A stretch of 64,000 bases of DNA from an uncultured Acidobacteriota bacterium (GTDB lineage Bacteria > Acidobacteriota > CAIWXX01), in contig CAIWXX010000080.1 of assembly GCA_903916735.1 (NCBI GenBank), forward strand, positions 1 to 64,000. The letters are read 5' to 3'. The translations under genes were made by a program, and so were the position numbers. The notes under the pieces are model-generated. The model had not been told where the DNA came from. It made no database searches and worked only from the letters and a program-made list of their open reading frames with translations. Positions 1-64,000 of the stretch are shown here, in pieces; within the stretch, counting starts at the first letter, position 1; each line of letters begins with the position of its first letter.

Positions 1-575
1 GTCGAATCGAAAACATCCTGGGATGCCTGCTCCGAAAAAAGAGGAATTTGATCAACGCTCGGACGATGCTGTCGATCGATGTGAGGTGGCCGGACCCTCG
101 GCGCCTCGCTGCCGTCCATCTCGATTGTTTTATCATAAGGGCCGGCCATCTGCGGCGATCGTGGAGATTCAGGTTCGTGCACCCCGGGAGGCATTGAGGG
201 TGGCTGAAATGCCGGCGGAGCAGGGTTCACAACTGACGCAGAAAGAGGCGAGTCGCTCGGGGTGTTCCTCTCCCGATGTTCCTGCACTCTCTTTTTCAGT
301 TCCTTTTTCCATTCCGGGGCTTTCTGTTGCGGAGGCCCGGCAGGAGGACGAGGGCGTTTCTGAGGCTCTTGGGCTGGCTTAGGCTGGGCCGGAGGTTGCG
401 TACTAAGCGGCAGATCAACGTCCTGCTTTGTCGCAGGGGCTTCGCGCTGGAGAGTCATGGATGCGACTGATACTGGTGCAGCAGGCGCCGCTTCCTCCCG
501 CGGAAGGAGCGCTCCGCATTTCTTGCACTTCTCAGCGTCGCTAAAGCTGACATAGCCGCATTTGAGGCACTTCAC
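1..575 (-). CDS. Zinc-ribbon protein with proline-rich tail (3' end cut by window edge)
   Basis: The minus-strand frame from a GTG at 573-575 stays open to the left edge, about 191 codons. The N-terminus carries two CxxC pairs (CLKCGY and CKKCGA, about 14 residues apart), a zinc-ribbon fold of the kind that starts many bacterial scaffold or membrane proteins. It is followed by a long Pro/Gln/Lys/Glu-rich, probably disordered stretch. A GGGAG ribosome site lies inside the last codons of the TPR gene upstream; that gene's TAA is only 2 bases before the GTG, so the two are almost certainly co-translated. The GTG start and missing stop make it easy to overlook. The role is unknown; association with the TPR partner is inferred from the coupling. 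Confidence 0.8.
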   Translation of the reverse strand, partial: MKCLKCGYVSFSDAEKCKKCGALLPREEAAPAAPVSVASMTLQREAPATKQDVDLPLSTQPPAQPKPAQEPQKRPRPPAGPPQQKAPEWKKELKKRVQEHRERNTPSDSPLSASVVNPAPPAFQPPSMPPGVHEPESPRSPQMAGPYDKTIEMDGSEAPRVRPPHIDRQHRPSVDQIPLFSEQASQDVFDS

Positions 576-577
576 AG

Positions 578-2632
578 TTACTCCCGGAGCTGCTGGAATT
601 TGAGATAGACGTCGAGGTTATGATCGGACGGGCGGTCTTTGTATCGGCGAATCACTGCGAGCTGCCTTCGAGCTATTTCATCATCCGGCGCGAGATCGAG
701 TACCTTCCTGATGCTGGTTTCAGCGCGGGCCATGTCGAGCTCCCTGAGTGCAAGGATGCCCATGTTGTAATAGGATTTTGATAATTGGCGCTTGGCTTCG
801 GCGTTGTTGGGATCGATTTCCAGGGCGTGTTCCAAGCTACGCGATGCCATTTCGAAATTGGCAGAGTTGAACGCGACCTTGCCCTCGGCAAGAGCCTTTT
901 GCAATTCGGCCGACGTAGAGGGGATCGCCTTCTCCGGCTGAGGAGTAATGGTTTCAGGAACCACAGCACTCGTGGATGCACTCTGCGGAGGTATCTCCAA
1001 AAGATTCTGCTGAGCCAGAGCGATTTGATCGCAGGCTTTTTTAAAGAAGGGAGAATCAGGCGGGATTTTTTGAAAGTAGTAGACAGCGTCGAGATTTTCT
1101 TTTCGATCGAGAAGCGCCTGTCCTTGCAACATGTATCCGTCAGCCCCAGCTGCCAGAGGGAGCACATCGGTGGTTTCAACATCTCTCCCAGTGGCTGCCT
1201 GATCGAGGCCCTCGTTCAGAGATCCGAAAATTTGATCCTGAAGGAGGAAAAAAATAACGAGCAGCCCAATTCCACCGAGAAAGATGGCTGCCGAAACAAA
1301 GAGAAACCGCCGCCGCGGGGTTCCAGCCACTGGCTGTGCAGCGATCGGCGGCATCGCACGAACCGTCGTGGATGGAGAAGGCGCCGGCATCGGAATCGCG
1401 GGGACCGATGATGGGAGAGGTTGCGCGTCTTCAGGTTCCAGCTCCACCTCATCCTCGATTTTCTCTTCGGCTTGGCCTAGGCTTGATTCGAGTTCCTGAA
1501 GCAGGCTTCGAGCCGCGGCATGATCCGGGTTTGCCTCTAACGCGTGTGTCACCTCATTGAAAGCAAGGTAGACGTTGCCTCCCCGCTGGTGGTCACGCGC
1601 GTCCTGATAATGGGCTTCGGCTCGATCTTTCTTCTTTTCAGTCTGAACGGTGCGGTCCAGCGCCAGCGCCTCGCTGTTGCCCGGTTGAAGCGATAAGGCC
1701 TCTTCGATCTTTGTCGCGGCCTGTTCCCACTCCCGTGATTCCATGGCCGTCCTGCCCATTGTGAGTGCTTCATCGACACGAGTATGCAGCTTTTCTTGTT
1801 CGATCTCGTAGACTATTTGTTCCTGAAGTGTTTGCAGATCAGGATGATCGGGCACTTTCTCAAGCATGGGAGCCAGGATGACAATGGCCTCTTGGAGACG
1901 TTTCTTGTCGCGGAGCTCCTGGGCTCTGTGGAGGGCTTCGTCGATCTCCCTCTGCCTTTCTTCCATCGCGCGCCGGGCGCGCGCCAGAGCCGCCTGAGCT
2001 TCCTCATGCGATTCATAAATGACAAGGATCCGGCCCCAGATATTAATCGCCTCCTGAAACCGGCCCTCTTTGAAATGAGTGCGCCCATCGGCGAGCAAGC
2101 GAGCAATTGAATCCTCTTCTTCGGGTGTGGGGCGTTTCTTTTGTGGGTGTTGTACATCGCACCGAGTGAGAAGCGGCAGTAGCTGAGAATTCCCTGGATC
2201 AATGGTCGAGATCTTTTCCCACTCGGATCGAGCGCGCTCGATATCCCCATGTACGAAGAATTCCTCGCCTTTGTTGATGAGCTCTCGAACGAAGAGCTCT
2301 GATTCAACCTTCTGCTGTGAAAGCGAATAAATTTCCTGAGCGCGTTTGTGTTCGGGATCCAGATCGAGGATCATCCGGGCCGACGCCAAGGACTGAAGGA
2401 AATTCTTCTCACTGAAATTCCGCTCAACTTCCTTGAGGTGTTCAAGGATAAAAGGCTCGGCGTTGAGAATTTCGACAGCTCTATTATAAAGCTCCTCTGC
2501 TTCGTTGAGAAAAGGATTTGCCTTCAATGCCGCCGATGCCTTTTCGGCAACCTCTTGGAATTTCCGCGCCTCGAACAATTCGCGGATTTCGGCTATTAGG
2601 TCCTGATCGGCCAGGAAAGGATTTTCTTCCAT
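578..2632 (-). CDS. Membrane-anchored TPR-repeat protein
   Basis: About 684 residues. Residues 1-390 and roughly 490-650 are helical repeats with TPR character (A..L...P....A at 34-residue spacing). They flank an acidic/proline linker and one hydrophobic segment at about 445-467. The protein therefore has a large cytoplasmic and a smaller extracytoplasmic TPR array. TPR arrays scaffold protein complexes; no catalytic motif is visible. I chose the ATG at 2632 rather than the TTG two codons upstream because TAAGG sits 7 bases before the ATG. It is the first gene of a pair with the zinc-ribbon gene, behind the promoter at 2658-2687. Function is not recognisable beyond scaffolding. Confidence 0.85.
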   Translation of the reverse strand: MEENPFLADQDLIAEIRELFEARKFQEVAEKASAALKANPFLNEAEELYNRAVEILNAEPFILEHLKEVERNFSEKNFLQSLASARMILDLDPEHKRAQEIYSLSQQKVESELFVRELINKGEEFFVHGDIERARSEWEKISTIDPGNSQLLPLLTRCDVQHPQKKRPTPEEEDSIARLLADGRTHFKEGRFQEAINIWGRILVIYESHEEAQAALARARRAMEERQREIDEALHRAQELRDKKRLQEAIVILAPMLEKVPDHPDLQTLQEQIVYEIEQEKLHTRVDEALTMGRTAMESREWEQAATKIEEALSLQPGNSEALALDRTVQTEKKKDRAEAHYQDARDHQRGGNVYLAFNEVTHALEANPDHAAARSLLQELESSLGQAEEKIEDEVELEPEDAQPLPSSVPAIPMPAPSPSTTVRAMPPIAAQPVAGTPRRRFLFVSAAIFLGGIGLLVIFFLLQDQIFGSLNEGLDQAATGRDVETTDVLPLAAGADGYMLQGQALLDRKENLDAVYYFQKIPPDSPFFKKACDQIALAQQNLLEIPPQSASTSAVVPETITPQPEKAIPSTSAELQKALAEGKVAFNSANFEMASRSLEHALEIDPNNAEAKRQLSKSYYNMGILALRELDMARAETSIRKVLDLAPDDEIARRQLAVIRRYKDRPSDHNLDVYLKFQQLRE

Positions 2633-2657
2633 CAGCAAACCTTACGATGTTTGCGGG

Positions 2658-2687
2658 ATTTTATCAAACAAAATGTTGACGCGTCAA
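2658..2687 (-). promoter_or_regulatory. Sigma-70-type promoter overlapping a 12-bp palindrome
   Basis: On the minus strand TTGACG (2682-2687), an 18-bp spacer and TAAAAT (2658-2663) lie 25 bases before the TPR gene. The -35 box is half of a perfect palindrome, TTGACGCGTCAA (2676-2687), which could be an operator. Operator function is inference. Confidence 0.6.
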
Positions 2688-2702
2688 TAAGAACCACTTT
2701 CT

Positions 2703-2918
2703 TCAGTTTCGGAGTCCGTGGGATTCAGCAAGCCACGCCAACAGGCGACTGATGCTCCCTCTTCCGGCGGCATTCAAGCGGCTGATGAGGTTCATCATTT
2801 CTCGTAGCTGCAGAGAGGCCTGCTCATATCCGCTCCAGTGCATCAGAAGTCCTTCTGTGGCACAGCAGACCTGCGAAATGCTGTTTGCGGTACGTGGGGC
2901 CGGCTTCGGGAAAATCAT
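2703..2918 (-). CDS. Possible small protein, unassigned
   Basis: A 71-codon frame fills most of the 349-base gap between the TPR gene promoter and ftcD. Its C-terminal half (residues about 25-65) has a believable amphipathic-helix composition rich in Leu, Arg and Glu. No ribosome site is seen close to the ATG; the nearest purine run, AAGGA, is about 20 bases upstream. A strong plus-strand promoter begins 8 bases beyond its start. It may be a real short helical protein, a remnant, or chance. Confidence 0.25.
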   Translation of the reverse strand: MIFPKPAPRTANSISQVCCATEGLLMHWSGYEQASLQLREMMNLISRLNAAGRGSISRLLAWLAESHGLRN

Positions 2919-2925
2919 CAGGCTG

Positions 2926-2952
2926 TTGAAACTGATGCGTCCTTGCTATAAT
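2926..2952 (+). promoter_or_regulatory. Promoter of ftcD
   Basis: TTGAAA (2926-2931) and a consensus TATAAT (2947-2952) with a short 15-bp spacer. A TG one base before the -10 box makes it an extended -10 element, which would compensate for the short spacer. It lies 29 bases before the ftcD ATG. Confidence 0.75.
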
Positions 2953-2981
2953 GTCGACGCGCTAACTAAGGGTGAGGCAAA

Positions 2982-3890
2982 ATGGCATCACAAGTGATCG
3001 AATGCGTTCCGAATATCAGCGAAGGGCGGCGGCCCGAGGTTCTGGAAGATATCCGGAAGAGCCTCGATGGTATCTCCGGGTTGAAGGTACTCGGCATAGC
3101 GCCTGACGAAAATCACAACCGCACAGTGATCACACTCATCGGAAATCGACATTCACTGCTTAGTGGAATCGAAGGCCTCTTCCGAGCCACACTCGCTCAC
3201 GTGGATCTACGGAAACATAAAGGTGAACATCCTCGCCTTGGCGCTGTCGATGTCGTTCCCTTTATTCCGATACAAAATGCCACCACCGAGGAATGTGTGG
3301 AGTTAGCCAAAGAAGCGGCTTCGTTGATCTGGGAAAAATTTCAAGTCCCTATTTATTTGTACGAAGATGCCGCCTCGCGCCCTGAACGGAAAGAGTTGCC
3401 CAACATTCGTAAGGGCGAGTTCGAAGGACTTGCCGAAAAGATGAAAAATCCGCTCTGGGCACCCGACTATGGGACTTCTCAGCCACACCCGAGCGCGGGA
3501 GCGTCGGTTGTCGGCTCGCGGCCTCCCCTCATTGCCTACAATGTCAACCTGGCCACCGACAAAATTGAGATCGCCGATAAAATCGCAAAGGCGATCCGCT
3601 ATAGCAGCGGCGGGTTCAGGTATGTTCGCGCTATGGGCGTGGCCCTGGAGGATCGCAAACAGGTACAGGTCTCAATCAACATGGTGAACTATAAAAAGAC
3701 ACCACTTTATCGTGTTTTCGAAACGGTCAAACACGAAGCAGCTCGCTACGGTGTCAATGTTGTCGGCTCCGAAATCGTGGGGCTGTTGCCGGAGGATGCG
3801 TTGCTAGATGTGGCCGATTACTACTTACAAATAGAAAATTTCAACCCGTCTCAAGTGCTGGAACGGAAGATCGCTGAAATGGAATCGTGA
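2982..3890 (+). CDS. ftcD: Glutamate formimidoyltransferase
   Basis: 302 residues. It transfers the formimino group between N-formimino-L-glutamate and tetrahydrofolate, the last step of histidine breakdown by the folate route. The N-terminus has the family hallmark ECVPNISEGR, followed by DENHNRTVIT and GEHPRLGAVDVVPF, and the length matches the stand-alone transferase domain. The cyclodeaminase half found in the vertebrate bifunctional enzyme is absent. The start is supported by GGTGAG six bases upstream and the promoter at 2926-2952. No other hut genes are in the window, so the pathway cannot be checked here. Cytoplasmic. Confidence 0.95.
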   Translation: MASQVIECVPNISEGRRPEVLEDIRKSLDGISGLKVLGIAPDENHNRTVITLIGNRHSLLSGIEGLFRATLAHVDLRKHKGEHPRLGAVDVVPFIPIQNATTEECVELAKEAASLIWEKFQVPIYLYEDAASRPERKELPNIRKGEFEGLAEKMKNPLWAPDYGTSQPHPSAGASVVGSRPPLIAYNVNLATDKIEIADKIAKAIRYSSGGFRYVRAMGVALEDRKQVQVSINMVNYKKTPLYRVFETVKHEAARYGVNVVGSEIVGLLPEDALLDVADYYLQIENFNPSQVLERKIAEMES

Positions 3891-3897
3891 TCCTTTG

Positions 3898-3927
3898 TTG
3901 ACCCATTTTGAATTCGCATGCTATGAT
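3898..3927 (+). promoter_or_regulatory. Promoter of the DUF4388 gene
   Basis: TTGACC (3898-3903), 18-bp spacer, TATGAT (3922-3927) with an upstream TG. It begins 8 bases after the ftcD stop, so the downstream gene has its own transcription start. The same TTGACx-18-TATGAT arrangement precedes the HU gene. Confidence 0.75.
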
Positions 3928-3971
3928 CGGCGCTTGTATTGGCCTGCCATGAGTGCAGCAGTGGAATAGAG

Positions 3972-4514
3972 ATGGCATTTCAGGGATCGTTGGAAGAACT
4001 TCACCTCCCAGACCTCATCCAACTTGTCTCTGTTTCGGGGAAAACGGGAAAGTTTGTTCTCACCAATGGCCAGCAATCCGGCAACATCTTCTTGCTGGAT
4101 GGCAGAATCGTTCATGCCGAGCTCGAAGGACAGAATGGGGAGGAGGCCGTCTACTCTCTCGCCATCTGGTCAAAAGGGGAATTTAGATTCGAGCCGGATC
4201 TCAAGTGCGAGCAGAAGACAATCACAAAATCGAATACGAACCTCTTGATGGAAGCAGCACGCCGGCTTGATGAATGGCGAGTCCTTCAGAAGAAAATCCC
4301 CAATCTCGATATGATTCCCGAGTTCATCGTGCTGGATCGTAAGGAACGTCGGCAGATCAATCTGAATACCAGCGAGTGGATGATCCTTTCACAGATCAAT
4401 GGCGAGCGGACGATACCAGCGATTGCCAAAAACTGCGGCATGAGCCTCTTTGATACCAGCAAAATCCTCTATGGATTGCTGACCTCCGGCCTGCTGCAGC
4501 TAAAGCAGCCTTAG
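3972..4514 (+). CDS. DUF4388 (PATAN-type) domain protein
   Basis: 180 residues from the ATG at 3972. The opening MAFQGSLEELHLPDLIQL is characteristic of the DUF4388/PATAN domain, a module common in signalling proteins of deltaproteobacteria-like and acidobacterial genomes. A C-terminal part (residues about 115-180) looks like a winged-helix repeat (EWMILSQINGERTI, then an L.LL..GLL ending). An in-frame ATG 33 bases upstream would add a Cys-containing peptide without family support, so I start at 3972. It stands alone behind its own promoter. A role in protein-protein signalling is inferred from the family; no enzyme motif is present. Confidence 0.85.
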   Translation: MAFQGSLEELHLPDLIQLVSVSGKTGKFVLTNGQQSGNIFLLDGRIVHAELEGQNGEEAVYSLAIWSKGEFRFEPDLKCEQKTITKSNTNLLMEAARRLDEWRVLQKKIPNLDMIPEFIVLDRKERRQINLNTSEWMILSQINGERTIPAIAKNCGMSLFDTSKILYGLLTSGLLQLKQP

Positions 4515-4597
4515 CCGCAGTGAGGAACGCTGTCAGCGCTCTTTTCCCGAACGGCCCCTCGCGTCAACAGCAACAGACCACTGATGGCGGCAACTGA

Positions 4598-5101
4598 CTA
4601 TTCGATCGTCACCTTCTTCAGGACGTCGCCCTTCACGATTTTTTTGATGACATCGAAGCCTTGTGTGACTTGCCCGAATATTGTGTAATTGCCATCAAGT
4701 CCTGGCTGGGGAGCGAGGCAGATGTAAAATTGGCAATCGGCGCTATTGGGATCCTGTGCTCGCGCCATGGCGACGGTCCCGAGTAGATGCTTCTTGCCGT
4801 TGTTGAATTCGGCGGGAATTTTCACACCGGTGCCGCCTCCACCTGTTCCCTTTGGATCGCCCCCTTGGATCACAAATCCCGGCTCGACACGGTGGAATGT
4901 GAGCCCGTTGTAGAAGCCCTTCGAGACGAGCTCTGAGAGACGCGCAACCGTCTTGGGAGCGGCATCCGGATACATCTGGAAAACGATCTTCCCGCGAACC
5001 GTTTCGATCGTAACGATGAAAGCGAGCTTTTTGGGAGCATCGAATGCATGCGCTGAAATCACAAAGCAATAAAAAATGAAGGAAAGAAGCGCACTTCTCA
5101 A
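4598..5101 (-). CDS. Exported cyclophilin-type peptidyl-prolyl isomerase
   Basis: 167 residues. A signal peptide (about 1-19, cleaved near AHA) precedes a compact cyclophilin domain with the active-site run FHRVEPGFVIQGGD and AMARAQDPNSADCQFYI. It should catalyse cis-trans isomerisation of X-Pro bonds in the periplasm. The start is a TTG whose last two bases overlap the TGA of the deacetylase upstream, with GGGAGGGG 6-7 bases before it, so translation is coupled. The C-terminus ends in the usual VLKKVTIE strand. Substrates are unknown. A weak GC-rich dyad followed by CTTTT at about 4525-4545 lies on the far side, toward the DUF4388 gene. Confidence 0.9.
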   Translation of the reverse strand: MRSALLSFIFYCFVISAHAFDAPKKLAFIVTIETVRGKIVFQMYPDAAPKTVARLSELVSKGFYNGLTFHRVEPGFVIQGGDPKGTGGGGTGVKIPAEFNNGKKHLLGTVAMARAQDPNSADCQFYICLAPQPGLDGNYTIFGQVTQGFDVIKKIVKGDVLKKVTIE

Positions 5102-6015
5102 CTGTGTCCCCTCCCGTTCCCATCGAAGATTGTGAATGATTCGACGATTGTATTGAAATGAATCTGGACCGTATCGTGGAGATCGATGGAATAGCCGCCG
5201 GCAAGAACAATGGCCAATGGAATTCCATGTTTCTTGGATTCCCCGATAACCAATTGATCGCGTCGGATAAGCCCGTTCATCGTCAGTGACAGGCCGCCGA
5301 GCTGATCATGCTCATAGGGATCGGCTCCGGCGAGATAGAAGATGATATCGGGACGGAAATTATCCAGAAGAGAGCTGAGGATGCAGAGCGTCTCGAGGTA
5401 CTCCGCATCCCCGGCGCCGTCATCCAACCCGATGTCCAAGGAACCAGACGGCTTCTCGAACGGGTAGGCATGCTGCTGATGAAGGGAGAAAGTAAACACG
5501 TTTGCATCAGACTGGAAGATGGCGGCAGTCCCGTTGCCATGGTGCAGGTCGCAATCGACGATCAGAATCCGCGAGACAGCTCCATCGGCCAGTAGACTGC
5601 GGGCGGCGATGGCAACATCGTTAAAAAGGCAAAACCCCTCACCATGATCCGAGAAAGCATGATGAAATCCCCCGCCGATATGTATGGCAATGCCCTCGCT
5701 GAGCGCCTTTCGAGAAGTCAGCATGGTTCCTCCGACGGCGATCCTCATGGCTTCGAAAAGGTCCCTGCTGAACGGTACCTCAAGCTTCCTCCGCTCCAAC
5801 TGTGTCAGAGAGTCGTCATTGAGCTTGTGGAGATATTCAGGAGTATGAACGAGGAGAAGATCCGATTCGGTCGCCGGCGGTGGCACGAGCATCTCCTGTT
5901 CTGTCGAAAGCCCGGCCGCCTCGATTCGCTTCACAATCTCATGATATTTTTGTGCCGGAATGACATGCGGCCCGATGTCCATGTTGTACTTATGAGAGTA
6001 AATAAGATGCGGCAC
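5098..6015 (-). CDS. Histone-deacetylase-family deacetylase
   Basis: 305 residues, the usual length for bacterial class II-like/AcuC-like deacetylases. Metal and catalytic motifs are intact: GGGFHHA (tandem His), DCDLHHGNGT (zinc-binding Asp and His), AGADPYEHD (second zinc Asp) and a terminal GGY. It likely removes acetyl groups from protein lysines, polyamines or a small amide; the substrate cannot be read from sequence. It starts at a GTG with only a weak AGAG upstream. The gene overlaps the exported cyclophilin by 4 bases. It lies near the HU gene (6451), a DNA-binding protein often found acetylated, but there is no operon link. Confidence 0.92.
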   Translation of the reverse strand: MPHLIYSHKYNMDIGPHVIPAQKYHEIVKRIEAAGLSTEQEMLVPPPATESDLLLVHTPEYLHKLNDDSLTQLERRKLEVPFSRDLFEAMRIAVGGTMLTSRKALSEGIAIHIGGGFHHAFSDHGEGFCLFNDVAIAARSLLADGAVSRILIVDCDLHHGNGTAAIFQSDANVFTFSLHQQHAYPFEKPSGSLDIGLDDGAGDAEYLETLCILSSLLDNFRPDIIFYLAGADPYEHDQLGGLSLTMNGLIRRDQLVIGESKKHGIPLAIVLAGGYSIDLHDTVQIHFNTIVESFTIFDGNGRGHS

Positions 6016-6389
6016 GTTTGAGGATCTCTAATGGAGAAAAGCTTTTGAGAAAACGCCTATGATTCGCAGCAGGGGACATGGGGAAGAAGGCGCAGGCACG
6101 GGAGCCGGCAGCGGAGGATGAACCGGGAAAGATCGGGGAAAATACGAATGCAGATACGCACTCGCTGAACTGGGCCGGCTCCATTTCACGCCTTTATTGT
6201 TATCGAGTTCCTTGAGAATTGCAATCCTGGCGATGAATGCCGGATCATGAGATGACCATCTCCAGTGTGCCCAAATTACTAGCCGGGGGTGCGGATTCAA
6301 GACGAAGAAAGAGCGACATTCTGCGTCGATGGTTGTTGCGGAGTCGCATCATGATCGATGAAAAGCCCGAACCTGGGAATCGGCCCGGC
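6016..6389. other. Gene-free interval
   Basis: About 370 bases between the divergent deacetylase and HU genes. Short frames on both strands lack ribosome sites and family signals. I looked for SRP RNA, RNase P RNA and tmRNA core motifs and saw none. The only element I can support is the HU promoter at its right end. Confidence 0.5.
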
Positions 6390-6419
6390 TTGACACTGTT
6401 TCCCGCGCTTCCATATGAT
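6390..6419 (+). promoter_or_regulatory. Promoter of the HU gene
   Basis: TTGACA (6390-6395), 18-bp spacer, TATGAT (6414-6419), 31 bases before the HU start codon. The -35 box is consensus. Confidence 0.8.
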
Positions 6420-6450
6420 GAATAGTCTCATCATAACAATGGAGGGTTCC

Positions 6451-6726
6451 ATGAGCAGAGCGGAAGTCGAGTCGAAGATGGCAAAGGAGTCGGGAATCAC
6501 GCAAGAGCAGGCCGAGGTTGCGTTGGACTCCTTCGTGAATTACATTGTGGAAAGCCTGAAGAGCGGCCTGAAGGTCAGGATCAGCGATTTCGGAACCTTT
6601 TCAGTCACGCAAACGAAGGAGCGCATGGGACGGAACCCGAAGACAGGCGAAGCCTTAACAATCCCGGCGATGAAAAGGGCCAAGTTCGCGGCCAGCAGCA
6701 AGCTGAAAGAGACACTCAACTCTTAG
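6451..6726 (+). CDS. HU/IHF-family DNA-binding protein
   Basis: 91 residues, the standard length. It shows the family layout: N-terminal dimerising helices, GTFSV, then RMGRNPKTGEALTIPA, the beta-arm that inserts into the DNA minor groove, and a C-terminal helix. The nucleoid protein bends DNA as a dimer. I start at the ATG at 6451, preceded by GGAGGG at 6441-6446, rather than at ATGs further upstream that would add a non-homologous Met-rich leader. It sits behind a strong promoter as expected for an abundant protein. HU and IHF-like members cannot be told apart from this alone. Confidence 0.95.
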   Translation: MSRAEVESKMAKESGITQEQAEVALDSFVNYIVESLKSGLKVRISDFGTFSVTQTKERMGRNPKTGEALTIPAMKRAKFAASSKLKETLNS

Positions 6727-6772
6727 CATTTTGACAAGGGAGCCTGTCGTTCCTACGGCAGCGGTGGAAGAG

Positions 6773-6800
6773 TTGCGTCAAAGGGCGGCCGTCGAATAAT
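6773..6800 (+). promoter_or_regulatory. Probable promoter of the ROK kinase gene
   Basis: TTGCGT (6773-6778), 16-bp spacer, AATAAT (6795-6800), about 97 bases before the start codon. Moderate matches only. Confidence 0.4.
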
Positions 6801-6896
6801 GAGGCTGGGAATCAAAACGATCCGGGAGATCAAGCAAGACATAGCTGAAAAAAGTATCGGCACGTTTCCAGCCTCAATCGTGTGACAGGGTGACAG

Positions 6897-7835
6897 ATGA
6901 TGAAGCAGAAGACGATTGGACTCGATTTAGGGGGAACCTTTCTCAAAGCCGGGATCATTGACCGATCAGGAAGAATCTCATACCGATCCAAATACACAGT
7001 GGATGCGTCAAGTGCTGAGCGTGTTTTCGAAACGATCGGACAGGCTGTTCGTGAATGCTCGATCGCTGATGCCGATGTCGCCGCTATTGGAATGGGCATC
7101 CCCGGCATTTTTGACCAGGCCGATCAGAAGATCATGAACTCGCCGAACCTCCATTGCCTGGATGGCCGGCATTTGATCGAATTGATGCAGTCGGTGTGCC
7201 CACTGCCTTTTCTTTTTGACAACGATGCGAATTGCGCCGCATTTGGAGAGTTCAAGGCCGGCGCCGGCAGTCACGACGGTCCTGGCGGCACGCTCTCTCC
7301 ACGGAGTTTTATATTGTTGACGATTGGAACGGGCGTGGGAGGCGGCGTTATTCTCGACGGCAAACTCTGGCACGGTGCTCGTGGGTATGCCGGAGAGCCC
7401 GGGCATATTGTCATTGATCGGAAAGGAAAGCCCTGCCACTGCGGCGGCATTGGATGCTTGGAGACCCTTGTTTCGGCATCGGCTGTTGTCGAGGCTTACA
7501 AGGCTCGTGGAGGAAAAGACGTGACCTGTGAAGAAGTGGCGCACGTTGCTTCTCATGGCGATCCACTTGCCATTGGTGCATTCGAGGATGTCGGCCGAAA
7601 TCTCGGCATCGGCCTCTCCGTCATCATCAATCTTCTCAACCCGGAGATGATTGCACTGGGAGGCGGGGTCATGGGAGCCGGGGACTTTCTTTTAAGGCCG
7701 GCTCGAGCAGAGGCCTCAAAGAGAGCGTTTCGTGAGTCTTACCTCTCCACGCGAATCGTCATTGCGGCCCTTGGAAATGACGCGGGAATGATTGGAGCCG
7801 GATTGATGGCATGTGAAAAATTGCTGGGGACCTGA
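6897..7835 (+). CDS. ROK-family sugar kinase
   Basis: 312 residues, typical of ROK glucokinases, N-acetylglucosamine kinases and N-acetylmannosamine kinases. The N-terminal phosphate-binding motif GLDLGGTFLKAG, the catalytic region FDNDANCAAFGE with its Asp, and the zinc-binding CHCGGIGCLE near residue 182 are all intact. It phosphorylates a hexose or N-acetylhexosamine at C6 using ATP in the cytoplasm. GAGHIVID-type signatures vary with substrate and here read EPGHIVID, which does not settle the sugar. GGGTGACAG precedes the ATG. Given the MurNAc salvage genes at 10.7-13.7 kb, a GlcNAc kinase role is plausible but is inference. Confidence 0.9.
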   Translation: MMKQKTIGLDLGGTFLKAGIIDRSGRISYRSKYTVDASSAERVFETIGQAVRECSIADADVAAIGMGIPGIFDQADQKIMNSPNLHCLDGRHLIELMQSVCPLPFLFDNDANCAAFGEFKAGAGSHDGPGGTLSPRSFILLTIGTGVGGGVILDGKLWHGARGYAGEPGHIVIDRKGKPCHCGGIGCLETLVSASAVVEAYKARGGKDVTCEEVAHVASHGDPLAIGAFEDVGRNLGIGLSVIINLLNPEMIALGGGVMGAGDFLLRPARAEASKRAFRESYLSTRIVIAALGNDAGMIGAGLMACEKLLGT

Positions 7836-7839
7836 TCTC

Positions 7840-7898
7840 TTGGCGGGGCAATCAGACGTTCATCATCCATGTCACGCATGACATCCTCCCCCGCAAGG
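7840..7898 (+). repeat. Nested inverted repeat between the ROK kinase and lepA
   Basis: An inner perfect hairpin, ATGTCA-CGCA-TGACAT (7869-7884), is enclosed by outer arms TTGGCGGGG (7840-7848) and CCCCCGCAAGG (7888-7898) that pair with small bulges. No U-tract follows, so it is not a standard terminator. It could be a structured leader of lepA or a protein-binding site; nothing here decides. Confidence 0.45.
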
Positions 7899-8039
7899 GT
7901 GCAGATGAAGCGACGTCATTTGCAACTTATATGCCTCGGGATGAGGGCACCCGTGGCATAATGATAATCGATTCGCGCTATGATAGAGCGTGGGTTATGG
8001 GCTCCGGCCAATCCAATTGCAGGAGCTGAAGGGACGTAC

Positions 8040-9839
8040 GTGAATCAGGATAGTATTCGTAATTTTTCCATTATTGCTCATATCGATCACGGCAAGAGCA
8101 CTCTGGCGGACCGTTTCCTTGAAACATGCGGCGCCCTCAGCCAACGCGAAATGGATGTTCAGGTTCTGGACAGCATGGACCTAGAACGCGAACGCGGGAT
8201 CACCATCAAGGCACACTTCGTTCGCCTGACGTATCAACATTCCTCACGCGGGCCAATCACTTTTCATCTGATCGATACGCCGGGGCATGTCGATTTTTCA
8301 TATGAAGTGAGTCGATCGCTGGCAGCCTGCGAGGGCGCACTGTTAATCGTGGATGCGACCCAGGGAGTGGAAGCGCAGACACTGGCGAACACCTACCTGG
8401 CGCTTGAAAATGATCTTGAGATCATCCCTGTCATTAACAAAATCGATCTGCCGGGCGCTGAGCCGGAAAAGGTGCGCGAGCAGATTGAGCATCTCCTGGG
8501 GATCGACACATCCGAAATTCTTCTCGCCAGCGCCAAGGACGGCACCGGTGTCCGTGACATCCTGGATCGGGTTGTTGATCGTGTGCCGCCGCCGCGAGGG
8601 AATGCTGAAGCTCCTCTGAAAGCCCTTATCTTCGATTCCTGGTTTGATCCGTATCGCGGAGTCGTTGTCCTCGTGCGCATTTTCGACGGTCGTCTCGCTC
8701 CCGGCATGAAGATCATGATGGTGTCGACCGGCCAAGTCTATGAAGTGGAAGACATCGGCGTGTTCACTCCAAAGCTCGCCAAGATCGACGGACTGGGTCC
8801 CGGCGAAGTTGGATTTGTCGTCGCGAATATAAAAAATGTCGCCGACACGAAAATTGGCGACACGCTGACCGATCCACTTCACCCTACACAGACGCCCTTT
8901 CCGGGGTTTCGTGAAGCCAAATCAATGGTGTTTTGCGGGCTGTATCCAGTGGAGAGTTCTGAGTACGGAGAGCTGCGAGATGCTCTCGACAAGCTCCGTC
9001 TCAATGACTCCTCCTTCCATTATGAGCCAGAGAACTCCATGGCTCTTGGATTTGGATTCCGATGCGGGTTCCTGGGCCTGCTTCACATGGAGATCGTTCA
9101 ACAGAGGCTCGAGCGCGAATACGAAATGAGGCTTATCGCCACTGCGCCGAGCGTGCGCTATCGCGTCACAAAAACCGATGGCACTCAGTTCGAGATTGAC
9201 AGCCCTGCCAAGCTCCCCTCACCGGGCGAAATCGCCGCCATTGATGAACCCTTCATTCAGGCAACAATCATCACGCCCGATGAATACATGGGTGCGATTC
9301 TGCAGCTGGTTCAGGAAAAACGCGGCCAGCAGAAGAACCTTGAATACCTGTCACCAAAGCGTGTGATGATCACCTACGACCTCCCTCTCAACGAGATCGT
9401 TCTCGATTTCTACGATAAGTTGAAGAGCGTCAGTCGGGGCTATGCGTCCCTGGATTATCATTTCGCAGATTACCGGCCAAGCCAGCTCGTGAAACTTGAC
9501 ATTCTCGTCAATGGCGAACCGATCGATGCTTTGTCGATCATCACACATCGTGACAGCGCCTATGCGCGCGGCCGTGCGCTCGTCAGCAAGCTCCGGCAGA
9601 TGATCCATCGGCAGCTTTTTGAAGTTGCTCTCCAGGCATCGATCGGAAGCCGCGTCATCGCTCGTGAAAACGTTAAGCCGCTTCGCAAGAACGTCCTCGC
9701 AAAATGCTATGGCGGAGACATCACCCGCAAACGGAAATTGCTCGAGAAGCAGAAAGAAGGAAAGCGACGGATGAAGCGAGTCGGCAAGATCGATATTCCT
9801 CAGGAGGCATTTCTTGCCATCCTGAAGGTTGAAGAATAA
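8040..9839 (+). CDS. lepA: Elongation factor 4 (back-translocating GTPase LepA)
   Basis: 599 residues from a GTG at 8040. All GTPase boxes are present: AHIDHGKST (G1), ERGITI (G2 region), DTPGHVDF (G3), NKIDLPGA (G4) and the LASAKDG G5 region. The LepA-specific C-terminus ends FLAILK. It acts on stalled or mis-translocated ribosomes. An ATG 60 bases earlier gives a longer frame, but family members begin a few residues before [16 protein letters not shown] and AAGGGA lies 6 bases before the GTG, so I prefer the shorter form. The small membrane-protein gene follows 38 bases later. Confidence 0.96.
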
Positions 9840-9877
9840 GATAGGAACAAATCTCAGCCAAAAAAAAGGAGGATCAG

Positions 9878-10261
9878 ATGGACAGGAGTAAACGGGCATG
9901 GTGCCAGGAACGGGGTGAAATCAAGTGGGGTTCAATAATCTTGCTGTTGATCATCCTCGGAGGACTCTACCTGGCCTACAAACTAGTGCCGATCAAAATG
10001 GCCTATTACAAGTTCGAAGATACGATGCAAGAACAGGCCAAGTTTGCGAGTGGACGTCATGTCGATCCAGATGGCATGAGAGGCACGCTCATGAAAAATG
10101 CCAAGGAGCTGGAGATACCGATCAGAGAAGAGGATATCGTGATCAACTGGACGACCAATCACATCACTGTGACGGCGACCTGGACGGTCGATGTCGATCT
10201 TCTCGGGTACATCAAGCACTGGCAGATGATTGCGAAAGCCGATAGCCCTCTATTTGACTAG
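9878..10261 (+). CDS. Small single-pass membrane protein (DUF4845-like)
   Basis: 127 residues with one strong transmembrane segment at about 17-37 and a C-terminal extracytoplasmic beta-rich domain of about 85 residues. Size and layout resemble DUF4845-type proteins, which in other bacteria often sit near lepA and lepB; the domain assignment is tentative. AGGAGG lies 6 bases before the ATG. It shares direction with lepA and a terminator follows it, so the two may be one transcript. Function unknown. Confidence 0.8.
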   Translation: MDRSKRAWCQERGEIKWGSIILLLIILGGLYLAYKLVPIKMAYYKFEDTMQEQAKFASGRHVDPDGMRGTLMKNAKELEIPIREEDIVINWTTNHITVTATWTVDVDLLGYIKHWQMIAKADSPLFD

Positions 10262-10286
10262 AGCCTGAAATCTCCTCATCGGGCCT

Positions 10287-10312
10287 AAATGAGGCTTTGA
10301 AGCCTCATTTTT
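10287..10312 (+). terminator. Intrinsic terminator, probably bidirectional
   Basis: A perfect 10-bp stem, AAATGAGGCT / AGCCTCATTT, with a TTGA loop, followed by TT and preceded by AA-rich sequence. It lies between two convergent genes and could stop transcription from both sides, although both U-runs are short. Confidence 0.75.
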
Positions 10313-10355
10313 CGTGAGTACGGAAGATCGTGATAGATCCGATGAGCGGTGAGGC

Positions 10356-10661
10356 CTAATGGACGGCCCCCGGTGTCTGAAACGGTTCAGGAGAAGGGGG
10401 GATCGGACCAAAAGTGGTTTCGTATTTCGTGATATTGTCCTGAAGTGCAGCGAGCAGCCGCTTGGCGTGAGATGGGCTGAGGATAACGCGCGCTTCGAGA
10501 ATGCCGACCTGCGGGCGCGGCGACACATAAATAAAATCGATAGTGAAGTCTTCTGGTGAGTGGACGATGTGGGCCAGGTTCACATAGCGGCCTTTGATCG
10601 TCTCCTCATCCACTTTGATTTCAACGGGACCATATTTGGGATCTTCTTTTTCGGACTTCAT
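10356..10661 (-). CDS. DUF3467 protein
   Basis: 101 residues. The conserved core GRYVNLAHIVHSPEDFTIDF, then ILSPSHAKRLL and LQDNI.KYE, is the DUF3467 signature. Its molecular role is unknown; the family is small, cytoplasmic and widespread. The start is the second ATG (10661), where GAGGAGG is 7 bases upstream; the first ATG, 6 bases earlier, would sit almost on the ribosome site. It is the last gene of the minus-strand run, 26 bases after the namZ-like gene. A TATACT box lies in that gap, so it may also have its own promoter. Confidence 0.88.
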   Translation of the reverse strand: MKSEKEDPKYGPVEIKVDEETIKGRYVNLAHIVHSPEDFTIDFIYVSPRPQVGILEARVILSPSHAKRLLAALQDNITKYETTFGPIPPSPEPFQTPGAVH

Positions 10662-10687
10662 GAACATTCCTCCTCGTGATGATCTTC

Positions 10688-11851
10688 CTAGTATAGTAGG
10701 AAATGACGGCGAACGCGTGCAAAAACATCGAGCTTCTCACGCCAGCCTCGCTCGATCTCCCTGATGGGGATTTCATTTTCGATCATACGCCGGAGAGATG
10801 AGCTTCCGAGCAGGATATCGATCGGGAGCTTAATGGTTTCGTATTCGTACGGAGGCGGCCGCCAGGCAAATTTCTTTTTATGAATCGCACGGCAGCCCTG
10901 GAGGATTGCAATGGCCGTCAGATAGGGTTTGAAACGCAGGCGGTCGACAACGTGCATTTGAAACCCATGGCAGACTTCGCCGCTGTATGTATTGAACGTC
11001 GGTTTGAAACGCGTCTCGCGGAAGACCAGTCCGGGTAAGCGGCAGCCACGAAGAAATTGCGCGACCCGCGCGGAATCGAGCCAGGGAGCGCCAAAGAGTT
11101 CAAATGGCCTTGTTGTCCCACGGCCTTCGGAAAGATTCGTTCCCTCCAAGAGACACATCCCCGGATAGACGGTGGCAGTGTCGAGCGTCGGCATATTGGG
11201 CGACGGCATGACCCATGGCAGGTTAGTTTCATCGTACCAGTTGTCTCTTTTCCAACCGGTCATTGGTATGACAGTAAGTTTCCCCCGAAGGGAAAGCTGG
11301 TCCTTGAACATCAGAGCAATCTCGCCGACCGTCATTCCATGCCGAGCTGGAAGCGGATGGATTCCGACATAGGAGAGGTGTGTTGGTTCGATGAGGTTCC
11401 CCTCCATTACTTTCCCACCGATAGGATTTGGCCTATCGAGAACAATGAACTCAACATTGGCCTCACCGCACGCGCGAAAACAATAGAGCATGGTGCTGAT
11501 ATACGTGTAATAGCGGCTGCCGACATCCTGCAGATCAAAGAGGAAGAAATCTAGCCCGGCGAGCATCTCAGGCGTGGGCCGTAATTGGTTGCCATAGAGG
11601 CTGTAGACTGGGAGCCTTCGCAAGCGTTCGGATCCCACAGGGCGGAGGGCTTGTTCCGTTCCAGAGAGGCCGTGTTCTGGCGCGAAGACGGCGCGGAGAT
11701 GACAGCCGCGCGCAGTCACTACATCGATTGTATGCTGCAATTCCCGGCTCACACTTGCCTGGTGAGCGAGGAGGCCAAATCGTGCGCCACGGTATTTTCG
11801 AGCGTCATAGCGGCTGAAACGGTCAAGGCCTGTGAGAACAGTAGCTTTCAT
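10688..11851 (-). CDS. namZ: Exo-beta-N-acetylmuramidase (DUF1343/NamZ family)
   Basis: 387 residues matching the DUF1343 (YbbC) family, whose Bacillus member NamZ releases MurNAc from the non-reducing end of peptidoglycan chains. Recognisable blocks are FAPEHGLSG, FDLQDVGSRYYTYI, DRPNPIGG, LPWVMPSPNMPT and YPGMCLLEGTNLSEGRGTT. Some family members are exported. This one begins directly with MKATVLTGLDRF and shows no signal peptide, so a cytoplasmic enzyme acting on imported MurNAc-containing fragments is possible. The ATG overlaps the TGA of the amgK-like gene (ATGA). That position, after MurNAc kinase and uridylyltransferase genes, supports MurNAc production for salvage. Confidence 0.85.
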   Translation of the reverse strand: MKATVLTGLDRFSRYDARKYRGARFGLLAHQASVSRELQHTIDVVTARGCHLRAVFAPEHGLSGTEQALRPVGSERLRRLPVYSLYGNQLRPTPEMLAGLDFFLFDLQDVGSRYYTYISTMLYCFRACGEANVEFIVLDRPNPIGGKVMEGNLIEPTHLSYVGIHPLPARHGMTVGEIALMFKDQLSLRGKLTVIPMTGWKRDNWYDETNLPWVMPSPNMPTLDTATVYPGMCLLEGTNLSEGRGTTRPFELFGAPWLDSARVAQFLRGCRLPGLVFRETRFKPTFNTYSGEVCHGFQMHVVDRLRFKPYLTAIAILQGCRAIHKKKFAWRPPPYEYETIKLPIDILLGSSSLRRMIENEIPIREIERGWREKLDVFARVRRHFLLY

Positions 11852-12855
11852 AAAGTGCGTGCTCCATGCGGCAGTTTGTCAGAATCAGAAAAAACCCCGG
11901 CGCCATCGAGAGATGCTTTGAGCGCAGCCGTTTCAGGCTGGCTGATTCGAGCGAGAACATGTCCTTTTGCCCGCGGAATGAACTTGAGATAATCAGTCTT
12001 CCCACGGATTCGGGCTTGAGAGGCAAAAGTGCCGATCGCTTTTATGCTGCGCTGGACGGCGACGAAATCGAACTGTTTGTCAAAATCATAGGCGCTCGCC
12101 CACAAATGCCGAGTGGATTCGTAAAAGGCGCGTTTGCAGGACGAGACAAGATTGGAATCAAGCAGAACATAGCTGTCACAGAGGAGCGAGACCAGGTCAT
12201 ACAATGGATGCCCCCAGCGAGCGTCCTGCAGATCGACGAGGCTGATATCACCGCCATTCACCATGATGTTGCGACTGTGATAGTCGCGGTGGCAATAGAC
12301 TAGTGGCTCGAAGCTGATGGCATCGAGAAGGCGGTTGAAATCCCTTCGGATAGCGACAAGAGCTTCTTCTTCCAATCGCAGGAACCCCGACAGATAATGA
12401 GTTGCGAAGAAATCCAATTCCCACAAGAGTCGATCGCGGCCGAGGATCGGTGGTTCGTATGGCCCTGCGGTTGTTTGGATAATCCGCCGGTATCCGCCGG
12501 CGCCCACCTGGAGCCTGTTGATCAGCGTCGTCGCCTGATGATAGATGGCGGGATACTCAGAGGCCTGTGCATCGCAGAGATGCTGGTCGCCGAGATCTTC
12601 CATCAGAAGAACACCCAAGGACTCGCATGAACTGATGATGCCGGCAACGGGCAACCCCAAGGATCTGAACAAAAGATGCATATGAATGTGGGAAGCCAGC
12701 CGTTCCTTTTCGGCACAGACCAGGAGAACGGATGAATCTGTGCCCCGTGTAATCCGATAGAATGTGTTCGTCGAAGCATCGCCGGCCAGCGGCTCAACAA
12801 CATAGTCCCCTTCAAGGAGTGCATTCAGCCATGTTGACAATGCGGGTGAAAGCAT
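11848..12855 (-). CDS. amgK: Anomeric MurNAc/GlcNAc kinase (AmgK-like phosphotransferase)
   Basis: 335 residues from the ATG at 12855, which shares one base with the TGA of the murU-like gene. The aminoglycoside-phosphotransferase/choline-kinase fold is clear: PLAGDASTNTFYRI near residues 22-35, catalytic CHRDYHSRNIMV (Asp191, Asn196) and metal-binding VDLQDARWG (Asp208/Asp211). The spacing fits AmgK, which phosphorylates MurNAc and GlcNAc at C1. A longer frame back to 12912 adds Arg/Ser-rich residues with no family match and lies within murU. Its place between murU- and namZ-like genes is the main reason to prefer AmgK over another small-molecule kinase. Substrate is inferred. Confidence 0.85.
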   Translation of the reverse strand: MLSPALSTWLNALLEGDYVVEPLAGDASTNTFYRITRGTDSSVLLVCAEKERLASHIHMHLLFRSLGLPVAGIISSCESLGVLLMEDLGDQHLCDAQASEYPAIYHQATTLINRLQVGAGGYRRIIQTTAGPYEPPILGRDRLLWELDFFATHYLSGFLRLEEEALVAIRRDFNRLLDAISFEPLVYCHRDYHSRNIMVNGGDISLVDLQDARWGHPLYDLVSLLCDSYVLLDSNLVSSCKRAFYESTRHLWASAYDFDKQFDFVAVQRSIKAIGTFASQARIRGKTDYLKFIPRAKGHVLARISQPETAALKASLDGAGVFSDSDKLPHGARTL

Positions 12856-13733
12856 CACAGAGGGTAGGCTCCATCGGGCAGAAAAACTTGATCGTGATGA
12901 ACGCCTCCACACAGCTCAACACCCGTTGTCACGATGCACCGTTCAACGATCGCGCCGCCGCAGATCCGGGCGCCGTCCCAGATGATGGAGTCGATCACGG
13001 TGGAATCATGAATCGAAGAATGATCTGCGGCCAGGGTTTTTGAAGCCAGGAAAACAGGAGTATTTTTCACATAAGAAGAGGGATCTCCAAAATCAAGCCA
13101 GCTCCCGTGAAGCACTTCGCCTCTGATTGCGTGGCCCTTCTTGATAAGCTCAGGATAGATCGTGCGATTGATGTCTGAGAAGCCGCTCGGAAGAAAATTG
13201 AAGATGCGGGTGGAGAGAATATGTATGCCCGTGAAATGGTAGGGAGTCGCTTTTGCTGCCGACGCCGGCAGGCTGGGAGAAAGGATGATTCCATCCTTCA
13301 TATCGACGGCGGAGTAATGCCCTTGGTGAGGGAGAAGGAGCATGGTCGCGAGTGCGCCGGCGCGGCGATGCGATTCAATGGCCTCCTGCAGGTTGAAATC
13401 GAAAAGCGAATCCGCGTTGACCATGATGATGGTTTCTTCTCCGGCGAAACATGATGCGGCGTTTGCAAGTCCGCCGGCGGTCCCGAGTATCTCAGGCTCT
13501 TCGGAGTATGTCACATTCAGACCGATCTGCTGTCCATCCTGAAGTAGCTTCTTAATCGAATCCGGTTTGTAATGGAGATTGACCACGGCATCTGTGACGT
13601 TCTGAGAAGCCAGATGGATCAGCAACCATTCGATGAGAGACTTTGGCCCGACGGGGATGGCCGGCTTGGCGAGCAGGTTCGTGATCGGGCGGAGCCTCGT
13701 TCCAAGGCCTGCGGCCAATACCATCGCCTTCAT
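12855..13733 (-). CDS. murU: Nucleotidyltransferase, MurU-like (MurNAc-1-P uridylyltransferase)
   Basis: 292 residues from the ATG at 13733. The N-terminus MKAMVLAAGLGTRLRP with the following KPAIPV is the nucleotide-binding signature of sugar-nucleotide pyrophosphorylases, and VNADSLFDF carries the metal-binding Asp. MurU makes UDP-MurNAc from MurNAc-1-P. At 292 residues it is longer than Pseudomonas-type MurU. The extra C-terminus (about 235-292) looks like left-handed beta-helix hexapeptides, as in mannose-1-phosphate guanylyltransferases, so nucleotide and sugar are not certain. The frame extends 67 codons upstream into the CYTH gene end, but homology begins at 13733. One-base overlap with the kinase argues for a joint pathway. 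Confidence 0.82.
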   Translation of the reverse strand: MKAMVLAAGLGTRLRPITNLLAKPAIPVGPKSLIEWLLIHLASQNVTDAVVNLHYKPDSIKKLLQDGQQIGLNVTYSEEPEILGTAGGLANAASCFAGEETIIMVNADSLFDFNLQEAIESHRRAGALATMLLLPHQGHYSAVDMKDGIILSPSLPASAAKATPYHFTGIHILSTRIFNFLPSGFSDINRTIYPELIKKGHAIRGEVLHGSWLDFGDPSSYVKNTPVFLASKTLAADHSSIHDSTVIDSIIWDGARICGGAIVERCIVTTGVELCGGVHHDQVFLPDGAYPL

Positions 13734-13824
13734 CAGTGGGCGCCCCCCCACGTGATGGAGAATGGATGCCGCATGTTTGAGCGTCGCCTGCTGAATATCT
13801 GGAAGAAACCTGTCACGATCACTG

Positions 13825-14481
13825 TCAGGAGTCCTGCGAACCGCATGCTTTGCGTTTTGCTTTCCGGGATGCATGCATTGAGTGCAGAGTTGCATTGACT
13901 GCACCAGACTTCTTTTCGGAACTCGATACTCCAAAGACCATGTCCCCCGAATGATTCTTCAAGAAGAGCTCGATATAGCTTTCACGGATGAAGTCTTTGG
14001 GACCAAACCCCAGTCTCCGCGCTTCATGCAGGATTGTCGTCCGATGTCCCTCGATTTCAAGAAAATCGCCGATCGGTGTGTGGTCAAGAGCAGCGACCAT
14101 GCGGCCCTTGATGTACGTGGCCCTGTATTTTTCATAAGCAAAAGTTGGATGCATTCCTATCCGCTGCAGGATCAAATGGAAAGCTCCGGCATCCGATACC
14201 TTTGCTTCGATCTCTTCGCGAGCTTTGACCTGTGGAATATCTTCGCGTGGCCCCTTGTAGGTGAGGATCGATGAGGAGCCATATGTTCTTAGTCGCAAAG
14301 CACACCCGCTTTGACGGAGGCGCATGTCGGTTGTGTCATAGAGTTGATTTATTTCCAACGCCCGGCGTTGAAAAAGAATGAATCCGGACCTTTTCAACCG
14401 TTGCGTAATATCGTCGACCTTCTTGACGGACACTTTGATCTCGACTTCCCGCAGGGATGAATTCCATGTCCGTCGATGCAT
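13825..14481 (-). CDS. CYTH-domain protein (class IV adenylyl cyclase / triphosphatase type)
   Basis: 218 residues. The CYTH tunnel-fold signature EVEIKV at residues 12-17 (ExExK) is intact, followed by LRLRTYG, LTYKGP, KAREEIEAKV and DFLEIEG, which supply the charged residues that bind triphosphates and metal. Family members hydrolyse inorganic or thiamine triphosphate, or cyclise ATP. The last 45 residues form a basic, Cys-poor tail unlike the fold. It lies between the polyprenyl synthase (78 bases away) and the murU-like gene (91 bases), so probably in the same transcript. Which activity it has cannot be told. Confidence 0.85.
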   Translation of the reverse strand: MHRRTWNSSLREVEIKVSVKKVDDITQRLKRSGFILFQRRALEINQLYDTTDMRLRQSGCALRLRTYGSSSILTYKGPREDIPQVKAREEIEAKVSDAGAFHLILQRIGMHPTFAYEKYRATYIKGRMVAALDHTPIGDFLEIEGHRTTILHEARRLGFGPKDFIRESYIELFLKNHSGDMVFGVSSSEKKSGAVNATLHSMHASRKAKRKACGSQDS

Positions 14482-14559
14482 GTCTGCTGAAGCCGATCGT
14501 TCCTACCCAATGCTCAGTGAGATTGGGCGTAGAAGCAAAAACGTGGAATTCACCGCCGG

Positions 14560-15546
14560 CTACCGATCGCGTTCGAGGATGAAAATAGGGAGGGTGAGCA
14601 ACGCTTCCTTGATGTCCGATTCTTTGAAGATCGATAGGTGGCGGCGAGCTCTGTCGCCGAAGTCCCGGGCCAGCTCGAACGTCTGCTCCAATGTTCCGTT
14701 CTGCTGGACCATCTCGATGATGAGCTCCCGGCTCACGCTTCTGAAATCCTTCTCCTGGAGAACCTGTTCAATGAGGCGACGATGCTCTCCATTGTGTTTT
14801 TGCAAAAGGTAGATCAGGGGGAGTGTCAGCCGGCCTTCTTTCAGGTCATTGACGACGGGCTTGCCGAGGGCTTGAGGCGTGGCCGTGAAATCAAGAATGT
14901 CATCGACGAGCTGGAAGGCCATGCCGAGGTCTAAACCGTAATCCCGGAGGCATCTCCGCTCGTCTTCGCTGGCGCCCGAAAGAACGGCGCCGATTTCACA
15001 ACACGCCGAGAAAAGATAGCCCGTCTTTCGCTGTATGACGTCAAGGTGTTCCTCCTCGGATGTGTCGATTCTTCCGGAATGGGCCAGTTGGATGAGCTCT
15101 CCCTCCACCATGTGCAGCGTGGCTCTGGAAATAATATCGAGAATGAGCTGGTTGTTCTGCGCCAGGGCCAGTGAGACCGATTTGATGTAGAGGTAGTCCC
15201 CGAGCAACACCGTAATGTCGTTGCCCCACCGCCGGTTGATCGACTGCCGGCCGCGTCGGAGGTCGGCTTCGTCAACGATGTCGTCATGAATGAGTGAGGC
15301 CGTATGGATCAGCTCGATGACGGATGCGTAAGTAATGGCCAAAGGCCCGGAATCGCCGAGGAGCTTGGTTGCGAGGAGCAGCAATGCGGGTCTGATCCGT
15401 TTGCCGCCGCTATTGATGACGTAATGGCTGGCGTCCCGGAGGCACTCGATTCGAGAATCGAGTTGCTTTTGAAATTCGTTCTCGACCTCGCAGAGTTCCG
15501 GCTGGATGCGTGCGTAAATGTCCGATAGAGTGATGGTTGTCGGCAT
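14560..15546 (-). CDS. trans-Polyprenyl diphosphate synthase (IspB-like)
   Basis: 328 residues. It condenses isopentenyl diphosphate onto an allylic primer to make long-chain polyprenyl diphosphates, usually the quinone side chain. GGKRIRP, the first Asp-rich motif LIHDDIVD with DEADLRRG following, and the second Asp-rich motif LVDDILDF are all intact. Residues ahead of the first motif are small to medium (LIHTASL), in keeping with a long product, but chain length is not certain. The start lies 3 bases after the yajQ stop, so the genes are co-transcribed and probably coupled. Confidence 0.93.
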   Translation of the reverse strand: MPTTITLSDIYARIQPELCEVENEFQKQLDSRIECLRDASHYVINSGGKRIRPALLLLATKLLGDSGPLAITYASVIELIHTASLIHDDIVDEADLRRGRQSINRRWGNDITVLLGDYLYIKSVSLALAQNNQLILDIISRATLHMVEGELIQLAHSGRIDTSEEEHLDVIQRKTGYLFSACCEIGAVLSGASEDERRCLRDYGLDLGMAFQLVDDILDFTATPQALGKPVVNDLKEGRLTLPLIYLLQKHNGEHRRLIEQVLQEKDFRSVSRELIIEMVQQNGTLEQTFELARDFGDRARRHLSIFKESDIKEALLTLPIFILERDR

Positions 15547-15549
15547 TCG

Positions 15550-16041
15550 TCACCGATAGTTGGTAAATTGCATGTTGATGCCCAGGTCCGTTTCTCGAAG
15601 CATCTTGATCACCGTCTGAAGCGAATCCTTGTCACGGCTGCTGATGCGCACCTGATCGCCCTGGATGGATGCTTGGACCTTCAGCTTGGAATTCTTCACG
15701 AGCTTGATGATCTCCTTGCCCTTTTCCTGTGGGATTCCTTGCTGCAAGCTGCCAACCTGTTTCACGGTTCCTTGCAAGGCCTCCAGGACCTTGCCGTACG
15801 TCAGCCCCTTGAGCGGGACATGCCGCTTCACGAGTTTCTGCTCCAGGATTTCCTTCAAGCTTTTCAGCTTGTATTCATCATCCGCCGTTAAGTCGAGTTC
15901 GCCTTCGACCAGCGTCACATGGCACTTGCTGCCTTTCAAATCAAATCTGGTCTGTACTTCCTTCATGGTCTGTTGCACTGCGTTCGTGACTTCCTGGAGG
16001 TCGATCTTGGACACGATATCGAATGAATATTCAGCTGCCAT
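15550..16041 (-). CDS. yajQ: YajQ-family nucleotide-binding protein
   Basis: 163 residues, the family length. The start MAAEYSFDIVSKIDLQEV and the later RFDLKGSK, LTADDEYKLKS and KGKEIIKLVK blocks are characteristic. YajQ proteins have two ferredoxin-like domains and bind nucleotides; in Xanthomonas a member is a cyclic-di-GMP effector. It heads the long minus-strand run from yajQ to DUF3467 and has its own good promoter at 16066-16094. Role here unknown beyond family. Confidence 0.95.
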   Translation of the reverse strand: MAAEYSFDIVSKIDLQEVTNAVQQTMKEVQTRFDLKGSKCHVTLVEGELDLTADDEYKLKSLKEILEQKLVKRHVPLKGLTYGKVLEALQGTVKQVGSLQQGIPQEKGKEIIKLVKNSKLKVQASIQGDQVRISSRDKDSLQTVIKMLRETDLGINMQFTNYR

Positions 16042-16065
16042 GAACTTTCTCCCAAAAGAATCCCA

Positions 16066-16094
16066 ATTTTATCATCGCCCTCTCATCAATACAA
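16066..16094 (-). promoter_or_regulatory. Promoter of the yajQ-to-DUF3467 gene run
   Basis: On the minus strand TTGTAT (16089-16094), 17-bp spacer, TAAAAT (16066-16071) preceded by TG at the extended -10 position. It lies 25 bases before yajQ. Confidence 0.65.
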
Positions 16095-16268
16095 ACCGCC
16101 CGGCGAGAAAGGTGAATATGCATGAATTGCTCCGTTCGAGTGAAACGCCAAAGTAGCAACACTGGTCGTCGCCATCCCCCGGTCTCCACCCGGCATTGGT
16201 GTATCTTTATCAACATACTGGTTCATGCCTCCAGACTCGTGTATACTGCCTGCAACAGGCTGCGCGAC

Positions 16269-16841
16269 ATGGATACCAAGCAATTCAGATCTGCCGTCGA
16301 TGAACTCCTCGGCGTCATCGGACGAATCGTCAATCTGAAAGCATTTCCATTCCTTCCCGTTATTTATTCGTCTCTCTTTTACTTTATTGAAAGGGGCGCT
16401 GGATATCGAAAAGCCGTTATGGCCCTGCCAGCTGGTCCCCGTTCACGCCGTGTCACCAATAAGCCTGATAAATTTGTGAAGGAATTCCTGGCGTGTCATG
16501 CGCCCTTTGCATTGGTAGAACGCGATCCTCAATATCAGCGCAGGGCCTTTGAACGGCTCTATCCCGCCGTCGGCCTCCGCGATCCATTCCTGCTGACGCT
16601 TTTCCGCGAGGAGCTCGATTCGGGAGAGATGCAATCCATTGTCGAGAGCTTTGACGCAAAAGTCACTGCCGCCCTGGCCGAAATACCTTCACCGCAGAGC
16701 AAACCTGATTTCTGGAAGGCTCTCGATTCTTTTGTTGCGACAACTGCCGGCCTTGCCACCAGCCTTGCTCGCGAGCGGGAAGTGCAGGACCTCATTCTGG
16801 AACGTGTCAAGAAATTTCTCGGTGTCAAGACGAAGAAATGA
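16269..16841 (+). CDS. Hypothetical protein
   Basis: 190 residues from the ATG at 16269. I do not recognise the family. It looks soluble and largely helical: a hydrophobic stretch at about 24-42 (KAFPFLPVIYSSLFYF) may be a buried or membrane-associated helix, and residues 130-190 are amphipathic helices. The frame reaches back to 16122, but a TG-extended TATACT -10 box at about 16238-16243 falls inside that extension, so the shorter form is preferred. The ribosome site is weak. It overlaps the next gene by 4 bases (ATGA), so the two are a unit. Confidence 0.75.
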   Translation: MDTKQFRSAVDELLGVIGRIVNLKAFPFLPVIYSSLFYFIERGAGYRKAVMALPAGPRSRRVTNKPDKFVKEFLACHAPFALVERDPQYQRRAFERLYPAVGLRDPFLLTLFREELDSGEMQSIVESFDAKVTAALAEIPSPQSKPDFWKALDSFVATTAGLATSLAREREVQDLILERVKKFLGVKTKK

Positions 16842-17665
16842 TCATGCGTCGATGTATTGTCATTGCGGCCCTGATGGCAGCGACCGCATTCTGCGCGACA
16901 CATCGACTGGAGCGAGCGAAAACGCACTATCTCGCCGGCGTCGACCTGGCGGGAAGGATGGATCGAGTTGGAGCGGCTGCGGAGTTTGGCGCGGCCCGAT
17001 CAGAAGCCGCGAAGATAACCGGTCCGGATCGTGCCGGAGCTCAAGCATGGCTCGTGAAGGCACAAGCCGAGGTGGAACTCGGCTCTTTCGAAGAAGCGCG
17101 AAAAAGTTTTGTGGCGGCTCGCGCCGCCGGCGCGGAATTTAAGGACGGCTGGGAACGAGTTGCTCTGCTGCTCGGCTTGGCCTCTGTGTATAGGGAAATG
17201 GATCTTGCGCCCGAAGCGGCGTCGTTCTGTGAAAGCGCCATGAAGGAGGCCAAAAAGCTCGACCCCGCGCTCTTTGAAACCGCCTGTGCCAGGTGGGTTG
17301 ATCTGACGCTCGGATTGAGCGTCGGGTCGCTCGATCAGAAATCACGAGCCAGAATTCTCGACGGATTGGAGAATAAAGTGCGCTCATTGGCCGATGACAG
17401 TCCGACGTCGGGTACGCTCCACTACCTCCTCTCCCAGATCGAAATGCATAAGGAGCAATACGAAGAAGGATGGAAACAGGCGGTTCTCGCGCGCGAACTG
17501 GGTCTTCCCAACGATGAACTCCTTCGAGACAATGATGCATCTCTGATCTTCTGCTATCGCCGGTTGATCGAGAACGGTCGTCAGGAATTTGAAGCTCGGC
17601 AGTCGGCATGGACGAAACGCTGGAGTTGGTCCGATCCGACTCGTCCTGCCTGGATGGAAAAGTGA
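16838..17665 (+). CDS. Exported TPR-like protein of unknown function
   Basis: 275 residues. Residues 1-19 form a short signal peptide with a Cys at its end, but the residue before the Cys is Phe, so a lipoprotein is doubtful. The mature part is alpha-helical with TPR-like repeats (AKTHYLAGVDLAGRMD; AWLVKAQAEVELGSFEEARKSF; LLGLASVYREMDLAPEAASF). No enzyme motif is seen. Its ATG lies within the TGA of the preceding gene. Probably a periplasmic scaffold or assembly factor working with that neighbour; this is inferred from coupling only. Confidence 0.78.
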   Translation: MIMRRCIVIAALMAATAFCATHRLERAKTHYLAGVDLAGRMDRVGAAAEFGAARSEAAKITGPDRAGAQAWLVKAQAEVELGSFEEARKSFVAARAAGAEFKDGWERVALLLGLASVYREMDLAPEAASFCESAMKEAKKLDPALFETACARWVDLTLGLSVGSLDQKSRARILDGLENKVRSLADDSPTSGTLHYLLSQIEMHKEQYEEGWKQAVLARELGLPNDELLRDNDASLIFCYRRLIENGRQEFEARQSAWTKRWSWSDPTRPAWMEK

Positions 17666-17745
17666 AACATGACAGCGCCATGGCCATCCGCAATCCAGCT
17701 CTCCGTCCTCATCCTGAAAGCTGATGACTCATATCCAGGAGTTTC

Positions 17746-18081
17746 ATGATGGACAAAACGACATGCAATGATCGGGCAGTGACCCTGGTGTTGACGACCG
17801 TGGGGACAACAGAAGACGCGGCAAGCATTGCGGCGATACTCGTCCAGGAAAAAATTGTGGCCTGTTGCCAGGCGATGCCCGTGAGATCGACATATCGATG
17901 GAAAGAGAACCTTTGCCAGGAAGCCGAAGTCCTGCTCTTTGCAAAGACAGCGGCTCCAGAGAAAACGGTGGCCCGCATCAAGGAAATACATCCATATGAG
18001 TTGCCGGAAATCATCGTACTGCCAGTAGTCGCCGGCTATGAGCCCTATCTCCAGTGGGTACGCGAGGCCACAGCATTGTAA
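17746..18081 (+). CDS. cutA: CutA divalent-cation tolerance protein
   Basis: 111 residues, the normal length. The family blocks VLTTVGTTEDAASIA, VACCQAMPVRSTYRWKE, ETEVLL-like EAEVLLFAKT and HPYELPEIIVLPVV.G...YL.WV are present. CutA is a very stable ferredoxin-like trimer, linked to copper tolerance in E. coli but with no settled function elsewhere. CAGGAG lies 7 bases before the ATG. It follows the TPR-like gene by 80 bases in the same direction. Confidence 0.95.
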   Translation: MMDKTTCNDRAVTLVLTTVGTTEDAASIAAILVQEKIVACCQAMPVRSTYRWKENLCQEAEVLLFAKTAAPEKTVARIKEIHPYELPEIIVLPVVAGYEPYLQWVREATAL

Positions 18082-18553
18082 GTTGCCTGTGACCGGCACG
18101 CAGGGTCGAGAGACGGCTCTTTTTCTCACCAAGCCGCGTGAGACTTTCTTAATTCACATCATCACAGTCCGGTTTTATCGGAACGACAGGATGGGATAGC
18201 GTCGTCATGATGTGATCCATGATCAGCACTGCTCGTGCCTTCATGAAAGGAGCTCGTCTTCCAAGGATTTCTTCCCGTGTCTGAAAAAAAATAAAAAAAA
18301 TATTTTCCTCCTTCTCCAACGATCCGAATCATTAACCAACATGTTCCTGCCGATCGTGCATGATCGCATGAATCATTCAATTGTTCGGTTGTATGCGAAG
18401 TCTAATTGAATACGTATGCTAATGCCGTAGAACCTTGGAAAACGCTCGAAATTAGCAAAAATCGGCCAAAAACCAGTCCCACTAGATATTGCGTCGTGAG
18501 AGTTCGATTGAACTAAATCTGGTGCTTTTCCATGTGAAAATGCACTTTTTCTG
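18082..18553. other. AT-rich gene-free interval
   Basis: About 470 bases, visibly richer in A and T than the surrounding genes, including an A-run with one T at about 18284-18301. No frame with a ribosome site is found on either strand. No tRNA-like or riboswitch fold was recognised. It ends in the strong promoter of the ATP-grasp operon, so it may hold upstream control sites for that operon. Confidence 0.5.
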
Positions 18554-18582
18554 TTGACAAAGCAGAGTGACGTCCCTATATT
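18554..18582 (+). promoter_or_regulatory. Promoter of the ATP-grasp/GNAT operon
   Basis: Consensus TTGACA (18554-18559), 17-bp spacer, TATATT (18577-18582), 56 bases before the first start codon. It is among the best sigma-70 matches in the window and suggests constitutive or strong expression. Confidence 0.85.
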
Positions 18583-18638
18583 TCGAGATGACATACTGGA
18601 TGTAAGTCCTGTAAGGAAGGAGAACGCCGAGACAACGT

Positions 18639-19670
18639 ATGCGAGTTGGATTCACCTACAACATGAAAAGGGATACCTCTCCAGAAGGAGATGAGCATCC
18701 TCCAAGTACGGTCGGCAGCGACGTATATGCCGAGTGGGACGAGCCGGAGACCATTGAGGCTGTACGGGCTGCCCTCGCAAAAAAGCACATCGTCATCCCC
18801 ATCGAAGCCGACGAACACGCCTTCGACAAACTTCAATCCACACGACCCGAGATCGTTTTCAACATCGCCGAAGGGGCCTACGGCGTAAGCCGTGAAGCGC
18901 AGATCCCCGCGATTCTGGAACTGCTCCGCATTCCCTATACGGGGTCGGATCCGCTGACGCTCGGGATTTGTCTGGACAAGGGGCGGGCCAAGGAAGTGTT
19001 GGCCTTCAACGGGGTGCCGACACCGGGATTTAAAGTTCTGAGTTACGTCAATGGAAACGCCAACGGCCTTCGCTACCCCATGATTGTCAAGCCCCTCTTC
19101 GAAGGTTCTTCAAAGGGGATCTACAATGATTCAGTCGTGAGGTGTACGAAGGAGTTAAAGAGCAAGGTGCAGTGGGTGCTCGACACCTATGGCCAGCCGG
19201 CTCTTGTGGAGCGCTTCCTTGAGGGACGCGAGTTCACAGTCGCCCTGATTGGGAACGGCGATCGTATTCAGGTTCTCCCGATTGTCGAAATCAAGTTTGA
19301 TGCCCTTCCAGAGGGGGCGTCTCCGATCTATTCCTTTGAAGCCAAATGGATATGGGATCGCGAAGACAACCCCCTCAATATTTTCCAGTGTCCCGCCGAT
19401 GTTGACGACACAAACCGCGCCAAGATTGAAGCGATTTGTGTAAAAGCCTATCGAGTCCTTCGCTGCCGCGACTGGTGCCGTATCGATGTGCGCCTAGATG
19501 GACAGGGTAATCCCTATATCATCGAGTTGAATCCGTTGCCCGGGATTTTGCCACGGCCCGAGTGCAACTCCTGCTTTCCGAAGGCGGCACGAGCAGCTGG
19601 AATGGACTATGACACGCTGATGAACACAGTTCTGGAGGTTGCATGCGAGCGTTACGGTATCGGCCTCTAA
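18639..19670 (+). CDS. D-Ala-D-Ala-ligase-like ATP-grasp enzyme, first of a tandem pair
   Basis: 343 residues with the ATP-grasp fold of the D-Ala-D-Ala ligase family. Visible are EIVFNIAEG and IPYTGSDPLTL, the ATP-binding lysine in MIVKP, the GSSKGI loop, VERFLEGREFTVA, and the metal/substrate-binding CRIDVRLD with IIELNPLPG. True Ddl enzymes start with GGxSxE; that motif is missing here (MRVGFTYNMKRD), as is the HGxxGEDG run (EGAYGVSREA instead). The substrate amine or acid is therefore probably not plain D-alanine. It should form an amide or peptide bond using ATP. The 3' end overlaps the second ligase gene by 28 bases. Confidence 0.87.
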   Translation: MRVGFTYNMKRDTSPEGDEHPPSTVGSDVYAEWDEPETIEAVRAALAKKHIVIPIEADEHAFDKLQSTRPEIVFNIAEGAYGVSREAQIPAILELLRIPYTGSDPLTLGICLDKGRAKEVLAFNGVPTPGFKVLSYVNGNANGLRYPMIVKPLFEGSSKGIYNDSVVRCTKELKSKVQWVLDTYGQPALVERFLEGREFTVALIGNGDRIQVLPIVEIKFDALPEGASPIYSFEAKWIWDREDNPLNIFQCPADVDDTNRAKIEAICVKAYRVLRCRDWCRIDVRLDGQGNPYIIELNPLPGILPRPECNSCFPKAARAAGMDYDTLMNTVLEVACERYGIGL

Positions 19671-20719
19671 AGGCCCCCAACTGCGCCATTGTCGCGAACA
19701 AGATCCGCACGGATCTGATGCGGGGAGAGGATCGTGAGTTACTCTCGGAGATCGCCGTCCGTGACGAGGTGACGGCAATCGAGGCCTCTTTGATCGAATT
19801 GGGCTATACGCCCATGATCATCGAGGTGTGGGGCGACCTGGAGGATTTGCTGGCGCAGCTCAGCCGCCGCAAACTCTCATTTGTGTTCAATCTCTGCGAA
19901 TCTCTCCAGGGCGACAGCACTCTTGAGATGTGCCTCCCAGCCGCCCTCGAAGTCATCCGAATCCCCTACACGGGATCGGGTCCCCTGACTCTCGGAATGG
20001 CCCTTTATAAATGGCGCGCCCGGGAAGTCCTGCATTATTATCGAGTCCCTTATCCGCGGTTCGCTTTGCTGTCTGATGTTCCCAAGGAAAAGCCGCGCAG
20101 TGTCCCCTTCCCGATGATTGTAAAACCGAGTCGCGAAGATGGGAGCCTTGGAATTACGAAGGACTCGGTGGTGCGGGATCTCTCGCAGCTCAGAGAGCGA
20201 GTGGATCATGTCACTCGGACGTATTTTCAGCCGGCGCTCGTCGAGGAGTATATCGAGGGGCGTGAGTTCAACGTGGCATTAATTGGTGAGGTTGATCCCG
20301 AGGTCCTGCCGATTTCAGAAATTGATTTCAGCGGGCTCGATCCGCAGCTTCCCCCCATCGTCTCATATGAAGCCAAGTGGAGCGTCAACAGCCCTTACTA
20401 TCTCGGCACGATTCCACGCTGCCCAGCGGAGTTGGATGAGGATGTGGCGGAGCGCATTCGGAAGGTGGCTGTGACCGCCTATCGGGCACTCGGAGTTCGT
20501 GACTATGGACGTGTCGATCTCAGACTCGCCACAGACGGCACTCCCTATGTACTCGAAGTCAATCCGAATCCTGATCTCTCGCCCAAAGCGGGTGTCTGCC
20601 GATCGGCCATGGCTGCCGGCATCACGTATAGTCAACTGATCGGACGGATCGCATCCTTCGCGCTCGCACGGACGAGCAGCTATGAGTATCAGGAAGTTTC
20701 GGCAGTCGGATCGGAGTAG
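19643..20719 (+). CDS. D-Ala-D-Ala-ligase-like ATP-grasp enzyme, second of a tandem pair
   Basis: 358 residues, clearly homologous to the preceding gene (FVFNLCESLQG; IPYTGSGPLTLGMALYKW; MIVKPSREDGSLGI; VEEYIEGREFNVALIG; VDLRLATDG; LEVNPNPDLSP) but well diverged, so an old duplication. The catalytic lysine and the acidic metal ligands are kept. In the omega loop GSSKGI becomes DGSLGI, and the final LPG becomes NPD, which suggests a different acceptor. The N-terminal 55 residues look like a partner or substrate domain. GGAGG lies 4 bases before the ATG, inside the upstream gene. It overlaps the GNAT gene by 38 bases. Confidence 0.87.
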   Translation: MRALRYRPLKAPNCAIVANKIRTDLMRGEDRELLSEIAVRDEVTAIEASLIELGYTPMIIEVWGDLEDLLAQLSRRKLSFVFNLCESLQGDSTLEMCLPAALEVIRIPYTGSGPLTLGMALYKWRAREVLHYYRVPYPRFALLSDVPKEKPRSVPFPMIVKPSREDGSLGITKDSVVRDLSQLRERVDHVTRTYFQPALVEEYIEGREFNVALIGEVDPEVLPISEIDFSGLDPQLPPIVSYEAKWSVNSPYYLGTIPRCPAELDEDVAERIRKVAVTAYRALGVRDYGRVDLRLATDGTPYVLEVNPNPDLSPKAGVCRSAMAAGITYSQLIGRIASFALARTSSYEYQEVSAVGSE

Positions 20720-21152
20720 CATCGAGGGGATTATCCGCGCGACCGGCTTCTTTGCCGAGATGGAGATCGCCGTCGCGCTGGAGCTTCTCGATCTGGCCAT
20801 CCAGAAGCCGGATCAAACCGATTATGAAATCTATGTGTCGGAGAACGTTGAGGGCCTGGTTGGATATATCTGTTACGGACCGACACCATGCACGCAGGGG
20901 ACATATGATCTCTATTGGATCGCGGTTTCACCGGCGGCTCAAGGCAAGGGCGTTGGCGCTCAGCTGGTGGACTTCATGGAAGTGAACCTGAGCGCGTGCC
21001 AGGCACGCAAAGTTGTGATTGAAACGTCATCGCAGCCCTTATACGATGGAACGTGCGCGTTCTATGTGAAACGAGGCTATCATGAAGCGGCCCGGCTGAA
21101 GGAATTTTACAGGCCGGGGGATGACAAAGTCATCTTCATGAAAGATCTTTAA
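20682..21152 (+). CDS. GNAT-family N-acetyltransferase
   Basis: 156 residues with the full GNAT fold. LYWIAVSPAAQGKGVGAQLV carries the acetyl-CoA pyrophosphate-binding QGKGVG, and the C-terminal FYVKRGYHEAARLKEFYRPGDD is typical of small-molecule or amino-acid acetylating members. It starts inside the second ATP-grasp gene, so its translation is coupled to the ligases. The likely job is to acylate the amino group of the ligase substrate or product; this is inference from the operon. A 45-base gap then separates it from the convergent PBP1A gene. Confidence 0.9.
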   Translation: MSIRKFRQSDRSSIEGIIRATGFFAEMEIAVALELLDLAIQKPDQTDYEIYVSENVEGLVGYICYGPTPCTQGTYDLYWIAVSPAAQGKGVGAQLVDFMEVNLSACQARKVVIETSSQPLYDGTCAFYVKRGYHEAARLKEFYRPGDDKVIFMKDL

Positions 21153-21197
21153 TGGCTGACGGCATTCAGGTGTGGGGTGATGTCGCCGACTGTCTGA

Positions 21198-23543
21198 CTA
21201 TTCGGTTTCTTCGTCTGAGGTATCCTGGATAACGGCAGGTATCTTGTGTTCCTCTTCGTTGCAGAACCGATTTGGTTCTGTTCCTCGGATGAAAGTTTCG
21301 ACAATCGTGTCGCGGCAGCCGGGAGAAGCGAGGAATCCAGTGAGCCGGTCGACGCGGACTGTGACAACACCGGGTGGAACCGGAAAATTTTCCACGGGTT
21401 TGCTTTTCAGGACCTGCCCGAAGAAATCGATCCAGATTGGGAGAGCGGCGTGCGCGCCAACTTCGCCGTGGCCCAGGGTCTTCTTGGTATCGAAGCCGAC
21501 CCAAACGCCGGCCACGAGTGATGGCGTGAAGCCGATGAACCAAGCATCCGAGTAGTCATCGGTGGTGCCGGTCTTGCCGCCGAGCGGCCGTTTGAGGACG
21601 CGCGCGGCTGTGGCTGTCCCGCGATCGATAACCCCCCGCATCACGTTCAGTGTAACGTAAGCCGTATCGGCCGAGACAACTTCGTGAGCATCCAGCTGAC
21701 TTTCGTAGAGAATCGATCCCTGGCGATCTTTGATGGACCGAATGAATTTGGGCGTGACGCGGACTCCCTGGTTGGGAAAAGCCGAGAACGCCGACGCCAT
21801 TTCCATGAGCGTCACTTCGGATGTGCCAAGTGCCAGGGAAAGATATGGATGGAGCGGGGTCGTGATACCAAAGCGGCGTGCATAGTCCACAGCTTTTTCG
21901 ACGCTAATCCTTTCAAGCAGCCGGGCCGTCGGTATGTTCCGGCTTTGCTCCAGCGCTCGGCGCAATGTGACGAGTCCCTTATATTTTCCATCATAGTTAT
22001 GCGGCGTCCATGGCGTGCCGGTCCATTTGTCGAAGAAAGTGACAGGCTCGTCGAGGAGTAGGTTGGTGGGCGGGATGCCGTTGTCAAATGCCGCGCAGTA
22101 GATAAACGGCTTGAAGGCGGATCCAACCTGTCGCATTGCCTGAGTCGCGAGGTCGAACTTGCTGACGTTGTAATCGTATCCGCCGACCAGAGCCTTGACT
22201 TCCCCGGTCGCCGGCTCGATGGCGATGAATGCCCCTTCCACAAGCGGGACCTGTTCGAGAGTCAACGTGCAGGTGAGGGTTTTCTCTTCGCGGCTTGTGA
22301 CGAGGAAAGGAGCGATGTCGCCCACTTTGAGAACCAGTCGGAGGCTGCTTCGCCAGGTCCAGCGGATGCCATTGAGATCGATCGTGCCTGTATAGCTGCC
22401 GATCCGGATATGCGCCAACTTATCGGAAACATCGAGAACAAGACCGCGGCGAATATCTCCGATATCGAACGGCTGATCCCAGTCAGCATCATGATAATTA
22501 TCGAGCTCGATGCCTTGCTTCACCACATTCTCGGTGCTTTTCCTAAGCCCCTGACGCTTGTCGAGGTCGCGGAGCCCCTTCCGGAGAGCTTTCACAGCGG
22601 CCACCTGCATGTCCATGTCCAGAGTCGACTGCACGATCAGGCCTTCGTGATAGAGCCTCTGCGTTCCGAATTTTTCTTCGAGGAATTTCCGGATCTCTTC
22701 ACTGAAATAGGGGCAGAGTGAATCTTCCAGCTGTAAGCGCGCCAGCGCGATCGGCTCGCACTGATCCTTCTTGTATTCCTGGGCGGTGATATACCCCTCT
22801 TCTCTCATCCTCCAAAGAACGTGGTTTCGGCGTTCGAGTGCCCGTTTGGGGTTGGAGAGCGGCGAGAAGTTGGTGGGTGACGCAGCAATACCCGTGATCA
22901 TTGCCGCTTCGGGAACAGTGAGTTCGTTTGTATGCTTCCCGAAATAAAACTCAGCAGCGGCTTCAACTCCGTAAACACCATGGCCGAGATAAATCTGATT
23001 GCAGTAGAGCGTCAGGATTTGTTCTTTCGTATAATTTTTTTCGATCTGGAGAGCCAGCATCCCTTCTTCGATCTTGCGCCGATATGTCTGCTGCGGTGTC
23101 AAAAAGAGCATTTTGGCGAGTTGCTGCGTGATCGTCGATGCTCCTTCGACGACATGCCCGGCCCGTATATTTTTAATGAAGGCTCGAGTAATCCCGATCG
23201 GATCCACACCCCAGTGCGTGAAGAAGCGTGGGTCTTCGGTTGCGAGGAGAGCGTTCATAAGCGTTTTGGAAATATTATCGTACCGAATGAGGATTCGGCG
23301 CTCCAGAGCGAATTGGCCGATGACGGAACCATCATCAGCGAGAATTTCCGTGATGAGCGATGGGTGATAGTCCTCGATCGCCTGTACGCGCGGCAGCCCG
23401 CTTTGATAGGCAAGAAAAAACCCGGCTAGAGATCCGACCGAAACCATGGCCGCGAAGGCCAGGATAATCAGGGCATATTTAAAGAAGCGCTTACCTGGAA
23501 GCCACTTCCGCGCATCTATTTTCGCCACGCGGATCCGAAGCAT
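21198..23543 (-). CDS. mrcA: Bifunctional penicillin-binding protein 1A
   Basis: 781 residues. Short cytoplasmic N-terminus, one membrane anchor (about 22-45), glycosyltransferase 51 domain with catalytic ATEDPRFFTHWGVDP (Glu103) and GASTITQQLAK, then an inserted beta-rich (OB-like) region and the transpeptidase domain with SAFK (Ser475, Lys478), SRN and KTGTT. It polymerises lipid II and cross-links peptidoglycan in the periplasm. Length is normal for class A PBPs. No strong ribosome site precedes the ATG; a GTG six codons in (at 23525) is an alternative. Upstream lies degraded DNA, so its promoter is not obvious. Confidence 0.95.
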   Translation of the reverse strand: MLRIRVAKIDARKWLPGKRFFKYALIILAFAAMVSVGSLAGFFLAYQSGLPRVQAIEDYHPSLITEILADDGSVIGQFALERRILIRYDNISKTLMNALLATEDPRFFTHWGVDPIGITRAFIKNIRAGHVVEGASTITQQLAKMLFLTPQQTYRRKIEEGMLALQIEKNYTKEQILTLYCNQIYLGHGVYGVEAAAEFYFGKHTNELTVPEAAMITGIAASPTNFSPLSNPKRALERRNHVLWRMREEGYITAQEYKKDQCEPIALARLQLEDSLCPYFSEEIRKFLEEKFGTQRLYHEGLIVQSTLDMDMQVAAVKALRKGLRDLDKRQGLRKSTENVVKQGIELDNYHDADWDQPFDIGDIRRGLVLDVSDKLAHIRIGSYTGTIDLNGIRWTWRSSLRLVLKVGDIAPFLVTSREEKTLTCTLTLEQVPLVEGAFIAIEPATGEVKALVGGYDYNVSKFDLATQAMRQVGSAFKPFIYCAAFDNGIPPTNLLLDEPVTFFDKWTGTPWTPHNYDGKYKGLVTLRRALEQSRNIPTARLLERISVEKAVDYARRFGITTPLHPYLSLALGTSEVTLMEMASAFSAFPNQGVRVTPKFIRSIKDRQGSILYESQLDAHEVVSADTAYVTLNVMRGVIDRGTATAARVLKRPLGGKTGTTDDYSDAWFIGFTPSLVAGVWVGFDTKKTLGHGEVGAHAALPIWIDFFGQVLKSKPVENFPVPPGVVTVRVDRLTGFLASPGCRDTIVETFIRGTEPNRFCNEEEHKIPAVIQDTSDEETE

Positions 23544-23919
23544 CGCGGGAATACTAACAGCACCGAGCCGTGGTGTAAAGAGGCGGCTTTCATGGCCGAT
23601 TCCGCCTGATATTGATCCTCGTCGATGAAGGCGATCTGCGTTGTGCCCGCCAAGTCGAGGAGCTGTTGGCAGAGCTTCACTCGCGACATGCGATCCTTAG
23701 TGTCTGATCGGTGAAATTTGTGCACAAAATGGCAAGACCTGTGACAGGGCATAATCGTGAATTCTTCTCGGGAAGCCACGAAGAAAGGAATGCAGGAATG
23801 GCCTATAAACCCACCGCCGGTCGACATAAAAATCCGTTCTTGCTTTCATTTCTTCCTGCATTCCTGAGAGGTTCAGGAGCATTGGTTGTCGAAGACGGCT
23901 TGTTTGGTTGCGGCTATGC
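23544..23919 (-). other. Degenerate DNA upstream of PBP1A
   Basis: About 375 bases with no intact gene. A minus-strand stretch at roughly 23570-23710 reads as protein-like (RVKLCQQLLDLAGTTQIAFI, then DEDQYQAESAMKAA), but I cannot assign it to a family and it merges into the PBP1A start in another frame. It may be the tail of a lost gene. A 13-bp inverted repeat lies within the interval (see separate entry). Confidence 0.45.
23786..23865. repeat. 13-bp perfect inverted repeat in decayed DNA
   Basis: AGGAATGCAGGAA (23786-23798) and its exact reverse complement TTCCTGCATTCCT (23853-23865) flank a 54-base spacer. It could be a cruciform, the scar of a small inversion, or the trace of a non-autonomous element; no target duplication is visible. 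Confidence 0.5.
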
Positions 23920-24179
23920 CGCGTTAGGGAGACCGATGACGCACGGAGGATAGTTGCACAATAAGGCGTGCACCCAATGGCCTCCCCATCCACCGCGTAA
24001 AGCATCTCAGTCATATTCGGTGATAGTGAAATGACGCGTCTGGCTGGAGCAGCAAGGCGCACTGGATGCCCCGTCTGATCCGAAAGCACGATTTAGTCGG
24101 CTTGAGATGCCGCTGGAAGACATGCAATGAAAACCATGCCAAAAGTCGCCGTTCCAACCAAGGTGCTGTTTATCAACAT
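23920..24179 (-). pseudogene. btuF: Remnant of a BtuF-like cobalamin/metal-chelate-binding protein
   Basis: From an ATG at 24179 the frame reads a signal peptide (MLINSTLVGTATFGMVFIAC then LPAASQA) followed at once by an in-frame TAA. The same frame continues with LSDQTGHPVRL, PARRVISLSPNMTEMLYAV and GCTPYC. This is the N-terminal signature of periplasmic BtuF/FecB-type binding proteins (P.RRIVSLSPN.TE.L, then G.T.YC.YPP). A frameshift after PYC moves the expected CNYPP into another frame, and the rest of the roughly 280-residue protein is gone. Inactive. With the cobU and cbiR remnants it points to lost cobamide uptake; an iron-chelate protein cannot be excluded. Confidence 0.75.
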
Positions 24180-24182
24180 AAT

Positions 24183-24212
24183 GAAAAAGCCCAACCCTTC
24201 TGGGGGCTGGGC
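24183..24212 (-). terminator. Intrinsic terminator of the decayed histidine kinase
   Basis: On the minus strand GCCCAGCCC-CCAGAA-GGGTTGGGC forms a 9-bp stem with one G-U pair, followed by TTTTTC. It lies just past the Hpt remnant and only 4 bases before the btuF-like start, so the two pseudogenes were separate transcripts. Confidence 0.8.
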
Positions 24213-24219
24213 CTTCTTT

Positions 24220-25791
<1,572 letters not shown>

Positions 25792-25823
25792 TATTTTTCA
25801 TCTGATATATTACCTCACCTCGC

Positions 25824-26435
25824 TCATTGAGTTGGTGAAATCCTTTTGATGGAGTAGCCGTGGATGGCGGGATTCCCGATATCGAGACAGATGGAGAGGC
25901 GATGCTGAAAGACGATCTCTTCAATTATCTCAAATGGATATCCCAGTGTCTCGATGCAGAGGGTCTCAGGATTGATGCCCGACTCGATGATCGTATTGAT
26001 TGATTGCTCCGATGCCTGTGTCCATCGTTCGACCCTCTCCGCCGGGCCGGCCCCGACCTTTCCGCTCCGTGTTCAAGTGGAGAACGTAAGCGAAGGGGTG
26101 GATGGCTGCCGTGATATGAATGACCTGCACACATTTTTCGATCGACCGGCCGCGTATTGGCTCATCCCTGTCCCCTAAATCAATATCCAGCGGCAGGTGG
26201 ACTGTGTAGGAGAGATTGTGCTGCCGCTTCAATTCAATAAGTTGATTGATGACCCCTTCATCCGGCAGGTTGGAAATTTCATCGGATTCAAAAAGAACAA
26301 CTCGATATCATCGATGAGAGGACCCGGGAACCGAACGTTGGGGATAATATCGGCTGGGATGATGTAAGATGTCGTCCCCAGTCGGAAAGGAAATCGGCTC
26401 TTTAAGGTAACCTGTGTCACAGCAGCTTGAGACAT
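25824..26435 (-). pseudogene. cbiR: CbiR-like cobamide-remodelling hydrolase, two frameshifts
   Basis: From the ATG at 26435 (AAAAAGGA upstream) the frame gives FRLGTTSYIIPADIIPNVRF and IDDIEL. A one-base loss near 26297 shifts it to ESDEISNLPDEGVINQL, SYTVHLPLDIDLG and FAYVLHL. A second shift near 26050 leads to SINTIIESGINPETLCIETL and SICLDIG. Put together these match the TIM-barrel CbiR family, which opens the nucleotide loop of cobamides so the lower ligand can be replaced. The His expected after CLDIG is Asn, and the C-terminus is lost. The DNA is clearly non-functional. A more distant sugar-phosphate isomerase-like relative is the alternative. Confidence 0.75.
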
Positions 26436-26766
26436 GTTCCTTTTTCCTAGGGTGTAACAACAAAATGGCCACCGGCAAAGGAAATATTTGAAACCACCGA
26501 CGAAAACGGATAGACGCAGATCTGAGATGGCGGAGCTGTGTTCATCGGCGGTTCCATTCCGTGAGCCCGCATGTCTTCATGCGATTCGGGTCTCCACTAC
26601 GACAACAGAAGTGATTCAGTAACATCAAAGTGATGGCTCTGTGGATGAAGGGGCATGTGAGCAGTTACAAAATGTCTTTGAAAACGGGGTCAGAGCGCTG
26701 AGGGCGACACTTCAGAAGTGCTCCCCCCAAGAAGCTATTTCTTATCAACTCAAAGGGAGGGTTGTC
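26436..26766. other. Gene-free interval upstream of the cbiR remnant and the DUF883 gene
   Basis: About 330 bases between divergent units. I looked on the minus strand for a cobalamin riboswitch, expected if the remnants were a B12 regulon, and did not find a convincing B12 box. A 32-codon minus-strand frame near 26450-26545 with a GGAA upstream has no family signal. Nothing else is supported. Confidence 0.4.
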
Positions 26767-27108
26767 ATGAAAAGCACAAGCGGCGAAAGGATTTCCGAGT
26801 CTCTGAAGATTCTTGAGGAGGCGGCGAAGCTGAAGAAGGGTGAGTTGAAGAGCGTCCTTTCCGACAAGTACACGAATTTGAGAAGCGTTATCGTGGAGGC
26901 CGAGAGCAGTGTCAGGAAATCGCTGTCCCACGCCAAGAATCATTCGGTTGACGCCGTCACTCAAGCCAAGGACGCAAGCGTCGAGAAGGTTTGCAAAATC
27001 GCAGATGATGTGGACAAGAACGTGCATCTCAATCCGTGGCCTTGCATCGCGGGCACGGCGGTCGTCTGTTTGTTGCTCGGTCACATTCTTGGCCGGAATC
27101 GCAAGTAG
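26767..27108 (+). CDS. DUF883/ElaB-type membrane-anchored protein
   Basis: 113 residues: a long charged amphipathic helix (about 1-85, with many Lys/Glu/Ser and EAAKLKKGELKSVLSDKY) followed by NPWPCIAGTAVVCLLLGHIL and GRN at the end. The C-terminal membrane anchor with its preceding NPW is the DUF883 (ElaB/YqjD) hallmark. E. coli relatives sit in the inner membrane, bind ribosomes and are induced in stationary phase. The start at 26767 is fixed by GGGAGGG 5 bases upstream; the longer frame from 26641 has no support. It opens a cluster of stress/envelope-type genes. Confidence 0.85.
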   Translation: MKSTSGERISESLKILEEAAKLKKGELKSVLSDKYTNLRSVIVEAESSVRKSLSHAKNHSVDAVTQAKDASVEKVCKIADDVDKNVHLNPWPCIAGTAVVCLLLGHILGRNRK

Positions 27109-27288
27109 CTTCGTCACACGACCTCTCATGGGGTCATCATCCCATTGCGCCATGACTATTTCCTCGCTTATTATCATTTCATGAAGAACAACCCGACCGG
27201 AACAAACGGTGCGCTCCTTTGGAGGGCATCTGTCGATGCCGTCAAGGGCGTTCATTCGAATCTCGTTATCAAATTAAGGAGGAATGAG

Positions 27289-28824
27289 ATGAGAAAGATC
27301 ACACTGGTGAGTGCGATGTTGATATCGGCATTCCTGCTGCTGGGCATCACAACAGCTCAGGCAGGCGTGTCGATTAGTATTGGCACAAATGACTTCTACC
27401 TCTCAGTAGGGGATTATGACTACCTCCCCTATGCCTATAACGCGAATACCGCATACGCCCAGCCCAGAATCAACTTCCATGACATGATGAGCCAGTATGG
27501 CACCTGGCAGAATTCTGAATACTTCGGACCAGTTTGGAAGCCATATGCATCTCGTGACTGGCGGCCTTATACGTACGGGCACTGGGTGTATACTCAGTAT
27601 GGCCCGACGTGGGAAGGTTACGAACCCTGGGCATGGGCGGGCTATCACTATGGTGACTGGATCTTTGATAGAAACTATGGTTGGGTCTGGATCCCCGGTT
27701 ATAATTGGCATCCAGGTCATGTGACGTGGGCACGCAGCTATGACTCGATTGGATGGATGCCGGCTCCTCCTGAAGGGTATGATTATAGCCGAGGTTATTT
27801 GAGTCATGTGGGTCCAAACAATCAATTCACATACAACGACGACGATTTCGACAATGATTTTGGTGCCAATAATTTCACTTATGGTGGACCGTACTATAAT
27901 TCCAGTTACCGGGATATGTACTACAATCCATCTTACAACTTTATCAATTTTAATTTGTGGATCTTTATTGACAACACACATTTTGGAGATGATGACTATG
28001 CCAACATTGCCTTCGGCCCTGAATATACCCGGCATGTCTTTGACCGGAAACTGGTGAAAATTACAAACCGCCAGATGGACCGAAATGTTATGGAGAGGCT
28101 CGTTGGTCAAAGAATCCAGGAAATGCCTGTTGATGTCAGGGAGATGCGGACAGACAAACAGTCGATCAAGGTGGTTGTGCCGAGAGGCAACGAGGCCATC
28201 GATAGAATTCGTAGAAACAGCGGAGAAGTCGTCAGAACAGTCATTGCCCCGGGATTTGCAGAAAAGCAAAAATCATTCAGAGGAATCAATTCCAATAATA
28301 AAGTTGAGATCAACAGGCTATTCCATCAGGAAAAAGTTGAGCCCAGAGTCCAAACCCTGTCCCCTGAGCAAATCATCAATCAGGGCCGCGAGGCGAGTCA
28401 GAACCGCGAACAGGGCAGAATAAAGAGAGAACAGGCCGAAAAAGAAAAGTTGATAAGAATCGAGAAAGAAGGAAAGATCCAGGAGCCCAAGAAAGAACCG
28501 GATGGAATTCGTAAGGATCTGAATGACACTCGTCAGGAAAATAGCATTGAACATCAAAAAGGAAATGAAATCGAAAAGCGGGACGAGACTGGGAGACAGA
28601 ACGAACGCCAAACCCTCATCGCTCCACAAGAAGAGAATACGGAACCCCCAAAAGAAAATGAGACGGTGTCCGGGGCGCCGACTAATGCGAATGATGATTC
28701 CAACTTGAAAAATACGAAAAAGGAAACCGATAAAAATTCGCTGCAGAAGTCCAAGGCAAATAGCAAAGACAAGAAAAAGGTCAAGGATAAGGACGAACAG
28801 AAGCCCGAACCGCCACCCAAATAA
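27289..28824 (+). CDS. Large exported Trp/Tyr-rich protein with charged C-terminal tail (DUF6600-like)
   Basis: 511 residues from the ATG at 27289, set by AAGGAGG. A signal peptide (1-25, ending AQAG) is followed by an aromatic repeat domain of about 60-170: YGTW, FGPVWKPY, DWRPYTYGHWVYT, PWAWAGYHYGDW, GWVWIPG. This is typical of secreted DUF6600-type proteins. The middle has an Asn/Asp/Tyr-rich patch. From about residue 340 on it is Lys/Glu/Arg/Gln-rich with little hydrophobic content, probably disordered or coiled. The basic tail could bind the cell wall or polyanions. Function unknown; base use in the tail is A-rich compared with neighbours. Confidence 0.82.
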   Translation: MRKITLVSAMLISAFLLLGITTAQAGVSISIGTNDFYLSVGDYDYLPYAYNANTAYAQPRINFHDMMSQYGTWQNSEYFGPVWKPYASRDWRPYTYGHWVYTQYGPTWEGYEPWAWAGYHYGDWIFDRNYGWVWIPGYNWHPGHVTWARSYDSIGWMPAPPEGYDYSRGYLSHVGPNNQFTYNDDDFDNDFGANNFTYGGPYYNSSYRDMYYNPSYNFINFNLWIFIDNTHFGDDDYANIAFGPEYTRHVFDRKLVKITNRQMDRNVMERLVGQRIQEMPVDVREMRTDKQSIKVVVPRGNEAIDRIRRNSGEVVRTVIAPGFAEKQKSFRGINSNNKVEINRLFHQEKVEPRVQTLSPEQIINQGREASQNREQGRIKREQAEKEKLIRIEKEGKIQEPKKEPDGIRKDLNDTRQENSIEHQKGNEIEKRDETGRQNERQTLIAPQEENTEPPKENETVSGAPTNANDDSNLKNTKKETDKNSLQKSKANSKDKKKVKDKDEQKPEPPPK

Positions 28825-28840
28825 AGAGTTGAATTGTCGT

Positions 28841-28892
28841 TGTCCGGTGAATGCGCATGATCGAGAGATGTGAGATCGTCCTTCACCGGACA
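28841..28892 (+). repeat. 11-bp inverted repeat downstream of the aromatic-rich gene
   Basis: TGTCCGGTGAA (28841-28851) and TTCACCGGACA (28882-28892) are perfect arms around a 30-base loop that itself contains GATC...GATC. It starts 17 bases after the stop codon. It could stabilise the mRNA 3' end. A T-rich run (CTTTTTCTC) follows only about 17 bases later, so it is not a clean terminator. Confidence 0.55.
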
Positions 28893-29110
28893 TTGGCATC
28901 AGATTAATCTTTTTCTCATCTGAGCTGGTAATCTTTCTTAGGAAGCGGATGGCAGGCCCGTTGCACCACTCGCCCCACGCCTCAAGCATTATTGAGACGG
29001 GGAAAATTCTCCGGAGAGCGCAAATGGTCATTCTCATGTTCGTTTTGCGGCATGTGGATGTGACAAGCATGCCCTCGTTGCTGTCGATCTAAAGACGAAA
29101 GGTATCTAAT

Positions 29111-29389
29111 ATGAACTTCACACTACCAGGGCTCATACTTTTCTTGGTTATCGCCGGAATATGCGGCGCCATTGGCAGAGCTATTGCGGGAGGGACTCAC
29201 GGCGGGTGCCTGGTCTCCATCGCCCTTGGCTTTATCGGGGCTCTCCTTGGGCCGTGGCTTGCGCACCAGTTCAGCCTGCCGGAACCACTCTCTGTCCACA
29301 TCAGCGGGCATGCCTTCCCGGTCTTATGGTCGATCATTGGTGCCACTCTCTTTGTCGCGATCGTGCATCTGATTTCTCGGCGAAATTGA
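29111..29389 (+). CDS. GlsB/YeaQ/YmgE-type small membrane protein
   Basis: 92 residues, three hydrophobic segments (about 6-25, 33-50, 66-86) with the Gly-rich GGTHGGCLVSIALGFIGALL block typical of the transglycosylase-associated/YeaQ family. The family is named for an old association with lytic enzymes, but no catalytic activity is shown; members are stress-induced membrane proteins. It lacks the usual C-terminal GAR and is a little longer than the E. coli members (about 82). AAAGG precedes the start. It probably belongs with the DUF883-like protein as a general-stress group. Confidence 0.85.
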   Translation: MNFTLPGLILFLVIAGICGAIGRAIAGGTHGGCLVSIALGFIGALLGPWLAHQFSLPEPLSVHISGHAFPVLWSIIGATLFVAIVHLISRRN

Positions 29390-29481
29390 ATTGGCATCGA
29401 TGACGACCTTCCTGAGGCGGAGAGCATCATGCCGATTTCAAAGGGGGTACCGGATGTGCAGAATCGGGGATGGAAGTTAAA

Positions 29482-30354
29482 ATGCAGCGAATGAAGCAAT
29501 TCTCAAAGGATTTCCTGGTATTGACAGGCTATCTTATTTTCTCGTGTGCGGCGGTTGCCGCTCCGCCGAAGGCTCCTCGTTTGCAGAATGTTAAAACCTG
29601 GGCCTTTGCCATCGGCGATGGGATGCTGAACGGTGACGTCGCCAAGCGATTTCAAGGATACGACCTCGTCATCGTCGACGGTGAAAATGTTCAGACCGCT
29701 CAGGTCGCCGCACTTCATCAAAACGGCGCCTTGGTGTTGTCCTATCTCTCTGTCGGGACGATCGAGCAATGGCGCTGGTGGTACAAAGACGTCAAGCGAT
29801 ACCGGCTTGATTATTGGGGTGACTGGGGTGAGTGGTATGCCGATACGTCCAAGGCCGGATATCGCAATACCATCGCGATGAAAGTTGCGCCGTGGCTGCT
29901 CAAGAAGGGTGTCGACGGACTTTTCCTCGACAATACTGATATGACTCAAGACCATCCGAAACAAAAGTCCGGGATGGCTATGCTCGTGAAGCTCCTCTCC
30001 AGCCTGGTCCGGGCGCAGAAAAGGCTTTTATTCACTCAGAACGGCGAAGACGTGATCGGCACAACTCAGAAATACTACGATGGTTGGAATCGGGAAGATG
30101 TGACGTGGACGTATAATTTTGATACGCGACAATATGAAAAACAACCTCCTCAAGAGATCAATGAAGCTTTGGATGCACTCCGCAAAATCCGCGATGCCGG
30201 CTTGCTAGTGACCGCCACCGATTATGTTAATGCAGATAACATTTCCGCTGAGAGCCTTTGCATTCAGAATGCCTGTTCCGCCGGCGCGCTTCCGTTTATC
30301 AGCAATCTCGAACTGACTCGCCTTCCTGCCTCACCAATTGTGTGTGACGAGTGA
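29482..30354 (+). CDS. Exported GH114-like (endo-alpha-1,4-polygalactosaminidase type) protein
   Basis: 290 residues. Signal peptide (about 1-27, ending VAA), then a TIM-barrel of the GH114/TM1410 type: TWAFAIGDG near the start, YDLVIVDGE, LVLSYLSVGTIEQWRWW, the acidic GVDGLFLDNTDM and LFTQNGEDV. Family members hydrolyse galactosaminoglycan-type exopolysaccharides; substrate here is inferred only from the fold. I start at the ATG at 29482, where GGAAG lies 6 bases upstream. It ends 31 bases from the convergent M28 peptidase. Confidence 0.82.
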   Translation: MQRMKQFSKDFLVLTGYLIFSCAAVAAPPKAPRLQNVKTWAFAIGDGMLNGDVAKRFQGYDLVIVDGENVQTAQVAALHQNGALVLSYLSVGTIEQWRWWYKDVKRYRLDYWGDWGEWYADTSKAGYRNTIAMKVAPWLLKKGVDGLFLDNTDMTQDHPKQKSGMAMLVKLLSSLVRAQKRLLFTQNGEDVIGTTQKYYDGWNREDVTWTYNFDTRQYEKQPPQEINEALDALRKIRDAGLLVTATDYVNADNISAESLCIQNACSAGALPFISNLELTRLPASPIVCDE

Positions 30355-30385
30355 AGCGCCGGGTAAAGGCGGGAATTACGGCTCT

Positions 30386-32716
30386 TCAGAGAGAGAAGGA
30401 CTTGCTGACAACGGTTGAATCGTTGAATGGCAAATCCTTCGGCATCAGGTCATCTGGTCGTGGCAAGGAGGAACGGCCGGGTATCACCGGCAATCCCAGA
30501 GTCACATCATCTACTTGCAATTTCAGTGGCACGGTTGGGCCTGAGTGCAGCGCGAATTCAATGCCCTCTGCCGATGGAGCCCAATATTCGAGAAGTATTG
30601 ATTTTGGAGAATGGCCATTCGACGAGTCCAGATTGCTCTGCAGCTGTCTGTCATTGAGCGAAATCATCCTGACGCCGGTGTTTTGAGAGACACGGAGCCG
30701 GAGGAAGCTTGTGCCAGGAGAACCAGTCAGGCGCAGCTTGAGCCGGCGTTCGCCGTTTTGGATCAGATCGCTGACGATCTCGATTATTGGTTGACCGCAA
30801 ACAACGAAAGGAGCCGCTGTCTGTCGTCTGAATCCAAAGACATTGCGGACGCCACTTCCTTTGGAGGCATCAGGAGGGATAAAGGTCGATGTCCAAGGAT
30901 CGGGTGCGACATCATAACTAGCCCAAACAGCCTTGCCGGTATCTGAATTTTGAACATAACAAACGCTATCAGGCCGCGGATGCTGTGCATCAAAATGGGA
31001 TGTCAGGCTTCCAGCGATGATAAATCCGATGCTGCTTATGGCAGCCAGGACTGCCGGAAGCCATTCGCTCGATCTCATAATCATATCGAACATTGGAATG
31101 AGCAGCCCGATGGTCAGCACCGTCATGACTATTATTGGAGCTGAGGCGCTCAGTGATAGGGCTATGTACACGAGATTTATGGTTGGAGCCATGAGAAGGA
31201 TGATCGGGAGTGAACACACTATGAGCAACAGGCTGAGTCTAAATGAGAAGCGTTCTTCATTGCTTCCAAGGAAAATGAGTAAGGCCAGTCCAGCAAGGCC
31301 GAATAGAAGCGGCCAGAAAAAGAGATAGCTGGCACCGGGCACATACACGCCGCTCAGGACTGAAAGGATCATCCACCAGATGAGGCCACCTGCTGCCCAG
31401 CTGTGAAGCCTTGCTCTTCGACGGATCCAGACAAAGATGGCAGCGGTTATCGCGATTGTCAACGCGATGAACCCCATCCTGTAGAAGCAACTGTTATATG
31501 TGTCCTGTCTCAAGACGGCATGGTAGCCATTGGGGTTTGACGTCAAACCCCACCAGATGACCCTGACGAGGCCGGCTGCGTAGATGATGCTTGAGGGGAT
31601 CGCTGCGGATCCCCACAGGATGCCGCCAAGAGTCATTGTTTTTTGCCGAACCCCGAGAAAAAGGATCGCCCCAAAGGCCACGAGAATAATGGCAAGAAGT
31701 GGAAAGATCAATCCTTGAGAATAATGTATGAATAATGGGCCGATATTGAAGTAAACCGAATCGAGTCCAGGTCGGACCTGGCTATCGATGTTTCCGAAAT
31801 GGCGGGCGAGAGAGAGCGCATAAGAACCATGATGCTGGAGGCTTCGCTGGTCGATCGTGAGGGGATTATCAATGCGGTTGTGATACGCAGGGTGGCCGTC
31901 GATATATGCGAAATTCAGCCCTGCCATTCCGCCCTTTTTGAACACGGTCATGTCGCTGCCGTTAAGCATGCGCTTGTAGACTTCAAAGGCGAGTGATGTC
32001 GCGAACGGAAAGGGCGTACTTTTGGCGAATTCGCGGATGAGCCCGCCATTGTGATCGCTGGTTTCATACAGAATCGAAGGGCCGCAATTCCCGCGTGCCT
32101 CAAAATTAACAGTGATCCCGATTTCCTTGGCCCAACGATGCCGGGCCACGAATGCCTCAGCGCCGATCAAGCCGACTTCTTCGCCGTCAGTGAAAAGAAG
32201 AATGAGGTCATTTTTCACCGGTGGCCCGGCTTTTATCGCACGAAGAGCTTCAAGCAATGCAGCGACGCCGGACCCATCATCACTCGCGCCAGGGCCGGCG
32301 GGCACCGAGTCGTAGTGAGTCGACAGCATGATGGCTTTTGTATTGCCAGTCCCCGGTATCTTTGCGATGATATTTCGAACAGTTCCGGCAGTGATCCAAT
32401 TCTCTTCCAGCAGAAGTCCCGTCTCCGTTTGCACTTCCGGATTCACACCCATCGCGGAAAGCTCTTTGGTAATGTATGCGCGCACATCTTCATGAGCCTG
32501 TGAGCCTATCGGATGTGGCGCACGAGCAATGATCCGAATATGGCGCATGGCGCGCTCAGCCGAAAACTCCGTAAGAGGTGCGTTCTCGGGAAGAACCCTC
32601 GGCGGGCCTTGATAATATATCGAAAGCGTCATCATCCCAACCAGGTACAGGATGATGACGAAGCCGGCTATGCGGTTCCATAGCCCATGAGGCAGATTCG
32701 TTCTGACTGAGATCAT
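30386..32716 (-). CDS. Multi-pass membrane M28-family metallopeptidase
   Basis: 776 residues. One N-terminal membrane segment (about 14-35), then an M28 aminopeptidase domain facing the periplasm with all zinc ligands visible: STHYDS, ASDDGSG, DGEEVG, NFEARG and AYHNR. Eight or so further membrane segments (about 335-560) and a C-terminal beta-rich domain of about 200 residues follow. The layout resembles eukaryotic ER metallopeptidase ERMP1 and its bacterial relatives. It probably removes N-terminal residues from exported peptides. AGGAG lies just before the ATG. Confidence 0.9.
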   Translation of the reverse strand: MISVRTNLPHGLWNRIAGFVIILYLVGMMTLSIYYQGPPRVLPENAPLTEFSAERAMRHIRIIARAPHPIGSQAHEDVRAYITKELSAMGVNPEVQTETGLLLEENWITAGTVRNIIAKIPGTGNTKAIMLSTHYDSVPAGPGASDDGSGVAALLEALRAIKAGPPVKNDLILLFTDGEEVGLIGAEAFVARHRWAKEIGITVNFEARGNCGPSILYETSDHNGGLIREFAKSTPFPFATSLAFEVYKRMLNGSDMTVFKKGGMAGLNFAYIDGHPAYHNRIDNPLTIDQRSLQHHGSYALSLARHFGNIDSQVRPGLDSVYFNIGPLFIHYSQGLIFPLLAIILVAFGAILFLGVRQKTMTLGGILWGSAAIPSSIIYAAGLVRVIWWGLTSNPNGYHAVLRQDTYNSCFYRMGFIALTIAITAAIFVWIRRRARLHSWAAGGLIWWMILSVLSGVYVPGASYLFFWPLLFGLAGLALLIFLGSNEERFSFRLSLLLIVCSLPIILLMAPTINLVYIALSLSASAPIIVMTVLTIGLLIPMFDMIMRSSEWLPAVLAAISSIGFIIAGSLTSHFDAQHPRPDSVCYVQNSDTGKAVWASYDVAPDPWTSTFIPPDASKGSGVRNVFGFRRQTAAPFVVCGQPIIEIVSDLIQNGERRLKLRLTGSPGTSFLRLRVSQNTGVRMISLNDRQLQSNLDSSNGHSPKSILLEYWAPSAEGIEFALHSGPTVPLKLQVDDVTLGLPVIPGRSSLPRPDDLMPKDLPFNDSTVVSKSFSL

Positions 32717-33034
32717 GCTCTCCTGCCCCCGTCGTCGATCGACGATGTGTCAAACAGTGAATGCTATTTCACATTCGATGCCTGAAACATTTTCAATTGT
32801 GACGAGAGCGACAAGCGACCTAGTTAATGGAAGGCAACTCAGATCCCCTCAACGACTATTATCATGCTATCGGATATGTGGCTTGATAGCTGGGATTATG
32901 GCGCGCACTCATCTGCCGGAAGGCCCATAGCGGAATGACCACAGGCGGGAGGCACCCCTGTTGGGGCGCCTCAGCCCCCGAAATCGTAGGCGATTAGAAT
33001 CTGAATCGAAAATTTCCGCGGAAATCCGGGGATC
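32717..33034. other. Gene-free interval with a GC-rich hairpin
   Basis: About 318 bases. The only structure seen is GAGGCACCCC-TGTT-GGGGCGCCTC (32949-32972), a 10-bp imperfect stem with no U-run on either side. It lies between the coiled-coil gene end and the M28 peptidase start, both minus strand, and may act as a weak terminator or mRNA 3' stabiliser. No frame with a ribosome site is present. Confidence 0.5.
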
Positions 33035-33277
33035 CTAATTGGATCCGCCGCCGTCCTGGCTCTGTTCAGCCTTTTCCAATTCGTTCTCGATGCCAAGGCG
33101 ATTGCACGCACCGTCGTAGATTTGGCGAGCGGCTTTCTTGGCATTCTGGAGCTCAGCCAGCTTCTCTTTAACCCTCTGGAGTTCTTCTTCGATCTGGGTG
33201 TCGGTGTCGCTGATCTCCTTTCGGGTCCATTCCATGGTCTTCTGATAAAAGGTTTGTTGGTCTTTTGAGAGCGCCAT
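33035..33277 (-). CDS. Small coiled-coil protein
   Basis: 80 residues, almost entirely a charged heptad-repeat helix (about 8-62), with a Gly/Asp/Ser tail. No family recognised. AGGAAGG lies 10-12 bases before the ATG, rather far. It follows the kinase-TonB fusion by 30 bases in the same direction, so it is likely co-transcribed and may be a partner of the fusion's own coiled coil. That partnership is inference. Confidence 0.7.
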   Translation of the reverse strand: MALSKDQQTFYQKTMEWTRKEISDTDTQIEEELQRVKEKLAELQNAKKAARQIYDGACNRLGIENELEKAEQSQDGGGSN

Positions 33278-33307
33278 CAGTTCACATTCCTTCCTTAGTG
33301 TTGATTC

Positions 33308-36300
33308 TTATTGCTTAAATGGGATGTCGACGGGCACCCAAACTTTTACCCGCTTTCCGCTCTTCATGGCCGGCTGATAGGTCCATCGGGTAACGGCTTT
33401 CTTGGCGGCTTCGTTGAGCACGGCCAGACTTCCGGAATCCCCCGAGAGAACCTTAATATCGATAACACTGCCGGTCTCGGAGATCAGTATGCTGAGCTTT
33501 ACGGTTGCTTGAATATTTGCCCGACGTGCGATCTCAGGATAAACAGGAAGATTGCGGTTAGCAGGAACCGGCCGAGAATCCACCTGGGAGATCTGAACGA
33601 GATCTCCCTCTTTCACCTGAGCTTGCTGCTGTTGAAGCTTCGTGGCTTCTTCCTCTTTTCGGAGTCTCTCGGCTTCCGCCGCGGCGGCTGCAGCCTTCGC
33701 TTCATCTTCAGCCATTTTCTTATTTTCTTCTTCAATTCGCTGCTTTTCCAACTCGGCTTGCTTACCGGCTTCAGCGGCTGCCTTGGCTTCGGAGTCCTTG
33801 CGCTGCTGCTCGGCGAGAAGCGCCTTCTGTCTATCTTCTTCCAGTTTCTTGAGGTGTTCCTCTTCGGCTTTCTTCTTAGCAGCGAGTTCTTCTGGTGTTG
33901 GAGTTGCAACGGTTGTTGTTGGTAGAGTTGGCTGAGGTGTGGTTATTGGCGGTGTCGTCACTGGTGGCGGAGTCGGCGTGGTGTTTGTGACTGGTGGCGG
34001 CGTTTGAGTCGGAGCTACTGTTCTGCCTTTGAAATAGTATATCCCCGCGATAGCAATCACAATGATCGCGATAATAGCTCCAATAATTCCTATCCGGCGA
34101 TTTTTGACCTGCTTATACCCTGTATTTACAGCCGGATCCATCACCGACTTGAAAGCCAATTCCGGTTCGCGTGGTTTGCTGACCTTGGGTTCCTTCGTCG
34201 GCCCCGTTGGAGCTTGCGTGACAGCCTTTTCTGCGGCAGCGATTACCTTGGGGGGTGGAACTTTTATTTCAGGCTTTTCAGGCGGCTTTTCTACACGAAC
34301 CGCAGGTTCTGCGGGCTTTTGGATGATGGTGGATTTACGAGGAGGCTCGAGGAGTATCCCCCGGGCTTTCATGTCGGCAGAATAGAGCCTGAACATGAAT
34401 TCCGAGAGGGTTGTTGTTGATGGGCGCAGGTGAACGGTCTCGATGTAGTTTTCCAGCGTTTTCTGCATCTCGCTGGCGCTTGAGAATCGTTCATCCGCTT
34501 TCGGCTTAAGAGCCCGCAGGATCACTTCTTCAAACGGCTTGGGGAAATCGGCCTTAACCGATGATGGTGGGATCACTTTGCCGTTCCGAACAGCTTCGAG
34601 TGTTGACATCTCACTGTCGCCCAGGAAGAGCTTGCGTCCGGTCGTGACTTCAAAGAGGACGGACCCCAGTGAGAACTGGTCGCTCCTTTGATCGATGCTC
34701 TTCCCCCAGGCCTGTTCGGGGGACATGTAGAGGATTTTACCCTTTAGGGCGCCATGGGTTGTGTGATGTACCTTGGATGCCGCTTTGGCAACGCCGAAGT
34801 CGACGAGTTTCACATCCCCTTCATAGGAAATCAGAATGTTTTGGGGACTGACATCGCGATGGACGATGTTGAGCGGCTTCTGGTTGTAATCAAGTTTGCG
34901 GTGCGCATATTCAAGCGCTTCGCAGACCTTGATGCCGATAAAGGCGGCGAGATCATAAGGCATTGTCTGATCGCGCCGTTCGAGATCTTTGATGATGGCC
35001 CGTAGATCCTTCCCCTGGACAAATTCCATTGCAATGAAGAAGGAGTCTTCGATGCGACCGAGATCATAGATATGGACGATGTTCGGGTGGTTGAGCTGTG
35101 CAGCGACCTTAGCCTCGTCGATGAACATTGTCACGAATTCTTCATTATCGGAGAGATGCGGCAAAATTTGTTTGATGGCCAGTATTTTTTCAAACCCCTC
35201 GGGGCCGCTTCGCTTCGCCTTAAAGAGCTCCGCCATTCCACCGGTTGCGATTTTTTCCAGCAGAACATAATCCCCAAACTTCACATGCGCGCCGATGAGT
35301 TTTTCTTCGCGCCGAGGGACTTCAGGAGGCTTTGCCTCCGGGCGTGGGGCTTCAACCTTCATCTCAACCCTTGGCGGCTCGATCTTCGGTTCGGGTCGAG
35401 GCGTTTCGATTTGGGGCTCGACTTTCAGAGCCTGGGCCTTTTGAGGTTCAGGTTCAATTGTAACCCGGGGCTTCTTAACCGGTTCGGGTTGAGGTGGAGC
35501 AACGTCAACTATTAGAGAATGCGGCGTGATGACTTCGACTTGCGGTGGTGGTGGAGCATCGGGCTCGGGCTGCTTGATCGGAGGCGGCTCTTTGGCAACC
35601 GCAGGAGGCGGTGTTGGCGGCACGACCACTGGAGGTGTCGGTTTCTGGGGCGCATCCACTTTCGGTGCTGATGGTCTAGCAGTGCGCGGGCGCCCGCCGA
35701 AATCTAGGCTCAGTCCTGAGAGCGTCTCTTCGAGTTTCCTATCGAAATCAGACTCAGGCTTTTTGGAAACCGGAGGCGGGGGTACAGCCTTCTTAATTGC
35801 GTGATTGAGTTTGCTGATTTCTGTTGCGGGATCGAGCTTCGGTATCGCCCTTGTTCGCGGCGGCTCTGCTTCTGGCGGCGTTGGCACCTTGGGGACTGGC
35901 TTTGTTTCGACTAGCGGTGGAGGAAGCGGCGGCGGCGGCTCAACTGCCACTATCGGCGCGGGAGGTTCAACCTTGACTTCCTGGGGAGGAGCCATTGGCT
36001 CCGCAGGGGCAGCCTTGGGCATTGGAACGCCTTCAACGCTCTCAATCACATCCGCAAATATGTCCTCGGAAGTAACAAATTTATCCGGAGGCTGTTTGGG
36101 TTCCGGGTTGGGCGTCGTTTTCTGTTTATCGCGCTGCAGAGATGCCAGTAAATCGGCTCTCTTGATGAAGGGCATTGTCCTATCCTGTTTAAGCTCAGGA
36201 AGGATATCTGCCAGGGATTTCTCTTTAATTAGAGAGACAGGCTTTGTAATGACCGGCTTGTCTTTCTTGATGTTGAGGAGCTTGAAAATTGTATCTGTCA

Positions 36301-36646
36301 GCTCCTCTTCCGCATACGGCTTTTCAAAATAGGCACGCGCACCGCATGAATGAATCGCTTCATTCCGATATTTGCTTCCTTTGTACACTGCCGTCACGAT
36401 GATGACAGGCATATCCTTGCCTTCGGGGCTCTGTGTAATTTGCCGGCAGACATCAAAGCCGTGGATTTTGGGCAGCATCGGGCTCATCACGACCAGATCC
36501 GGACGCTTTTCAAAGAATTTGGAAAGCGCTATCGAGCCGTCTGTTGCCGTGTCAATGGTAAAGCCGAGCCCCTCCAGGTAGCTCTTCATGGAGCTTAACC
36601 CTTTGGGCTCGTAATCGACAAGAAGAATTGTTTTGTTCTGCATCAT
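33308..36646 (-). CDS. Pseudo-receiver / Ser-Thr kinase / TonB-C-terminal fusion protein
   Basis: 1112 residues. Order: receiver-like domain (1-125); Pro-rich linker (about 170-448); Ser/Thr kinase (450-735) with ATGGMAELF loop, Lys492, Glu511, HRDVSPQN (Asp598) and DFG (Asp616); second Pro-rich linker; membrane segment (851-871); Pro/Thr stretch; Lys/Glu/Ala coiled coil (918-1012); TonB/TolA-type C-terminal domain (1030-1112). The kinase should be active. The receiver keeps Asp11, Thr85 and Lys109, but the phosphoacceptor Asp is Ser55 (VVMSPMLP), so it cannot take phosphate in the usual way. The kinase faces the cytoplasm and the TonB-like domain the periplasm, linking a cytoplasmic signal to the envelope. 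A near-consensus promoter lies upstream. Confidence 0.92.
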   Translation of the reverse strand: MMQNKTILLVDYEPKGLSSMKSYLEGLGFTIDTATDGSIALSKFFEKRPDLVVMSPMLPKIHGFDVCRQITQSPEGKDMPVIIVTAVYKGSKYRNEAIHSCGARAYFEKPYAEEELTDTIFKLLNIKKDKPVITKPVSLIKEKSLADILPELKQDRTMPFIKRADLLASLQRDKQKTTPNPEPKQPPDKFVTSEDIFADVIESVEGVPMPKAAPAEPMAPPQEVKVEPPAPIVAVEPPPPLPPPLVETKPVPKVPTPPEAEPPRTRAIPKLDPATEISKLNHAIKKAVPPPPVSKKPESDFDRKLEETLSGLSLDFGGRPRTARPSAPKVDAPQKPTPPVVVPPTPPPAVAKEPPPIKQPEPDAPPPPQVEVITPHSLIVDVAPPQPEPVKKPRVTIEPEPQKAQALKVEPQIETPRPEPKIEPPRVEMKVEAPRPEAKPPEVPRREEKLIGAHVKFGDYVLLEKIATGGMAELFKAKRSGPEGFEKILAIKQILPHLSDNEEFVTMFIDEAKVAAQLNHPNIVHIYDLGRIEDSFFIAMEFVQGKDLRAIIKDLERRDQTMPYDLAAFIGIKVCEALEYAHRKLDYNQKPLNIVHRDVSPQNILISYEGDVKLVDFGVAKAASKVHHTTHGALKGKILYMSPEQAWGKSIDQRSDQFSLGSVLFEVTTGRKLFLGDSEMSTLEAVRNGKVIPPSSVKADFPKPFEEVILRALKPKADERFSSASEMQKTLENYIETVHLRPSTTTLSEFMFRLYSADMKARGILLEPPRKSTIIQKPAEPAVRVEKPPEKPEIKVPPPKVIAAAEKAVTQAPTGPTKEPKVSKPREPELAFKSVMDPAVNTGYKQVKNRRIGIIGAIIAIIVIAIAGIYYFKGRTVAPTQTPPPVTNTTPTPPPVTTPPITTPQPTLPTTTVATPTPEELAAKKKAEEEHLKKLEEDRQKALLAEQQRKDSEAKAAAEAGKQAELEKQRIEEENKKMAEDEAKAAAAAAEAERLRKEEEATKLQQQQAQVKEGDLVQISQVDSRPVPANRNLPVYPEIARRANIQATVKLSILISETGSVIDIKVLSGDSGSLAVLNEAAKKAVTRWTYQPAMKSGKRVKVWVPVDIPFKQ

Positions 36647-36675
36647 TTCGATGGGGTATTCAATTCCAACGCGTC

Positions 36676-36703
36676 ATTATAGAACGAAAACCCTCAATGT
36701 CAA
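36676..36703 (-). promoter_or_regulatory. Near-consensus promoter of the kinase-TonB fusion
   Basis: Minus strand TTGACA (36698-36703), 16-bp spacer, TATAAT (36676-36681), 29 bases before the start codon. Both boxes are perfect. No clear Shine-Dalgarno sequence follows, so translation may be the limiting step. Confidence 0.88.
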
Positions 36704-36844
36704 TACTATCAGAGGTTGATTCACTTTCAAAATGCCGGTGCAAGAAGCGCCCTAATTTTTAGCTGTTCCATTCCACTTTTTCCTTTGCCTTTCAATCACC
36801 AATGCCGTCTTCGCTGCTATCTTGAAGGATCAAAAGACAGATGA

Positions 36845-36873
36845 TTGACAGTACTCATGATGGGCCGTAATAT
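36845..36873 (+). promoter_or_regulatory. Promoter of the heparinase-like gene
   Basis: TTGACA (36845-36850), 17-bp spacer, TAATAT (36868-36873), 17 bases before the ATG, giving a very short leader. It is divergent from the kinase promoter 140 bases away. Confidence 0.75.
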
Positions 36874-36890
36874 GGGCGAAGGTTGGCAGG

Positions 36891-39878
36891 ATGAGTTTCC
36901 GAGAAATAATGCTGAGAATACTCTTCTTTTTTATTGTCTCGATCACGGCCTTCGATCTCTTGGCCGTGGAGACTCATCCACGGCTGCATCTTGATTCACG
37001 CCGCATCGCGCAGATTCGCGAGAAAGCTGCTACTCAATCAGATGACTTTTTACGCCTGAAAACCTTCCTCACACACGCCCTGCAAGCATCTCCGGGCACT
37101 CTGGCTCATCCTTGCGCTGTGATTCTCTCTGCAGCATCACTGACTCTCGCCACAAATGACACTTCCTACCGAGACGGAGCGCTTCGAATTTATGATTGGG
37201 TTCTTCTAAACCAAAGACTCGGAGATGCTTGGCCGGCTGCGAGTACCAATCCTGAAATACCCGCCGGGGATTTCGCTGCGCTATTGGATTACGCCGATGA
37301 AGTCTACCGGTTTGCTCTTGCCACTGACTGGCTCTATGCCAGTCTCAGCGATGATCGTCTTTCTCGTGCCCAACAATTCCTGCAGGAGTATTGCAACGCG
37401 GCAATGAGTCCCGGTGAATGGACTATCAACTCGGGGTCGCCCTGGTCCGCCGGCGCCATCAAATGGATGGTCGTGCTGAGCGCGGCCGGCTTGTGCTTCG
37501 CGCCCGGTCAACCGTGGGATGGCTACGCGGACCAGGCCCACGGAAAGCTCCAGGCCTGGATGGATCAACTCTGCAAGAGATTCGCCGACGGCGGCGGGAG
37601 CATTGAAGAGACTGGGACAGGTCATCTGCAGGTCAACGTGAGCAGGATGGTGGATATGCTCTGGACCGCCTCCGGAGTGGACGAATCGAAGAGATGCTCT
37701 GAGTATTTTGACGGAAGGTCGAATTATCTCTTGCAGCAAATTCACTACTGGGATGGCGGCCAGGGGCTTTTTCCTGCCAGGGGAGGGGATTTTTTGCAAG
37801 AGGCGAAGAATCATGGGTACTCCGGGAATGATGATTTGCTTGAGGAATTGTGGCTGCTACAGAAGTGGGGAAGAAATGCCGACGCAAGCCGTTCGGCATT
37901 TGCCATGGATCGCCTGCAGATGAAAGCTGTTGATGGCGCACGCCTTTACGTCGAGTTCTGCTTTCGCGATTCCTCAGTGGCGCCCGCTCCTGAATCAGAA
38001 ATGCCGCTTTCTCACTACGCCAGCGGCACGGGGGAGATCATAGCCCGTGAATCCTGGTCTTCCGAAGAGGCGCCATCAGCGGCGTTTTTCTGCGGCGGGC
38101 ACCGGAGCAACCGGATGCATCTCGATCAGAATTCCGTGCAACTCAGCGGTTACGGTGGCGAGCTCTTGATTGATTCGGGCAACTCAGATCATCTCACCGA
38201 ACCCGGCGTCGATGGCTACAGTGCTCGTACGGTGGCTCACAACACGATTCTCATAGAAGATCCCACAGAGCTCTTTAATAATCTTAAAATTGAAAAGACA
38301 TATCCTCCGGATGGCGGGCAGCGTGGATTCTCTGGAGGCGATGGCCCGGATCTGCAGTCCATTTCCGCATATCGCGAGAACAAAGATCTCTATGGAACAG
38401 GAAAAATCATCCGGTTCGAAGATGCTGATAGCTACGTCTATGCTCTGGGGGATGCCACCAATGCCTATAATAATCCCGAGTTCACATCGCCACCTTCAAA
38501 CTTACCAAAATGCCTTTTGTACCAGCGCGATTTTCTCTTCCTTCGCCCAGCCACTCGTGAATCGGAAACGTATCTGGTGCTCTTCGACAGAGTCGAAGTG
38601 CCGGTTGAGCGACGAGAGGATCTCCGTGTGAAATCTCTGTTTCACTTCCTGCACGAACCTGCTGTCGATGGCACTCCAACTCGACTTGCGGGTCGAGGCT
38701 CTTCCGGGATCTGGCGCTATTTGGACGCGGAGTACATGCGGGCAACAGATTCGAATGGACAGGTTTTTCTGCAGAGCCTGCTTCCTGTTTCGTGTCTCAT
38801 AACGAAAATCGGAGGGCCGAATTTCGAACAATACAGCGGGGACAGGAATTATCCCGCGGACAACATTTTCGGAGGCTGGCGAGTTGAGATTGAATCTCCT
38901 CTGCCGTCCTCAAAAACGTATTTTTTGGCAGTTGTCTCTCCCGACGATAAGACGCGGAATCGCGCTGTTGCCGCAGAGGTTCTTCAGACTGAGGGGCGTG
39001 ATATAACAGGCGCTTTCATCATGAGTCCCCGGATGAGTTGGGTGCTTGTGTTTAACAGGCGCACGGATGGCGCCGCCCCCGAGATGCCCATCCGATACCG
39101 CTATGCACCATCCTCGGCTCAACGACATATTATCTGCGGTCTCGTTCCTGGATCGACATACTCGGTTGATGCCATTGATGTGGATTCGACTGAAATCGTC
39201 ACGATCACGGCCGGCGGTCCTTATGCCGCCAGCCAGGCGGGTGTTCTTGCATTTGGTTTGTCGCGACATACATATGTTACCGATACCACGCCGCCGACCG
39301 GCTCTGTGACCGTGAACGGCGGCGGAAGCTACACATCATCACCGGCCGTATTCCTCATGTTGAACGCGCAGGATTCGCAGAGCGGCATGATTCCGGGCGG
39401 CGCTTTCTCCATCTCGAATGATTCCAATAATTGGTCCGGCCCTTTTCCCTACACGCAGCTCGCTCGTTGGGCACTCTCCCCGGGAGATGGCGGGAAGGCT
39501 CTCTATGTCAAATATCGAGATGCCGCTGGGAATTGGAGCCAGCCCGTCGTCGATACGATCATCCTCACGACCAGCGGCGCGCCGACCGATAAAAGCATCC
39601 CGGCTGGGACTCTGAGCCTCAACAACGGCGATGCGGTAACAGAGGATCAAAATGCTTCCCTGCAGATCGGCGGCACCGATAACGACAGCGGGATTGGCCC
39701 TGCTTCACTGATGCAATTCAGCAACGATGGTCAGAATTGGACAACTCCAGAGGCCTTCTCCATCAGCAAAGACTGGGAGCTTTCGGACGGTAAGGGAGCC
39801 AAGATCGTCTATGCCCGGATCACTGATCAGGCCGGCAATTGGAGTTCAGCCTTTTCCTCGTCGATAACTCTTCAATAA
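36891..39878 (+). CDS. Exported heparinase II/III-like protein with C-terminal Ig-like repeats
   Basis: 995 residues. A signal peptide (about 1-26), an alpha/alpha-barrel region starting HPRLHLDSRRIAQIREKA, and the heparinase II/III beta-sandwich block HRSNRMHLDQNSVQLSGYGG, then LLIDSG, which carries the conserved His/Tyr region. Family members are polysaccharide lyases cutting acidic glycans. Residues from about 800 hold two copies of a roughly 95-residue beta domain (DTTPPTGSV... and DKSIPAGTL...), each ending in DQAGNWS or DAAGNWS, as in large surface proteins. It may bind or cut extracellular polysaccharide; substrate unknown. An internal ATG seven codons on (MLRILFF) is an alternative start. 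Confidence 0.85.
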   Translation: MSFREIMLRILFFFIVSITAFDLLAVETHPRLHLDSRRIAQIREKAATQSDDFLRLKTFLTHALQASPGTLAHPCAVILSAASLTLATNDTSYRDGALRIYDWVLLNQRLGDAWPAASTNPEIPAGDFAALLDYADEVYRFALATDWLYASLSDDRLSRAQQFLQEYCNAAMSPGEWTINSGSPWSAGAIKWMVVLSAAGLCFAPGQPWDGYADQAHGKLQAWMDQLCKRFADGGGSIEETGTGHLQVNVSRMVDMLWTASGVDESKRCSEYFDGRSNYLLQQIHYWDGGQGLFPARGGDFLQEAKNHGYSGNDDLLEELWLLQKWGRNADASRSAFAMDRLQMKAVDGARLYVEFCFRDSSVAPAPESEMPLSHYASGTGEIIARESWSSEEAPSAAFFCGGHRSNRMHLDQNSVQLSGYGGELLIDSGNSDHLTEPGVDGYSARTVAHNTILIEDPTELFNNLKIEKTYPPDGGQRGFSGGDGPDLQSISAYRENKDLYGTGKIIRFEDADSYVYALGDATNAYNNPEFTSPPSNLPKCLLYQRDFLFLRPATRESETYLVLFDRVEVPVERREDLRVKSLFHFLHEPAVDGTPTRLAGRGSSGIWRYLDAEYMRATDSNGQVFLQSLLPVSCLITKIGGPNFEQYSGDRNYPADNIFGGWRVEIESPLPSSKTYFLAVVSPDDKTRNRAVAAEVLQTEGRDITGAFIMSPRMSWVLVFNRRTDGAAPEMPIRYRYAPSSAQRHIICGLVPGSTYSVDAIDVDSTEIVTITAGGPYAASQAGVLAFGLSRHTYVTDTTPPTGSVTVNGGGSYTSSPAVFLMLNAQDSQSGMIPGGAFSISNDSNNWSGPFPYTQLARWALSPGDGGKALYVKYRDAAGNWSQPVVDTIILTTSGAPTDKSIPAGTLSLNNGDAVTEDQNASLQIGGTDNDSGIGPASLMQFSNDGQNWTTPEAFSISKDWELSDGKGAKIVYARITDQAGNWSSAFSSSITLQ

Positions 39879-40019
39879 ACCCCTCAAGGCCACGTCTGAG
39901 GCTGTTTTACGGCGAATTCAAGATGAGCGTTGAGAGGGGCTCCATAAGATAACCAGCAAGCTATCCGGCACCGGAATCAAACAAGCCACTGCCATCAACC
40001 GCATTATTATCGGCCCTTT

Positions 40020-43000
40020 TTATGGAACCGACACGCCGACGGATACGGCATCTCTTGTCGTTGCGACGGCCGACTTCGGTCGGGAGAGGAGCCAGACGCG
40101 GCGAGCCCAGGCAGCCGCGTCGTCAAAGAGCGTGTAGACGAACGGCAACACGATGAGCGTCAGCACGGTCGATGCCGTGAGGCCTCCGATGACGGCGCGC
40201 GCGAGTGGGTAGTAACTCAACCCAAGCAGCGCGCTCCGTCCCATCGCCAACGGAACAAGCCCCAGAATTGTTGTGGCCGCCGTCATGATAATGGGCCGTA
40301 GCCGGTCATCGCCGGCTTGTAAGAGAGCCTGTTCACGCGCCAGACCGGCTTCCCTCAACTGATGGACTCGCTCGACAAGCACAATCCCATTGCGCACGAC
40401 GACTCCCATCAGTATCAACAACCCAATCTGAGCCATCAGATTGAACGGTGCGCCGGTGAATAACAGAAACCAGAGCACGCCCACCATCGCAAACGGAATC
40501 GAGATGATGATTGCCAGCGGGTGGACCAATGATTCAAAAAGCGCTGCCATGACGATATAGACAAGCGCCAACGCCAGCAGGAAATTGACCATCATAGTCT
40601 TGTTGTCCTCGTCACCTCTCTGTACCTGCTGGTCGAAGCTCCAGGAGTAGCCCGCTGGATAATTGACCGAGTCCATAACCGTCGTCAGCTCGGTCCTGGC
40701 CTTGTTCCATTCCTTTCCCTCATAAACCGCCCGAATTGAGAGAAAGTTTTTGCGATTCTGCCTTTGGATCTGATTTTGTCCTTCAACCGTATCAAAGTCG
40801 ACGACGGATCTGAGCTGGATCGGTCCTCCAGGTGTGCTGATCTGCAGATTCTTCAAGTCCTCGATATTTTCCCGATCCTCAACCCTGAGTCCCAGTATCA
40901 TATCGATTTCTTTTTCGGGCGTGACATAACGGCGCAGGCGCTGGCCGCCGAGGCTGAACATCATGATCTGCGCGAGTTCCTGCGGAGTGATGCCTGCCTT
41001 GATGGCCTTTTCGCGATTCAGCACCATCTGAACTTCCTTGCGGCCGGCATTTGCGTCGAGCCGCACATCTTCGACACCCTTCACTTTCGCGATGCGTGCT
41101 TCAACATCCCGTGCGAGCTTCTTCAGGCTGTCGAGAGCCTCGCCGTAAAGATACATCGAGAAGAATGTCGATCCTCCTCCGGATTGCTGATCATCGTCTT
41201 CGAAATAGACCTTGACGCCGCCGAACTTTGGAATATTCTCACGGATGTCCTTGCGAAATGCTTTAGCCTGATCGTCGGAGATATTGTCCTTCACGAAGGT
41301 GACGATCGAGAAAGCCTCGCTGTCAGTGAAATAGCTGTACATGGATTCGAAAGGTAGTTCCTTCGTGTTTTTCTTATCAAGAAAATATTCAACCTTGGAA
41401 ACGATTTTTTCCGCCTCGCTCTTGTATGTAAAATCGGAGAAATCGTAGACCAGACGCTGGCGCTTGTTGTTGGTGCCGGCAAACTGGCCTGTCTGCAGGC
41501 CGAGCTTGGTTGGCAAAGCCATGCTCGCGAGCGTCAAGACGGCGATACCGGCAGTCAGCCAGCGATGGTGGAAGGTCCATCGGAGAGCAGCCTGATAATA
41601 TCGCTTCAATCCCCTGATCCATCGCGCGTCTTCCACTCTATGTTCTTTGAGGAATCGGGACGTGACGAGCGGGATCAGGGTCAGAGAGACGACGAGTGAA
41701 CACAGAATGGTGATTGTGATCGATATGCCGATTTCAGCCAGGAAGATCGTGAGATTGGTTTTCTTGCCGATGATGAGAGGAAGAAAGACAATGACGGTTG
41801 TCAGAGTCGATGCTGTGACGGCGAGTCCCACCGTCTTCGTACCTTTATCGGCGGATTCGATTTTTCCGACCCCTTCCTGCCGGCACTTATAAATAGATTC
41901 GAGCACGACGATGGCATCATCGACCAGCATTCCGACGGCCAGCATGAGGCCCATCATGGACATGACATTGAATGTGTAACCGAAGTAGTAGAGGAACGCT
42001 GTTCCACATAGAATCGAGATCGGAATGGCGGAACTGACGACCAGCGTCATATCGATTCGCCGCAGGAATACGAAGAGAATCAGGATGGCGAAAAGCCCGC
42101 CCCAAAGGCCTCCGCTCGTGATGCCGCTCAACCCATTCTTGATTTCCGCCGCCTGGTCTTCAAAAACAAACAGGTTGACTCCCTTAAGATACGGATCATT
42201 CGGAAACACATTTTTGACCAGGTTGGTCACCTGTGTTGCCACGTCGACCGTGTTCGCTGTCGGTTCCTTATAAACCTGAACGGCGATGGCATAGGAATGA
42301 TTCAGATGGCGCCCGTATTCGATGACAGGTTCCTTATAGGAGACCTCGGCGATATCCTGCAACCTGAGCCCCTGGTTGTTGACCGACATTTCCTTGATCG
42401 CCAGAAAGTCGGGAAATGAGCCGAGGGCGCGGACGGTGATGACATTGTCCTGATTGCGTACCTTCCCGATGCTCATGTTGGTGTTGTTCCGCTGGAGGCG
42501 ATCGACAAGTCCGCCGACGTCGATGTTGTGTTCGCGGAGTTTGTCGAGGATCAGATCGATGTAGACGGCTTTGGCCAGAACCCCATCGAGTTCAACTTTG
42601 GCGACGCCGGGAATTCTTTGGATCGGCGCTTTGACATGCTTCTCGAGCAGATCGTAATTGGCGGCCAGATCCACTCCCGGTGCGGAGATGCGTGCTTGTA
42701 CCACCGGGATATCGCTGGAGCTGAAATTCATAATGCTGATTCGCTCGACATCGGCCGGCAGCTCCTTCCGAGCCAGTTCGACCTTCTGATCCACCTCGGT
42801 GCGGACGATAGCCAGCTTCTTTCCCCAATCGAATTCCAGATTGATCTGCGCGCCGTCAGCAGTGGCCGTCGAGTTGATGTTCTTTATTCCGGAGAGTGTT
42901 GCGAGACTCTCTTCAATCGGCTTGATGATGTTCTTCTCGATCTGCGACGGGCTCGAATTGGGGTACGGCACGACGATTTGGATCTGAGGGAATTCGACGT

Positions 43001-43115
43001 TCGGGAAATACGCCAGCTTCATCCGAGTGGCGGCAATCACACCGATCACCATGATGCTCGAAAGGAAGACCAGCGTCGCGATGGGGCGGTGGATGGCGAT
43101 TTTAGAAAGATTCAT
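40020..43115 (-). CDS. RND-family efflux transporter, second pump
   Basis: 1031 residues, the full RND length with 12 expected membrane segments and two large periplasmic loops. N-terminus SKIAIHRPIATLVFLSS, proton-relay GMLVDDAIVVLESIY in the fourth membrane helix and GVVVRNGIVLVERV in the tenth place it with AcrB/MdtB-type multidrug pumps rather than heavy-metal CusA types. Its ATG lies within the TGA of the first pump (ATGA). No third component of an outer-membrane channel is in the window. A weak dyad with TTTT follows the convergent heparinase gene at about 39884-39917. Confidence 0.93.
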   Translation of the reverse strand: MNLSKIAIHRPIATLVFLSSIMVIGVIAATRMKLAYFPNVEFPQIQIVVPYPNSSPSQIEKNIIKPIEESLATLSGIKNINSTATADGAQINLEFDWGKKLAIVRTEVDQKVELARKELPADVERISIMNFSSSDIPVVQARISAPGVDLAANYDLLEKHVKAPIQRIPGVAKVELDGVLAKAVYIDLILDKLREHNIDVGGLVDRLQRNNTNMSIGKVRNQDNVITVRALGSFPDFLAIKEMSVNNQGLRLQDIAEVSYKEPVIEYGRHLNHSYAIAVQVYKEPTANTVDVATQVTNLVKNVFPNDPYLKGVNLFVFEDQAAEIKNGLSGITSGGLWGGLFAILILFVFLRRIDMTLVVSSAIPISILCGTAFLYYFGYTFNVMSMMGLMLAVGMLVDDAIVVLESIYKCRQEGVGKIESADKGTKTVGLAVTASTLTTVIVFLPLIIGKKTNLTIFLAEIGISITITILCSLVVSLTLIPLVTSRFLKEHRVEDARWIRGLKRYYQAALRWTFHHRWLTAGIAVLTLASMALPTKLGLQTGQFAGTNNKRQRLVYDFSDFTYKSEAEKIVSKVEYFLDKKNTKELPFESMYSYFTDSEAFSIVTFVKDNISDDQAKAFRKDIRENIPKFGGVKVYFEDDDQQSGGGSTFFSMYLYGEALDSLKKLARDVEARIAKVKGVEDVRLDANAGRKEVQMVLNREKAIKAGITPQELAQIMMFSLGGQRLRRYVTPEKEIDMILGLRVEDRENIEDLKNLQISTPGGPIQLRSVVDFDTVEGQNQIQRQNRKNFLSIRAVYEGKEWNKARTELTTVMDSVNYPAGYSWSFDQQVQRGDEDNKTMMVNFLLALALVYIVMAALFESLVHPLAIIISIPFAMVGVLWFLLFTGAPFNLMAQIGLLILMGVVVRNGIVLVERVHQLREAGLAREQALLQAGDDRLRPIIMTAATTILGLVPLAMGRSALLGLSYYPLARAVIGGLTASTVLTLIVLPFVYTLFDDAAAWARRVWLLSRPKSAVATTRDAVSVGVSVP

Positions 43116-46100
43116 AAGGACGCCTCCTGTGCCCTGATCACAGGATTCGCCTTCTCCAGCTCTGTCTGAACTTCCACAGCCGGCACGGGCGCATCACGCT
43201 CGGTGAGACTATACAGAATCGGGATAATGATCATCGTCAAGATGGTTGAGACCGTGAGACCGCCGATGACGGTGATGGCCAAGGGAGCGCGTATCTCGGA
43301 GCCTTCGCCGGTGCTGAAAGCCATTGGAAGCAGCCCGAGCAGCGTTGTCGCTGTCGTCATCAGGATCGGGCGGATCCTGACCTTAGCGGCTTCGATCATA
43401 GCGTCCACCATTGATAGTCCATGCTTCCGACCCGTGTTGATATAGTCCACGAGGATAATGCCATTTTTGACGACGATCCCCGCCAGTATGATGAAGCCCA
43501 TGAACACAATGACGCTGATATCAACACGAGTCACCCAGAGAATCCAAGCGACACCGATGATCGAGAGCGGCACTGTGAACATAAGGATGAATGGCTGTTT
43601 GAGCGATTCAAATTGGGCGGCCATGACGAAGTAGATGAGGAATATGGAAAGAGCGGCGACGAGGTAAAGCGAGTGGAAGGATCTCTGCAGTTCCTCGTTC
43701 TGACCCCCCAGCAGGGCGGTCACCTTCGGCGGCAGATCAGTGGTCTTAATAACCGAATTGATGGCGGCGCTGATCTTGCCCAGACTGGCGCCGCTCAGGT
43801 TGGCCGAAATCACGATGGCACGCTTTTGGTTAATGCGCCGGATCTCGGTCGGCCCCCGCCCGATTTCGACCGTCGAGACAGCGCTCAATGACACCGGTAC
43901 GTTGTTGATGCGAGCGATGGTCATGTTCTGCAAGTCTTCGATCGAGCTGCGAAAGGAGGCGGCGTCCCAGACACGGATGTCGATTTGATCATCGCCCTCG
44001 CGGAAAGTGCTCGCCACCGCCCCCTTAACCTTGTTCTTAAGAGTGTTCGCGACGTCTTCCAAATTCAGGTTGTATCGTGACAGCTGATTGCGATTGAACA
44101 CCACGTGTGCTTCGGGTGATCCTTCTTCCCAGCTTGATTTCAGATCCGTTAGCCCTGGAATCGCTTTTAGCTTATTCTCCATCATACGAGCGGCATCGCT
44201 TGTCGTAATCAGCTCGTCCCCGTACACTTCCACCTCGATCGGTGTCCGAAAACTGAAAAGGCTTGGGCGTTGCAGTTTGTACTGCAAATCGGGATACCGA
44301 TCGAGAATGCCGCGGATATCATTCGCCGCCTTATTTTCCACGACCTTGATATTTTTGGCTGTTTTGATCTTGACGTTGATGACCGCCGAGTTCTCATAGG
44401 ATTCCGCCGACGTCCAACTGACGTTGGCATTCCGCCCTACCAGGATCATGCAGGTTTCCACTTCAGGGATCGCGCGCAGTTTCTGCTCAACGCTTTTCAG
44501 AGTGTCTTCGGTCCGGCTGAGCGGTGTTCCCTCAGGAAGACTGATCTGGAAACTAAATTCTCCCTGGCTGATCGGAGGGATCAGCTCGACTCCGAGCGAG
44601 CCCAGGAGCGCTACGGAGAGCACAACCAGCAGCAGCCCTGTTCCCAGCACCGCAAACCGGTGTCGCAACGCAGCTTTAAGTATTCCTGGATATTGCCGAT
44701 AGAAAAAATTCAGCCCTGCATCAATCGATTTGACGAAGGGCGATATCATTTTGCTGAAGACTCCTCCCGCAAAATCGGTCGCCCTTCTGATAATCCGCAT
44801 GAGAAAGACCGGCCCGGTCTGGAAAACACTCTTGCTCACGCGGTTGCGGTAGTCGTGCGAATCGACCTCTTGCTGGTTGATACCGCGCGAGAACAACATC
44901 GGGATGAGGGCAAACGCGGAAATCATGGAGACGAGCAGCGAAACGGTGACGGTTACTGCGAGATCCTTGAACAGCTGGCCTCCGATGCCTTCTATGAATG
45001 AAATCGGCAGAAAAACGACTACGGTGGTTAATGTGCTGGCCGTGACGGCAAGGCCCACTTCCTTTGTGCCTTCGTAGGCGGCAATCGCCAACAGTTTTCC
45101 CATCTTGTAATGTCGGACGATGGATTCCAGCACGACAATCGCGTCGTCCACAAGCATGCCGACACCAAGAGCGAGGCCGCCGAGCGACATGATGTTCAGC
45201 TTGATCCCGAGCTGGTACATGACGAAGAAAGTGGCGATGATTGAAAGCGGGATGGAAAATCCGATAATGATCGTCGAACGGAATTCCTTGAGGAAAAAGA
45301 AAAGAATGAAGACCGCGATAAATCCGCCGATGATGGCATTGCTGCGGACCTCGCCGATTGCCTGTTCGATGAACTTCGATTGGTCGAAGAGCACGTCCAT
45401 CTTCATCTTATTCTGTGAGGACTCCGCGCTCTTCTCAATAGTTTTCAACCGTGCTTTGGCTGCGTCGGCCACCTGAACGGTGTTGGCATCGCCTTCTTTG
45501 AAAATCGCCAGTTCGACCCCTTCCTGCCCGTTGATCCTTGTGATGACCTCGCGATCCTTCGTCCCACGCTCGATCCGAGCCACATCCTTGATGAGAATCC
45601 GTCGCCCACCATCCTCTTTCACGATGAGATTATTCAATTCGCCGACGGTCTGGAATTCGTTGAGTGTCCGGACGAGGTACCTGGCTTCATTCTCATACAG
45701 GCTGCCGCCGGCGATGTTGATGTTGTTGCGGGCAAGAGTGCTTGTGAGATCATCAACGGTCAAGCCCAACTGAGAGATTTTGGTTTCATCGAGCTGGACA
45801 TGGATCTCTTCTTCGAGACCTCCGTTGATCTTCACGGCTGCGATGCCGTCGAGCGATTCCAGGTCCTTCTTGACCGTTTTGTCGGCGAATATCCTCAGCC
45901 CAACCAGATTTGAACTGCCGCTCAGGATGACGCGCAGAATAGGGTCGTTGGAAGGATCGAAGCGGAGAACATTGGGCTTTTCAGCATCTCGAGGAAGCTG
46001 GACAAGGTCGACCTTTTCCCTGACATCCAGAGAGGCGAAGTCCATGTTGGTGCCCCAGCCGAACTCCATCGTGACTTCAGAAACGCCGGCGCGCGAGCGG

Positions 46101-46345
46101 CTCGTAATCCGCTGCACCCCGGAAACGACGGCCACAGCCTCCTCGACCGGCTTCGTCACCAGGTTTTCAACCTCGTTGGGTGCCGCCTGCGAATATTTCG
46201 TCTCGACCGTCAAAGTCGGATAGGAAATGTCAGGCAGCAGATTGACCTGCAAGCGCCCGAAGGCAACCAGCCCGAACATCAGAACCGCAACCGTGATCAT
46301 CCCGACGGTGATCGGCCGCCGGATGGAGATTTCGGCGATTTTCAT
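43112..46345 (-). CDS. RND-family efflux transporter, first pump
   Basis: 1077 residues, same family and about as distant from its neighbour as paralogues in MdtB/MdtC-like pairs. It starts MKIAEISIRRPITVGMITVA. It has the proton-relay Asp pair in GMLVDDAIVVLESI and Lys in GIVVKNGIILVDY. An insertion of about 45 residues near the seventh membrane helix (SHDYRNRVSKSVFQTG region) makes it longer than the second pump. It sits 9 bases after the adaptor gene. Two pumps with one adaptor suggest a heteromeric trimer, as in MdtBC, but separate homotrimers cannot be excluded. Confidence 0.93.
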   Translation of the reverse strand: MKIAEISIRRPITVGMITVAVLMFGLVAFGRLQVNLLPDISYPTLTVETKYSQAAPNEVENLVTKPVEEAVAVVSGVQRITSRSRAGVSEVTMEFGWGTNMDFASLDVREKVDLVQLPRDAEKPNVLRFDPSNDPILRVILSGSSNLVGLRIFADKTVKKDLESLDGIAAVKINGGLEEEIHVQLDETKISQLGLTVDDLTSTLARNNINIAGGSLYENEARYLVRTLNEFQTVGELNNLIVKEDGGRRILIKDVARIERGTKDREVITRINGQEGVELAIFKEGDANTVQVADAAKARLKTIEKSAESSQNKMKMDVLFDQSKFIEQAIGEVRSNAIIGGFIAVFILFFFLKEFRSTIIIGFSIPLSIIATFFVMYQLGIKLNIMSLGGLALGVGMLVDDAIVVLESIVRHYKMGKLLAIAAYEGTKEVGLAVTASTLTTVVVFLPISFIEGIGGQLFKDLAVTVTVSLLVSMISAFALIPMLFSRGINQQEVDSHDYRNRVSKSVFQTGPVFLMRIIRRATDFAGGVFSKMISPFVKSIDAGLNFFYRQYPGILKAALRHRFAVLGTGLLLVVLSVALLGSLGVELIPPISQGEFSFQISLPEGTPLSRTEDTLKSVEQKLRAIPEVETCMILVGRNANVSWTSAESYENSAVINVKIKTAKNIKVVENKAANDIRGILDRYPDLQYKLQRPSLFSFRTPIEVEVYGDELITTSDAARMMENKLKAIPGLTDLKSSWEEGSPEAHVVFNRNQLSRYNLNLEDVANTLKNKVKGAVASTFREGDDQIDIRVWDAASFRSSIEDLQNMTIARINNVPVSLSAVSTVEIGRGPTEIRRINQKRAIVISANLSGASLGKISAAINSVIKTTDLPPKVTALLGGQNEELQRSFHSLYLVAALSIFLIYFVMAAQFESLKQPFILMFTVPLSIIGVAWILWVTRVDISVIVFMGFIILAGIVVKNGIILVDYINTGRKHGLSMVDAMIEAAKVRIRPILMTTATTLLGLLPMAFSTGEGSEIRAPLAITVIGGLTVSTILTMIIIPILYSLTERDAPVPAVEVQTELEKANPVIRAQEASL

Positions 46346-46354
46346 GACGGCTCC

Positions 46355-47440
46355 TTAGCGGGTTGCAACCGTTTCCGTTTTGCTGCCGTCGCGCAATGAA
46401 CCCTGCCCTGCGATGACTACTACATCGCCTGTGTTCACGCCGGAAAGGACTTCAGCATGCTGATCGTCGACGAAGCCGACATGTACCGTCTTCCGGGCGG
46501 CGATGCCCTTGTTGATCAAGAAGACATACTGCTCACCCGCCTCCTCCAGAATAGCTTTCTTGGGGACGAGGAGCGAATTGTCATGCTGTTTGGTGACGAG
46601 CTTCACATCGACAAATGACCCCGGGCGGATCTGGTCAGGTGCTTGTGCAATTTCCACGGTCACTTTGACCGTACCGGTCTTGGGGTCGACGGCCGGATTA
46701 ATCTGCTGGATTGCGCCTTGGAATACGACATCTTTCTGAGAATTTAATGATAGCTCAACCGCCTGGTCGATTTTCAATTCGAAGACTTCCTTCTCGGGCA
46801 AATAGATCTTGGCCCGCAGGGGGGTGCGATCGACGAGAGTGAAAAGATTCTGAGACGGATTGATATTCTGCCCCTTCTCGATGAATCGTTCCGTGATCGT
46901 CCCTGAGAAAGGCGCTCGAATAGTGCAATGATCGACTTCAACCTGCGCCTCTTTAAGTCCGGCTTGCGCCGTGTCCATCTGGTATTTAGTCGCATCGAGA
47001 TCGGCGCCAGTGATGAGGCTCTCGTCGTAGGACCGCTGTTTACGATCCATTTCGATCTTCGCATTCCTCACATTGATCTCGGCCTTCTGCAGAGCAGCCT
47101 GCTTGTCCGAGTTGCGGAGCTTGGCCAGGATCTGCCCTTCCTTGACCGCAGTGCCTTCATCCACAAGGAGATCTTCCACGATGCCCTGTGCTTCGGCCAT
47201 CATCGTCACCTGTCGATGTGCTTCGAGGCTGGCGGTTGTAACGATGGAACTGCTGATAATGCCCCGCTCGGCGCCCACAACCTCGACCGGCAGCTTTCTT
47301 TCCTCTTGAGCTGGAGTCTTCGCCGAGCCGGTGTTGGCAGATAGTGATGCGGCCATGGATGCCCTGAGTGCCATGAGGACACCCACTCCAACCAGAACTA
47401 CAACCACTATGATGACCATGATGGGATGTTTCTTGACCAT
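46355..47440 (-). CDS. RND efflux periplasmic adaptor subunit
   Basis: 361 residues from the ATG at 47440, which has AGGAGG 8 bases upstream; a GTG 33 bases earlier is poorly supported. One N-terminal membrane anchor (about 8-28), then biotinyl-lipoyl-like half-motifs (GIVEDLLVDEGTAVKEGQIL; CTIRAPFSGTITERFIEKGQ) around a short coiled coil, then beta-barrel and membrane-proximal domains. It bridges the inner-membrane pump and an outer-membrane channel. First gene of the adaptor-pump-pump operon. Confidence 0.93.
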   Translation of the reverse strand: MVKKHPIMVIIVVVVLVGVGVLMALRASMAASLSANTGSAKTPAQEERKLPVEVVGAERGIISSSIVTTASLEAHRQVTMMAEAQGIVEDLLVDEGTAVKEGQILAKLRNSDKQAALQKAEINVRNAKIEMDRKQRSYDESLITGADLDATKYQMDTAQAGLKEAQVEVDHCTIRAPFSGTITERFIEKGQNINPSQNLFTLVDRTPLRAKIYLPEKEVFELKIDQAVELSLNSQKDVVFQGAIQQINPAVDPKTGTVKVTVEIAQAPDQIRPGSFVDVKLVTKQHDNSLLVPKKAILEEAGEQYVFLINKGIAARKTVHVGFVDDQHAEVLSGVNTGDVVVIAGQGSLRDGSKTETVATR

Positions 47441-48003
47441 TTGGAAAACCTCCTGAAATATCGCCATTTTCACTGTCCGTTCAATTACCTATACGGCTAC
47501 CGGGTTTTTTTTGTTCACTCGGAAGTCGAGATGCCGGATTTCGTGACAGGATCGCGATGAGGGAATGTAAATGAAACAGGCTGCACCTTTGGACAACTTG
47601 AGCCCATTTTATCTTCTATTCCGAAGAGCGCCCTACGTGTTATCCCCTATATCCGCCTGCATAATAAATAACTTAGCCTTTGGATTTGGGGTATGTCTCG
47701 AAAAGGCTCCAAAATGGCGTGCGTCACAAAACAATGCACCTGCAGCACGCCGGTCTTCATCTTTGATCAATTTGTCACTGTAATATGCGAGATTCAGTGG
47801 TTGCTTTGGCAGGCTGGGAATTGTGCATGTCGATTGTGATTGGTCTTCCATTTGTCGCCCGATGATTTTACACAAATACTACGATGCTCCAATTTACTAT
47901 AATATGGGATTGCTTGCATGGAAGTTGCTCTGTTGATAGGAAGCGTTTGAGATGATTGAAACAGCTTCCGGAGTGTGCCTGACTGGATGGAGGTCGGAAT
48001 CTA
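47441..48003. other. Divergent control region between the RND and HlyD-ABC operons
   Basis: About 563 bases, AT-richer than the flanks, with a T8-type run near 47504. A TG-less consensus TATAAT (47898-47903) points toward the HlyD-like gene, 100 bases downstream, but I find no good -35 at 16-18 bases. Small frames on both strands have no ribosome sites or family signals. A local regulator gene is absent. Confidence 0.5.
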
Positions 48004-49059
48004 ATGAATCGCCGGTTGTATTTCGCCATAGGTGGCGGGGTCGTGCTGCTGGGCGTGATTGTGTTGTTTCTCGTGGCCAAGCGGCCGCACGCCATCATTC
48101 TGACGGGAATCGTCACAACGGATGATGTTATCGTGAGCTCGCAGGTGCAGGGGCAGATTGCGCAGCTTCTGGTCAAGGAAGGAGATACCGTGACAGCCGG
48201 GAGACTCATGGCGGTCATCGAGCCGGGGGAGCTGCAGGCGGATCAGTCATATTATGGCCACTTGGAGCAAGGGAGCGGTGCCCAGGTGAAGCAGGCCGAG
48301 TCGGAGTTGAAGTACCAGGTTTTGCAGACTCGCGATCAGATTCATCAGGCCGAAGCCGGACTGTCCTCTGCCGAGGCTCAACAGGTCGAAGCAGCCGCTG
48401 ATCTTGAGCATGCGCGCCTCGAGTACGAACGCACTAAAAAACTGGCAGCCGAACAGATCTCATCAACAGGCGATCTGGATCAAGCTCGGACCAGCTATGA
48501 ATCGCTTCGGGCTCACGAGGAATCGACCCGGAAGCAGGTCGATGCGCAGCGCGCAGCGCTTGCACTTGCTCAGTCCACGGCTGAACAGGTGGCGGTGAAG
48601 CAGAGCCAGTTGGTGGCCGGCCGCCAACAGCTCGCCGCCGCCGCCGCTCAAAAACAGCGCGCCGATGTCCGCTTCGAATATACGGAGATTCGCGCACCTC
48701 TTCCGGCATACGTGGCGACTCTCGCTGCACGCCAGGGCGAAATCGTCAGCCCCGGGCAGGCGATTGTGTCACTCATCAACCCCGACGACCTGTGGGTCCG
48801 TGCTGATGTCGAAGAAACCTATATCGATCAGATCCGCATCGGAGATCGGATGAAGATCCGCCTGCCGTCCGGCGCGGAACGGACAGGGGTCATCTTTTAT
48901 CGAGCCGTTGATGCCGGATTTGCAACTCAGCGCGATGTCAGCCGCACGAAGCGGGACATCAAGACATTCGAGATCAGATTGCGCGTTGATAATGCCGATC
49001 GCAGGCTCTGGCCCGGCCTCACCGCTTACGTCATGCTGCCGATCGAAACGCCGCACTAG
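48004..49059 (+). CDS. HlyD-family membrane fusion protein
   Basis: 351 residues. Membrane anchor at about 6-25, then GIVTTDDVIVSSQVQGQIAQ, the first lipoyl half. A long coiled-coil hairpin (about 90-215, Gln/Ala/Glu rich), the second half TEIRAPLPAYVATLAARQGE and a C-terminal beta-barrel follow. It is like EmrA/YbhG adaptors. With the ABC ATPase and permease directly downstream it fits a YbhG-YbhF-YbhS-type exporter. Substrate unknown. Confidence 0.9.
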   Translation: MNRRLYFAIGGGVVLLGVIVLFLVAKRPHAIILTGIVTTDDVIVSSQVQGQIAQLLVKEGDTVTAGRLMAVIEPGELQADQSYYGHLEQGSGAQVKQAESELKYQVLQTRDQIHQAEAGLSSAEAQQVEAAADLEHARLEYERTKKLAAEQISSTGDLDQARTSYESLRAHEESTRKQVDAQRAALALAQSTAEQVAVKQSQLVAGRQQLAAAAAQKQRADVRFEYTEIRAPLPAYVATLAARQGEIVSPGQAIVSLINPDDLWVRADVEETYIDQIRIGDRMKIRLPSGAERTGVIFYRAVDAGFATQRDVSRTKRDIKTFEIRLRVDNADRRLWPGLTAYVMLPIETPH

Positions 49060-49088
49060 GCGCCCTTCGACACAGGCCGAGGATGGTC

Positions 49089-50096
49089 ATGGACAATCGG
49101 AATAAAGGCGCCGCCATTGAAGTGGATAATATCAGAAAATGCTTCAATGGATTCTGTGCCGTGGACGGTTTAAGCTTCAGCGTCGAACATGGCGAGGTCT
49201 TCGGGCTGCTTGGCCCCAACGGCGCCGGTAAATCGACTCTCATCCGAATGCTGACAACCCTGATCCCACCGACCTCGGGGGCCGCGCGTGTGAACGGCTT
49301 TGATGTTGCGCGCTCGCCAAACGATGTGCGGAAGTGCATCGGCGTTATTCCTCAGGCGATGACATCAGATCTGGAACTGACCGCCGAAGAGAACATGCTG
49401 ATTTTCGCGAAGTTGTATGGTGTGCCCCGCGAGCGGAGGCGGCCTGCCATCGAGTCGTTGCTCGGCGCCGTCGATCTCCTGCAATGGGCCGACAAGCCCG
49501 TCAAGAATTTTTCCGGCGGAATGCGGCGGCGGTTGGAAGTGGCACGAGGTCTTGTGCATGAGCCGCAGATTTTTTTCCTCGACGAACCGACGACGGGCCT
49601 GGATCCGGCATCGCGCGTCGGCGTCTGGGAGATGCTCATGAAGCTGAAAAAGCAGCGCGATCTGACGATCCTTCTGACGACTCACTATATGGATGAAGCA
49701 GACAAGCTCTGTGACCGGATCGCCATTGTCGATCACGGTAAGCTCGTAGCGCTCGATTCGCCTCTGAAGCTCAAAGCCTCCATTCCCGGCAACAACATTC
49801 TGGAGGTCAGCTTTTCGGAAGTTCCTGATGGCTGGATCGATAAGTTGCGGGGGCTGCCCGGTGTCCAAAGCGTCAAATCGGATGAGCATGTGTTTCGGAT
49901 CAACACCGACAACGGGCCGCAGACGACGGTTGCAGTGATGGAGGTTGCTCGTGAGCATCGGCTTGAAGTGACATCGCTTTCGGTTCAGAGCACGACACTC
50001 GACAACGTGTTCATGTTCTACACCGGACACCAGCTGCGCGATGCGCTTCAAGAGGCTCCTTCCATGGATTCGCGTTTCATGTATGAGAGGCGGTGA
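49089..50096 (+). CDS. ABC transporter ATP-binding protein
   Basis: 335 residues from the ATG at 49089 (GAGG 6 bases upstream; an ATG two codons earlier touches that site). Walker A GPNGAGKST (about 42-50), signature NFSGGMRRR, Walker B IFFLDEPTTGLD and the switch His in TTHYMDEA are intact. The last 100 residues are the DUF4162-like C-terminal domain found in ABC-2 drug and polysaccharide exporters. It powers the permease encoded 12 bases downstream. Confidence 0.95.
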   Translation: MDNRNKGAAIEVDNIRKCFNGFCAVDGLSFSVEHGEVFGLLGPNGAGKSTLIRMLTTLIPPTSGAARVNGFDVARSPNDVRKCIGVIPQAMTSDLELTAEENMLIFAKLYGVPRERRRPAIESLLGAVDLLQWADKPVKNFSGGMRRRLEVARGLVHEPQIFFLDEPTTGLDPASRVGVWEMLMKLKKQRDLTILLTTHYMDEADKLCDRIAIVDHGKLVALDSPLKLKASIPGNNILEVSFSEVPDGWIDKLRGLPGVQSVKSDEHVFRINTDNGPQTTVAVMEVAREHRLEVTSLSVQSTTLDNVFMFYTGHQLRDALQEAPSMDSRFMYERR

Positions 50097-50108
50097 GGAG
50101 GACAACGC

Positions 50109-51221
50109 GTGCATCGGATATTGGCGATTATCGATCGGGACCTTCGCAAGTTCATGCGCAGCCCGACACTCATGTTTGCTTCCATGCTCTTCCCGCTCGT
50201 GCAACTCGTTGTGCTCGGATATGCCTTCGGCGGCAAGATCAGGGAGCTCAAGGTCGGGATCGTGGATCAGGATCGAGGCATGCCGACGGTGAAGCTGCGG
50301 GAGATGTTCGAGGCGGTCGGGGCGAACGCGCGAACATTCGAGACATCCGACTATACAGATCTGCAGCAGGCCATGGCTGATCTTCGAAACGGGCGAATCA
50401 GCGCCGTGCTTAATATCCCGCCGAATTTTTCGCGGCAGGCGCTTGCGAAAGCCGTTCCCGAGATTGCGCTCATCGAGGATAACACGGATAATTTCGCCGC
50501 CGGGGCTCTGCAAGGGATCTTTGCCGATCTGATAGCGACCTACAACGCCAGGGGCAGCGTGCCTCGATTATCCCCCACTGTCACTGTGTCCGTCGTTGAA
50601 GTGTATCCGTATGTCCCTTACATTCAATACCTGCTTCCGGGGACGATCGTCCTCGCGATTTTCATCTCGGCCATGATCGGTGGTGGAATTATCTTTATCG
50701 ATGACAAAGCTCGCGGGCTGCATGAAGGCTATCTCGTGACGCCCATCACCAAGTTGGAATTGATTCTCGGCTTCACATTGTCCGGTGCCGCAAAAGCCTT
50801 CATGTCCGGCCTCGTCTTAACCACGATGGGCTCGATCATTGCCGGGATTGCGCATCCCCTCGAACCAATTCGCCTTCTGAAGCTGCTTCTCGTGATTGTC
50901 ACCACGGCCCTGGCCCTCATCAGCATGATGTTCATGCTGATGGTCCGAGTCAGCGATCCGCTCGTTCCTCGCGCCATCTTCGGCGTCCTGAACACTCTGC
51001 TCTTCTTCCCGAGCGGCGCGGTTTATCCAATTAACGGCTTCCCGCTATGGATGAAGGTGATCTCGACCATTGATCCGTTTACTTATGCCGTACACGCCTT
51101 CAAATCACTGTTGCTTAAAAATACCCCACTCATGGCAATCTCAGGCGATCTGCTCTATTTGAGTATCTTCACCACCATCATGATTTTCCTGGCGACGAAA
51201 TTGTTCCGCCGGACTTTGTAA
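50109..51221 (+). CDS. ABC-2-type permease
   Basis: 370 residues starting at a GTG, with GAGGAGG 6-8 bases upstream. One N-terminal membrane segment, a periplasmic domain of about 140 residues (VGIVDQDRGMPTVKLREMF and on), then five membrane segments with the family's GTIVLAIFISAMIGGGIIF and PSGAVYPINGFP. This is the YhiH/YbhS-type permease. Together with the ATPase and HlyD-like protein it should form an exporter. Confidence 0.93.
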   Translation: MHRILAIIDRDLRKFMRSPTLMFASMLFPLVQLVVLGYAFGGKIRELKVGIVDQDRGMPTVKLREMFEAVGANARTFETSDYTDLQQAMADLRNGRISAVLNIPPNFSRQALAKAVPEIALIEDNTDNFAAGALQGIFADLIATYNARGSVPRLSPTVTVSVVEVYPYVPYIQYLLPGTIVLAIFISAMIGGGIIFIDDKARGLHEGYLVTPITKLELILGFTLSGAAKAFMSGLVLTTMGSIIAGIAHPLEPIRLLKLLLVIVTTALALISMMFMLMVRVSDPLVPRAIFGVLNTLLFFPSGAVYPINGFPLWMKVISTIDPFTYAVHAFKSLLLKNTPLMAISGDLLYLSIFTTIMIFLATKLFRRTL

Positions 51222-51285
51222 CATGTCTTCCAAATGAAGAGAATGATGTTTCCGCGATTGTTTGAAGACAGACGAAGGAGAATTC

Positions 51286-52833
51286 ATGCTTAAGCGATTC
51301 GTCACGCGTTCGACATTGTGGCTGTTTGTCGGGCTTCTCTGTGCGATTGACGTCCGGATTGCATCACAGGATCAGAAGCCATCGGAAGGCTTCACCGAAG
51401 AGCGCGTGCTCGCGGCCATGCATACCATCTCCAGCCACACGCTCGACGATTATGTCAAAGAGCTCGCGTCGGAAAAATATCGAGGCCGGCTGACCGGCAC
51501 GCCGGAATACAACGCGTCTGCGCAATGGGTTGCGGATCTCCTGGCGAGCTGGAAAATGAAGCCGATGGGGGACAACGGCGCTTACTTTCAAAAATTCCCG
51601 AACCCGTACACGCTTGTTAAACCGGGTGATCAACTAGTATTAAACGTCCCCATCGGCAAAGACGGCATGATCAAGAAGAGATACCTTTTCCAGGAGGATT
51701 ATTTTCCTGGAAGTACTTCGGATAGCGGCACTGTGACGGCTGATGTCGTCTACGCCGGATACGGCATCACCGCGCCGGAACTAGGATATGACGATTATGA
51801 TGGTGTTGATGTTAAGGGCAAGATCGTCATGGTGGAACCCGAATCGCCGGTGGGTCCTGATCATCCCGATCCCACTGTTTTTCAAAAATGGCGGCCATAT
51901 TCGTTTCATGATTACAAAATGAAGAATGCCAAAGAACATGGTGCCGCTGGAATGATCTACGATTACCACATCGCCAATCCGAATTCAGTTTTCATCAAAG
52001 ACTTTATCGTCACCTATATCGGTGAAAGTGTCGCCGAGGATGTCTTTGCGGGCACTGGAAAAAAACATGACAATGTGGTGAAGACCATCAAGACATCGCT
52101 CAAACCGTGCTCCTTCGCTCTCGGCAAGTCCATGACTCTCACATGCGTCACTGAGTATCATCCCGAGGGCATCGGCATGAACGTCATCAGCATGCTGGAA
52201 GGATCCGACCCGACGCTTAATAATGAATACATCATCATCACGAGCCACCTCGATCACCTCGGCATGAACCCCGAAATGATGCCGGGCGCCAATGACAATG
52301 CATCCGCCGTGGCGGTATCGCTTGGAGTCGCACAGGCTCTATTTGAGCTTGACATGCCGCTCAAGCGATCTGTGGTGTTCATCATGTTCGGCGCTGAAGA
52401 ACAGGGCGTCAAAGGGTCGGAATTCTATGTCGCGCATCCTGTCGTACCGAACGATCATGTGACGGGCGTGTTTAATATGGATGGCGTCGGCCGTGGCGAT
52501 CACATATATGCCGGTGGAGCAAAAAATTTCCCGCAGTTATGGGAGATTATTTCGCGCAACAATGGAAAGTACATCCACCGGCAGATAGAAGCGGGTTTTA
52601 CAGCCAACCTCGCTCGTCCTCGGCAAGATGCGGCCCATTTTATGTGGGCCGGCATTCCGACACTGTCCTTTAACGCCTCCGGCGGGAAGGAATTGCCCTA
52701 CCAGACGTATCATACGACGAAGGATAGCATTGACATCATCACACCTGAAATTATGGAGGATCTGGCTCAACTGCTGTTCCTATCGGTCATCGACATGGGC
52801 CGGGATCAAAAAATATCCGATCCTTCTCACTGA
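51286..52833 (+). CDS. Exported M28-family aminopeptidase
   Basis: 515 residues from the ATG at 51286, with AAGGAG 5 bases upstream. Signal peptide (about 1-26), a protease-associated-like insert (DVVYAGYGITAPELGYDDYD and on) and an M28 domain with zinc ligands in TSHLDHLG, GANDNASA, GAEEQG, NMDGVG and YHTTKD. It should remove N-terminal residues from peptides in the periplasm or outside. It follows the ABC permease by 64 bases in the same direction, so it may be in the exporter operon. It is unrelated in layout to the membrane M28 protein at 30.4 kb. Confidence 0.93.
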   Translation: MLKRFVTRSTLWLFVGLLCAIDVRIASQDQKPSEGFTEERVLAAMHTISSHTLDDYVKELASEKYRGRLTGTPEYNASAQWVADLLASWKMKPMGDNGAYFQKFPNPYTLVKPGDQLVLNVPIGKDGMIKKRYLFQEDYFPGSTSDSGTVTADVVYAGYGITAPELGYDDYDGVDVKGKIVMVEPESPVGPDHPDPTVFQKWRPYSFHDYKMKNAKEHGAAGMIYDYHIANPNSVFIKDFIVTYIGESVAEDVFAGTGKKHDNVVKTIKTSLKPCSFALGKSMTLTCVTEYHPEGIGMNVISMLEGSDPTLNNEYIIITSHLDHLGMNPEMMPGANDNASAVAVSLGVAQALFELDMPLKRSVVFIMFGAEEQGVKGSEFYVAHPVVPNDHVTGVFNMDGVGRGDHIYAGGAKNFPQLWEIISRNNGKYIHRQIEAGFTANLARPRQDAAHFMWAGIPTLSFNASGGKELPYQTYHTTKDSIDIITPEIMEDLAQLLFLSVIDMGRDQKISDPSH

Positions 52834-52920
52834 AGATTGCGCCGCGGGCGATCGATGAACGGAGCCGTGGAAGTCCGTGAACTGGGAGCAGGCGACTGGT
52901 GACCTGCCCGCCTCGCCGCT

Positions 52921-54861
52921 TCATTCCACTCGATGTTTTCCAGAAGCAGGGACGACCAGCAGCGGCACGCCGATTCGATGCCGCAGCTTTTCCACCGTCG
53001 TTCCGTAGACCAAATCGTTAATCCCTTTGTGGCCGTGACTGCCGGCGATGATGATGTCGGGCTTGTGTTGGTGGATGAGCGCGGCGAGTTGTTCAGGGGG
53101 TTCTCCGAAGCCCAAATCATAAAATGCGTCGACACCGAGTTCGCCGAGTTCAGCCGTATACAATTCAAGTCTTTGCTGGTCGGATCGCGCTTCGCTATCC
53201 TGCATCTCGCTCCCCATCAATCGCGCGCCGCCGGATTCAACCACATGCAGCAGCACGACCACAGATCCACGGCCGGCAGCACGCGCCAGCGTTACGGCAT
53301 GGGAGAGAACGGCCGTGTCGGCGGAAGAAAAATCGATTGCTGCGCCGATGCGTTTCGGCGGCGGCGGCGGTTCCACGGGCGGCATGGAGCTTGGTCCGTG
53401 TACGCCTGCAAGCGCCGGCGTCGGATCGCCTCGCCATCGTTGAATTGCAGGAAGGATTGTGACATACGCGAGCAATCCGACCAGAGCGAGGCTAGCCGGA
53501 ATAACGATGATGCCGAGAATCCAACCGTATCCACTGGCGCTCCTGAGCCATGAGAAAATCTCGTCGAAGGCGAGCCTCATGTTCAATGCGACGATGACGC
53601 CTGCCACAAGCCATGCGATCATTTGCAGAGCCGGCTTGACTCGATACTGGCCCATCCATCGGCGATCTGAGACAAGATGGATCAAAGGGATGACGGCGAA
53701 GGAAAGCTGCAGCGATAACACAACCTGAGAGATCAGGAGTAGCATGCCCGTTGCACTTTCTCCGAAAAAGATGATGGTGGCGAGGGCTGGGATGATGGCC
53801 ACGCCGCGTGTGAGCAGGCGGCGAACAGCAGGCGTCAACCTCAGGTTGACGAATCCCTCCATAACAATCTGCCCTGCCAGTGTTCCAGTGATTGTACTGG
53901 ATTGACCGGATGCGAGGAGGGCGATGGCGAACGCAACGGGCGCAATCCATGCGCCGAGTATCGGTTCCAGCAGGTGATGTGCACCCAGGATATCCACGAT
54001 GTTCTGGTGCCCGGTTTTATGAAACGTCGCTGCCGCCAGAACCAGGAGCGCCGCGTTGATGAAGAAGGCGACATTCAGTGCGAAAACCGAGTCGATGATG
54101 TTGAAGCGGACGCCGCTGCGAATCCCGGCCGGAGTGTGCCGGATGCGGCGCGACTGAACGAGCGATGAGTGCAGGTAGAGATTATGCGGCATGACGGTGG
54201 CGCCGATGATACCGATTGCGAGAAAGAGCGATCGATCACCTGGTAACGATGGGAGGAAGCCGACGGCGATGGCCCCCCACGCCGGCTTTGAGAGGAAGAC
54301 TTCGATGGCCAGGCACGCGCCGATCGTCGTGATGAGCGCCACAATGAAGGCCTCCATCATGCGCACCCCGCGGCGCTGCAGATAGAGTAGGATGAATGTA
54401 TCAAGCACCGTGAGCAAGACCCCGACAAGAAGCGGCAGATGGAAGAGCAGCTGAAGGCCGATTGCAGAACCGAGCACCTCGGCGAGATCGCATGCCACGA
54501 TTGCAATTTCGGTCAGAATCCAAAGAGCCCATGAAACGCGACGACTGAACATGGCGCGACAGGCTTGAGCCAGGTCCATTCCTGTAACAATCCCCAATCG
54601 CGCCGATAAGACTTGCAGAAGAATCGCCATCAGGTTGGACATGAAGAGGACCCAGACCAGAGAGTAGCCCAGGGCCGATCCGGCGGCGATGTCGGTTGCC
54701 CAGTTGCCTGGATCCATGTAGCCGACGCTGACCAGGTAGGCAGGTCCCATGAATGCAAACAGGCGCCGCCAGAAAGCCGGTTGCAAGGGAACGTTCACTG
54801 ATTCCCGGACCTCGCCCAAAGATCTGGCCCGCTCTGAACCTCTATCCTCTGCCTGCGCCAT
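52921..54861 (-). CDS. mntH: NRAMP metal transporter fused to a universal stress protein domain
   Basis: 646 residues. Residues 1-460 form an NRAMP transporter with 11 membrane segments: metal-binding DPGNW in the first and MPHNLYLHS in the sixth. A Pro-rich linker (about 485-503) leads to a C-terminal UspA domain (about 505-640) ending GSHGHKGINDLVYGTTVEKL, then VPLLVV, the ATP-binding GxxG-9x-G pattern. It likely imports Mn2+ or Fe2+ with protons and may be tuned by nucleotide binding to the Usp domain; the tuning is inference. Start at 54861 (ATG) rather than the TTG one codon earlier. No ribosome site is visible and the promoter is close enough for a near-leaderless mRNA. Confidence 0.92.
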   Translation of the reverse strand: MAQAEDRGSERARSLGEVRESVNVPLQPAFWRRLFAFMGPAYLVSVGYMDPGNWATDIAAGSALGYSLVWVLFMSNLMAILLQVLSARLGIVTGMDLAQACRAMFSRRVSWALWILTEIAIVACDLAEVLGSAIGLQLLFHLPLLVGVLLTVLDTFILLYLQRRGVRMMEAFIVALITTIGACLAIEVFLSKPAWGAIAVGFLPSLPGDRSLFLAIGIIGATVMPHNLYLHSSLVQSRRIRHTPAGIRSGVRFNIIDSVFALNVAFFINAALLVLAAATFHKTGHQNIVDILGAHHLLEPILGAWIAPVAFAIALLASGQSSTITGTLAGQIVMEGFVNLRLTPAVRRLLTRGVAIIPALATIIFFGESATGMLLLISQVVLSLQLSFAVIPLIHLVSDRRWMGQYRVKPALQMIAWLVAGVIVALNMRLAFDEIFSWLRSASGYGWILGIIVIPASLALVGLLAYVTILPAIQRWRGDPTPALAGVHGPSSMPPVEPPPPPKRIGAAIDFSSADTAVLSHAVTLARAAGRGSVVVLLHVVESGGARLMGSEMQDSEARSDQQRLELYTAELGELGVDAFYDLGFGEPPEQLAALIHQHKPDIIIAGSHGHKGINDLVYGTTVEKLRHRIGVPLLVVPASGKHRVE

Positions 54862-54869
54862 CAATGTTA

Positions 54870-54898
54870 AGCATGGCCTGAGTTTTCATCACTGTCAA
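54870..54898 (-). promoter_or_regulatory. Promoter of the NRAMP-Usp gene, almost leaderless
   Basis: Minus strand TTGACA (54893-54898), 17-bp spacer, CATGCT (54870-54875). The -10 box ends only 8 bases before the ATG at 54861, so transcription would start next to or at the start codon. The -35 is perfect, the -10 is weak. Confidence 0.55.
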
Positions 54899-55273
54899 GA
54901 ATGCTATCGCATTTCGATTGGGCAAAACCCCCTCCTCAACTTATGAGGAGGCTGATTCTGCTCGATTCTCTGAAACCTGCATGGCGCAAAATCATAATGG
55001 TAGCGCAGACAGTATCAGTTTGACTCGTTCACGAATATGCCTCTACCTGCGTCGATGATGCAGCTGCTTGCGGGGATCTATGCTCCACGACGAGGGAATT
55101 TCCAGGGCTTGACGAATGTCCTGCGAACGGTTTTACTTAATATTGTGCGATCATCCGACACAGCAATCTGATAAGAATATGCGATATTCAGAGTCAAGGT
55201 ATCAATTGAGCTGTTGCCCGAAGCCGGCAAGCCTTTTAATCTATCAAAGACAATTTCAGGCACCATTCATCCA
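54899..55273. other. Gene-free interval with an 8-bp hairpin
   Basis: About 375 bases between divergent genes. CCTCCTCA-ACTTA-TGAGGAGG (54931-54951) is a perfect hairpin whose arms are Shine-Dalgarno and anti-Shine-Dalgarno-like. A second small dyad GAATAT-GCG-ATATTC lies at 55175-55189. I looked for a manganese (yybP-ykoY) riboswitch before the NRAMP gene and did not find one. No gene is supported. Confidence 0.5.
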
Positions 55274-56836
55274 ATGAATCTCGTGAAATTCGCCCTTCTT
55301 GCTGCCGTTCTCTGTTGCCTGCTGGGCGCCGGCTTCTTCTGGGCGTTAAAAAAGCCTCCTCTTTACCACACACTCGGCTTCGGCCGTGGCGCTGATTCGG
55401 TGACTCTGGACCCGGCACTCATCTCCGATGGCGAGTCCGCTTCCGTTGGCGTTCAGCTCTTTGAAGGCCTGTTACGTTTCTCTGATGACTATTCTCGCCT
55501 CGACCCCTGCCTCGCAACTTCCTGGGAAGGGTCTGCTGACGGCAAGGAGTGGATCTTTCACTTGAGGAGAGGGGTCCGGTTCCACGATGGAAATCCTTTC
55601 ACCGCCGAAGCGGTTGAGTTCAGCCTGCGGAGGAAATTCGACAGGCGATTCTCCTATTACAGGAAGGAATTTCTCGATGTCGATCAATCTCTCCTGTCGA
55701 TCAAAGGCCTGGAGGCGGTTGATCCTTTCACAATTCACATCACTCTGAACACGCCATTCGCCCCCTTTCTGGCGGCCATTGCGAATTATGCTGATATTGT
55801 CAGCCCGGAGGCTGTTCGGCGATGGGGGACTGATTTCGAAAAGCATCCGGTGGGTACCGGACCCTTCTCTTTTGTTGAATGGATACCTGAAGATCGCATC
55901 ATTCTTCGTCGCAATGATGATTATTGGGGAGAAAGAGCACGGCTCGATAGGATCGTTGTCCGATCGATCCCCGATAATAATGAGCGCCTTCTGGCGCTCA
56001 AGACCGGCGCCATCCAGGTCATGGATGGAATCAGCCCTGATGATTTTGAAGAAATCCTCAACAGGCAGGATTTGCATCTGCAGGCAACCCCGGGGTTGAA
56101 CATCGGCTTTCTCGCAATGAATCTCAACAAAAAACCTTTCAATCTCATCAAAGTACGGTTGGCTGTCAATTATGCAATCAACAAACAGAACCTGGTCAAG
56201 ATCGCCTACCGAGGATTTGCAATTCCTGCCAGAAATCCAATCCCTCCCACCATGTGGGGATTCAATGATGCGATCGCCGATTATGAATACGATCCGGCGC
56301 AGGCCCGGCGCTTGCTCAAGGAAGCCGGCTATAAGAATGGATTCGAAACCACGCTCTGGACAATGCCCATTCCCCGGCCGTACATGTCGGAGCCGCGGAA
56401 GATCGCTGAAGCCATCAAAGCAAATCTGAACGCGGTCGGAATCAAGACGACCATTTATTCCTGTGATTGGGAAAACTACCTGGCTCGAACAGCAAACGGT
56501 GAGCACGACATGGCGCTTCTGGGGTATACTGCCGATTCGCCGGATCCCGACGATCTCCTTTCAACAAACTTCAGTTCAGAATACGCCGTCACTCCGAATG
56601 CGGGGAATATCGCCTTTTTCAAGAATGCGGACGTGGATGACTTACTCATGAGAGCCCGGCAGGAGGTCGGTCTGCCTCGGCGTATCGAGCTGTATAAGAG
56701 AGTTCTTGCTCTTATTCACGAACAGGCGCCTTGGGTGCCTCTGGCTCATGCCCAGACTGTTATGGCATATCGGAGCGAGGTGCATGACATTCTTCACACT
56801 GATGTGTTCTGGTTTAACAAGGCCTGGAGAGAATGA
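55274..56836 (+). CDS. Family-5 extracellular solute-binding protein (peptide-binding type)
   Basis: 520 residues from the ATG at 55274. An N-terminal signal or anchor segment (about 5-26) without a lipobox is followed by the SBP-5 fold: TLDPALISDGESASVGVQLFEGL near the start, WIFHLRRGVRFHDG, VGTGPF, DYWG and NPIPPTMW. Relatives bind di/oligopeptides, nickel or heme for ABC import. No permease or ATPase genes are nearby. Instead the stop is one base from a hybrid histidine kinase gene, so the protein may serve as a ligand sensor for that kinase. The longer frame from a TTG at 55214 lacks family support. Confidence 0.9.
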   Translation: MNLVKFALLAAVLCCLLGAGFFWALKKPPLYHTLGFGRGADSVTLDPALISDGESASVGVQLFEGLLRFSDDYSRLDPCLATSWEGSADGKEWIFHLRRGVRFHDGNPFTAEAVEFSLRRKFDRRFSYYRKEFLDVDQSLLSIKGLEAVDPFTIHITLNTPFAPFLAAIANYADIVSPEAVRRWGTDFEKHPVGTGPFSFVEWIPEDRIILRRNDDYWGERARLDRIVVRSIPDNNERLLALKTGAIQVMDGISPDDFEEILNRQDLHLQATPGLNIGFLAMNLNKKPFNLIKVRLAVNYAINKQNLVKIAYRGFAIPARNPIPPTMWGFNDAIADYEYDPAQARRLLKEAGYKNGFETTLWTMPIPRPYMSEPRKIAEAIKANLNAVGIKTTIYSCDWENYLARTANGEHDMALLGYTADSPDPDDLLSTNFSSEYAVTPNAGNIAFFKNADVDDLLMRARQEVGLPRRIELYKRVLALIHEQAPWVPLAHAQTVMAYRSEVHDILHTDVFWFNKAWRE

Positions 56837-56837
56837 G

Positions 56838-59800
56838 ATGGCCGGCCGGAAGCAAAGCAAACCCATCATGAGCCTCAGGAGGCAGTCGATCTGGGGCCGA
56901 CTCACACTGATCTTTATCGGCATCACAATTCTTCCGATGGCGATCACTACGTATACAGGGATGCAGATGAATGCCAGTCGTGCGGAGCGGGCCCTGCAAG
57001 AGAGCAATATCCGGGCGCTCAACGATGTCCGACGATTGCTTATGGAGTACAAGCAACGCGCCGGCAGCCTTGCCGGCTTCATTGCCAAGAGCGGCGAAAT
57101 TGAAGAACTTCCTGATGCCGACCGGATTGAAACTGTCCTTGAAACGACTCGGGATTTTTCGTTCATGGCCATCGTCGAAGTCTTCGATGGAGAACGAAGG
57201 CTTCTGGCCCGTACCTCGTCCGCCAATCGAGGAATCTGGGCCTTTTTCACCCGCGCCAATGACCCCATCATCACGAGCGCATATCAGCTGGAATCACAAT
57301 CGGACTTCTTCAAGTTGCCCGTTGGCCTCGCTATCAAGGCGACAGCCCCCATGATTCACAAGGGCACTCTGACCGCCACCGGCGTTGTCGTCGTGACATT
57401 TCCTCTGAATGCCGTCATGGCTCAGGCGCTGAAGGACCAGGTGAAAACCGATGTCACCATTCAGTGGGATGTTCGTGGCGATATTGTCAGCACTCTGCAA
57501 AACAGCGAGGGATTTGAATTAAAGGAAATTTTGAAGTCAGGCATCATCCGGTTCCAGGATGTCAGGGAAACACCCATTTGCTTGAATGAACAGATCGGCT
57601 CCGACCGATATGCCACGGCGTATACGCGACTGCAGAATAATCAAGGCGTGACGGTGGGGCTGATTTCGGTGGCGACCGGCCAATCATCCATTGAAGAAAC
57701 ACGGCGTAATGCCTATAAGGTCATTTTCGTCAGCTCGATACTGGCGCTTCTCATTGCTGTCGGACTCGGAATGATGACGGCCACCTACTTCACTCAACCG
57801 ATCTATAAAATGCTTGGAGTCATTCGACGCATCTCTGAAGGCCAGCTTGATCAACGTGTGCAGGTCGACCAGAAGGATGAGATCGGCGAACTTGCAGATG
57901 CCTTTAACGATATGACCGCGAAGCTCCAATCAGAACACGCTTCGCTCCAGGATGCGGAATCCAAGTATCGCACCATTTTTGAAAGTGCTGTGGAAGGGAT
58001 CTTTCAAACGACCCTCGACGGCCGTTTTCTGAATGCCAATGATTCCATGGCGCGGCTACTGGGGTATGCTTCGGCGAGCGAGCTGATGGCATCGGTTTCC
58101 GACATCAGCAAGCAATGCTATGTCGACCCACAGGCGCGCGATGGTTTTCTGCGCTCTCTCCGTGAGACCGGCTCGGTCAAGGGGATGGAGTCTTGTATGC
58201 TTCGCAGAGGCGGCAGCACAATCTGGATTTCAGAATACGTCCGTGCTGTCTATGGCCCGAACGGCGAAATGATTTGCCTTGAAGGATCGGCCGTGGATAT
58301 CACCGAGCGAAAGGAGAGGGAGCAAGCGGAAAGAGCGCGCCATGCCGCTGAAGTTGCAAGCCAGGCCGAACGCGAATTCCTGGCTAGCATGTCCCACGAA
58401 ATTCGCACACCAATGAACGGAATTATCGGAATGTCGGAACTGCTGCTGGACACCGACCTGACTCAGCAGCAATGCGATTATGTGAAGACGATCAACAATT
58501 CGGCCGAGACCCTTCTCACTATTCTCAACGATGTTCTCGATTTTTCAAAAATTGAAGCCGGCAGACTTGAACTCGAGGCTATTCCTTTCGATGTGCAGGC
58601 AGTTGTGGAAGAGGTTGGACAATTGTTGGCTCTGCGTGCCGAAGAGAAGGGAATTGACCTCCTCGTGCGATACCCCATCGACGTTCCGTCGCTCGTCGTC
58701 GGCGACCCGAACAGAATCCGTCAGGTGCTGACCAACTTGGCGGCCAATGCGATCAAATTTACGAATAAGGGCCATGTTCTGATCGATGTGAGCTGTGTTG
58801 GCCGGCATGGGGAGTCCGCGATGATTGAATTCAAGGTCGAGGACACGGGAATCGGCATCCCGATCGACATGCAGAAGAGGCTTTTTCAGAAATTCGTCCA
58901 AGCGGAAGCATCGACAACCAGGAAGTTCGGCGGGACCGGCCTCGGCCTCGCCATCAGCAAACAGCTGGTCGATATGATGGGCGGGTCGATTGATATGACG
59001 AGTGCCGAGGGCCATGGGTCCACTTTCCGCTTTCAGCTCACACTGCAGTTGCAAGCGAGCACTCACGCCGTTCGATCGATTCCTGATCTGGCCGGAATAC
59101 GAACACTGATAGTCGACGATAATGGGACGAATCGGAAGATCCTTTCGGAATATCTCGATCGTTGGGGAATGCCATGGTGTGAAGCAGGTTCTGCTTCGGA
59201 TGCCCTTCATACGATGCAGGCGGCGCGCGATGCTGGACGCCTTTTTCAGATCGTTCTTCTGGATTTCCTCATTCCCGACATGGATGGCATTCGGCTGGCA
59301 CACGCCATCAAGGAAGATTCATCGCTCGAGCACCCGCCCGTGATTCTTCTGACATCTGTTCGGCTGCGCCGGTGCGATGATGCTTGCCGGCTGGAGGAGG
59401 CTGGATGTACGGCGTGCCTGACGAAACCTGTGAGGCCATGGGAGCTTCGTCAAGCACTTATCAAAGCTTGCTCTCGGAAGGAAGACTTTTTGGAGGCCCG
59501 GATGCCGGGGCTTCATACGACTTTTTCAGAATCTTTTCCATCGATAAAAATTCATGTCCTCCTGGCTGAAGACAATCCGGTCAATCAAAAGGTGGCATAT
59601 GCTATCCTTGAAAAGTTCGGTTGCACTGTGGATGTGGCTGCGGATGGGAAAGAGACTGTCGAACGGGCCATGCGCGTGCCGTATGACATTGTTTTCATGG
59701 ACGGATCAATGCCCGTCATGGACGGCTTTGAAGCGGCTCGATCCATCCGCCAACAGGAAGCAGCGATCGGAAGAGGGCGGCACATTCCGATCGTGGCCAT

Positions 59801-60359
59801 GACAGCCGCGGCGATGCAGGGCGATCGGGAAAAATGTCTCGCTGCAGGAATGGATGACTACATTGCCAAGCCAATCCGGCTGGCAGATGTCCACAACATT
59901 CTGATGAAGTATTTCGGCCAAAAAGCATCGACGAAATCCCCATCAACCGATTCCAATGACACTTCAATGGCAACCCCGAAGAATCCTGCCACCGCCTCCG
60001 TTCTCAATAGAAACTATATCGCGGAATTGATTGTGAACAACCTCGATATTGTTCAGGAGATGATCCGGACCTTTTTGCAGGATCTTCCGAAAAATATCGC
60101 ACAGCTCAGGGACGTCGTCGATGGCGGTGACCTGGAAACGATCATCAAGCGCGCCCACTCGATGAAAGGATCTGTTTCGCAAATGGGGGGCGAGCGTCTG
60201 GCAGCGGTTTTTCTTCGCATCGAATGCCTGGCCAAGGAAGCCCGGTTGGAGGATTGCCGCCGGGAAATGGTGGCTGTCGATTCGGAATATCAGGCCCTGT
60301 ATCGAGAAATGTCTGAAACAGATTGGGTGGCACTCGCACAGGAGAATCCGAAGGATTGA
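56838..60359 (+). CDS. Hybrid histidine kinase (Cache-HAMP-PAS-HisKA-HATPase-REC-REC-Hpt)
   Basis: 1173 residues from the ATG at 56838, one base after the binding-protein stop; GGAGAG lies upstream. Order: membrane segment (about 22-40), periplasmic Cache-like sensor (45-290), second membrane segment (294-316), HAMP (about 318-370), PAS (373-490), HisKA with His520 ([12 protein letters not shown]), HATPase ([25 protein letters not shown]), receiver 1 (Asp809), receiver 2 (Asp955) and Hpt (His1107 in AHSMKG). All phosphorelay residues are present, so it can pass phosphate His-Asp-His to an outside response regulator, which is not in the window. The decayed kinase at 24.2-25.6 kb has the same back half. 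Confidence 0.95.
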
Positions 60360-60600
60360 TGAGAGTCGGCCGGGATTTGAGAGCAGAGGCATAATCCGGC
60401 CTTGCCCGCCGGCACCGCCGCCAAGGAGGACAATGGAGATGGAGAATGCAGGCCATGCATTTGTCACTCGGATATCGCAATTCATCACATGGATTTGTCG
60501 TCGTTCACCTTGCCATATGTCTCTTCAAATGGCTTTGAGTATAATGATAAGCCGATCTGAAAATTTCCGACTTCTAAGTTCCAGTCTATGAGGAGTGAAA

Positions 60601-61170
60601 ATGGATCGCAAGGATTTCCTGAAAACAGTGGGACAAGTGGGAATTATTTCCGGAGCCGTTGCGGCGCTCGGAGGTCAGTGCACATGTTTTGCGGCGGCCA
60701 CCGAGGCGCCGGCGACAAAGAGCACACCATGTGAAGAAAAACAAGAATGGATCGAAGGATGGACAAAGCGGTTCTTTGACAACCTCGATTCGGAGCTGGA
60801 CCAGACGACCCGGATAAAATTGTTGGTGGCCAATGGACGTGCCTGCTACCGTCATTCGCGCGAAGGCCGAACCGCCACTCCCATCTCCATCAACAAGCTC
60901 GTCGACAAGCTGCAAAAATACGAGGGCAAGGAGAATGTGCGGCTTGAGGACAATATTGTCTATTTCAATTACCAAACGCCGGACGGCAAATGCCTCTGTC
61001 CGCTGGTCGAAGCCGGCCCAAAGGAACTTTCTCACACATACTGCAATTGCTCCGTTGGATATGTCACTGAGATGTTCTCGCAAGCGATCGGGAAACCCGT
61101 CGCAGTGGAGCTTCTGGAATCTCTCAGGCGCGGCGGAACCGGCTGCAAATTCAAGGTTACTCCCGCCTGA
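60601..61170 (+). CDS. Exported Cys-rich protein (DUF6144-like)
   Basis: 189 residues from the ATG at 60601 (AGGAG 5 bases upstream). The N-terminus RKDFLKTVGQVGIISGAVAA resembles a Tat signal with Lys in place of the second Arg. Three CxC pairs follow: QCTCF at about residue 27, KCLCPL at about 128 and YCNCSV at about 146, with another Cys in GTGCKF near the end. The C-terminal block LCPLVEAGPKELSHTYCNCS and GYVTEMF is a known but uncharacterised family (DUF6144-like, tentative). Metal or cofactor binding is suggested by the CxC pairs and the Tat-like signal, since Tat exports folded, often cofactor-loaded proteins. Confidence 0.82.
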   Translation: MDRKDFLKTVGQVGIISGAVAALGGQCTCFAAATEAPATKSTPCEEKQEWIEGWTKRFFDNLDSELDQTTRIKLLVANGRACYRHSREGRTATPISINKLVDKLQKYEGKENVRLEDNIVYFNYQTPDGKCLCPLVEAGPKELSHTYCNCSVGYVTEMFSQAIGKPVAVELLESLRRGGTGCKFKVTPA

Positions 61171-61335
61171 TGACCTCAGTGTTTGCTAATTTGCACCAGT
61201 TGGAATCGCCGGGACATCGCTGCAGAGAAACCTCTCTCCTCAGGGCGACCCCGCAAAGAGCATCGATAGAACAATAAGCTTTTTCAAAGACTCCACCTCG
61301 AACCGGCTGTCTCGACGCCACGACGCACAATTTCT

Positions 61336-61364
61336 TTGAGATGGTGCTGTGCTCGCGCTATACT
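61336..61364 (+). promoter_or_regulatory. Promoter of the small exported protein gene
   Basis: TTGAGA (61336-61341), 17-bp spacer, TATACT (61359-61364), 34 bases before the ATG at 61399. It lies inside the longest frame of the next gene, which supports the shorter start. Confidence 0.7.
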
Positions 61365-61398
61365 CGCCTTGAGAAAGGAATTTTTGAGGAGAAACAGA

Positions 61399-61908
61399 AT
61401 GATCATGAGAGCACGATACGTATCGGCCGCGGCGATAGTGACAAGTATTTTCATGACGACCTTTGCTTGGGCCCAGTTGAACTTCGGGGATGCCGACATT
61501 CGCGAGTTATCTCAGTATAAGCTGACATCAGAACGCGTCAGTACGCTTACGTCCGCTCTGAAGGCTCTCAACAAACTGGCCCAATCCAATCCTGCCGCCA
61601 TTAGAAATGTTGTGGCGAAGGAGGGATCGACGATTTCCGATTCGGTGAAGCTCATCGAAGCCGATACGGCCGTGTCCACGGCGATTAAAAGCGCTGCCAT
61701 TACAGCCCACGACTATGTCCTCAGCAGCATCGCGCTGGCACAAGCCTATAATGCAGCGGAATTGAAGAAAATGGGCGCATCCTATTCGGGCCAATTGCAG
61801 GTCCCTGATGAAAATGTGGCGTTCGTTGAATCACACCCGGTTGCGATCGAAGCGGTGATGTCGGAGATTGAAAAGTTCGCTCAGGTGGCTGACAGCTCAA
61901 GCAATTGA
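61399..61908 (+). CDS. Small exported protein of unknown function
   Basis: 169 residues from the ATG at 61399, with GAGGAG 6 bases upstream and a promoter just before. Signal peptide (about 1-26, ending AWA), then a helical mature part with many Ala and Ser residues. No conserved motif I recognise. Probably periplasmic. It has its own promoter and is not tightly linked to its neighbours. Confidence 0.78.
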   Translation: MIMRARYVSAAAIVTSIFMTTFAWAQLNFGDADIRELSQYKLTSERVSTLTSALKALNKLAQSNPAAIRNVVAKEGSTISDSVKLIEADTAVSTAIKSAAITAHDYVLSSIALAQAYNAAELKKMGASYSGQLQVPDENVAFVESHPVAIEAVMSEIEKFAQVADSSSN

Positions 61909-62068
61909 AGTCGCCGACTGAGAGATGTCTCATGGATCCGGATCTCATCTACCTGGGGGTATCCCAAGAGCTCATTGATTATCGCTCTCGCGGATATCGA
62001 ACACTGGTGTGATTGATTTTCTGGAGGGCCGGGCTCATCCGATCGTACAATCATGTTAGAATTGCGAT

Positions 62069-62383
62069 ATGGAAGATTTTAAACCAAAGACCGCTTTCGA
62101 GATCGCGATGGAACGTCTGCAAAAAAGGGATGTCGAGGAAGGTGTCAAGGAGCGCCCGCTCACGGACGCGCAGCGGGCGGCGATTGCTGAAATACGAAGC
62201 TTCTACAAGGCGAAGCTGGCCGAACGCGATGTGCTGTATCAGTCGGAAATGAAAAGGATCCCTGACCCCGAGGTGCGCCTGAAACTGGAAGATGACTATC
62301 GCCATGACCGTGAACGGTTCGAGAACGAATGCGAAGCGAAAGTCGAACGCGCTCGCACTGAGCAGGATTCTCACCACGATTGA
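62069..62383 (+). CDS. Small charged helical protein of unknown function
   Basis: 104 residues, almost all charged helix (RPLTDAQRAAIAEIRSFYKA and on to the end), likely a coiled coil and cytoplasmic. A TACAAT box (62046-62051) lies 17 bases before the ATG, which leaves a very short leader and no clear ribosome site. Conserved small proteins of this type are found beside many unrelated genes; I do not recognise the family. It faces the aminotransferase across a 292-base gap in which I see nothing. Confidence 0.65.
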   Translation: MEDFKPKTAFEIAMERLQKRDVEEGVKERPLTDAQRAAIAEIRSFYKAKLAERDVLYQSEMKRIPDPEVRLKLEDDYRHDRERFENECEAKVERARTEQDSHHD

Positions 62384-62675
62384 AGTCGCTGTCTCTGATC
62401 CAGCGACCCTCCAGAATCATCACGGCGCATCAGGACCACAATCCAGTAGTAGGGGAGAGCGGTTTGGTTTGTGCTGCGCCGGCAATCTGTCTTCAATCCG
62501 GCGAGGAGGGGCTTCCCTACCCGGGGCAGATCACCCTCTGCCTGCGTGCCCCTGTGCGATTCATTGGAAACGCCTTCATCGGCGATGGGCAGCGTGAGAG
62601 ATGGTGATAAGCGGTATGCCGGCCGAGAGATTTCCACAACCATGCCGGATCTTGGAACGCTCTACGGGAATGGGG

Positions 62676-63908
62676 TTATGCTATCGCCGCCTGCTTATCG
62701 AGTCGCTCCTCGATCACTTGCCACCTCAACATGTCTTTCACCACCATCGCGATGCGGTGAATGCCTTCGGTGATGCGATCCGCTGGCATATAAGAAAAAT
62801 TGAGCCGCAGCGTGTTTTCGTGATCTCCATTCGGGAAAAAGGCGCCACCCGGCACAAAAGCGACATCCAATTCAAGACAGCGTCTCAGAACGACGCGGGC
62901 ATTCAGTCGTTCAGGCAGCTCAACCCATAAAAAAAGCCCGCCATTCGGCTGCGAAAAACGAACGCTTTCGGGCATTTCATTTTCCAGCGCTCTGACCATT
63001 GCATCCCGACGGTCGCGATAAACTTCCGTGATTCGACGAATATTTTCTTCAAGGTCATGCACTGCCATGAACCTCTCGACTTGCATCTGATTCAAAGTGC
63101 TGGTGTGCAAGTCCGCGCCCTGCTTGAGGATGACGAATTTCTCATAGAGCGGCGGCTCAGCGACGACCCACGCAATTCTCAACCCGGGACAAAAGATCTT
63201 TGAAAAGGTGCCGAGCGATATGACCCATCCACCTTCATCGAAGGATTTAAGCGCCGGTAGAGTCTCTCCTTCAAACCGGAGCTCTCCATATGGGTTATCT
63301 TCAATCAGGGGGATCCCGCGGCGGTTGACAATCTCCATGAAGCGGCGCCGTCGATTCAGCGACCAGGTCCTTCCGGAAGGGTTCTGGAAATTCGGGATGA
63401 CATAAATGAATTTAACCTTGTCGCATCGACTCAGGCACTCCTCCAAGGCTTCAATGTTCATGCCATCATCGTCTGTCGGCACTTCGACCCAACGCGGCTT
63501 GAAGACGTTCCATGCAGAGATGGCGCCGACATAGGTCGGACTTTCGCAGATGATTGTGTCGCCTTCGTCGAGGAAGAGCTTTCCGGTCAGATCGAGTCCC
63601 TGCTGAGAGCCCGTCGTGATGAGAACATCATTGGCGGAAATTTGCGTGCCCCACTTGGCATTCATGCGGGCGGCAATTTTTTCGCGGAGAGGCGGATGTC
63701 CTTCGGTTGTGGAATATTGCAGTGCGCGAGACCCTTCTTCTTCAAGAATATGCTGCGTGATTGCGCCGAGTTCGGCTGTCGGAAATAACTCGGGCGCCGG
63801 AAGGCCGCCGGCGAACGAGATCACGTCCGGCCTCTGTGTCACTTTCAGCATTTCCCGAATTTCGGATGCCTTCACTGTTTTCATTCTGTTGGCGAGATGG
63901 ATGCTCAT
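62676..63908 (-). CDS. PLP-dependent class I/II aminotransferase
   Basis: 410 residues from the ATG at 63908 (GAGGGAG 8 bases upstream). The start lies 39 bases inside the longest frame. The family run ISFAGGLPAPELFP, QYSTTEGHPPLRE, PNFQNPSGRTWS and the PLP lysine in SLGTFSKIFCPGLRIAW place it with the LysN/2-aminoadipate and multi-substrate aminotransferases related to the MocR C-domain. It probably acts on 2-aminoadipate, aromatic or branched-chain amino acids. No DNA-binding domain is fused. Cytoplasmic. Its promoter lies beyond the region I can judge at the right edge. Confidence 0.93.
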   Translation of the reverse strand: MSIHLANRMKTVKASEIREMLKVTQRPDVISFAGGLPAPELFPTAELGAITQHILEEEGSRALQYSTTEGHPPLREKIAARMNAKWGTQISANDVLITTGSQQGLDLTGKLFLDEGDTIICESPTYVGAISAWNVFKPRWVEVPTDDDGMNIEALEECLSRCDKVKFIYVIPNFQNPSGRTWSLNRRRRFMEIVNRRGIPLIEDNPYGELRFEGETLPALKSFDEGGWVISLGTFSKIFCPGLRIAWVVAEPPLYEKFVILKQGADLHTSTLNQMQVERFMAVHDLEENIRRITEVYRDRRDAMVRALENEMPESVRFSQPNGGLFLWVELPERLNARVVLRRCLELDVAFVPGGAFFPNGDHENTLRLNFSYMPADRITEGIHRIAMVVKDMLRWQVIEERLDKQAAIA

Positions 63909-64000
63909 CTTTTGTTCTCCCTCGCGCTCTGGAAGACGACCGACCATCTCTGGCGCATGCTTTTAATCAAACAATCGGCGGCGTGCCGACGCCGGTTCGG

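Follow-up and report, generated by a model that had tools for sequence, protein, structure and literature searches.

Layout of the locus

The window, i.e. the whole 64,000-nucleotide stretch of Acidobacteriota DNA that we analysed, carries three intact and overlapping open reading frames on its forward strand. These are LIG1 (18639–19670; 343 aa), LIG2 (19643–20719; 358 aa), which overlaps LIG1 by 28 nt, and GNAT (20682–21152; 156 aa), which overlaps LIG2 by 38 nt. Pfam assigns Dala_Dala_lig_C to LIG1 at 126 bits and to LIG2 at 107 bits; the third frame carries GNAT domains. An earlier sequence-only reading had described this locus as two ATP-grasp ligases and a GNAT enzyme overlapping by 28 and 38 bases, which the coordinates and Pfam assignments bear out. 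The promoter and the AT-rich upstream region that it had placed ahead of the operon are likewise found. Specifically, a promoter-like site (TTGACA-17 nt-TATATT, 18554–18582, forward strand) agrees with the consensus at 11 of 12 bases, an identification by consensus match alone in a scan that accepted sites of at least 9/12, about 0.9 of which are expected by chance in the stretch scanned. The intergenic gap 5' of LIG1 is 557 nt long and has a GC content of 41–47%, compared with 53–60% within genes. An Rfam search of positions 17700–21400 returned no riboswitch (e.g. lysine) or other known RNA family, and no regulatory RNA or riboswitch was found beside the module in nine relatives.

Two other regions of the window, both on the reverse strand, are of separate interest. 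At 10688–13934, a NamZ exo-muramidase, an APH-family kinase and a nucleotidyl transferase are encoded consecutively and resemble a MurNAc recycling (AmgK/MurU-like) operon, while 33308–36646 encodes a 1112-aa protein with an unusual combination of response-regulator, Ser/Thr kinase and TonB C-terminal domains.

LIG1 and LIG2 compared with D-Ala-D-Ala ligase

Judged from their sequences, neither LIG1 nor LIG2 is a D-Ala-D-Ala ligase (Ddl). The window's genome encodes a canonical Ddl separately, on contig C120 (PF07478, 240 bits), with the motifs GGRSGE and HGPYGEDG; both GGxSxE and HGxxGEDG are absent from LIG1 and LIG2. Among the NCBIfam Ddl models listed, every LIG1 and LIG2 score falls below the model cut-off, with NF002378 giving the best scores, 189 and 152 bits (cut-off 243), and TIGR01205 giving 158 and 116 (cut-off 245.65). 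Identity to solved Ddl enzymes is at most 28%. In a phylogenetic tree, LIG1 forms its own group (support 95/90), as does LIG2 (93/85, with a few single relatives within), and both lie far from Ddl.

An alignment of 50 LIG1 and 47 LIG2 sequences against E. coli DdlB, in which the N-terminal region around E15 is not reliably alignable, separates what is kept from what is changed. The equivalents of DdlB K97, K144, K215, D257, E270 and N272, which serve ATP and Mg binding, are kept in essentially all 97 sequences (the only deviation at E270 is Asp in three LIG2 sequences), and so is that of Arg255, which is catalytic in Ddl. In the window's LIG1, the invariant ATP/Mg residues are K114, K151, E191, K236, R281, D283, E296 and N298. 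By contrast, DdlB His63 is Glu in 97/97 sequences (E78 in the window's LIG1), and Tyr216 is Trp in 47/47 LIG2 and 42/50 LIG1. Ser150 is retained in 46/50 LIG1 and is Ala in 44/47 LIG2, a family in which Ser150, Gly276, Ser281 and Leu282 of Ddl have mostly become Ala, Asp, Ala and Gly; in the window's LIG2, E86, W246, D311 and G317 stand at Ddl H63, Y216, G276 and L282. The acceptor loops are altered relative to Ddl and also unlike each other, as the earlier reading had noticed along with the retained ATP lysine and acidic metal ligands and the missing motifs. The Glu shared at His63 suggests, from the alignment, that both ligases may recognise a donor amine at a different position, like that of a beta-amino acid.

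AlphaFold predicts the Ddl fold for both proteins (mean pLDDT 91.1 for LIG1 and 90.5 for LIG2), and all matches listed in the structure comparison of these models are Ddl or D-Ala-D-lactate ligases. LIG1 and LIG2 have in common with Ddl (PF07478/TIGR01205; E. coli DdlB, PDB 1iow) the ATP-grasp fold, the ATP lysines, the Mg ligands and Arg255, and differ from it in the motif, the two substitutions and the acceptor loop described above.

This kinship in fold and family is what a role in the cell wall would have in its favour, with the ligases making a variant dipeptide or cross-bridge. A PBP1A-like gene is also convergent with the GNAT gene, and the MurNAc-recycling-like genes lie about 5–8 kb upstream of LIG1. 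However, the genome has its canonical Ddl, the residues that recognise D-Ala are altered in both ligase families, and the recurrent neighbour elsewhere is a lysine 2,3-aminomutase rather than cell-wall genes (see below). We consider a cell-wall role highly improbable.

Conservation of the three genes

A scan of genome contigs yielded 43 loci, and in 40 of these both ligases are adjacent. The order LIG1-LIG2-GNAT on one strand is found in 43 of the 45 loci with a complete trio, the window's locus among them. Trio loci span about nine phyla, and the titles of the host records include Acidobacteria, Bacteroidetes, Ignavibacteria, Kryptonium, Gemmatimonadetes, Planctomycetota, Deltaproteobacteria, Desulfuromonas, Aminicenantes and Auribacterota. 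The three-gene set proposed from the window alone is thus a recurrent one. With this recurrence and the separate canonical Ddl, neither of the outcomes named in advance as refuting the earlier reading has occurred. Within one sampled phylum, a LIG1 relative is present in 104 of 247 genomes.

Several candidate partners and members were set aside. A RecG-like helicase and other genes recur upstream in the loci of Bacteroidota and Gemmatimonadota, but as these neighbours differ from phylum to phylum, their synteny was put down to chance. ATP-grasp genes on rhizobial plasmids are single relatives without the trio, phage matches are weak and Ddl-like, and ORFs of about 650 aa in L019, L021 and L029 are methyltransferase-ATP-grasp fusions of a distinct family.

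A lysine 2,3-aminomutase as fourth partner

Clustering of the neighbouring genes reveals that a protein of some 380 aa repeatedly adjoins the GNAT gene. This is a KamA-family radical SAM enzyme, with lysine 2,3-aminomutase as its best match and PDB 2a5h as its solved relative. The pathway had been drawn with three genes; these do co-occur widely, but a fourth conserved enzyme, the KamA-type lysine 2,3-aminomutase, had been missed. In the 45 trio loci KamA lies downstream in 28 and upstream in 5, and it is mostly upstream in a second set of loci from another phylum, the one sampled with 247 genomes, so the linkage has been kept through different arrangements.

Members of the KamA family can also act on arginine or glutamate. 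The trio-linked enzymes retain D293, D330 and K337 of 2a5h, which in the Clostridium enzyme make contact with PLP and the side chain of lysine, and they score far higher on the AblA model than on the EpmB model. Judged by these scores and residues, the KamAs here are probably of the lysine type.

The association extends to whole genomes. With KamA called at E ≤ 1e-70 in the 247-genome sample, in a table that takes in the 98 of 104 ligase-positive genomes with listed places, KamA is present in 85/98 ligase-positive genomes vs 52/149 others (Fisher P = 2e-16, kinship ignored). It lies less than 400 bp from a ligase in 58 genomes, and every genome with tandem ligases (29/29) has it. Within the phylum of the window itself, 10/11 trio genomes have KamA compared with 5/49 others (P = 4e-7, kinship ignored). 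Thirteen loci are mostly without a linked KamA in view, and the genomes of 12 of them contain a KamA match. KamA is missing from G025 (trio present, 410 contigs) and from G070 (two ligases, GNAT not found).

The window's genome has its KamA on another contig (C9), unlinked to the trio; at 539 bits, it passes the lysine 2,3-aminomutase model TIGR03820 (cut-off 525.4). In the KamA tree, unlinked copies from other trio genomes fall within clades of linked ones, and the window's copy forms a separate branch with that of a family relative, a placement that is weakly supported.

Such unlinked copies, and the few trio genomes without KamA, could mean that the trio is independent of beta-lysine and that its acetylated peptide is built from ordinary amino acids, with KamA linked to it for some other reason. 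Against this stand the adjacency in those 58 genomes of a single phylum sample, the placement on either side of the trio, and the second, dedicated KamA of genomes in which AblB is present too; we regard independence from beta-lysine as very unlikely. Since the conserved set includes a lysine 2,3-aminomutase, the product of the trio is probably based on beta-lysine and not part of the cell wall. The variant cell-wall peptide, which the sequence-only reading had offered as its other option, gained no support from the conserved neighbourhoods.

Known users of beta-lysine

AblB and EpmA are the usual users of beta-lysine. The AblA/AblB pathway to N-epsilon-acetyl-beta-lysine also pairs an enzyme of the lysine 2,3-aminomutase family with a GNAT acetyltransferase. 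The trio module differs from it in that two ATP-grasp ligases are added, its GNAT does not belong to the AblB family (no match to TIGR03827 at E ≤ 0.001), and AblB is nearly always absent, i.e. it is found in 0/11 and 1/40 trio genomes. Beta-lysylation of EF-P by EpmB/EpmA likewise uses beta-lysine from a KamA-family enzyme, according to PMC2821294. There, however, the ligase is LysRS-like, whereas the trio ligases are ATP-grasp enzymes and the linked KamAs are AblA-like rather than EpmB-like. In the passages of that paper on KamA-family genes, these are found clustered with ablB or efp and ligases go unmentioned, and an AblAB osmolyte has been predicted in Pelobacter (PMC3543383).

In the window's genome, AblB (TIGR03827) has no match, and the best match to the EpmA model is a 506-aa frame that scores below the cut-off and was taken as LysRS. 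Among the beta-lysine users searched for, the trio is thus the only one present. Across the 247-genome sample, AblB is above the cut-off in 8 genomes, compared with 58 in which KamA adjoins a ligase. Among the KamA genomes of this phylum, AblB occurs in 2/85 ligase-bearing genomes vs 6/52 others (P = 0.053), which is only suggestive of a depletion. In a relative without the trio (G016), KamA and AblB are grouped with a transporter-like gene. Two genomes (G084 and G277) each hold a KamA next to AblB and a separate one next to the trio. EpmA is above the cut-off in three trio genomes (G003, G018 and G031) and just below it in a fourth, and the ligase-linked KamA is the sole copy found in them; as such, KamA could serve EF-P there, or perhaps both pathways.

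A proposed pathway

The closest solved relative of GNAT, matching over nearly its whole length, is PDB 2r7h, a "putative D-alanine N-acetyltransferase", where "putative" is the depositors' own word. LIG2 and GNAT form a single reading frame at two loci (L154:4218–5858 and L158:9089–10621), and these fusions support a direct coupling of ligation and acetylation.

We think it reasonably probable, from gene families and residues, that the four enzymes would together make a small acetylated beta-lysine peptide, perhaps a compatible solute. In this pathway, KamA, assigned to its family by sequence and encoded on another contig in the window's genome, would convert L-lysine to beta-lysine. LIG1 and LIG2 would each use ATP to turn a carboxylate into an activated acyl phosphate, in the manner of Ddl, and form one amide bond apiece, giving a di- or tripeptide-like compound with beta-lysine. 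GNAT would then acetylate a free amine of a building block or of the product. The result would be a small cytosolic N-acetyl-beta-lysine peptide, whose most plausible role is that of a compatible solute or protectant, replacing N-epsilon-acetyl-beta-lysine or alongside it. Here the substrates, the product, the order of the steps and the biological role are what we infer, whereas statistics show the link to KamA. The small N-acylated peptide-like product named in the earlier reading is still the best class of answer, and its account of the ligases as non-canonical is supported as well.

A comparable logic is found in the pathway to the osmolyte NAGGN (N-acetylglutaminylglutamine amide), an acetylated dipeptide solute produced by a GNAT together with an ATP-grasp enzyme. 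The NAGGN ligase belongs to another family, and the NAGGN pathway is not known to involve KamA.

The same genes could instead make a secreted secondary metabolite (an antibiotic, metallophore or signal) with beta-lysine as a building block, as in streptothricin-type compounds. ATP-grasp ligases, a GNAT and an unusual amino acid are a typical set for such products, comparable operons are described in PMC2922099, and on a Thioflavicoccus plasmid 2,3-diaminopropionate genes and KamA accompany a single related ligase. Yet a LIG1 relative in 104 of 247 genomes, the recurrence of the same four genes, and clustered neighbourhoods that show neither a transporter nor a resistance gene as a recurrent member fit a core metabolite better, and we find a secondary metabolite rather unlikely. 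The broad distribution and lack of a recurrent transporter also speak for a core metabolite of the cytosol, which might be a compatible solute, rather than for a secreted compound, although this is the weakest step in our argument.

In a few loci, the genes around the module point in another direction, i.e. to a polyamine-like molecule: an amine would receive beta-lysine, and acetylation and its reversal would serve storage or regulation. These loci add a protein of the histone-deacetylase/acetylpolyamine-hydrolase family, a GNAT-arginase fusion, agmatinase-like genes and an HTH-cupin regulator. LIG2 is also changed at positions with which Ddl holds the carboxylate of the acceptor (S281 is Ala, L282 is Gly), and its Asp at Gly276 might suit a cationic acceptor. 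However, the accessory genes are confined to those few loci, and none of the enzymes of polyamine biosynthesis accompanies the module consistently, making a polyamine-like product quite unlikely in our view.

Generalizing the acetylated beta-lysine peptide beyond the window is more tentative. It is conceivable, if somewhat doubtful, that many phyla make a widespread and undescribed group of such intracellular peptides with KamA, two Ddl-derived ligases and a GNAT, and use them as core protectants or compatible solutes. A literature search found no description of the KamA-LIG1-LIG2-GNAT set in the mainly open-access papers that it covered, subscription papers being mostly outside its scope. A 2009 survey of amidoligases might, reportedly, mention the four-gene set. 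If the proposal is true, the lysine 2,3-aminomutases of several phyla gain a dedicated downstream pathway, and a new class of small molecules is predicted that could be sought directly by mass spectrometry in cultivable hosts. A likely misannotation as D-alanine--D-alanine ligase in many genomes would also be corrected.

Further gene associations

Some neighbourhoods of the ligase module hold additional gene fusions and families. Histone-deacetylase-family proteins adjoin it at L157:9440–11185 and L158:6358–8076, the latter also with a GNAT domain, and a GNAT-arginase-family fusion lies near the module at L157:11100–12590. On the Thioflavicoccus plasmid pTHIMO01 (L083:2467–7948), the single ATP-grasp ligase is accompanied by diaminobutyrate transaminase, SbnA and ornithine cyclodeaminase-like genes and faces KamA; this is likely a related small cluster.
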